34,565 bases of DNA from Secundilactobacillus similis DSM 23365 = JCM 2765. Lineage in GTDB: Bacteria > Bacillota > Bacilli > Lactobacillales > Lactobacillaceae. A program made the translations under genes and the position numbers. The stretch lies in contig NZ_BBAD01000031.1 in assembly GCF_001311075.1 (NCBI RefSeq), forward strand, positions 1 to 34,565, given 5' to 3'. Positions 1 through 34,565 of the stretch are shown here, in pieces (the first letter of the stretch is position 1; each line of letters starts with the position of its first letter). A model generated the notes under the pieces. That model made no database searches. It was not told the origin of the DNA and saw nothing but the letters and a program-made list of their open reading frames with translations.

Positions 1-66
1 AAAGCCCAGGCGCTTTCACGGAAGTCGCCTTACACGCCGCTCTTTAACCGCTTCTCTCCGCACTCT
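1..66 (-). repeat. Structured 3'-end palindromic repeat, copy A (cut by window edge)
   Basis: This is the gene-proximal arm of the repeat family described at 2413-2540, read on the minus strand. It shows GTGC, GGA, a variable 7-base stem strand (GAGAAGC), the GGTT bulge, AAAGAGC, then GTAAGG and an apical hairpin (AAAGC/GCTTT) at the window edge. The partner arm lies before base 1. The outer end overlaps the last codons and stop of the YibE/F gene ending at 44. Confidence 0.75.
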
Positions 67-817
67 TACGCCTTCGCGTCTCAAACCCCACCATCGCCCA
101 AGTCGTCAGTGGAATCGTCGCAATCACCGACAGCATCGAAAACAGCACCATCAAAATCTCACTCACAAAAATTTTATCATTAATAATATCACCAATTGAA
201 TAGTGCACGCCGGCGAACCAGATAAACAACGCTAAGAACCCACCAAAAAAGCCGAAGAACAGCGTGTTGAAGGTTGTGCCGATAATCTGACTACCTACTT
301 TGAAACCCGCGCCCTGCAGGTTTTTTAGGCTAATTTTCGGGTGTTGTGCCAAGATCTCCGCCAAACCCGCTGAAATGGCGATTGCCGCTTCCGCAATCGC
401 ACCCAACGTACTCAAAATAGCCGTCGACATCGCGATTTCTAAGTAGTTAATACCCAAAATCGTTGACATGCCTTCCAAGTCTTCGCTGTCTTCCTGACCG
501 AACCCTTGAATTTGCGCCCAGTGTTCCACCGGAATAATCAACGCAACTAACAGTAACAGCACCACGATTGACGCGTAGAACGCCACCATCGTACTGTCCG
601 AGTCGCTGCCACCAAGAAAAATCGTCATGGCTAACACAATGATGCTTGTGACCAATGTGACGAGGACCGGTGAAAAGTGAAACGCCATCAGCACCATTGC
701 GAAGAACAGTGCGCCAAAGTTAAATAACAAGCTTAAAAACGCCTGAAACCCTTGACCACCGCCAACCGCAACCATGCAAACCAGTAAAACTAACCCTAGT
801 GCCGTAATCGTGCCCAT
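44..817 (-). CDS. YibE/F family membrane protein (second gene of pair)
   Basis: A 257-residue, very hydrophobic protein with about six or seven membrane segments and a soluble acidic stretch near residues 108-116. The conserved part is the Ala-rich segment around STLGAIAEAAIAIS followed by a Gly- and Phe-rich helix, as in YibE/F proteins (PF07907), which occur in adjacent pairs in lactobacilli. The biochemical function is unknown. Its start lies 22 bases inside the upstream YibE/F gene, so the two are probably translationally coupled and may form a complex. The last residues (RRRKSAERSG) and the TAA stop are encoded by repeat copy A, so the natural C-terminus may have been changed by the repeat. 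Membrane location is certain; the family call is good; the role is not known. Confidence 0.8.
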   Translation of the reverse strand: MGTITALGLVLLVCMVAVGGGQGFQAFLSLLFNFGALFFAMVLMAFHFSPVLVTLVTSIIVLAMTIFLGGSDSDSTMVAFYASIVVLLLLVALIIPVEHWAQIQGFGQEDSEDLEGMSTILGINYLEIAMSTAILSTLGAIAEAAIAISAGLAEILAQHPKISLKNLQGAGFKVGSQIIGTTFNTLFFGFFGGFLALFIWFAGVHYSIGDIINDKIFVSEILMVLFSMLSVIATIPLTTWAMVGFETRRRKSAERSG

Positions 818-1935
818 GGCCGCTTACCTCCAATCAATAGACTCGTGATCCCGCAAGCAACCGGCACCGTTAACACAATCCCGATGCCGCTGATCAAGCT
901 CTGAATCACCCCAAGCGACATCGTCATATTGAAGGTGTAGCCCCAGGAGTTCGCATTTTTCAAATACAGCAAGGCTAACGGTAAGGTATCTGCCACGAAA
1001 ATAAAGAACAGCACGTTAACCAGCGGTCCCATAATTTCGCCGCCGATTTGCCGTCCGGATTTGAAAATCTGCTTGGCTGAGATTGCGGGTTGTTCCTGCT
1101 TTAACGCCATCAGTGACGCGATAATATCGGTTGATTCATCCATGACCGCTCCCAGTGATCCCAGTAGCGTTTCTGCTAGGAACAACGGTCGTGGCAACTG
1201 CGTCACGTACTGCATCGACTCGTAGTAAACGCCGTGTTCGTGAGTTAACGCAAAGACGCATAGTGCGACCACGATCGATACTCCGGTCCCAATTAACGTC
1301 GTCAGGAAGGTCATCACCATCTGCTGATTCCAACCAATCACGATCAGTAACGTCAACGCCGCGAATAAAATCGCTAAACCGCTAAAAATCAGCAGTACCA
1401 TGCCGCCCTGCGTGTTCGTGTTCCACCTGACTGCCAGCCAAAACAAGCCCCCGTTCACGAGGACGCTAGCCAGCGCCATGAACCCACTGAAGCGCATTAA
1501 CACCAGTAAAATACTAATCACGACCCACGCCGTAAATGCCAATGCCACGTCACGCTTCGGTCCCGAAACGGTTGCGGTTAACTTGCCCTTTTGATGATGA
1601 AGGGTTAAAAATACCCGCTGGTTTTGGTGATAAGCCTGCGTTGTCGACTGGAATTTTAAATAAACGTTCTCAATCGTCATTTTTTGACCACGATACCGAC
1701 CATTAGTAATCGTCCCGTGAAGTCGCTGAGTCACCTGATGATCAACGTTATCAAACTGGTCGCTCTGTTTATCAACTGCGGTTGTATGTACTGAAGTGAT
1801 TACCATGAGGGGCTGCTGGTACAGCCGGTCATCATGGGCAACGCCCCATACTAACAAGGCGCCAAGTAGTACAACGAGCGCCGGCCACCATTTCTGCCAG
1901 CCACGTCGCTGCACCGTTTTAGTTGTTGTTATCAT
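796..1935 (-). CDS. YibE/F family membrane protein (first gene of pair)
   Basis: A 379-residue protein with one N-terminal membrane segment (about residues 15-30), a mostly beta-like extracytoplasmic region (about 40-135) and a C-terminal bundle of roughly seven membrane segments. The membrane part carries the family signature LGSLGAVMDESTDIIASL and GREIGGEIMGPL-type sequence, typical of YibE/F (PF07907). It is the first gene of a two-gene leftward unit and overlaps the next by 22 bases. The ATG is preceded by a GGTGGG stretch about 10 bases upstream. An extended -10 element lies about 27 bases upstream. Function is uncharacterised; a transport or envelope role is inference only. Confidence 0.82.
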   Translation of the reverse strand: MITTTKTVQRRGWQKWWPALVVLLGALLVWGVAHDDRLYQQPLMVITSVHTTAVDKQSDQFDNVDHQVTQRLHGTITNGRYRGQKMTIENVYLKFQSTTQAYHQNQRVFLTLHHQKGKLTATVSGPKRDVALAFTAWVVISILLVLMRFSGFMALASVLVNGGLFWLAVRWNTNTQGGMVLLIFSGLAILFAALTLLIVIGWNQQMVMTFLTTLIGTGVSIVVALCVFALTHEHGVYYESMQYVTQLPRPLFLAETLLGSLGAVMDESTDIIASLMALKQEQPAISAKQIFKSGRQIGGEIMGPLVNVLFFIFVADTLPLALLYLKNANSWGYTFNMTMSLGVIQSLISGIGIVLTVPVACGITSLLIGGKRPWARLRH

Positions 1936-1961
1936 TTCTCATATCCCACCTTATGGCCCTA

Positions 1962-1970
1962 ATCATAGCA
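1962..1970 (-). promoter_or_regulatory. Extended -10 promoter for YibE/F pair
   Basis: On the minus strand the sequence reads TGCTATGAT, which fits TGnTATAAT with one mismatch. No good -35 box is seen at 17 bases. Its distance to the start codon of the 1935 gene leaves a short leader. Confidence 0.4.
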
Positions 1971-2136
1971 CATTCCGATTTTAGCACTGTAGAACCAACA
2001 GATTAATTACAAAATCGTTATTTTTGCCTGTCATCTGAATTTAACAATTCGCTACTAACGGCATGACCATCACGTTGGCGCCGCTTTACCTTAATTTACC
2101 GACTACCCCATTACTGGAAAATCCCGGCGAACCCCC

Positions 2137-2166
2137 TTGATTTTTCACCCAACTCTGAGGTAGAAT
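2137..2166 (+). promoter_or_regulatory. Sigma-A promoter of the 39-residue gene
   Basis: TTGATT at 2137-2142 and TAGAAT at 2161-2166 are separated by 18 bases. This is a good vegetative promoter placed about 45 bases before the small gene. Confidence 0.6.
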
Positions 2167-2168
2167 AG

Positions 2169-2193
2169 TTAAATGATTGATTATCATATTTAA
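2169..2193 (+). promoter_or_regulatory. Operator-like palindrome downstream of -10
   Basis: A 25-base AT-rich imperfect palindrome bounded by TTAAAT and ATTTAA, with an inner ATGAT/ATCAT pair offset by one base. It covers the expected transcription start and the region just before the ribosome site. The TGAT...ATCA core is reminiscent of Fur/PerR/Zur-type boxes but does not match the 7-1-7 spacing, so the regulator is unknown. Confidence 0.35.
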
Positions 2194-2210
2194 AGTGAGG
2201 GTTAGATATC

Positions 2211-2330
2211 ATGAGAAAAGCACATCCACATGGCGTACAAGGTCGCCGTCCAGTGAACCAAAAGAAGGACGCGAAGCGCCAAAAAGAAATTTCAAACTTG
2301 CAACAATGGCTTAAGAGCACTAAGAAGTAA
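2211..2330 (+). CDS. Small basic protein, 39 residues
   Basis: The ORF encodes 39 residues beginning MRKAHPHGVQGRRPV and ending LQQWLKSTKK, with many Lys and Arg and two His near the N-terminus. Support for it being real: a sigma-A promoter at 2137-2166, a ribosome site (AAAGTGAGGG) about 9 bases before the ATG, and a strong rho-independent terminator 24 bases after the stop, which together make a complete one-gene unit. I do not recognise the family. The composition suggests an RNA- or ribosome-associated or metal-related peptide, but that is a guess. A long minus-strand frame over the same bases has none of these signals. Confidence 0.6.
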   Translation: MRKAHPHGVQGRRPVNQKKDAKRQKEISNLQQWLKSTKK

Positions 2331-2353
2331 TTCTTCTTGCTTACAGCTGAAAG

Positions 2354-2408
2354 GTCCCACAGTTCAATGACCAAAGTAATTTGGTGACTGAATTGTGGGG
2401 CTTTTTTT
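2354..2408 (+). terminator. Rho-independent terminator of the 39-residue gene
   Basis: A stem of about 20 pairs (TCCCACAGTTCA... with ...TGAATTGTGGGG, a few mismatches) closes a GTAA loop and is followed directly by CTTTTTTT. Confidence 0.9.
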
Positions 2409-2412
2409 ATCC

Positions 2413-2540
2413 AGAGTGCGGAGAAAAACGGGTTGAAAGCGGAGTGTAAGGGCGACCCGCAGAAAGTCGTGGGCTTGACGACTTTTTGTGGGTCGCCCTT
2501 ACATGCAGCTTTCAGTTTTTCGGAGCACGTTTCGGCGCAG
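2413..2540 (+). repeat. Structured palindromic repeat, copy B
   Basis: A 128-base imperfect palindrome. From the outside in: stem GTGC/GCAC; a symmetric internal loop with GGA on both strands; stem II GAAAAAC/GTTTTTC; a GGTT-type bulge on the first strand only; stem III TGAAAGC/GCTTTCA; a GGA versus TGCA internal loop; stem IV GTAAGGGCGACCC with its exact complement; and an apex with a GTCGT/ACGAC hairpin. It ends in the conserved tail CGTTTCGGCGCAG. It starts 4 bases after the terminator of the 39-residue gene. Same architecture but different stem sequences in copies at 1, 2929, 15623 and 17981. Confidence 0.85.
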
Positions 2541-2928
2541 TTGCCAAAATGCAGTTCCAATGGCAATCCCACCATATAGCCAACAGCACCAACAAAACAG
2601 TCCCAGAGGCGCCGAAATTCAATATGGAAGTAGTACTCGTTGCCTCAAGCACTCAAGTCACAAAACGCACTAACGCCAGTACGGTATCACCACAACTCAA
2701 CCAATCATTAATCGACATAAAAACCACCACATCAAAAAGAGAATGCCGCTCACCATCGCAGCATTCTCTTTTGTCGTTTATTGTTTAGTTGGTTATCTGG
2801 TAATGAGTGGTGAGGGCGACGTGCACTCCGATTACCTAGTTTTCGACGCCACTTAAATTGTCGTGTTTCGCTAACCAGTCATATAGTGAAGTTTTTTAAC
2901 GTTACAATATTGATTAGCCTGCGCCGAA
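2541..2928. other. Non-coding segment between inverted repeat copies
   Basis: This 388-base segment is bounded by the conserved tails of copies B and C in inverted orientation (GGCGCAG at its left, CTGCGCC at its right). No frame in it has a ribosome site plus recognisable protein sequence. The only clear structure is the hairpin at 2734-2772. It may be a decayed gene or cargo. Confidence 0.4.
2734..2772. terminator. Hairpin, possible bidirectional terminator
   Basis: AAAAGAGAATGC at 2734-2745 pairs perfectly with GCATTCTCTTTT at 2761-2772 around a 15-base loop, giving A-tract and T-tract on the two sides as in bidirectional terminators. No functional gene is seen feeding into it from either side. 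Confidence 0.55.
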
Positions 2929-3055
2929 ATGAGCTCCGCAAGGCAGAGAGTTGCACGTAAGCAACTTCCGCCACAAACCCCAAAAACCGGGGTTTCTGGC
3001 AAAAGTCGCTTACGCTCCACTCTCTAACCGCCTTGCTCCGCTCTCTAGCTCTCTA
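2929..3055 (-). repeat. Structured palindromic repeat, copy C
   Basis: Read on the minus strand from the usp stop: GAGC, GGA, stem II GCAAGGC, GGTT, AGAGAGT, GG, AGCGTAAGC, apex with GAAACCCC/GGGGTTT, then the complementary strand and the CGCCGAAA-tail. Stem II differs from copy B but is again fully complementary (GCAAGGC/GCCTTGC). Its apex is almost identical to copy E. It abuts the stop codon of the universal stress gene, which has no other terminator. Confidence 0.85.
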
Positions 3056-3484
3056 ATCTCCCACCACCATCACCGCCGTAATCGACCGTCTAGTCACATA
3101 AGCCGTCGTTGAGCCCATAATCGCCCGGCTCAAGCCGTGGACCCCAGACTTGCCGATGATGGTTAAATCGGTCTCTAATCGGTCTGGTAACGAGTCCGCG
3201 ATTGCCATCTTTGGAATGCCAACTTCAAACATCGTCACTAGGTCAACGCCCTGCTTTTCCGCCCGGCTTCTAGCCTCTTGAAGGGTGACTTCCGCCTGTT
3301 CCTTCATGTGCGCCATAATGTCGTCACCGAAAATTGCACCGTACTGTGTGTAACTCTGATCGTTTGCGACCACCACTGCGTAAATTTTTGAGTCATAATG
3401 CTTGGCGAGATCAAACGCGGTTGCTAGCGCCTTAAAGGCGTTCTCACTGCCATCCAACGGAACCAAAATCTTCTCAAACATCAT
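3053..3484 (-). CDS. Universal stress protein, UspA family
   Basis: A 143-residue single-domain Usp. It begins FEKILVPLDGSENAFKAL, the usual beta1-Asp-alpha1 pattern, and ends with the ATP-binding motif G-x2-G-x9-G-S (GKSG...MGST), so it should be an ATP-binding cytoplasmic Usp dimer that helps survival under stress or starvation. I place the start at the first ATG of the ATGATG pair at 3484, because GGGGG lies about 7 bases before it; an in-frame ATG four codons upstream overlaps that ribosome site. It is monocistronic. The 3' end runs directly into repeat copy C. Family assignment is firm, the exact stress is unknown. Confidence 0.9.
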   Translation of the reverse strand: MMFEKILVPLDGSENAFKALATAFDLAKHYDSKIYAVVVANDQSYTQYGAIFGDDIMAHMKEQAEVTLQEARSRAEKQGVDLVTMFEVGIPKMAIADSLPDRLETDLTIIGKSGVHGLSRAIMGSTTAYVTRRSITAVMVVGD

Positions 3485-3549
3485 AACCACCCCCATGGTT
3501 TTATTAACTTTATCGTAGCATATTTCACAGCTAACGGATAGTTTCCCGC

Positions 3550-5123
3550 CTAACGTTCGTAGACTTTTTTAGCCCCAATCCACGTCGACAGAACCTTGGT
3601 CTGACCGATCTGATCAGCTGGTACGCTAAACAGATCCTGATTCAAGATGACGAAGTCCGCCCGGAATCCCGGTTGCAACTGGCCGCTATCCGTTAAACCA
3701 CCAACTTCAGCGCCCCACTTGGTGTACCCCAGTACAGCTTCACCAATCGAGATTGCCTCATCCAAATTGACCACGTCACCGTTGACCGCCGTCCGGTTAA
3801 CCGCCGCCTGCATGGCAATAAATGGGCTATCCGGTTCAAACCACGGCGTACATGGCGCATCCGAACTCAATGCCGTTCGCGTCGTCGCAATCATCGACTT
3901 GATCCGGTAAGCATTTTTAAATTGGTCGTCGTTCAAATACGTCCGGTACGACTCATCCTCCGCAAAGTAAAAAATCGGCTGCGTGACCAACGCGTAGTTC
4001 ATCTTGGCCGCCTTGATCTGTGCCAGCATCTCATCGCTCAACAGCGTGGCGTGTTCGATACGAATTGATGGCCCATGTTCCAGCCATGGTGTCAGATCCT
4101 GCGTGGTATCCAAAATCAATTGAATGGCCGCATCACCCATCGCGTGCACCGCCGCTTGTAAGTGATGGTCCCGCGCAAAGGTCACCGCCGCCAGCAACTC
4201 CTCACCCGTGGTCAACTGCACGCCATTCTTACCACTCGGATAAGGCACCTTATTCCAAGCCGTTTCGCCGGAAATACTGCCGTCCATAAACACCTTCACC
4301 CCGGCAATCGACAGCTTATCGTTATCAGGCGTTCCAATCGGATCCTTCAAATCCTTAATTTCGCTCCAAACGTAGTAAATCGCACTCTGCGGTTCAAAGC
4401 CCCGCTTCATCGCGTCTTCGTACAAATCCAACGTATCGTAAGGTTGTTTACGCCCCATCAGTTCACCAATCGCCACCAACCCGTTTTCGAGGTAGTGCGT
4501 TGAGGTGTTCACCATGTTAGTGACGTCTGCTTCATAGTTTTGCGCTGACTTCGCCCGAATCAACAATTGTGAAGCGGCGACTTCCTTCATATACCATTTG
4601 GCCGACCATCCGGAAAATGCCCAATCTCGCCACCCTTAGGATCCGGCGTCTCAGCGGTGATACCCGCTAATTCAAGCGCCTTCGAGTTACCGATCGATGA
4701 ATGACAATCTGACCGGTAAATGAAAATCGGTTGCTCAGTCGTAATCGCGTCCAAATCATCAACCGTCGGTGTCCGGTGTTCGGCTAGCTTGGTTTCATCA
4801 AAGCCCCAGCCTTCCAGCCAAACGTTCGCGCCCTTGCCGAATTCAGGGGACTGGCGTAGCGCGGCCTGCATATCCGCAATGCTGTTGATGTGCGGTGGCG
4901 TACAAGCGCCCCCGTGCAAGGCATCCGCAATGTATTTTGGATGGGTATGCGCATCTAGCAGCCCGGGTAGGACCGTTTGTTGGTGCAGGTCGATGGCCTG
5001 ATCATCCGTAACATCCGCCGCATCACCCACCCAGGTGACCCGACCGTTTTCCAGCGTCATCGCCGACACAAAGCTTGTGGCGTCTTGGCCGGTAAAAATG
5101 TTACCGTTCGTAAAGGTTGTCAT
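3550..5123 (-). CDS. Amidohydrolase family 3 (YtcJ-like), frameshifted
   Basis: Reconstructed length 524 residues with one base restored near 4590. The N-terminal half has the beta-strand start FTNGNIFTGQD and the metal motif LLDAHTHP (HxH); the C-terminal half has KVFMDGSISG, AVHAMGDAAI, RIEHATLL and SSDAPCTPW, the order expected for Amidohydrolase_3 metal-dependent hydrolases of the YtcJ type. The substrate is unknown. The frame breaks after PDGRPNGI and resumes at MKEVAASQ without lost residues. I chose ATG 5123 because GGAGG lies 7 bases upstream; 21 extra in-frame residues further upstream lack such a site. It is divergent from pepO. The single missing base is probably a sequence error (see findings). 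Confidence 0.82.
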
Positions 5124-5160
5124 GGTTGATTCCTCCGTCTGATTAAAAGTTCTTAATCTT

Positions 5161-5188
5161 ATTTTAACGGTTATGCCAGTTAACACAA
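5161..5188 (-). promoter_or_regulatory. Promoter of the amidohydrolase gene
   Basis: On the minus strand TTGTGT and TAAAAT are separated by 16 bases, about 40 bases before the chosen start at 5123. Confidence 0.45.
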
Positions 5189-5273
5189 CGGTTAATTAAC
5201 TCGCTTATCCAACCATCAGTCGAATTCCCTGATTTTCGCAAGCAGTCGTTCACCAAAATACGCCACATAGCAG

Positions 5274-5279
5274 TATAAT
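5274..5279 (+). promoter_or_regulatory. -10 box of pepO
   Basis: A perfect TATAAT lies 33 bases before the pepO start; no clear -35 box is visible at 16-18 bases. The ribosome site GGAGG is 7-8 bases before the ATG. Confidence 0.5.
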
Positions 5280-5311
5280 ATAAGCATATTGCATCATTTG
5301 GAGGGAACTGA

Positions 5312-7231
5312 ATGTCAACTAAACTTGATTCGAACTTGATCAAACAAGACCTATACGAGGCCGTCAACGGCGAATGGCTGAAAACTGCCGTCATTCCTGG
5401 CGACCACTCCACGACCGGTGGCTTTACCGACCTGGCCGATAACATTGAAAAAACCTTAATGAGCGACTTTAGCGACTTACTCGCAGGCAAACTAGAACCC
5501 CAAAACGCTGAAATGGCAGCGTTCAAACAGTTTTACGCGTTAACCAGCGACTTTGCAAAACGCGAAGCCGATGGCGCTGCGCCACTGAAACCCTACCTTG
5601 ACCGCATCGAAGCCTTAACTAACTACCAAGATTTGAGTGACCAATTGGCCGACTGGATCTTAACCGGCTTGCCAACGCCGTTTAACCTCGAAATTGATTC
5701 CGATATGAAGAACTCGACCCAGTACGCGCTGTTTGCGAGCGGTCCCCGGCTCTTCTTACCTGATAAGACCTACTATGAAGAAGGTAATCAGGCAGCCAAA
5801 CAGTTGATGCCGATCTTCACCAACATGGTGAGTGCCCTCTTGACATTAGCGGGTTACGATGACGCTGCTGCGCAACGGATCATCGATGGTGCCACGGCAT
5901 TTGACCGCTTGGTTGCGCCACACGTGAAGTCCGCTGAAGAAGGCGCCGACTACAGCAAGATGTACAACCCCCGTTCCCTTAATGAGATTGCGGGTAGCAC
6001 TTCGAAGCTGGATTTGAAGACGGCCATTACCACGTTGGTTGGTGACACCCCGAAAGTCATCATCACGCCAGAACCCGCCTACTTTGACGCGCTCAACGAC
6101 CTCTTGACCGATGAGAACTTCGATGCCATGAAGAGTTGGTTACTGGTTAAAACGGTGAACGGCTTGTCCAGCTACCTTAGCGAAGAATTTTGCCAAACCG
6201 CAACCCAGTACGGTCGCGCCCTTTCTGGCCGGAAGGAAGCCCGCAGTCAAGAAAAAGCGGCGTACGACCTCGCAACCGGTGTCTTTGACCAAGTTGTCGG
6301 TGATTACTATGGTCGCAAATACTTCGGTGAAGCCGCCAAACAAGACGTCCACGATATGGTCGTCAAGATGGTCAACGTCTACAAGAAGCGCTTAGCTGCC
6401 AACACTTGGCTCGGCAAGGCTACCCGGGATAAGGCCATCGTTAAGTTGGATAAGCTCGGCATCCAAGTCGGCTACCCCGACCAAATCGATCCGCTTTACA
6501 GCAAGTTCGCCGTTACCACAGCTGCCGATGGTGGTTCCGTGTTGAGTAACGTCATGGCCTTCACGCGTATCCGCAACACTGATGAATTCGCCAAGTGGAA
6601 TCAAACCGTTGACCGTACTCGTTGGGAAATGAGTGCGCACACCGTCAACGCCTACTTCCACCCATTCCACAACATCATCGTCTTCCCCGCCGCGATTCTC
6701 CAAGCACCGTTCTACAGCTTGAAGCAATCGTCCAGCGAAAACTTTGGTGGTATTGGCGCCGTGATTGCGCACGAAATCTCACACGCCTTTGATAATAACG
6801 GCTCCCTGTTTGACGAATACGGGAACTTAAACAACTGGTGGACCGAAGCGGATAACCAACACTTCCACGAACTGGCTGAGACCATGATCAAGGAATTTGA
6901 CGGCCTGCCATTCGCTGGCAAAACCGTGAACGGCAAGTTGACCGTTTCCGAAAACATTGCTGATGGTGGTGGCTTGAGTTGCGCTTTGGAAGCCGCTAAG
7001 GGTGAACCAGACGCTGACTTGCAGGCCTTCTTCCTTAACTGGGCCGCTATCTGGCGCTCAAAAGCCACCAATGAACGCGAAGAACTCCTGTTGGCGATCG
7101 ACGTCCACGCCCCAGCTAAACTCCGGGCCAACATTCAGGTGCAAAACCTCGAAGATTTCTTTACGACCTTCGATGTTCAACCGGGCGACAAGATGTACCG
7201 GAAACCGGAAGACCGGGTTAATATCTGGTAA
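5312..7231 (+). CDS. pepO: PepO-type endopeptidase (M13 zinc metallopeptidase)
   Basis: A 639-residue protein of usual length for bacterial PepO of the neprilysin (M13) family. The zinc site HEISH is at about residues 487-491 and the third ligand motif ENIADGGG at about 547-554. NAYFHPFHNIIVFPAAIL upstream of the zinc site is the conserved substrate-binding strand of M13 enzymes. There is no signal peptide or membrane helix, as expected for the lactic acid bacterial enzyme that cleaves medium-length oligopeptides in the cytoplasm after peptide uptake. The C-terminus ends VNIW, close to the usual Cys-x-x-x-Trp end but without the Cys. It is a single-gene unit with its own -10 box and terminator, and reads through without frame breaks. 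Confidence 0.93.
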   Translation: MSTKLDSNLIKQDLYEAVNGEWLKTAVIPGDHSTTGGFTDLADNIEKTLMSDFSDLLAGKLEPQNAEMAAFKQFYALTSDFAKREADGAAPLKPYLDRIEALTNYQDLSDQLADWILTGLPTPFNLEIDSDMKNSTQYALFASGPRLFLPDKTYYEEGNQAAKQLMPIFTNMVSALLTLAGYDDAAAQRIIDGATAFDRLVAPHVKSAEEGADYSKMYNPRSLNEIAGSTSKLDLKTAITTLVGDTPKVIITPEPAYFDALNDLLTDENFDAMKSWLLVKTVNGLSSYLSEEFCQTATQYGRALSGRKEARSQEKAAYDLATGVFDQVVGDYYGRKYFGEAAKQDVHDMVVKMVNVYKKRLAANTWLGKATRDKAIVKLDKLGIQVGYPDQIDPLYSKFAVTTAADGGSVLSNVMAFTRIRNTDEFAKWNQTVDRTRWEMSAHTVNAYFHPFHNIIVFPAAILQAPFYSLKQSSSENFGGIGAVIAHEISHAFDNNGSLFDEYGNLNNWWTEADNQHFHELAETMIKEFDGLPFAGKTVNGKLTVSENIADGGGLSCALEAAKGEPDADLQAFFLNWAAIWRSKATNEREELLLAIDVHAPAKLRANIQVQNLEDFFTTFDVQPGDKMYRKPEDRVNIW

Positions 7232-7256
7232 GCGTTAGAATTAAACTGCAAAATAA

Positions 7257-7298
7257 ACAGCGCTACGTCTCCAATTACGGACTCGTAACGCTGTTTTT
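7257..7298 (+). terminator. Terminator of pepO
   Basis: ACAGCGCTACG pairs with CGTAACGCTGT (one wobble/mismatch) around a 16-base loop and is followed by TTTTTG, 26 bases after the pepO stop. Confidence 0.85.
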
Positions 7299-7375
7299 GT
7301 GCACCCGCATACTAGCACGACACTTTATTTCAATACATCACTGGATACTGAGAAACCGTTTTCAACGTTCTATGC

Positions 7376-7401
7376 TATGATAAGTTTAGTTTCAAAACTA
7401 A
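7376..7401 (+). promoter_or_regulatory. -10 box and operator-like inverted repeat before surface protein
   Basis: TATGAT at 7376-7381 is a candidate -10 (no good -35). Just after it, TTAGTTT at 7386-7392 and AAACTAA at 7395-7401 form a perfect 7-base inverted repeat with a two-base centre, the position of a repressor site or a leader hairpin. The gene's ribosome site GGGGGAGG follows at about 7432-7439. Confidence 0.35.
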
Positions 7402-7447
7402 TCGATCGATAGGCGTCACATGATTTGATCTGGGGGAGGTCAACACT

Positions 7448-10400
7448 ATGTCAAAGCTTACAAGTAATAACACCAAGCTACACTATAAAATGTTTAAGGC
7501 TGGCAAATTTTGGGTCTTCATGAGTTTGTCCAGCGCGTTGCTGATTGGGGGCGTGGCAATTACGGCGCACGCGGCAACGGATGAAACATCGACGGATGCG
7601 TCCACTGAAACATCAACGGATAGCTCAAGTACGCCTGACAATCAGGCAACGTTGCGAACTGCGACAACTACTGAAGCTGAGGTGCCACCAACCGATGCCT
7701 CATCGTCTGACACACCGGTTCAAAGCGAAACACCGGCTGCAACGCCGGCAACACCAGCACCAACGAGTGATGCTGAAGTACCAGCAGATACTCAAACAAC
7801 TACTGGAATTACAAAATCAACCGAATCACCCCAAGCTACCACACCAGCCACTGACGCCATCACCAAAGATGAAACACCACAATCTGACACCGATAAAATT
7901 GACTCAATCAATGTCACACCGACCCCAACTGCGATTAAGAAAGTGGTCCGAGTAGACGCTGTTAGCCAACAAGCGACCGACGCCGTAACCAACCTGCATT
8001 TGGACGTTTTAGTCGGCCAAAGTAACACGGTTGAGCCCGGCGAAGTTGACGTTGAGGGAAACCGCTATTACCGGATGGGCATCGATGGCGCCTTTAACAT
8101 TTCGGCTGATGACCTTGTTGCGGGTAAGAGTTATGACATTGCAACGCTGACGGTTTTACCAGATCCTAGTAATCCCGACTTCATTACACAAATCGAAAAA
8201 AGCGGTGCAGACGTCGGTGCTTCCGTGTTCGATGGTAACAAAAACGGTAACGAAATTGGGAGTATTGTCCTGTCAGATAATAAACTCGTCTTTACAGTAA
8301 GTGATAAATATGACCCAACTCAACACGCACTTATCGGTAATGGCTATCTAGCCTTTAACGGGCCTTGGATTATGGACATTAACTCAAACACAGATCCCGC
8401 TATTATCAAACAAATGCCATTTTCCAACACCCTAACTGTCACTAACCCGCAAAATGAAGTGATTAACAGCTACAAATTCAACTTTCAAGCAGTCCAAACG
8501 ATTCCATTAACCAAGTGGCAACAAGACTTTCTTGCTGAGTCACCTAGTGCCGATAACGTGCAGGTGTCTAACATGATTTACCAACAAGTTATTCCAACCC
8601 CTGATGTTTTGGCCCAACTTCAAGCATCAAATGGGAAAACAGGTGACACAATTCAAAAAGACGTCTACCAGTTTGCCTACAAAATTTCTGCAGATAAACT
8701 CTACAAACTGACCGGTGGTGAACTTCAAACTTGGGGGTTTGTCGCGAATTCTGAATCTAATCAACTGGTACGAGTTGACAACGGGGACGAGTACAACATT
8801 CACCCCTTCTACATCACAACAGTTAGTGATGCAACCCATGAAGCACCTGATGGCACCTCATTGCAGGATCTCGAAGCGCTTAACTTTGATGGCATGGCCT
8901 ACTCTTTGCAACCTGATGGCAGTTACTTGGTTTACTACAATTTTAGCGCTAAAGACGTATCCATTGCGACTACTGGCCTTTCTACAAGTCAAAGTGTGGA
9001 GGCCCAATTTGATACAAGTGTTGATGCCGCAGACCAAGCCACTAAAACCTATTACGGTGGGGCAATGAATGATATCCCACCAGTATTTCAGATTGTGACT
9101 AGTTTCGACTTTGAAAATGAATTTGTGCCTAACACGACGACCGTATCAGCGCTAGACCTAACTACCGGCGAAGTGCTTAAAAAAGAGAATGGTCAACTTC
9201 AAACTTATACCCAAACCTCCGTTCCAAACGGTATTCAGCTCTCCACAAACGCCGTAGCAGTTTATCACTATCTCGACATCGATACTGGCCAATACCTGAG
9301 TCCGGCCCAAAGAGGCACCATCTACAAACCGACTGGTGCGAACACCGAAACGGCGCCGACCCCAGATATTCCGGGATACGAAATGCTACAGAGCGTGCCA
9401 GCCGGCTACACCCTGCCAGACAAGGTTACCGGTAACACGATTGCGGCTGATTCACTGACGGTTTCACTGCCACAAACAGAGGGCGTTATCACGGACTACT
9501 ACGTCCTTTACCAGACCGCTCGAACCACGAACCCCCTTAACAAAACCGTGACTCAAACCATCAACTATTTGGATGCCAAAGACCACAGCATTGTCGTCGC
9601 ACCCGCAAATACTCAGTCCGTTGACTTAACGGCCACCGAATTATTAGACGCCGCAACGGGCGATTTAATTGGCTACGACACCAACGCAGACCGAATCGCT
9701 GACACCAAGGTGCTGGCGGAAGCTTGGCTGCCTGCCACGGCCAAAACGGCCTATGATGCGGTCACCTCACCAGCTCCTACCGATTACGGCTATGACACCG
9801 TTGATAAAGCCGTCATCGCTGGTTCAACCGTCACCGGTGCTACTGAAAATACCGTGATCAACGTGCTATACGATCACAACAGTACCTCAACGACAACCGA
9901 ATCTAAGACGGTCACTCGAACGATCAACTATCTGGATAAGGACACCAATGCGGTGGTTGCGCCAGCCGTTCCTCAAACCGCAACGTTTACGCGGACCGTA
10001 ACGACGGATGATACTACGCACGTTGCGACAACTTCTGACTGGAATTTGGCCAACCAAAGCTTAGCCGAAGTGACCTCACCGGATTTGAGTGCAGCTGGTT
10101 ACCAAGCGCCTGATCAGGCAATCGTTGCTGCATTGACCGTGACGCCCGATTCGGAAAATACCGTGATCAACGTCTACTACCAGAAGAAGACAACCACGCC
10201 AACGGGGCCGACTGAGCCAACGGAACCGGACACCACAACGCAACCAACGGAGCCGGAGAACCCGACTGGTCCCGATAACCCGGTAACGCCAACCGAGCCA
10301 ACTGGTCCGATTAACCCGACTGGTCCCGATACACCGGCAACACCGACGACACCAACGGAACCGGCAACACCGAACACGCCAATCACACCAACTGTGCCAA

Positions 10401-10768
10401 CCACGCCGGTTCAACCGACGTCGCCAGAAACAGCAATAACGCCGGGAACCGCCGAACCAGGGACGGGGATTGACTCACGCACACCGGAACCGTCAACTGA
10501 ACCCAACGCCACGACAACGCAGTCAAACTTGACGAACGCCGATGCGCAATCGTCGAATACGCAGCAGACTGTCAATTTAGCCGCTACTAGTCAGCGCCCT
10601 AATCTGCGGACTGCTTCAACGGCGAGTCAAACGACCGCTCAAACTAAAGCGGCCACCCTCCCACAAACTAGAGAAGCGCGGTACGCTCAAGCCTCACTCG
10701 CGGGCTGGTTACTCCTTTCGGTTGCCGGTTTCTTAGGCATCGAAGTTAAGAAACGGCGGGAACGTTAA
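7448..10768 (+). CDS. Cell-wall surface protein with Mub-like repeats and LPQTR tail
   Basis: A 1106-residue secreted protein. It has a KxYKxGKxW-type signal peptide (YKMFKAGKFW, hydrophobic core, cleavage after AHA near residue 43), then a Thr/Ser/Glu-rich stretch (about 45-165), a large beta-type domain I do not recognise (about 166-600), a MucBP-like unit (about 607-690), two Mub-like repeats each starting with a TINYLD motif (about 695-811 and 817-914) and a Pro/Thr wall-spanning region (915-990). The C-terminus has a hydrophobic helix and Lys/Arg tail. The sortase motif reads LPQTR (residues 1071-1075), with Arg (AGA) where Gly is expected. The ribosome site is GGGGGAGG. Adhesion to mucin or plant polymers is inference. 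It converges on the next surface gene across a shared terminator. Confidence 0.85.
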   Translation: MSKLTSNNTKLHYKMFKAGKFWVFMSLSSALLIGGVAITAHAATDETSTDASTETSTDSSSTPDNQATLRTATTTEAEVPPTDASSSDTPVQSETPAATPATPAPTSDAEVPADTQTTTGITKSTESPQATTPATDAITKDETPQSDTDKIDSINVTPTPTAIKKVVRVDAVSQQATDAVTNLHLDVLVGQSNTVEPGEVDVEGNRYYRMGIDGAFNISADDLVAGKSYDIATLTVLPDPSNPDFITQIEKSGADVGASVFDGNKNGNEIGSIVLSDNKLVFTVSDKYDPTQHALIGNGYLAFNGPWIMDINSNTDPAIIKQMPFSNTLTVTNPQNEVINSYKFNFQAVQTIPLTKWQQDFLAESPSADNVQVSNMIYQQVIPTPDVLAQLQASNGKTGDTIQKDVYQFAYKISADKLYKLTGGELQTWGFVANSESNQLVRVDNGDEYNIHPFYITTVSDATHEAPDGTSLQDLEALNFDGMAYSLQPDGSYLVYYNFSAKDVSIATTGLSTSQSVEAQFDTSVDAADQATKTYYGGAMNDIPPVFQIVTSFDFENEFVPNTTTVSALDLTTGEVLKKENGQLQTYTQTSVPNGIQLSTNAVAVYHYLDIDTGQYLSPAQRGTIYKPTGANTETAPTPDIPGYEMLQSVPAGYTLPDKVTGNTIAADSLTVSLPQTEGVITDYYVLYQTARTTNPLNKTVTQTINYLDAKDHSIVVAPANTQSVDLTATELLDAATGDLIGYDTNADRIADTKVLAEAWLPATAKTAYDAVTSPAPTDYGYDTVDKAVIAGSTVTGATENTVINVLYDHNSTSTTTESKTVTRTINYLDKDTNAVVAPAVPQTATFTRTVTTDDTTHVATTSDWNLANQSLAEVTSPDLSAAGYQAPDQAIVAALTVTPDSENTVINVYYQKKTTTPTGPTEPTEPDTTTQPTEPENPTGPDNPVTPTEPTGPINPTGPDTPATPTTPTEPATPNTPITPTVPTTPVQPTSPETAITPGTAEPGTGIDSRTPEPSTEPNATTTQSNLTNADAQSSNTQQTVNLAATSQRPNLRTASTASQTTAQTKAATLPQTREARYAQASLAGWLLLSVAGFLGIEVKKRRER

Positions 10769-10792
10769 GCTTTAGTTTCTTCCCCAGTGACT

Positions 10793-10844
10793 AAAAACAG
10801 GATCGAAATTCTTAACCATCTAAGAATTTCAATCCTGTTTTTTT
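10793..10844. terminator. Bidirectional terminator between convergent surface genes
   Basis: AAAACAGGAT...GAAATTCTTA pairs with TAAGAATTTC...ATCCTGTTTT around ACCATC, with an A-tract on the left and seven T on the right, so it can serve both genes. Confidence 0.92.
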
Positions 10845-10894
10845 AGCGTTCTAGTTGACGGGTATCACTTGAAAAATGAATTTAATCAATAACC

Positions 10895-13800
10895 TTAATG
10901 CTGCCGGTTCTTCTTGCCAAAGCCAAGTGCCATGCCTAATTCGGCTAATAACGCGGTCAAACCAACTGCAACCCATCCCTTAGCTGACTGCTGATCACCC
11001 GTTTGTGGCAACTGCGCTTGTTCAGTTGTTGGAATAGTCTCGTTGCCAGCCACAGTTGATGGCGTTGTCACTGTCTCATCCGTAACCGACTGACTATTTG
11101 CTGGTTCATCCGCTAACGTTGCCGGCTGAGTTGCTGCCGGTGCAGTACTGTTATCACTCGTGGTCATTGTCTCATGATCAGTCGTTGGAGCGACCGTCTC
11201 ACTCGGTGTCGTTTCAGGAACCCCGGTTGCATTTTCCGTTACCGGACTCGACGTTGTTGGCGTATCCGTCTGCGTTGTCGTCTCAGTAGTCGGCGGAACG
11301 GCAGCTTCGTTCGTCTCCGTTGGTGTTGTTTCAGTTACGACCTGCTTGTAATCGACTTCAACCACCGAATCAGCGGGCGTTGTCATCGTCGTCCCCGGCA
11401 CAACTTGTGGCACTACGGTTTGTGACGTTTCATAGCCGTTAATCGTTGGCACATCGTAGGTCGCGTACAAGCCGACCGGCGTATAAGCCGTTTCACCAGT
11501 CGCCGGATCAGTCACCGTTTTATACGGTACCGTCTGAACGATTGGTGGGGCTAACGTTTTACCAGTTCCTTGATCCACAAACGTGATCGTCCGGGTCACT
11601 GTCGCTGTCCCGTGGTCTAACGGTGAGGCCGTGTAAGTCACTGTTACTTTGGCATCAGTTGGTGCCGTAACTGTCGCCTTCGGTGTGGCTTGTGGCACAG
11701 CCGTTTGGTCAGCGGTGTAACCCGTCAACTCAGGCACTTCATAACCAGCATACACACCAGTTGGCGTGTACACCACTTTCCCCGTTACCGTATCGGTTGC
11801 CGTGCGGTACGTGACCGTTTGGGTAACGTCCGTTGGCAAGTCTGCATTTGGATTGTCACTCGTAAACGTAATCGTTCGGGTGGCAGTTGTGGTGCCATGC
11901 GTCACTGGGTTAGCCGTGTAGTTCACAGTCACGACGCTGTCCGTTGGTGCAGTGGTTGTGGCGCCCGGTGCCAGTTGCGCAACGCTTGCTTGGTCGGCTA
12001 CGTAGCCTGATAATTCCGGTACATCATAGTCAGCATATGCCCCCGCCGGCGTGTACACCGTCTGCCCCGTCAGCTTATCCGTGGTTGTGCGGTAAGTAAC
12101 CGTCTGCGTCACATCGTTTGGTAAATCTGCGTTCGGATTGTCACTCGTAAACGTGATCGTCCGGGTCGCAGTTGTGGTGCCATGTGTCACTGGATCAGCG
12201 GTGTAGTTCACCGTTACCGTACTATCGGCCGGCGCTGTAGTCGTGGCACCCGGTGCAACTTGCGCAACACTCGTTTGATCAGCTACGTAGCCGGCCAATT
12301 CTGGCACTTCATAGCCGGCGTACGCGCCGGTTGGCGTGTACACCGTCTCGCCCGTCACCGAATCAGTCGTTGTGCGGTAAGGCACCGTCTGAACAACCGT
12401 TGCCGGTAACTCAGCATTCGGATTATCACTCGTAAACGTAATCGTCCGAGTCGCAGTCGCAGTACCATACGTTACCGGATCAGCGGTGTAGTTCACCGTC
12501 ACCACCTTATCCGTTGGTTCAATAGTCGTGGCGCCCGGCGCTAGTTGCGCAACGCTTGTTTGATCCGCCACATAACCTGTCAATTCCGGCACTTCATAAC
12601 CCGCGTACGCCCCAGCCGGCGTGTACACCGTCTTCCCCGTCAACTTATCCGTGGTTGTGCGGTAAGTGATTGTTTGCGTCACATCGTTTGGTAACTCAGC
12701 ATTTGGGTTATCGCTAGTAAACGTAATTGTCCGGGTACTCGTTGCAGTGCCATACGTGACCGGATTAGGGGAATAGGAAACCGCATCAATCCAAAGCTCT
12801 GGTGAATTGAACGATGGGACAAGCGTAATCTGCTTAACCGTTGGCACACTAGGGGTATAGCCTGATAATTCTGGCACCTCGTATTCTGGTAGGACCCCCA
12901 TCGGCGTATACACCGTTTTGCCCGTCACCGTATCCGTTGCCGTCTTGTAGATCACCGTTTGAATGACGTTGCCCGGTACCTTAGCTTTAGGGTCTTCACT
13001 GCCAAAGGTGATTCGGCGCATCGCCGTATCAGTGCCGTACACCATCGGATGCGCGGTGTAATTGACCGTGACCACTGAATCCTGCGGCGCAGTGAAGGTT
13101 CCCGCTGGCACGGACGCCGCCACCGTCTGCGTGTCCGCCGTGTAGCCTGCTAACGTTGGCACATCGTACTCGGCAAAAATACTGGTTGGCGTATAGCCAG
13201 TCTGATTCGTAGTTGGATCGGTCGCGGTCCGGTAAACGACCTGCTGCACGACCGTTGCCGGCAAGTCAGCATTTGGATTATCGCTCGTAAATGCAATCGT
13301 CCGAGAAACGGTCATTTCACCCGTAGTGATCGGTACGGCATCCGCCGCCACGTAAATCTTAAACCGAGTCCCATTCGTCGAGATGCCAACCCCTTCTCTT
13401 GCTGTTTATAACTGCCCAGTTCCGTGCCAGTGGCGGCATGGTAACCATCCGGGATCACCCCGTTAACTGCCAAATCATCCAAATTAACGTCCACTAACGC
13501 GCCATAAGTGTCCAAAATGACCTTTTCGCTGTCCGGTACCATTTGACCGGTCGCCACATCGATTGGCTGGTAGAAGTTGAGCACTGGCTGTGACCACACG
13601 TAGGTCATTGGCGCGCCGATGCCGTTACCCTTATACAGATCCATGAGCTGCGTTGTCGACCAAACTGGCCCTTCCGGATCGGTGATCGTACCGGAAGAAA
13701 TCATTTCCCACCCGGTAACAAACTGACCATCTTGTTCGATGCCACTAACGAGGTTTGGATTACCCAACTGGTCACTCGTGTGTGGTGGAATCGGGGTGCC

Positions 13801-15215
13801 CGCTTCTGGGACATCCGGGAGTTTCGCATCCGTCAGTTTGACGTGCTGACCAACGGTGAGTTGCCAGAGGTTGTCCATTTGTCCCAACCAGCTTGAGGTG
13901 TTGGCGTCAGGTGACATCTGCCAGTATTTAACGTTTAAAATTTGGATGCCTGCACCAAAGAACATCGAGCCAAAGTCGGTCACTTGGGCAACGTCAAAAT
14001 CGCTGACGTTTAAGACGAGCTTGGCATTGCGGTTACCGGCATCTTCAAACATCGAATTCATATTGGTAACTTTGCTGGTATCAAAGTTCGAAACATCTAA
14101 ATTTTCGAGTGACGACGTGCCGTAGAACATCTGCTGCATGTTCGTTGCTTGGCTCGTATCAAAGCCGCTCACGTCTAGGGATTTTATTGCACCGAGACTT
14201 TCAAACATGCCGTAAAAGTTGGTGACCGAACTGGTATCAAATGGTGTCAGGTCAATATCCACCAGCGCACCGTCGCCCCAAAACATCCGACTCATATCAG
14301 TGACCTTGCTTGTGTTAAATAACGTTGGGTCCACCGTGATCGACGTTAATTTCGGATCACTCGCAAACATGTGACTCATGCTCGTCATCTGACTGGTATC
14401 CATCCCGGTTAAGTCGATCGTCGTGACGTTTGGTAAATCGCCAAATAAATGAATGTTGTAGTTATCATTATTGGTTGAGCTATCGGCAACCACTCCGGCT
14501 TCGGTGGTAATTGAGGTAATCTGATCGGCGTAAGGTAGCAAGGCGCTTTATCCGTCATGGTCCCCGCGTGGATCGTCAAAGCCCCGTCTTCGGCTAAATC
14601 CCAAGTGGCAGTCCCGTAAGTCCCCGTTTGCGGCGTGACGGCCGTAGCTGCAGCGATGCGGGTGACAACTTGCGGCGTACCGGTGGTTTGGTACGCTTCG
14701 GCCGCCGCTGTTTTGATGTCGTTATAGGTTGCGTCATCGACATCGCCAACGTTTGTGATTTGGCTTGAGGTCGAGTCGGTGGTTATTGTTGATGAATCTG
14801 CCGTCTCGGTGGTTGCTGAGGCGGTTTCCGTAGTTGGCGTTGCATCGCTTACCGGTACTGATTCAGGCGTCTGAGTTGTTGCTTGTGTCGTTTGAGCGGT
14901 ATTGGCCACAGGCGTTGCTTCAGTTATCGGCGTTTGTTCGCTAATCGTTGCCGCAGGTGCGTTGATCAAAGTCGTTTGACTATTAGTTAAGGGTGTGTCG
15001 TTTTCGGCATCGCCAGTCTTCGAAATAACCGTTGTCTGCGTCGCTGCATTATCCCCCGTTGCTGCTTGCGCAGTGACGCCTAAGCCAGCTAAACCTAACG
15101 TGACGGTTGTTATCCCCATAACGACCCAAATTTTACCATCCTTATATCGTTTGAAACGCTGCTTGGTCGTTGCCGTATCCTGTAACAAACGCTGGTGCTT
15201 TCGTGCCATTGTCAT
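10895..15215 (-). CDS. LPQTG surface protein: BspA-like repeats plus seven Mub-like repeats, two frameshifts
   Basis: Reconstructed length 1440 residues with one base restored near 13390 (CCCC run) and one near 14542 (GG). Order: KxYKxGKxW signal peptide (KRYKDGKIW, cleavage near AQA), Thr/Ala-rich stretch, a TYGTATWDL...LTIHAG entry strand, a BspA-like leucine-rich region of DUF285 repeats (FDTSKVTNMNSMF-type units), a MucBP-like unit (NFYQPIDVATGQMV), seven tandem ~95-residue repeats (11340-13321), a Thr/Glu-rich wall region and the canonical anchor LPQTG (10997-11011) with hydrophobic helix and KKNRQH tail. The start is ATG 15215 with GGAGGGGG 8 bases upstream; an upstream in-frame start lacks this. 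It should be linked to peptidoglycan by sortase. Adhesive role is inferred from the domain families. Confidence 0.85.
11340..13321 (-). repeat. Seven tandem ~285-bp coding repeats
   Basis: Each unit encodes about 94-95 residues: RTITFTSDNPNAELP, a TVxYRTxTD strand, YTPxGxYAxYEVPEL, GYxADQTxVxQ and a closing VTVNYTADPV. Units 3-6 are nearly alike; unit 1, unit 2 (ending in a divergent DAVSYSPNPV) and unit 7 (TITFVDQGTGKTL) are divergent edges. The pattern fits unequal recombination in the middle of the array. Confidence 0.9.
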
Positions 15216-15305
15216 TTGTGTTTCCCCCTCCAAGGTGTTGCACTTGTGTCCCCCATTTACCACGTTTATCTAATTATAAGTAACGACAAATGTCTCTTCG
15301 CCACT

Positions 15306-15334
15306 AATATACCATTGTTGGGGATGGTTGGCAA
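15306..15334 (-). promoter_or_regulatory. Promoter of the LPQTG surface gene
   Basis: On the minus strand TTGCCA (15329-15334) and TATATT (15306-15311) are separated by exactly 17 bases, about 90 bases before the start at 15215. Confidence 0.6.
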
Positions 15335-15430
15335 TCGTGTGTTATTTTGGGACATTTGCGGGGTGGTTGTCGGGTTTATGAGAGTTGGTGGTTGGCTATA
15401 CCATTTACTATAGATAGCTTATGATAAGGA

Positions 15431-15480
15431 AAAGAAACGCGCGAAAAGAGCAAAGCGTTATGTGTAAGGGCGGCCGCCGT
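15431..15480 (-). repeat. Half copy (F) of the structured palindromic repeat
   Basis: On the plus strand GAAACGCGC, GAAAAGAGC, AAAGCGT and GTGTAAGGGCG follow the same order as the tail-side arm of the full copies (compare 15626 onward). No partner arm follows to the right, so it appears truncated. Confidence 0.6.
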
Positions 15481-15622
15481 AAAGCTACCAATTCCGGTAT
15501 TTTGCTGAGTGCTTCCAGCGACGTGCTTTGCTACTACGTTTGTTTCGGCTTGGTTTGGGCTTTGACTTCTTGGGGTTCCTTTAGTTCACTGTAGTTTGTC
15601 AGCTTTTTTTCTTTCTGGCCAC
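15481..15622. other. Intergenic stretch without recognisable gene
   Basis: The 532 bases between the surface gene and the regulator hold the promoter at 15306, half repeat F and full repeat D. This remaining part shows no coding signal and no clear hairpin apart from a T-rich run near 15605. Confidence 0.4.
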
Positions 15623-15750
15623 CACGCCGAAACGCGCAAAAAAGAGCAAAGAGTTGCATACAAGGCACCATCCCCAAAGGTCTAAAACCCAGGCCTTTGG
15701 GATGGTGCCCTTGTACTCCACTCTTTAACCGCTCTTTTTTGCGCTCTCTA
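15623..15750 (-). repeat. Structured palindromic repeat, copy D
   Basis: On the minus strand after the regulator stop: GCGC and a long stem II strand AAAAAAGAGC, bulge GGTT, AAAGAGT, GG, then TACAAGG and GCACCATCCC, and an apical hairpin CCAAAGGCC/ACCTTTGG. The partner strand mirrors these, ending in GCGCGTTTCGGCG. It lacks the GGA/GGA loop of the other copies but keeps the 4-base bulge. It supplies the stop region of the 15748 gene. Confidence 0.85.
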
Positions 15751-16656
15751 CGGCATAATATCCGTCAACGGCAAATCTTCCTCATACCGATGCCGCAACG
15801 CCGCCGTCTTCACTTCGATCACTTGGTTTTCGTTGATTCTCGCGAAGGCTAGCACTTCGCTTAACAGCCGTTCGATTTCTTCGGCGTCGTGCTTTTGGCT
15901 GATGGCGTTTTTGGCTGCCAACAGTTTCAACCGTGGCATGAAGTACGTCACGTGCTTCTTGGAACAAATTTGCACGCCCCGGTCAATTAACTGGTTACTC
16001 TGTTTTAATTTACCGATCGTTGCATAGTAGTTAGCCGTGTAGAAAATCATCGTTAATAACCGTAAGTAGTTATCGCCAACCCGGCTAAAGTACAGCTCCT
16101 CGTCCTTCAACACGTTGTTGATAAACGTATGGATCTTTTTAAAGTAAAATGAGGCGCGTTCTGCTTGCTGCATCCGGCTGTACATGACGCCAGAACCCAC
16201 GTACACCAACTGGGTGAAAATCGTTTCGTGCCGTTCATCCAAATCATTTAGGATTTGAGAATAGTCATACAAAATCTCTTCTGGTTTCTGATTGATCAGC
16301 GCCCCTAACAAGCCACGCAAGTAATAAAACTGCATCTTCAATAGAATTGAATCTAGCTGTTTCACATCAATTGCCTTGAGGCCCGTTAGCACCTTCTGGT
16401 AATCTTCCATGATCAGTTCCTGTTCCAGTTGGTCTAACTGAACCTGAAGCTGGTTGGCGGAGGCACTATCGTCTTCGTTTAAATCATCAATGGTTAGGCC
16501 GATTCGACTGCAGAGCTTAGTTAAAATCAACAGCGATGGCACGTGGCCGCCGCTTTCGAACTTGCTGAGCGTCGACTGGGTACAGATGCCCTGACAGATT
16601 TTAACTTGTGAAATATGCAGCTCTTTTCGGCGAGTTACAAATTTTTCAATGTTCAT
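15748..16656 (-). CDS. XRE-family regulator with TPR-like C-terminal domain (paralogue 1)
   Basis: A 302-residue cytoplasmic regulator. Residues 1-60 form an XRE helix-turn-helix (RKELHISQ...ICTQSTLSKFESG). The rest is all-helical and TPR-like, as in Rgg/PlcR-type regulators that sense a peptide or another ligand. It matches the regulator at 27061 almost throughout (shared QGICTQ(S/A)TLSKFES, ILNDLD(E/D)(R/T)H(E/Q)TIFT, GSGV(M/A)YSR, KKHVTY). The start is ATG 16656, with GGAAGTGG about 9 bases upstream; an upstream extension would overlap the neighbouring gene. It lies 26 bases after the SufT-like gene and is likely cotranscribed with it. No short pheromone gene is evident beside it. Confidence 0.82.
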   Translation of the reverse strand: MNIEKFVTRRKELHISQVKICQGICTQSTLSKFESGGHVPSLLILTKLCSRIGLTIDDLNEDDSASANQLQVQLDQLEQELIMEDYQKVLTGLKAIDVKQLDSILLKMQFYYLRGLLGALINQKPEEILYDYSQILNDLDERHETIFTQLVYVGSGVMYSRMQQAERASFYFKKIHTFINNVLKDEELYFSRVGDNYLRLLTMIFYTANYYATIGKLKQSNQLIDRGVQICSKKHVTYFMPRLKLLAAKNAISQKHDAEEIERLLSEVLAFARINENQVIEVKTAALRHRYEEDLPLTDIMP

Positions 16657-16682
16657 GTATTTAATCCACTTCCAATAATTAA

Positions 16683-17012
16683 TTAACCGTGAATGCCAAG
16701 GGCCACTTTCGCAAAGCGGCTCATCTTGGTCATATCCCAGGCGGGTTCCCATACGAGGTCGATATCACATGACGTGACCCCTTCAACGGACTCAACTGCA
16801 CTGGTGATCTGGTCCGACAGGAGGTTACCAAGTGGGCACCCCATCGTCGTTAAAGTCATGGTGATCACACACTTGCCATCGTCATCAACGTCAACGCCGT
16901 AGATTAATCCCAGGTTGACCATATCGATGCCCAATTCTGGGTCAATTACGTCTTCAAGTGACGTCATTACTTTCGTTTCAATTGCTGAAGCGCCGGTACC
17001 TGTCTCTGCCAT
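16683..17012 (-). CDS. SufT-like DUF59 / MIP18 iron-sulfur assembly factor
   Basis: A 109-residue DUF59 protein with DPELGIDMVNLGLIYGV near residues 25-41, VITMTLTTMGCPLGN near 49-64 including the single conserved Cys, and VEPAWDM-like VWEPAWDMTKMS near 86-97. These are hallmarks of the SufT/PaaD/MIP18 family, which helps mature or deliver Fe-S clusters. The suf operon is 1.1 kb away on the same strand, separated by an opposing DUF3267 gene and repeat E, so functional linkage is supported although it is not in the operon. A strong AGGAGGAA ribosome site and a TTGAGA-N17-TATTAT promoter precede it. The XRE/TPR regulator follows in the same unit. Confidence 0.9.
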   Translation of the reverse strand: MAETGTGASAIETKVMTSLEDVIDPELGIDMVNLGLIYGVDVDDDGKCVITMTLTTMGCPLGNLLSDQITSAVESVEGVTSCDIDLVWEPAWDMTKMSRFAKVALGIHG

Positions 17013-17054
17013 TGGCTATTCCTCCTGTGGAATTCTAATTTATTCTTAATTTAA

Positions 17055-17083
17055 ATAATAACGTTTTCTCGGCCATTTCTCAA
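17055..17083 (-). promoter_or_regulatory. Promoter of SufT-like gene and regulator
   Basis: Minus strand TTGAGA (17078-17083), 17-base spacer, TATTAT (17055-17060), about 43 bases before the ATG. Confidence 0.6.
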
Positions 17084-17143
17084 TGGTTAACCACTGAATT
17101 TTTTTGAATTTAACCGTCGCTTCATTTTAGGCGCTATCTACGA

Positions 17144-17172
17144 TTGACAGTTTCTGATATACTCGCAGTATC
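17144..17172 (+). promoter_or_regulatory. Possible promoter of DUF3267 gene
   Basis: TTGACA is a perfect -35 at 17144-17149. The best-spaced -10 (AGTATC at 17167) is poor, while a better TATACT lies too close, so the -10 is uncertain. Confidence 0.35.
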
Positions 17173-17213
17173 GAACACATTTGGAATATTTCCCAAATCA
17201 AAGGAGCCCACTC

Positions 17214-17768
17214 ATGCCACCAAAACTGATCAAGCGCGTTTTAGTCATGGATAACCCCAGAACAATCTTTTGGTTAAATGCAGCCAGCGTTATCGTCTTT
17301 ATGGCGTTACTAGCAGTGCTAACAATGCTGACTGGCACAACGTCTTTTAGCTTCAACACCGACGATGGTCGCCAACTCATCACTGGTTCAATTCTAGCCG
17401 GTGGCTTGATCATCGGCTCGTTTCCGGTCCACGAACTGATTCACGGCGCATGCTACAAATTATTTCAGCCTCAGCGCCCCGTTAAATTTGGCTTCAAGCA
17501 GGGCATGCTCTACGCGACTAGTCCCGAGACTCGGTATCGGCGGTGGCAGTTTGTGATCATTGGCGTGGCACCGTTTGTGTTGCTGACTGCCGTCTTTGCG
17601 ATTGGCTGGGGACTTGGCTGGTTGTCATCGGGGGTGTTTGTTCTGGTGACTGCTGTACATGGGTCTGGGTGTACGGGTGATGCTTACTTGGTTGGGCGGT
17701 TATTGCTGACACCTAAGGGGAAGTGGGTTACCGATACTGAACAAGGAATTGATATTTACGACGATTAA
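17214..17768 (+). CDS. DUF3267 membrane protein with HExxH motif
   Basis: A 184-residue protein with about four membrane segments and the motif HELIH near residues 73-77, placed at the end of the second helix (GSFPVHELIHGACY). A second conserved part is the late Asp-containing segment HGSGCTGDAYLVGRLL. This is the pattern of DUF3267, considered distant site-2-type zinc peptidases; enzymatic activity is unproven. I chose ATG 17214, which has AAGGAG 7 bases upstream, over an upstream in-frame start. It is a single-gene unit transcribed against its neighbours, with its own terminator. Confidence 0.8.
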   Translation: MPPKLIKRVLVMDNPRTIFWLNAASVIVFMALLAVLTMLTGTTSFSFNTDDGRQLITGSILAGGLIIGSFPVHELIHGACYKLFQPQRPVKFGFKQGMLYATSPETRYRRWQFVIIGVAPFVLLTAVFAIGWGLGWLSSGVFVLVTAVHGSGCTGDAYLVGRLLLTPKGKWVTDTEQGIDIYDD

Positions 17769-17772
17769 GCGA

Positions 17773-17807
17773 AACGGCCACCGGAGAATTGCGGTGGCCG
17801 TTTTTTT
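17773..17807 (+). terminator. Terminator of DUF3267 gene
   Basis: AACGGCCACCG pairs perfectly with CGGTGGCCGTT around an 8-base loop, followed by a T run. Confidence 0.95.
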
Positions 17808-17980
17808 GTTTTGTTTTTTGATTGGTGTTATCCAACTTTGGGAATCGGGCCTAGCTTTCTGCCACATAGTAGTCATTGCGACGTGCGTTGCTGCCATATG
17901 GTTTTCGGCGCCTATTAGGCTTCGTCGTTGGCGTTTGTCAGCGGCCTAGTGGGATTGCTTCCACAACCTCGTTCTAGCTT

Positions 17981-18116
17981 CTGCGCCGAAACGTGCTCCA
18001 GGGAGCAGAGAGTTGCACATAAGCAACTTCCACCACAAACCCCAAAAACCGGGGTTTCTGGCGGAAGTCGCTTATGCTCCACTCTCTAGGCGCTCCCTTC
18101 CGCACTCTGCACTCTA
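17981..18116 (-). repeat. Structured palindromic repeat, copy E
   Basis: On the minus strand after the sufB stop: GTGC, GGA, stem II AGGGAGC, bulge GCCT, AGAGAGT, GGAG, CATAAGC, apex with AAACCCC/GGGGTTT, and the complementary strand ending GGAGCACGTTTCGGCGCAG. The apical half is nearly the same as copy C. No other terminator follows the suf operon. Confidence 0.85.
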
Positions 18117-19519
18117 ACCAATTGACCCCTCCATCTCAAAACTAATCAACCGATTCAACTCAACCGCATACTCCATCGGCAACTGCTTCGTAAATGGTTC
18201 CACGAAGCCCATGATGATCATTTCCGTTGCTTTGGCTTCCGAGATACCACGGCTCATTAAGTAATACAACTGAGCTTCTGAAATCTTAGAAACTTTCGCT
18301 TCGTGCTCCATGGCGACCTTTGAGTTGTAGATTTCGTTGTATGGGATCGTGTTTGAGGATGATTGGTCATCCAAGATGATCGTGTCACATTCCACGTGGC
18401 CCAGTGAGTGGTCGGCGTTCTTGTTGAAACGCACTGTGCCCCGGTAATCCGTGGCGCCACCCGTTTTGGCGATTGACTTGGAAACAATCGAACTGGTCGT
18501 GTGTGGGGCGTTGTGGATCATCCGCGCACCGGAATCTTGGCGGATGCCGTTACTTGCCACAGCAATCGACAACATCGTCCCGTGGGCGCCCTCACCGTTT
18601 AGGTAGACGCTTGGGTATTTCATCGTAACTTTTGAACCCAAGTTACCGTCGACCCATTCCATGGTGGCGTTGGCTTCCGCCGCTGCCCGCTTGGTTTCCA
18701 AACTGTAGACGTTATCTGACCAGTTTTGAATTGTGGTGTAACGGCAGTAAGCGTCCTTTTGCACGTTCACTTCAACCACCGCTGCATGCAAACTATCCTG
18801 CGAGTAGTTCGGTGCGGTACAGCCTTCAACGTAGTCCACCCGCGCACCTTCATCTACGATGATCAAGGTCCGTTCGAACTGACCAGAGTTTTCGGAGTTG
18901 AGACGGAAATACGATTGGATCGGCGTCTTCGTCTGCACACCCTTTGGCACGTAGATGAATGAGCACCTGACCAAACGGCCGCGTTCAACGCTGCAAACTT
19001 GTTGTCGGTTGGCTTAACCAACTTGCCGAACCACTTCTTGAACAGTTCTGGGTATTCCTTCAATGCAGTATCAGTATCCGTGAAAATGATACCTAACTTT
19101 TCGAAGTCTTCCCGCATGTTGTGGTACACCACTTCGGATTCGTACTGGGCAGATGAACCGGCCAAGTAGCTCCGTTCAGCTTCTGGCACGCCTAAGCGGT
19201 CGAAGGTCTTCTTCAAGTCTTCAGGCACGTCATCCCAGTCACGGTATTTTTTATCCGTCATCTTCTGGTAATAGTGCATGTTGGCGAGGTCCAGTTTCGA
19301 CAAATCGGGACCGTAATCTGGCAGTGGTAACTTCTTGTACGCCTCGTAAGCTTTTAAGCGGTAGTCCAGCATCCATTGGGGTTCATCCTTAGCTGCTGAA
19401 ATTTCACGGACGGTTTCTTCAGTCAGGCCACGGCCGGTCGTATACTTCGGCTGAATGTCGTCGTGAAAACCGTACTCGTAGTCTTTATCGTTGATCACAC
19501 TATCTGGTACTTCTGACAT
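18114..19519 (-). CDS. sufB: Fe-S cluster assembly protein SufB, frameshifted
   Basis: Reconstructed length 468 residues with one base restored near 18964. SufB is the scaffold subunit of the SufBCD complex. The N-terminal part holds [20 protein letters not shown] and the C-terminal part the SufB core with [14 protein letters not shown] and the late [14 protein letters not shown] and [15 protein letters not shown] motifs. The frame breaks inside [14 protein letters not shown]: the sequence reads GGTGC where GGTGGC is expected. SufB is normally essential in Bacillota, so true loss is unlikely. It is the last gene of the suf operon, 3 bases after sufU, and ends at repeat E. Confidence 0.92.
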
Positions 19520-19522
19520 TGT

Positions 19523-21197
<1,675 letters not shown>

Positions 21198-21217
<20 letters not shown>

Positions 21218-22502
21218 CCTCAAGCTTCCTTTCAAGAATCGCAATCATTTCTTGCTGTACTTCTGGCAGTGGAATGGCACTCAACACGGCACCCAGGAAG
21301 CCCCGGATCACCAACCGTTGTGCGAGTGCTTTATCGATCCCACGACTCATTAAGTAGTACAGTTGATCTTCGTCAACTTGCCCGACACTAGCAGCGTGGC
21401 CGGCAATGACGTCATTTTCATCAATTAATAGAATTGGGTTAGCATCCCCGTGGGCGTAGTCTGACATCATCAGCACCCGGTTTTCCTGTTCGGCGTTGGC
21501 GCCAGAAGCGCCGTGGACGATGTGGCCGATCCCGTTAAAGATCAGTTCCGACTTTTCGAGCAACACACCCCGTTGCAAGATGTTAGCGGTGGAGTGCTTG
21601 CCACGGTTCGTGACCCGGTTGTTGATACCGTCGTGCTGCTTGGCTGAGGTGATCGCAATCACCTTTGAATCAGCCTGCGAGCCATCCCCCACCAGTTCAG
21701 TGGCAAAGTCGGCAACCGTGTTGGCATCGTTCATCATGCCGATCGCCCATTCCATCTTCGCATCGGCTTCCAAGTAGGCCCGCCGGTTCAGGTAGGTTTG
21801 CGTCTTGGGGCCAAATTCATCGAGGGAGCTAAAGTGCACGTTAGCGTTTGGCTTCACGTCGATTTCAACCACACAGCTGGCGACGTTTTCTTCTTCACCC
21901 TTGGTACTCAAGTGTTGAATGACCTGAACGTCACTGTTGGCTTCTGCTACCACCAGCACGTGGGCCACTAACGGTGCCTTAAAGGTGCTGTCTTGCACGG
22001 TGTAAATTTCAACCGGCTTATCTACCACAACGCCCTTTGGCACGTAGAGGAAGACCCCGGCGTTCAAGAAGGCCGCGTGATAACTAGTCAACTTATCTTC
22101 GTTGGCGGGAATCACCTTGGTCATAAAATACTTCTGGGTCAATTCCGGATAGTCCTTAAATGCCGTGAAGATATCCGTCAAAATCACGCCCTGATCCGCT
22201 AATGCTTGAGGTAACGCAATCGACACCGTGGTTTGACCAACCTGAACGACTTGGATCCGTTGGTTGTCACCAGCCACGTCATCGGCTAACTTGGCGTCTG
22301 AGTCGTGCCAGTTAAGCTCGGTGTTGGCCGTTAATGGCCAGCGGTGAAAGTCCAACCGCCGCATTTCAGGCAATGGCAACTTGGCCACGCCGTCAACGGC
22401 AGCGAGCCGGCGGTCGATCAACCAACTGGGGTCACCGTGTACAGCGGCAGCCGCATCAACAGCTTGTTTAACTGTTTCATAATCCTTAACTGCTTCTCTC
22501 AC
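21198..22502 (-). CDS. sufD: Fe-S cluster assembly protein SufD
   Basis: A 434-residue intact SufD with a GTG start and the strong site AGGAGGGG about 6 bases upstream, partly overlapping the sufC stop. The N-terminal half is variable; the C-terminal half has the SufBD core: [50 protein letters not shown]. It pairs with SufB and is energised by SufC. The conserved late His lies in AGHAAS. It is the second gene of the operon. Confidence 0.94.
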
Positions 22503-22513
22503 GTTTACCCCTC

Positions 22514-23310
22514 CTAACGGTTGTCGTCCACGAGGTCAACGTCCAACCCGTATTCGTCACGTAAGCCAGCGTAACCTTCAGCTTCAAGTTCCTTGGCTAA
22601 GTCAGCGCCACCGGTCTTCACGATCCGGCCACCCATCATACGTGAACCACGTCAGGCACGATGTAGTTCAACAGCCGTTGGTAGTGGGTGATGATCAGTG
22701 AACCAAAGTTGTCCCCGCGCATCGAGTTGACCCCTTTAGAAACCACTTGAAGGGCGTCGATATCAAGCCCAGAGTCGATTTCATCAAGCAAGGCAAATGA
22801 TGGCTTGATCATCAACAGCTGTAAGATTTCGTTGCGCTTCTTTTCACCACCAGAGAAACCTTCGTTTAAGTAGCGTTCCGTCATTTCTTCGCTCATATCC
22901 AGTAAGGCTAAGTTCTTATCCAGTTCCTTTAAGAAGGCCATGACCGAAATCTGGTCATCTTCAGGGCGCCGGGCGTTGATGGCAGCCCGTAAGAATTCGG
23001 CGTTGGTGACCCCTTGAATTTCAGCGGGGTACTGCATCGCTAAGAACAGGCCTTTACGTGCCCGTTCGTCAACTGGCATGTCCAAGATGCTTTCGCCGTT
23101 CAGCAAAATATCGCCCTGCGTCACGTGGTAGGCGGAGTGGCCCATGATGGTCTGTGACAGCGTTGACTTCCCGGTCCCGTTTGGGCCCATAATAGCGTGA
23201 ATTTCGCCGGTCTTCATTTTTAAATTGACGCCCTTTAAAATTTCTCGTGAGGTCTCGCGTTCCTTATCCTCAACTTCAACGTGCAGATCTTTGACTTCCA
23301 ATGTTGCCAT
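22514..23310 (-). CDS. sufC: Fe-S assembly ATPase SufC, frameshifted near the 3' end
   Basis: Reconstructed length 265 residues with one base restored near 22638. SufC is the ABC-type ATPase of the SufBCD complex. Walker A is GPNGTGKST near residue 43, the signature FSGGEKKRNEI and the Walker B ALLDEIDSGLD follow. Read literally, translation stops after IVPDVVHV; restoring one base gives MMGGRIVKTGGADLAKE and a tail ending VDLVDDNR, exactly the family's normal end. AGGAGG precedes the ATG. It is the first gene of the sufCDSUB operon. Confidence 0.93.
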
Positions 23311-23390
23311 GCGATCATCATCCTCCTAGTCATCACTATAAAAATTAAAATTACATTCACATTGCATTAGAGCGTTTGATGCAAATTCCA

Positions 23391-23418
23391 GTTATACCGC
23401 CAGTCACCTAATAACCAA
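23391..23418 (-). promoter_or_regulatory. Candidate suf operon promoter (proximal)
   Basis: Minus strand TTGGTT (23413-23418), 16-base spacer, TATAAC (23391-23396), about 80 bases before sufC. Confidence 0.45.
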
Positions 23419-23467
23419 ATGGGTAAACGGAACCGTCGTTTTCTAATTATGTACATGCGATGTCTTC

Positions 23468-23473
23468 ATTATA
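23468..23473 (-). promoter_or_regulatory. Candidate suf operon promoter (distal -10)
   Basis: A perfect TATAAT on the minus strand about 160 bases before sufC. No clear -35 box; either or both of the two promoters could be used. Confidence 0.35.
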
Positions 23474-24100
23474 CATTCTTTTTGGAATATTTAAATTAGG
23501 TATTTCTCCGATATTGTTGAAAGCGGTTTTTTGGCATTTTGAAACCAACGACTGGCGCGCTTTGGTCGGGGTCGATGTTATTTTGGAATGTTTGGCGGGC
23601 ATGCTGGAATATTTGGACTATTCAGGTTGAGTGTTTGATGGTCGTACAGTTGGCGGTGAGTGGCGATTGGCTTCGACTTAACGGTTTTAATCAGTGGTCG
23701 CTGGTGAGTGATTGTTCCTCAGATTGAGCAGCCAATATAATCCGTACTTTAACTATTGACCACCAACCTAAATTGATTCGGTGGACATCGGCCGTTCACT
23801 CACCATCTTAAATGCACTCATCCAACCAACCAATAATATTCATTGCTCATTCTAATATCAGAATAACTAATATAACTAAATTTCAATCAGTATCCATCAC
23901 CAACTTATCCGATGACGAATAATTGCCCGTTCATCATCGTTACAGTCTTGAATAATTCTAACTTGTGTCAAAATTAACAACCTCATTTATAACATTCCAA
24001 TAAAATGTAAGCGACTTCATTTTGATGAAAATTTTGAATTCCAATCGCGTTCATTTTTACGATTATCAGCAATCAATCGCCTAGATTAAGGCGTTTTAGG
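23474..24100. other. Long AT-rich gap without recognisable gene
   Basis: The gap between sufC and ndh is 969 bases. The ends hold promoters and leaders of the flanking genes. In the middle, 23520-23720 is more G-rich and has a 62-codon frame without ribosome site or family resemblance. 23720-24100 is AT-rich with a small CGCCT/AGGCG hairpin near 24079-24094. No tRNA, transposase or array is seen. Confidence 0.4.
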
Positions 24101-24129
24101 TGCATTTCAATTCTCAAATATTGTATACT
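24101..24129 (+). promoter_or_regulatory. Candidate ndh promoter
   Basis: TATACT at 24124-24129 with TGCATT 17 bases upstream at 24101-24106. It would give a leader of about 145 bases before ndh, containing the inverted repeat pair at 24138-24240. Confidence 0.4.
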
Positions 24130-24137
24130 GATGTTGA

Positions 24138-24240
24138 GTTATCAATTGATTAATTACTTCGCCACAGTTATATTTTTTAGCTATCGGCGTCTTTGCCTTG
24201 CCATTATGCATTTTAATAATATTCACTGCCAATTGATAAC
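24138..24240 (+). promoter_or_regulatory. Long-range inverted repeat in the ndh leader
   Basis: GTTATCAATTG at 24138-24148 is the exact reverse complement of CAATTGATAAC at 24230-24240, 81 bases apart. The left copy extends to the self-palindrome ATCAATTGAT. The pair could close a large RNA leader structure or be two sites for one regulator. Confidence 0.45.
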
Positions 24241-24279
24241 CTGAATTGACTTACCCTGTCATTTACAAGGAGGCACATT

Positions 24280-25914
24280 ATGAGTAAGAACATTGTTGTT
24301 ATCGGTGCTGGCTTCGCTGGAGTCCTAGCCACCAAAAAGCTGGCGAAGAAGTTTAAATCGCAACCGGACGTCTCAATCACGTTGATTGACCGGCACTCCT
24401 ACTTCACCTACCTCACCCAGCTGCACGAAATTGCGACTGAGCGGGTGCAACCCGATGCTGTTCAGTACGACCTGCAACGGCTCTTTGCCCGGCAGCGAAA
24501 CGTTAAGTTAGTGACGGATACTGTCGTTCAAGTTGATAAGGAAGCCAAACAGGTCGTCTGTGAACAGGGCACCTACCCGTTCGATAGTTTGCTGATCAGT
24601 CTTGGGGGTGAACCCAACGACTTCGGTACCCCTGGGGTGAAGGAAAACGGCTTTACCTTGTGGTCAATGGAAGACGCCATTGCGGTGCGTAACCACATCA
24701 ATGAAATCATCCGTCTCGGGGCTGTCGAAGTGGATCCCGAAAAGCGGGCCGCCATGTTGACGCTGGTAGTCTGTGGTTCCGGCTTTACCGGCGCCGAAAC
24801 GGTGGGCGAACTGATCGACTACCGGGCAATTTTAGCGCGGCAAAATAAAATCGACCCCAACGAGATCAAACTGATCCTCGTTGAAGCCGCCCCAACTATC
24901 ATCAATATGTTGGACCGCACCAACGCCGCTCACGCCGAAGCCTACTTCAAGAAGAACAACGTTGAGATTCGGACGTCGTCAATGATCACCAAGGTCAACG
25001 CCGACAGTGTGGAGATCAAGGAACAAGATCCCATCAAGACCTACACCCTCCTCTGGACAGCTGGCGTGAAGACCAACCACACCGCCGACGAGTTCGGCAT
25101 CGAGTCTGGTCGTGGTGGCCGCCTGATTGTTAACGAGTATCTGCAAGCCAGTGGCTTTGAAGACAAGAGCATCTACGTCGCCGGTGACAACGCCAACGCC
25201 ACTGAGAAGGGCGCAGAGCGGGCCGTACCACAAACGGCTCAGGAGGCCGAATACGAAGCCTTCACCACCAGCCATAATATCGCTGAAGACATCAACGGCA
25301 CCCAAAACTACGAGACCTTCGTTGACCGTGACATGGGCTTCACGGTGTCCTTTGGTGCCAAGTACGGCATCGCCCAGGTCTTCGGTGGCAAACGAGTTCG
25401 TGGCCTGCTGGCAACCATCATGAAGCACGGCTCCAACTTCCTGTATTTCTGGCGCATCAAGTCGTTTTACTTTATGTGGAAATACCTGATGGACGAAATC
25501 TTCCGGGTGGCTAACGGCCGGACGGTATTTGGCACCAACACCTCGCGGCAAGGCAACGTCCTCTGGTCACTCCCCCTACGCTTGTTCTTCGGCATCGGCC
25601 TCTTCATCGACGGCCTTAGCAAGATGAACGGCGACGTAGGCTGGCTGGTCAGCGGTCATCCGGGGTTGGGCATCTGGGAACTGTTGATTGGAGTGTTGAT
25701 CTTCCTCGGTCTCGGTACCTGGTGTGCTTGCTTCTTGGTGATCATCGGCTTCTTCGTCTTCCTGCACAGCTGGGCGACCGTCTGGGTGCTCTTCGTGGCC
25801 TTTGCTTTGATGAACGGCTCTGGCCGGAGTTTCGGACTGGATCTCTGGTTCGTGCCATGGTTGCAACGGACGCTGGGTCAGTCGCGGTATGGCGTTTCTC
25901 GGTCGCGGTATTAG
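24280..25914 (+). CDS. ndh: Type II NADH dehydrogenase with C-terminal DoxX-like membrane region
   Basis: A 544-residue fusion. Residues 1-400 are an NDH-2-type FAD oxidoreductase: GAGFAG near 9-14 binds FAD, GSGFTGAETVGEL near 165 binds NADH and VYVAGDNANA near 300 is the second FAD motif; TYLTQLHEIATERV is typical of the family. From about residue 425 a region with four membrane segments follows (WSLPLRLFFGIGLFIDGLSK...), as in DoxX-like domains, which anchors it. It oxidises NADH and reduces quinone. Nearby polyprenyl synthase and MenG genes fit a menaquinone-using chain. The ribosome site is AAGGAGG. It is monocistronic with a shared terminator. Confidence 0.88.
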   Translation: MSKNIVVIGAGFAGVLATKKLAKKFKSQPDVSITLIDRHSYFTYLTQLHEIATERVQPDAVQYDLQRLFARQRNVKLVTDTVVQVDKEAKQVVCEQGTYPFDSLLISLGGEPNDFGTPGVKENGFTLWSMEDAIAVRNHINEIIRLGAVEVDPEKRAAMLTLVVCGSGFTGAETVGELIDYRAILARQNKIDPNEIKLILVEAAPTIINMLDRTNAAHAEAYFKKNNVEIRTSSMITKVNADSVEIKEQDPIKTYTLLWTAGVKTNHTADEFGIESGRGGRLIVNEYLQASGFEDKSIYVAGDNANATEKGAERAVPQTAQEAEYEAFTTSHNIAEDINGTQNYETFVDRDMGFTVSFGAKYGIAQVFGGKRVRGLLATIMKHGSNFLYFWRIKSFYFMWKYLMDEIFRVANGRTVFGTNTSRQGNVLWSLPLRLFFGIGLFIDGLSKMNGDVGWLVSGHPGLGIWELLIGVLIFLGLGTWCACFLVIIGFFVFLHSWATVWVLFVAFALMNGSGRSFGLDLWFVPWLQRTLGQSRYGVSRSRY

Positions 25915-25932
25915 CCAAATAAACGCAATTTA

Positions 25933-25969
25933 AAAGAGCGAAACCGGCAATCGCCAGTTTCGCTCTTTG
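25933..25969. terminator. Bidirectional terminator between ndh and polyprenyl synthase
   Basis: AAAGAGCGAAAC pairs perfectly with GTTTCGCTCTTT, plus an inner CGGC/GCCA pair. A-tract and T-tract flank it, fitting the two convergent genes. Confidence 0.9.
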
Positions 25970-25974
25970 TTTGA

Positions 25975-26952
25975 TTATTGATTTCGAGTTAGCAGCCAAG
26001 TAGTCAACGTTGCTAGATCACGTTTCGCCGGCAAGTCCGGTAACTGATCGATCAACGCCAACGCCTGCTCAGTCAGTTCACCAGCCATCCGCTTAGCCGC
26101 TTCAACACCACCATACTGGTTGACCAACTGCTGAACCGTCAACGCCTCCGCGTCACTCAGGTCAGCCCGCTTCTTCAACAGCGGTTTAAACGCCCGGGGC
26201 GCCTGCTTTATCGCCAGAATCAGCGGCAACGAATAAACGCCCGCTTTCAAATCTTCTAGCACCGGCTTCTTGGTCAGCTCGGTTTGACCATCGTAATCAA
26301 GAATGTCATCCAAGATCTGATAAGCCTTCCCAATCGTCAGTCCAATCTGCCCGGCGAGATCAATCACCTCAGCCGAACCCCCGGTCAACGCCACCCCTTG
26401 CCGGCAACTTAGCCAGAACAGTTCCGCCGTTTTGCCGGTGATTTCGTTAAAATACTCGGCTTCGGTCACCGACTGCTTATAGTTGAGCTGCATCTGCGCC
26501 AGCTCCCCCACTAAAATTTCACGCATGCTATCAATGTGAAGTTGAAGCTGAGCCACATCCTGGGTCGCCTTCATCACTTCACTGAAGTACACCGTAAATA
26601 AGTAGTCCCCCGCGTAAATCGCGTTCCGAGACCCGTACTGGGTGTGAATCGTGGTGACCCCACGCCGCAAGGGTGACGCGTCGATCACGTCATCGTGGAT
26701 CAGCGTGGCCACGTGGAGAATTTCAAGCGAAGCGGCCCCTGCCCGTAACGCATTTTCGTCTCGTTGCGTGCCAAACGCCGAGAATAAATAGAAGAACCCC
26801 GGTCGCAGGAGTTTGCCTCCCGACTTAAGTAACTGGGTGATCTTCGTGTGAATCGGTTGATTAGGTAACGTGACGACTTTCAACAGGTACGGCTGGAGCT
26901 GCGTAAGCTCTCGCTGAACCGTTGGAAATTGACGCCAAAGTTGATGCACCAT
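25975..26952 (-). CDS. Long-chain polyprenyl diphosphate synthase (menaquinone side chain)
   Basis: A 325-residue trans-isoprenyl diphosphate synthase. The first Asp-rich motif is LIHDDVIDASPLRRG and the second YQILDDILDYDG, with GGKLLRPG near residue 45 and KTAELFWLSC between them. The small residues before the first motif (HVATLIHDD) fit a long-chain product. It most resembles the catalytic subunit of hepta/hexaprenyl synthases (HepT/IspB type), which make the menaquinone tail. Ribosome site GGAGGGG is 5-6 bases before the ATG. It lies downstream of the XRE/TPR regulator and near menG, and faces ndh. The exact chain length cannot be told. Confidence 0.88.
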   Translation of the reverse strand: MVHQLWRQFPTVQRELTQLQPYLLKVVTLPNQPIHTKITQLLKSGGKLLRPGFFYLFSAFGTQRDENALRAGAASLEILHVATLIHDDVIDASPLRRGVTTIHTQYGSRNAIYAGDYLFTVYFSEVMKATQDVAQLQLHIDSMREILVGELAQMQLNYKQSVTEAEYFNEITGKTAELFWLSCRQGVALTGGSAEVIDLAGQIGLTIGKAYQILDDILDYDGQTELTKKPVLEDLKAGVYSLPLILAIKQAPRAFKPLLKKRADLSDAEALTVQQLVNQYGGVEAAKRMAGELTEQALALIDQLPDLPAKRDLATLTTWLLTRNQ

Positions 26953-26971
26953 GTTGCCCCTCCTCGTCGCT

Positions 26972-27026
26972 GGTAACCAAACGACTTATCGTTCGATTAC
27001 CAAACTCAATTAGGTTTATTCTAACA
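26972..27026 (-). promoter_or_regulatory. Promoter and leader hairpin of polyprenyl synthase
   Basis: Minus strand TGTTAGAAT is an extended -10 (TAGAAT at 27018-27023). Between it and the ribosome site, GGTAATCGAACGA and TCGTTTGGTTACC form a 13-base stem with two wobble pairs around TAAG (26972-27001). The hairpin ends about 12 bases before the ribosome site. Confidence 0.45.
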
Positions 27027-27060
27027 TAGCGCTTCACCGATTCGTTGTTGAATTCACGAT

Positions 27061-27905
27061 TTATCCCTGAAACGCGGCAATTTTTGCCAGAAGTTGGGTG
27101 TTGTTGTTTAATTTAGCAAAGGTCTTGGCATCATTCAAGTGATCCACCACTTCAGTTTCAGAACGGTGCTCATCCCGCGCATTTTGCGCCAACAAGAAAC
27201 AGATCTTGGCTGAGTAGTAAGTCACGTGTTCTTAGCGCAGATACCGTAGCCGTAATGCAACAGCGAATCACTGGTTTCGTAGTCGGCCACGCTGGCAAAA
27301 TACTCCGCCGTATAAAACACCATGTTGAGCACTCGCCAAATTGACTGGTTATCGGTCAACGGTAACGTCTGCAGCTTATCAAAAATCTTCTGGAAGTAGA
27401 ACTCACTCTTCGCATTTTCCCCATTCCGACTATACGCCACCCCACTCCCGGTATACGCCAGCAGTGTGAAAATCGTTTGGTGCGTGTCGTCCAAATCATT
27501 TAAAATGAGGTTAAAGTCGTACAAGGTATCGGCAATTGGTTTGTCCAATAACGCCGACAGATACCCGCGCACGAAGTAGTACTGCATCTGGCTCTTGTTG
27601 TTCAAGTCAGCCAGGTCAATCTTACCTAGGTCTGCCAAGGCGCTCTCGTACTCGCTGGTGATCAACTTAAATTCGGCCTGTTCCAACAACGCACTGGCCT
27701 GCGACTGTGCCGGTTGATTCACCGGAAAAACGTCGTCCAACTTTAGGTCCAACCGCGCGCACAATTGCGTTAAGATGCGGATGGCGGGCGCCTTGCCCGA
27801 ACTCTCAAACTTACTGAGGGTGGCTTGGGTGCAGATGCCCTGACAGAGTTCCGCTTGCGACAAGTGATGCGCCTTACGCGCTTCAATAAAACGATTAATA
27901 TCCAT
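27061..27905 (-). CDS. XRE-family regulator with TPR-like C-terminal domain (paralogue 2), frameshifted
   Basis: Reconstructed length 281 residues with one base restored near 27230 (AA for AAA). Helix-turn-helix: RKAHHLSQAELCQGICTQATLSKFES. The remaining helical part is homologous to the regulator at 15748; after the repair it continues KHVTYYSAKICFLLAQNA, matching KHVTYFMPRLKLLAAKNA there. It probably senses a ligand and controls neighbouring genes: it is divergent from menG and upstream of the polyprenyl synthase on the same strand. Its own promoter is an extended -10. The ribosome site is weak. Control of quinone genes is inference from position. Confidence 0.8.
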
Positions 27906-27937
27906 TAATTATCAGTCCATATTCGTATTTTTTATAC

Positions 27938-27946
27938 ATTATATCA
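27938..27946 (-). promoter_or_regulatory. Extended -10 promoter of regulator 2
   Basis: Minus strand TGATATAAT is a perfect extended -10, 33 bases before the ATG. A -35 box is not evident. Confidence 0.55.
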
Positions 27947-27981
27947 AATATCGTCATGAATAAATAATCTTTTTAACCTTA

Positions 27982-28011
27982 TAGTTAGTAATAACTAGCG
28001 CAATTTTGCGC
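27982..28011. promoter_or_regulatory. Twin palindromes between regulator 2 and menG
   Basis: TAGTTA/TAACTA with a 4-base spacer (27982-27997) is directly followed by GCGCAA-TT-TTGCGC (27998-28011). Both lie about 35-60 bases before menG, where a repressor or the divergent regulator could bind. Confidence 0.4.
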
Positions 28012-28043
28012 ATGACCATCAATTCAATGAAGGAGTCCTTACC

Positions 28044-28766
28044 ATGTCACTCACTAACCCCACCCCAGAAGCCGACGTTCAACACCTCTTCAACCGCCTC
28101 GCCACCCACTACGATGCCATGAACACCCTGATGACGCTGGGTACCCACCACCACTGGCGCAAGGCCACCATGCAACAACTCGCCGTCCAACCGGGCAATT
28201 TTGCGCTGGACGTTTGCTGCGGCACGGGTGACTGGACGATTGCGCTGGCGAAAGCAGTCGGCCCCAGCGGCCACGTTTGGGGCTTAGACTTTAGTGAGGA
28301 AATGTTGGCACTGGCCCGACAAAAAGTTCGCGCCGCCCACCTCGAAGACCGGGTGACCCTCGTTCAAGGCGATGCGATGAACCTACCCTATCCAGCCAAC
28401 ACCTTCGACGTTGTCACCATCGGCTTCGGTCTCCGTAACGTCCCCGATGCTAATCAGGTCCTCCGCGAACTTTACCGAGTCGTCCGTGCCGGTGGCAAGG
28501 TAGCCTGTTTAGAGACTTCCCAACCCACTCAACCGGTAATTAAGCTCGGCTGGCGAGCATACTTTAAGCTGGTGCCCGTAATGACGAGTTTGGCGGGAAA
28601 CCGGTACTCAGATTATGACTATCTGCAGCAGACCACGAAGGCGTTTGTGTCGGCGAAGCAGTTGGTTGGGATGTTTGAGGCGGCTGGATTTGAGGATGTG
28701 CGTTACCGGACGTTTGATTTAGGGGCGGCGGCGTTGCATTTGGGGCGGAAAGATTATCGATCATAG
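28044..28766 (+). CDS. menG: Demethylmenaquinone methyltransferase MenG/UbiE
   Basis: A 240-residue SAM-dependent methyltransferase that makes menaquinone from demethylmenaquinone. The SAM motif is LDVCCGTGDW near residues 54-63; GLDFSEEML, VTIGFGLRNVPD and RAGGKVACLETSQPT follow in the order typical for UbiE/MenG. The N-terminus VQHLFNRLATHYDAMNTLMTLG is also family-typical. The ribosome site AAGGAG is 7-8 bases before the ATG. Many lactobacilli keep this step with a prenyl synthase but not the full menaquinone pathway, so they may complete imported precursors and respire when haem is available; whether this strain does cannot be seen here. Confidence 0.92.
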   Translation: MSLTNPTPEADVQHLFNRLATHYDAMNTLMTLGTHHHWRKATMQQLAVQPGNFALDVCCGTGDWTIALAKAVGPSGHVWGLDFSEEMLALARQKVRAAHLEDRVTLVQGDAMNLPYPANTFDVVTIGFGLRNVPDANQVLRELYRVVRAGGKVACLETSQPTQPVIKLGWRAYFKLVPVMTSLAGNRYSDYDYLQQTTKAFVSAKQLVGMFEAAGFEDVRYRTFDLGAAALHLGRKDYRS

Positions 28767-28779
28767 TTTAACAAAGCAA

Positions 28780-28818
28780 GACCGCCTAACTCAAACACGA
28801 GCTAGACGGCCTCTTTTT
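28780..28818. terminator. Bidirectional terminator between menG and ECF operon
   Basis: GACCGCCTAACTC pairs with GAGCTAGACGGCC with three mismatches around AAACAC, followed by TCTTTTT. The ECF operon ends from the other side at 28858. Confidence 0.75.
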
Positions 28819-28857
28819 GATTCTATAACTAATAATAGCAACGCTAAATCGATTCCG

Positions 28858-29591
28858 TTACGATTCCTTAAACCCCTGCGCATCCAACTGCTCCTGCACG
28901 CCCATCAAGCCGTACTTGTACTTAAACCGCTCGATGATCCGATACCAGGAGTTGTAGAAGAAGAAGAGGAGCACTCCTGTCGTAATCCCGTGGATCAGGT
29001 CAAAGTAGAAGCTGGCCACGTAGGCGGCGATGAAGGTTTTGATGGTCAGTGGTTGAATGTAGACTAGCACGTACCAGAGGTCCATGATCCAGCCAAATAG
29101 GAAGCCATAGGCCACACCGATACCCGCTAAGATGTAGCGGTTGTGCGCCCAATCGAAGTTTCTCAACATGCCGGCAGTCACGCCCATCATGCCCCAGGCA
29201 AACATCTGCCATGCGTCCACGGCCCCTGTCCTAAGAACAGGTTGGAAACGATGGCGGCGGTGGAGCCCACGATGAAACCGGACTCCTTCCCCAGCGTCAG
29301 TGCGGTCATGATGACGATGAAGCTGGTTGGCTTGACGTCTGGGAACGGTGCCATCGCCACCCGGCCCAGTGCGGCCATAGTGGCCAACACGGCGATAAAG
29401 ACGATTTCGCGGGCTTCTGACCGACGGGTTTCAAAGTGCCAGTAAAACGGCAGCATACTTGCCACTAGGCACATAATACTAATAATGACATAGTGCTGGT
29501 CACCGTTGAAGAAGGTGATCCACACCAGACTCAACACCATGACGGCTAACGCAATCAGGTAGCCGCCCTTACTTTTGAGTTGCGCAATCAT
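28858..29591 (-). CDS. ECF transporter S component (CblT/CbrT-like), frameshifted
   Basis: Reconstructed length 244 residues with one base restored near 29213. Six or so membrane helices. The signature segment NLFLGQGPWTPWQMFAWG is recovered only after the repair: the raw frame reads GQGPWTHG and the next frame resumes WQMFAWG. This Gln-Gly-Pro-Trp motif is known from S components in predicted cobalamin-type ECF systems; I infer a corrinoid or similar large ligand. The ATG overlaps the ATPase stop (ATGA), so translation is coupled. It is the last gene of the operon and ends at the shared terminator. The substrate is not proven by sequence. Confidence 0.85.
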
Positions 29592-31240
29592 TGCGCCACC
29601 TCCCCGCGGTCGATCACTTCTGGTAACTGGTACCGTAGCATCCGGTTGGTCGTGGTGGTGTAGAAGAAGTTCTCCGCAAAGAACGCGTGGGGTTCTTCTT
29701 GCGACACGATCTTGCCGTCAAACAACAGCGCACACTGGTTGGCAAACTTGGCGCTGAAGGCCATGTCGTGGCTCACCATGATGATGGTGAGACCCTGCTT
29801 GGTCTGCAGGTTCTTCAAGATGTTGCCCAGCTTCGTCCGCCGAATCGGATCCAGTCCCTTGGTTGGTTCGTCCAGTAACAACAGTTTCGGTTGCGACAAC
29901 AACAACATGCCCAGCGCGATCAACTGTTGTTCACCACCACTAGCATCGTGAGGGTTTTGGTCTGCCACGTGGGTGATGGTCATCTGTTCCAGCATATCTT
30001 TCGCAGCTGCTTCCGGATCAGCTAACCCAAGTTGCTTGCCCCGTTCCACGTACTCTTCCATGACGGAATCGTAGGCAAAATACTCGGATGGCGTTTGTGA
30101 CAGGTAACAGACCTGCTTGTAAAATTCGGTTTTATCCCAAGATTTGACCCGCTTGCCCAGCAACTTCGAGGAACCCCGACGCGCTGGCAACAACCCCATG
30201 ATCACCTTCAACAGGGTCGTTTTACCGGTCCCGTTTTTGCCGATGATGGCTAACCAGTCGTTTTCGTTCACCGAGAGGTTCAGGTCATCCAAGATGTAGT
30301 AGCCGTTCTTATCGTACTCAAATGACACGTGTGAGACCTTCGCCGCCAGCTTCTTCGAGGCATTTGGCGGGGTGTTATCCAACCGGTCCTGCTTGAAACC
30401 AATTTGGTTTTGTTGCAGCACATCTCGGCCCTTCACCACCGTGAGCGGCAACTGTTTGAGGTCGAGTTTGGTGGTCAGTTGGTTATTTAAAAAGACGTAC
30501 GGTACATCCGGCACGAACGCGCGCAGTTTGGGTTGTTCCCAGAGCTGTTGCAGCACCGTGCTGACGTCACCGGAGTAGGCAATTTCGCCGTTATCCACTA
30601 TCCAGAGTTTGTTGGATAACGGTAACACATCATCTAGTACGTGTTCGTTCATGACGATGGCGATTCCCAGTTCATCGTGGATTCGCTTCAGGAGCGATAC
30701 AAATTCCTTGGTGGCAATCGGATCCAGTTGGGCCGTTGGTTCGTCCAGCAGCAACAGCTTGGGCCGTAAAATCAGGACGGCGGCTAAGTTGACCAGTTGC
30801 TTTTGCCCACCAGATAGGTTTTGCACGTTGGCATACAAGATATCTTGCAGGCCCAGGAAGCTCACCAGTTCGGCAATCCGCTTTTGAATGTCGTTCGGCG
30901 CCATCCCCACGTTTTCCAATGAGAAGGCCAGCTCTTGCAGCACGTTATCCATCACCAGTTGATCTTCCGGACTTTGGAATACCATGCCGATGTTTTGGGC
31001 ACTCTCCGCCGCCGTCATTTCGGAAATCGGTTTGCCTTCAAATAAGATCTCACCGGTGCGTTTACCAACGGGCCACAATTCGGGCTTCAACTGCCGCAAC
31101 AGGGTTGTTTTGCCACTCCCGGAACTCCCGGCAACCGTGATGAAATCGCTGCTGTCGACACTCAGATCCACGTGGTTCAGGCTCTTATGGTCCGCAAGCG
31201 CATATTCAAAGTTTAAATCTACAGTTTTAATAAGTTCCAC
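29588..31240 (-). CDS. ECF transporter ATPase, two fused ABC domains
   Basis: A ~550-residue protein with two nucleotide-binding domains. Domain 1: Walker A GSSGSGKTT, signature LSGGQKQ, Walker B LLLLDEPTAQLDP. Domain 2: Walker A GKNGTGKTT, signature ASGGEQQ, Walker B LLLLDEPTKGLDP. It therefore supplies both A subunits of a group I-like, dedicated ECF transporter in one chain. I take GTG 31240/31243 as the start, with GGGAG upstream; this overlaps the T gene by about 22 bases. A longer frame upstream is the antisense-free out-of-frame overlap with the T gene and has no ribosome site. It couples ATP hydrolysis to S-component toppling through the T subunit. Confidence 0.92.
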   Translation of the reverse strand: MELIKTVDLNFEYALADHKSLNHVDLSVDSSDFITVAGSSGSGKTTLLRQLKPELWPVGKRTGEILFEGKPISEMTAAESAQNIGMVFQSPEDQLVMDNVLQELAFSLENVGMAPNDIQKRIAELVSFLGLQDILYANVQNLSGGQKQLVNLAAVLILRPKLLLLDEPTAQLDPIATKEFVSLLKRIHDELGIAIVMNEHVLDDVLPLSNKLWIVDNGEIAYSGDVSTVLQQLWEQPKLRAFVPDVPYVFLNNQLTTKLDLKQLPLTVVKGRDVLQQNQIGFKQDRLDNTPPNASKKLAAKVSHVSFEYDKNGYYILDDLNLSVNENDWLAIIGKNGTGKTTLLKVIMGLLPARRGSSKLLGKRVKSWDKTEFYKQVCYLSQTPSEYFAYDSVMEEYVERGKQLGLADPEAAAKDMLEQMTITHVADQNPHDASGGEQQLIALGMLLLSQPKLLLLDEPTKGLDPIRRTKLGNILKNLQTKQGLTIIMVSHDMAFSAKFANQCALLFDGKIVSQEEPHAFFAENFFYTTTTNRMLRYQLPEVIDRGEVAQ

Positions 31241-32145
31241 CACAGCCACTCCCAAGCTTCTAAAATTAACGGAAAGCTTACTAGTAACACAACACCTAGT
31301 AAGACTAAAAGTCCCTGTCCGTTCAAGGCCATCGTCCCTAACGATGGGTAGACGACGAGGCGTCCCACACCCTTTGATGCTTCGTAAAAGCAGATTGCTG
31401 TCAGTGGCAGGTACCAGCACAGCGACAAAATGTCACGCTGCGTAAACCGGTACCGTTGAAAGCTGGTCCGCTTGGTGCTAGCATACCCCCGTGAACTCAT
31501 TGAATCTGCGGTCTGCAGTGCGTTGTTAAACGAACTCACCAGCAGCACTTCCATCAGCTTCATCACACCGATACTGCGCTGACGAAAGTTCCCGTGACCC
31601 ACTTCGATGCCCCGCAACGATTGGGCTTGAGTGATGCCCCGAAACCGTCGTAGGAACAGCGGCACAAAGCGCAACGTGATCATCGTGAGCAACGTCAACT
31701 TCGGTGAGATGCGTGAGAACAGGTACATGAATTTTTGACTCGTTAAACACTTATTATAGGAAAGAAAAATCAGTAACACGATCAGTAACGACAACGCCAT
31801 CAGCACGCCGTAAACCACCGCTTCAACGGTGATCAAGATTCCGCCAAACGACCAGATCACGTGTGCGCCACGACTATTGATCAGCGGGTTCATCACCATG
31901 ATGAAGGCGACCATGAAGATACTACCTTCAAGCATCATCGTCACCTGCTTTTTAGCCCCTGACAGTACGTCAACGCCAATCACAATGGCCAGTTCGACCA
32001 ACAGGAAAATCGGGTGCAGGAAGATCATTGAACACGCGATCACCACAATATAATAGGTAAAGATCACCCAAGGATTCAGTTGCTCAAACACCAACTTTGG
32101 CCGGCTATCCTGCCGTGTTCGCCTCACATCTCGGTGAACATCCAT
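31219..32145 (-). CDS. ECF transporter T component (CbiQ family)
   Basis: A 308-residue membrane protein with several helices and a long cytoplasmic region. The two coupling motifs are visible as AQSLRG and SMSSRGYAS (Ala-Arg-Gly type), which bind the two ATPases. The start is probably ATG 32145 (MDVHRD), with GGAG about 9 bases upstream; other in-frame ATGs lie at 32154 and 32220 but have the ribosome site too near or absent. It sits between the ATPase and the secreted transcobalamin-like pair, so the whole forms one leftward operon. Confidence 0.9.
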   Translation of the reverse strand: MDVHRDVRRTRQDSRPKLVFEQLNPWVIFTYYIVVIACSMIFLHPIFLLVELAIVIGVDVLSGAKKQVTMMLEGSIFMVAFIMVMNPLINSRGAHVIWSFGGILITVEAVVYGVLMALSLLIVLLIFLSYNKCLTSQKFMYLFSRISPKLTLLTMITLRFVPLFLRRFRGITQAQSLRGIEVGHGNFRQRSIGVMKLMEVLLVSSFNNALQTADSMSSRGYASTKRTSFQRYRFTQRDILSLCWYLPLTAICFYEASKGVGRLVVYPSLGTMALNGQGLLVLLGVVLLVSFPLILEAWEWLWWNLLKL

Positions 32146-32239
32146 ATCTGCCATCTCCAGTTTATAAGATATAAACAAACAAGTGTCACCACTCGCGCGC
32201 AAAATCCACGCTACGGTCACACTTGTTCGTCAGTTACAA

Positions 32240-33186
32240 TTAGAATTTAAAAATTGAACCCTTGTGCAACTTGTATGCCCGGTACTGTTCCAGTGCGTAG
32301 GTTGATTGTTGCGTTGCCATGTGTAAGGCACCGGTGTTGCTGTTGAGTAACCAACGGAACTGGCCGGTCGACTTCTGGAACTTGATCAAGCGGTTAACGG
32401 CTTTCGTGCCTGGGTTAACCCCAGCGGCTGATAACCCCGCAATGGCCATGGCGTTAGAATCCGCGTTGGCCTTCTTCGTAAAGGCAGTGGATAAGACGAA
32501 GTCACCCGTGCTCTTCTTGTAGGCCTTGCTTGTCAACGCGCTTTCAGCCTTCTTGATGGCGGTTTTGACACCGGTGTAACTGGTATGTTCGCTCAAGGCG
32601 ATCAGTGCCATCCCGGTAATATCAACGTCACTCGCTGAACCGTTTAAAGCCCAGCCACCCTGTGAATTTTGGGCTTTCACAATTTGGGAAATCAACGTCT
32701 TCACGGTCTTGTTGGCGGTGCTGCCGTAGTTCTTGGTACTCAAGGCAATTGCGCCCCAAATCTTGGCATTAATACCGGCGTTCGATTTCGGTGCGGTTTT
32801 GATGATCCCTGATACCAAGTTGACGCTCGATACTTCGTTGGGTTGGCGCCAATTGAAACGGCACCCATCAACGTCCGTTCGTAGTCAACGGCGGCGTAGT
32901 GTCCGCCAAGGTGTTTGAATTGCAAGGCCAGTTCTTTCGTGAAGACTTTCTTTGCCGCAGAACTCATGCCCTTAGGTGACCGCTTAACGGCGAAGGCATC
33001 CCAAGCATCCAATTGATCCTTAGGCGTCTTGGTCTTAATGTAGCTAGCCCCTTTGTTGATGGCCGTCGTGTAAGACGTTGCGGCCTTAGCACTCGTCTGC
33101 GTTGCAGTTGAAATGGCGAAGACGCCACCAAGGGCTAACGCTGTAATCCCTAACACTTTTGCAACTAATTGCTTTCCCTTCATCAT
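32240..33186 (-). CDS. Secreted alpha-barrel protein, transcobalamin alpha-domain-like, frameshifted
   Basis: Reconstructed length 315 residues with one base restored near 32830. A signal peptide (hydrophobic core VLGITALALGGVFAIS, cleavage after AKA near residue 35) is followed by an all-helical domain of repeated units: DYERTLMGAVSIGANP, QGGWALNGSASDVDITGMA, DSNAMAIAGLSAAGVNP, QQSTYALEQYRAYKL. Such Gly-Gly-Trp...Asp...Thr...Ala-Leu patterns are those of prenyltransferase/squalene-cyclase-like alpha/alpha barrels, the fold of the alpha domain of transcobalamin and intrinsic factor. No catalytic motif of a cyclase is seen. ATG 33186 has AAGGAG 7 bases upstream. It is not lipid- or sortase-anchored. 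Confidence 0.75.
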
Positions 33187-33222
33187 CACAGTACTCCTTG
33201 TATTAACTTAATTTATGTCGCT

Positions 33223-34011
33223 TTATCTTTGACCAGAAACGGGTGCGTGCCGGTCTTTCCCAAGGTTAGCGGTGTAGACCCATTGGATCTTGTCACCGTT
33301 CTTCACTTTGTATTTACCAGCTGAGTATCCTGGGAACTTGTTGTTGACTTCGTAAAGCCATCCACTACCAGAACCTTTGTCAAATTCAAACAAACCGGCG
33401 ATGCCTCGGATATAAACACTGTTGCCGGTACCTTGGTAAGCAACCGCAATGTGCTTGGCCTTCGCAACTCGGGTCAAGACGGTGCTGACCTTATCGCCGC
33501 TGTGGATGGTAACGTTGCTTTGAGACATCAGCACTTTGTTGCCTTCCTTGATTGGCCCCCGGACAACGATCGAGCAAACTGCCCGGTGTGAAGCCGTTGC
33601 GGTGGCTGCACTGGCTGACCGGTGCGTCTTAGCAGTCGTGTTGGTTGTGGCTGCTGACTTGCTGCCAGTCGTTTGCGTTGACCCGTTGCTCTTGGTGCCA
33701 GTCGTGGTACCACTCTTGCCGCTGCCGAGCTTTGAAATCGATTCGTTGCTAGCAGAATCAGCAGTGGTGTTGCCACTTGTGGACTTCGTGCCGGTCGACT
33801 CACTCTGCGCCGCGGCCTTTTGTTCAGACGATGACGCTGCCGAACTGCTTGCACTCGACGAACTGCTCTTGTCCGCCTTCTTTTGCGTTGTCGTATAGGT
33901 GTTATCCGCGTTAGTTGCTGCTGACTGGTGTAACGTCTTGTACCCCGCAAACCCCAATCCAAAAATCACAACTAAGCTCAATACAAGCGCAACAATGCGT
34001 TTCTTTGACAT
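33223..34011 (-). CDS. Secreted DUF4430 protein, transcobalamin beta-domain-like
   Basis: A 262-residue protein with an N-terminal hydrophobic segment (about residues 7-24; signal peptide or membrane anchor, no lipobox Cys), a Ser/Ala/Thr/Lys-rich linker (about 30-140) and a C-terminal DUF4430 domain (about 145-255). The domain has SNVTIHSGDKVSTVLTRVAK, the GSGWLYEVNNKFPGYSAGKY core and KNGDKIQWVYT, which matches the beta domain of transcobalamin/intrinsic factor (PF14478). It is the first gene of the operon with AAAGGGGAG before its ATG. With the alpha-barrel protein and the ECF transporter it could form an extracellular ligand-capture unit. Corrinoid as the ligand is inferred. Confidence 0.85.
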   Translation of the reverse strand: MSKKRIVALVLSLVVIFGLGFAGYKTLHQSAATNADNTYTTTQKKADKSSSSSASSSAASSSEQKAAAQSESTGTKSTSGNTTADSASNESISKLGSGKSGTTTGTKSNGSTQTTGSKSAATTNTTAKTHRSASAATATASHRAVCSIVVRGPIKEGNKVLMSQSNVTIHSGDKVSTVLTRVAKAKHIAVAYQGTGNSVYIRGIAGLFEFDKGSGSGWLYEVNNKFPGYSAGKYKVKNGDKIQWVYTANLGKDRHAPVSGQR

Positions 34012-34059
34012 GAAATAGACTCCCCTTTACATCAAGTTTCAAGCGCTTTTTCACTACTC

Positions 34060-34068
34060 AGTATAACA
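34060..34068 (-). promoter_or_regulatory. Extended -10 promoter of ECF operon
   Basis: Minus strand TGTTATACT fits TGnTATAAT, about 50 bases before the ATG at 34011. No good -35. A second start further upstream cannot be excluded. Confidence 0.5.
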
Positions 34069-34131
34069 TCATCATTGAGATGAGCCCGAGTGTCCGTTGA
34101 TTCAAACAATGGCTAAATCCTGTGTTACTGA

Positions 34132-34177
34132 CCCAATTGACCGAGCGATAATCCCCGTCAATTGGGCGTTATCGCCC
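34132..34177 (-). promoter_or_regulatory. Interleaved inverted repeats upstream of ECF operon
   Basis: CCCAATTGAC (34132-34141) pairs with GTCAATTGGG (34157-34166); GCGATAA (34145-34151) pairs with TTATCGC (34169-34175); and GGGCG-TTAT-CGCCC (34164-34177) forms a third hairpin overlapping both. The order is b-a-b'-a', so these are mutually exclusive folds or a pseudoknot, or overlapping operators. Confidence 0.45.
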
Positions 34178-34186
34178 CCTCCCAAA

Positions 34187-34200
34187 TTAAAGCGTTTACA
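34187..34200 (-). promoter_or_regulatory. Possible catabolite-responsive element (cre)
   Basis: Minus strand TGTAAACGCTTTAA differs from the CcpA consensus TGWAANCGNTNWCA at one position. It is about 120 bases upstream of the extended -10. Confidence 0.35.
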
Positions 34201-34202
34201 TA

Positions 34203-34232
34203 ATTGTATTAAGCCTCAATTGTGAATACAAT
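34203..34232. promoter_or_regulatory. Inverted repeat, possible operator
   Basis: ATTGTATT (34203-34210) and AATACAAT (34225-34232) are exact reverse complements with a 14-base centre, next to the cre-like site. Confidence 0.3.
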
Positions 34233-34565
34233 AACTTTCGGTCATCTTACACAATAGTTTCATGAAAAGTTTTGAAACGATAAAAAAGCACTGGTGAATC
34301 TGCCGCCACCTCGAAAAAGTGGCGATTTTAGCCTTAGATTCTGGTTTAACCACCTAGTTGGTCTACTCAACTCACGTCAATTTAGCATTAATTCACACGA
34401 AATTAGTAATATTATATCCTGTGCCGTGTTCTTGTACAACAATTTCCGTTTTTTCTTGTCTTATTTCGTGGCAAGAATGAGAGAATTGTGCGGTACTGTC
34501 GCTTGTGTCAAGCGTAAGTGTACGGAGCTTGTGAAATTTGGCTTCGTTGGTGCGTTAATCATGGG
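34233..34565. other. Right-edge region without recognisable gene
   Basis: No coding frame with support. It has a hairpin CGCCAC/GTGGCG with an A-rich loop at 34304-34324 followed by ATTTT, and a possible TTCTTG/CAAGAA hairpin near 34453-34477. The window ends in GGTGCGTTAATCATGGG, discussed as a possible 5' edge of a cobalamin riboswitch. Confidence 0.35.

Follow-up and report, generated by a model that had tools for sequence, protein, structure and literature searches.

What kind of element can change its stems from copy to copy and still pair in each of them is the question raised by an intergenic repeat of Secundilactobacillus. The window analysed here, a stretch of 34,565 nucleotides, is the entire contig C31 of a 3.45 Mb draft genome. 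The genus is given by other genomes classed with it, in which the sequence behind sufB reads the same as in Secundilactobacillus folii (L243 and L111), S. yichangensis (L248 and L113) and S. kimchicus (L246 and L112). It holds five copies of the repeat beside genes that include YibE/F, Usp, an HTH regulator and SufB, and three explanations were put forward in the earlier note, which was made from the sequence alone and inferred selection on structure: an RNA 3' element, a terminator and a palindromic mobile element. Small hairpin repeats are a known kind of bacterial sequence, to judge from the accessible parts of the papers on BOX, RUP and SPRITE (PMC3049150) and on REPs (PMC3733652). In this study, we show the copy number and distribution of the element, a shape kept with free stem sequence, its presence or absence at orthologous sites, its remnants and a subfamily with inverted repeats; spread is seen through presence and absence between species. 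We consider it probable (about 0.6) that the repeat is a palindromic mobile element of Lactobacillaceae, non-autonomous and present in high copy number, which resembles BOX, REP and MITE repeats in kind and whose arms are kept complementary by template switching.

Read on the strand with the 5' foot AGA, the hairpin core is about 113 nt long (range 110-117 nt). From the base upwards, the conserved AGA foot on the 5' side is followed by stem I (4 bp), loop 1 (3x3, frequently GGA/GGA), stem II (7 bp, variable), a 4-nt bulge on the 5' arm, mostly GGTT, stem III (7 bp) and loop 2 (3x3, frequently GGA/GCA). The upper part consists of a long and variable stem IV and a small apical hairpin, and the whole hairpin is followed by GTTTCGGC or GTTTAGGC. 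Tails of type 1 measure about 26 nt, their tandem copies being spaced every 139-142 nt. Tails of type 2 form a second domain with a length of about 130 nt and with TTTCGGC and GCCGAAA as its closing sequences, as seen in an alignment of the tails of 41 copies; because its seven closing pairs are nearly invariant, this domain offers no covariation to test. The bulge has exactly four nucleotides in 137 of 137 aligned copies of the source genome (G000) and in 47 of 48 copies of G260, a genome from another genus (g12). Loop 2 is fully Watson-Crick in none of the 137 copies and in one of the 48, loop 1 in 27 and six, respectively, all counted in alignments that are fitted to the covariance model and lean towards it. 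Loop 1 reads GGA/GGA in 52 of the 137 copies, so that the earlier note's "usually" was too strong. A conserved shape, in which stems vary while the bulge and the second loop never close, is strongly supported.

The covariance model was built from 32 copies (alignment A3), excluding a rearranged copy in L008, and it matches, each in its place, all five window copies that the earlier note had described with one architecture (Table 1). That stem II varies and yet is complementary in each copy is likewise borne out. Against dinucleotide shuffles, the four complete window copies fold with z scores of -8.0 to -10.0; the partial copy 1 shows no folding excess (z 0.02). By eye, a degenerate 3'-half copy seems to come after the second domain of copy 4, at about 15435-15500. 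Tandem partial copies, with apical hairpin, 3' arm and tail and lacking the 5' arm, were also seen by eye after complete copies at other loci (L242, L248, L249, L250, L113, L119), and they come after several of the copies behind sufB. Among the genes of the window, sufB (18114-19519, minus strand) is split between two frames by a frameshift or a sequencing error, and a second sufB-like gene of 77% identity is found on contig C7. A relative of the regulator at 15748-16659 lies at 27204-27905 on the minus strand; with a TGA inside the match, it is perhaps a pseudogene.

Table 1. Copies of the element and associated features. Positions are those of the window unless a locus is named; bits refer to covariance-model matches, z to folding against dinucleotide shuffles.
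Feature	Position	Strand	Remarks
Copy 1, partial (5' arm, bulge, start of stem IV)	1-66	-	match 1-73, 38.7 bits; 3' end cut by contig end
Copy 2, hairpin core	2416-2528	+	foot AGA 2413-2415; match 2406-2553, 144.1 bits; z -9.96
Copy 2, second domain (TTTCGGC ... GCCGAAA and conserved tail)	2529-2660, end approximate	+	tail alignment
Classic terminator between second domains of copies 2 and 3	2733-2769	.	terminator scan and sequence; bidirectional by eye
Copy 3, second domain	2800-2930, end approximate	-	tail alignment
Copy 3, hairpin core	2931-3043	-	9 nt behind usp stop; match 2906-3053, 152.6 bits; z -8.14
Copy 4, second domain	15500-15633, end approximate	-	tail alignment
Copy 4, hairpin core	15634-15744	-	3 nt behind HTH regulator stop; match 15609-15754, 133.7 bits; z -7.95
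Copy 5, second domain	17860-17992, end approximate	-	tail alignment
Copy 5, hairpin core	17993-18105	-	8 nt behind sufB stop; match 17968-18115, 156.0 bits; z -9.60
Second repeat, longer examples	L389:1501-2390, L393:1501-2275, L401:1501-2345, L407:1501-2316		one repeat end at window 34500

Searching the genome and its relatives, as the earlier note had asked, revealed many further copies. The source genome holds at least 149 (150 of 1,036 first-look candidates scored), a lower bound, since the 131-bit copy L105:9559 is absent from that list, and G260 holds at least 148 matches (150 candidates scored). Stretches of both genomes were picked for holding copies and therefore give no unbiased density. 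Sixty genomes were sampled, the source included, and 25 of them gave a match; these 25 include every one of the 14 others from the same genus, and also two from outside the family, which have four weak matches each. Within the family sample, again including the source, 147 of 301 genomes and 23 of 40 genera are positive. A scan of 32 named loci around sufB gave matches in S. folii, S. yichangensis and Lacticaseibacillus zeae and weaker ones in Limosilactobacillus urinaemulieris and Lentilactobacillus parafarraginis. Rfam has no match in the window, and BOX was not among the Rfam matches; five further loci gave two below-threshold microRNA matches alone, taken as chance. A plasmid or phage origin was dropped after one copy found no blastn match in plasmid or phage collections. 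Titles and abstract openings in the literature include none that describes this repeat in lactobacilli, in a search that left subscription papers mostly outside and is thus not proof that the repeat is unpublished; in the accessible part of the survey PMC2267715, L. johnsonii is the one Lactobacillus mentioned. The literature listings show no repeat that combines freely varying sequence with a fixed bulge and loop and with occurrence in many genera.

Pairing exceeds chance. In the 32 copies, 96.8% of cells pair, as compared to 75.7% when the 3' letters are shuffled and 36-52% with slid partners. Both sides change at 36 of 41 pairs, and none of 500 shuffles reaches any of five measures, so that the covariation which the earlier note had proposed to look for is strong. 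For the larger sets, alignment A4 contributed the first 70 of its 125 matches to the pair counts and the first 71 to the position counts, A5 contributed 67 of 111 and A6 48 of 55; the matches left out were mostly reverse-strand matches of the same copies, or weak or cut ones. In stems I-III of the 137 copies from the source genome, 682 of 2,465 cells depart from the commonest pair in both letters, 468 by transitions and 214 by transversions, and mismatches comprise 38 G-T, 15 A-C and 10 others, all of these being cells and not events. The corresponding cells of G260 show no bias, with 16 G-T and 17 A-C.

How the stems change is seen best between similar copies. Copies that differ at one of 25 pairs do so on both arms in 17 differences and on one arm in 10, a count that reuses copies many times. 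Nearest neighbours were therefore counted separately: 55 pairs in the source genome gave 88 double versus 34 single differences, and G260 gave about equal numbers (27 single versus 24 double). Stepwise mutation with selection should leave an excess of single changes at short distance, which the double excess in the source genome does not resemble. In some pairs of copies, the differences are confined to stems I and II and affect both arms, with no change in stem III or in the first seven pairs of stem IV; because outer stems thus differ on both arms and inner ones match, one conversion tract would not account for them. L091:15958 and the window copy at 15609 differ at four stem II pairs, all of them double, and between L249 and L250 an entire block differs on both arms, with both copies folding well. 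For hairpins of RNA genes, multi-base changes on both arms in one step have been described as maintenance by template switching, according to the accessible part of PMC8794818. Such switching at the hairpin would explain the two-arm changes here as well; the element shares the one-step pattern with those hairpins and differs from them as a dispersed repeat with many copies per genome. In G260 the template-switch signal is weak. Since both arms often seem to change in one step, compensatory change alone is no proof of selection on RNA in this element. Among single changes between nearest neighbours, G-T exceeds A-C by 25 to 7 in the source genome and by 15 to 4 in G260, which fits selection on a folded top strand, be it DNA or RNA.

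Evidence of gain and loss comes from orthologous sites. Of 24 copies of G260 in loci with target windows, 19 yielded an orthologous comparison with two relatives (genomes about 80% alike, flank identity about 72-91%), giving 29 comparisons. In 22 of them the gap contains no model match at E 1e-5, although some gaps are long and could hide decayed copies; the remaining seven contain a match, one of them in the other orientation. By eye, G165 in L351 and G275 in L362 have only the joined feet where others have the hairpin, and such joined feet are deletion remnants. A clean empty site with target duplication was not seen in 11 comparisons. A gene in L295, at first taken to be shortened by a copy, was rejected on re-reading. 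Of the 14 genomes that gave a sufB match, 12, the source among them, have a copy directly behind the sufB stop, with very different stems; the exceptions have a classic terminator (L246) or the next gene (L251) there. The recurrent copy behind sufB could mean function or an old insertion. Together with the subfamily bearing terminal inverted repeats, the 22 orthologous comparisons without a model match and the deletion remnants make the mobile element the best supported of the options that the earlier note had named.

Placement relative to genes was derived from gene calls of a simple codon-score script, not from annotation, and window copy 1 does not enter the counts. On the 5' side, 100 of 138 copies in the source genome have a sense stop as their neighbour, 30 have an opposed gene start and eight have a sequence edge. 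In 61 of the 138, a stop codon ends within 12 nt before the first hairpin pair or lies inside the hairpin (34 at 0-3 nt, 19 at 4-12 nt, eight inside), and the element itself frequently supplies a TAG stop. Random insertion does not account for such close placement in the source genome. In G260 there is no sense bias, with 17 sense stops, 28 opposed starts and three edges in 48 copies. T-runs are also found close by: of the 75 source-genome copies away from a stop, 21 are preceded by a T-run no more than 15 nt from the foot, as compared to 10 and two in two windows farther upstream, and in G260 the figures are 13 of 48 versus three and three. The claim that all copies begin at gene 3' ends in one orientation loosely fits the window, where copy 2 stands directly behind the T-run of a terminator and the yibF stop (44-46) lies inside copy 1; genome-wide it holds as a tendency, non-random in the source genome and lacking in G260. 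A link to the replication strand in G260 was considered and discarded (27 plus and 29 minus copies in one half, 23 and 37 in the other, the terminus taken opposite dnaA).

Placement behind stop codons is also what a transcription terminator, or a substitute for one, would show, and at the regulator gene seven of the best-matching relatives of the same genus have, by eye, a classic hairpin directly behind the stop where the source genome has the element. The hairpin itself, however, is not followed by a T-run; directly after the stem, 70 tails have GTTTCGGC or similar instead. Moreover, classic terminators lie downstream of genes with the element at their stop about as often as downstream of controls (25/61 versus 130/268, p 0.32; with shorter loops 16/61 versus 84/268, p 0.54), and at sufB such a terminator often comes after the element by eye. 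We regard a terminator role as very unlikely, contrary to one option of the earlier note. That the element replaces terminators, to which a stricter scan pointed (13/61 versus 93/268 controls), was dropped, as other criteria were non-significant. The related statement that four genes with the element lack any other terminator stands in part: the scan found none for the regulator and sufB copies, but usp has the classic terminator of Table 1, which lies some 161 nt past the hairpin.

A functional mRNA 3' element, that is a stable hairpin behind the stop which shields from 3' exonucleases or is a processing site and is kept by selection on RNA shape, would account for the 61 copies at sense stops, for the recurrence behind sufB with differing stems, and for the preference of G-T over A-C among single changes, as expected if the top strand folds. 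Some copies, however, lie behind a terminator T-run, which places these mostly outside the mRNA. The absence of sense bias in G260, the even G-T and A-C numbers in its stems I-III and the abundance of double transversions also argue against it, and we think it improbable. Integron attC sites conserve shape and unpaired bases, vary in stem sequence and are often found behind genes. A folded recombination site working in this manner might explain invariant unpaired bases within freely varying stems, the single-strand asymmetry of the wobble changes and the frequent position behind genes. Shape conservation is shared, but copies of the element are dispersed and form no cassette arrays, and the attC core sequences were not seen at the ends; we hold such a site to be the least probable of these readings.

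The mobile element that we favour resembles known systems in part. In the accessible part of PMC3049150, BOX, RUP and SPRITE of Streptococcus pneumoniae are small non-coding interspersed repeats, modular and seen as parasitic, which form stem-loops if transcribed and are enriched between convergent genes; BOX and RUP exceed 100 copies and make target duplications. The element is alike as a small, non-coding, interspersed stem-loop repeat of high copy number. Compared with that account, it differs in that their sequence is conserved, whereas its stems vary freely around a fixed bulge and loop in many genera (BOX was set apart by description), and in that no target duplication was seen. REPs of the GTAG and CGTC superfamilies, as the accessible part of PMC3733652 has it, are likewise palindromic and of high copy number, mostly behind coding regions, with 20-40 bp and an unpaired GTAG or CGTC tag. 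In place of such a short tagged palindrome, the element has a hairpin of 110-117 nt with an AGA foot, and it is not associated with Y1 transposases. Mobilisation of the IS200/IS605 or REP/RAYT type was rejected as a general explanation: Y1 (PF01797) occurs in 13 of the 25 genomes with the element and in 12 of the 35 without it, which leaves 12 positive genomes lacking Y1, and the one Y1 locus of the source genome has no element within the surrounding 3.4 kb. Among these Y1 transposases, checked by co-occurrence, no propagating enzyme was found.

MITEs are similar in being non-coding and of high copy number, and a GC-rich subfamily of about 345 bp (16 of 138 copies, several with identical stems) carries terminal inverted repeats around CGTTTGTGTCCAGCG, on the left in 12 copies and on the right in 12. 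In the remaining copies, the hairpin arms are the sole inverted repeat seen, and neither a parent transposon nor a target duplication was found; among the loci examined, no paired ends enclose a convincing gene. Allowing up to two mismatches, the genome contains the CGTTTGTGTCCAGCG pattern 297 times and the reversed pattern twice, and paired ends lie about 310 or 650-900 nt apart in the loci examined, some of which overlap. A second abundant repeat thus appears, in which these terminal inverted repeats enclose either the hairpin element or a non-coding sequence of about 760-900 bp. Between the ends of four longer examples no covariance-model match was found, one example folds with z -11.7, and an Rfam scan of three gave nothing above threshold. 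At its left end the contig is cut within a hairpin copy, at its right end (34500-34565) it stops 65 nt after an end of the inverted-repeat family, and several other contigs start or end near such ends; these repeats probably break the assembly. In G085, from another genus, GC-rich non-coding sequence rich in inverted repeats starts near CCGAGCTGGCTCCGCGGTGG in two places (L368 and L373), perhaps another structured repeat.

As to mechanism, an enzyme or host factor may recognise the folded top strand by its shape, the likely features being the 4-nt bulge, which lies 14 positions above the base, and the GGA/GCA-type loop, which lies seven pairs beyond the bulge. Template switching during replication at the hairpin would copy one arm onto the other, and the arms would stay complementary. 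New copies may insert, or survive, where they do least harm, that is behind stops or terminator T-runs and sometimes before ribosome-binding sites. More tentatively, and rather doubtful at present, the element might represent a class of dispersed elements not described before, which a factor of Lactobacillaceae would recognise by nothing but their shape, through a 4-nt bulge and a G-A-type loop at fixed spacing on the folded top strand, and which would re-copy their own arms in replication. Its sequence would then be free and its shape inherited, and with the non-coding inverted-repeat elements of about 345 and 850 bp in this genome it would form a set of mobile elements that are encoded in structure and have no proteins of their own.

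If our reading is true, many lactobacilli share, in many copies per genome, an element that drifts in sequence and yet retains its shape. Such an element would provide a natural test bed with many copies for template-switch mutation, which is hard to tell from selection in ordinary RNA genes. It would also call for caution, as covariation, usually strong evidence of a functional RNA, could arise in palindromic repeats. For the annotation of these genomes it would mean that the element supplies stop codons, is found in leaders as well as in 3' regions, and interrupts short-read assemblies, the left end of this contig being an example.
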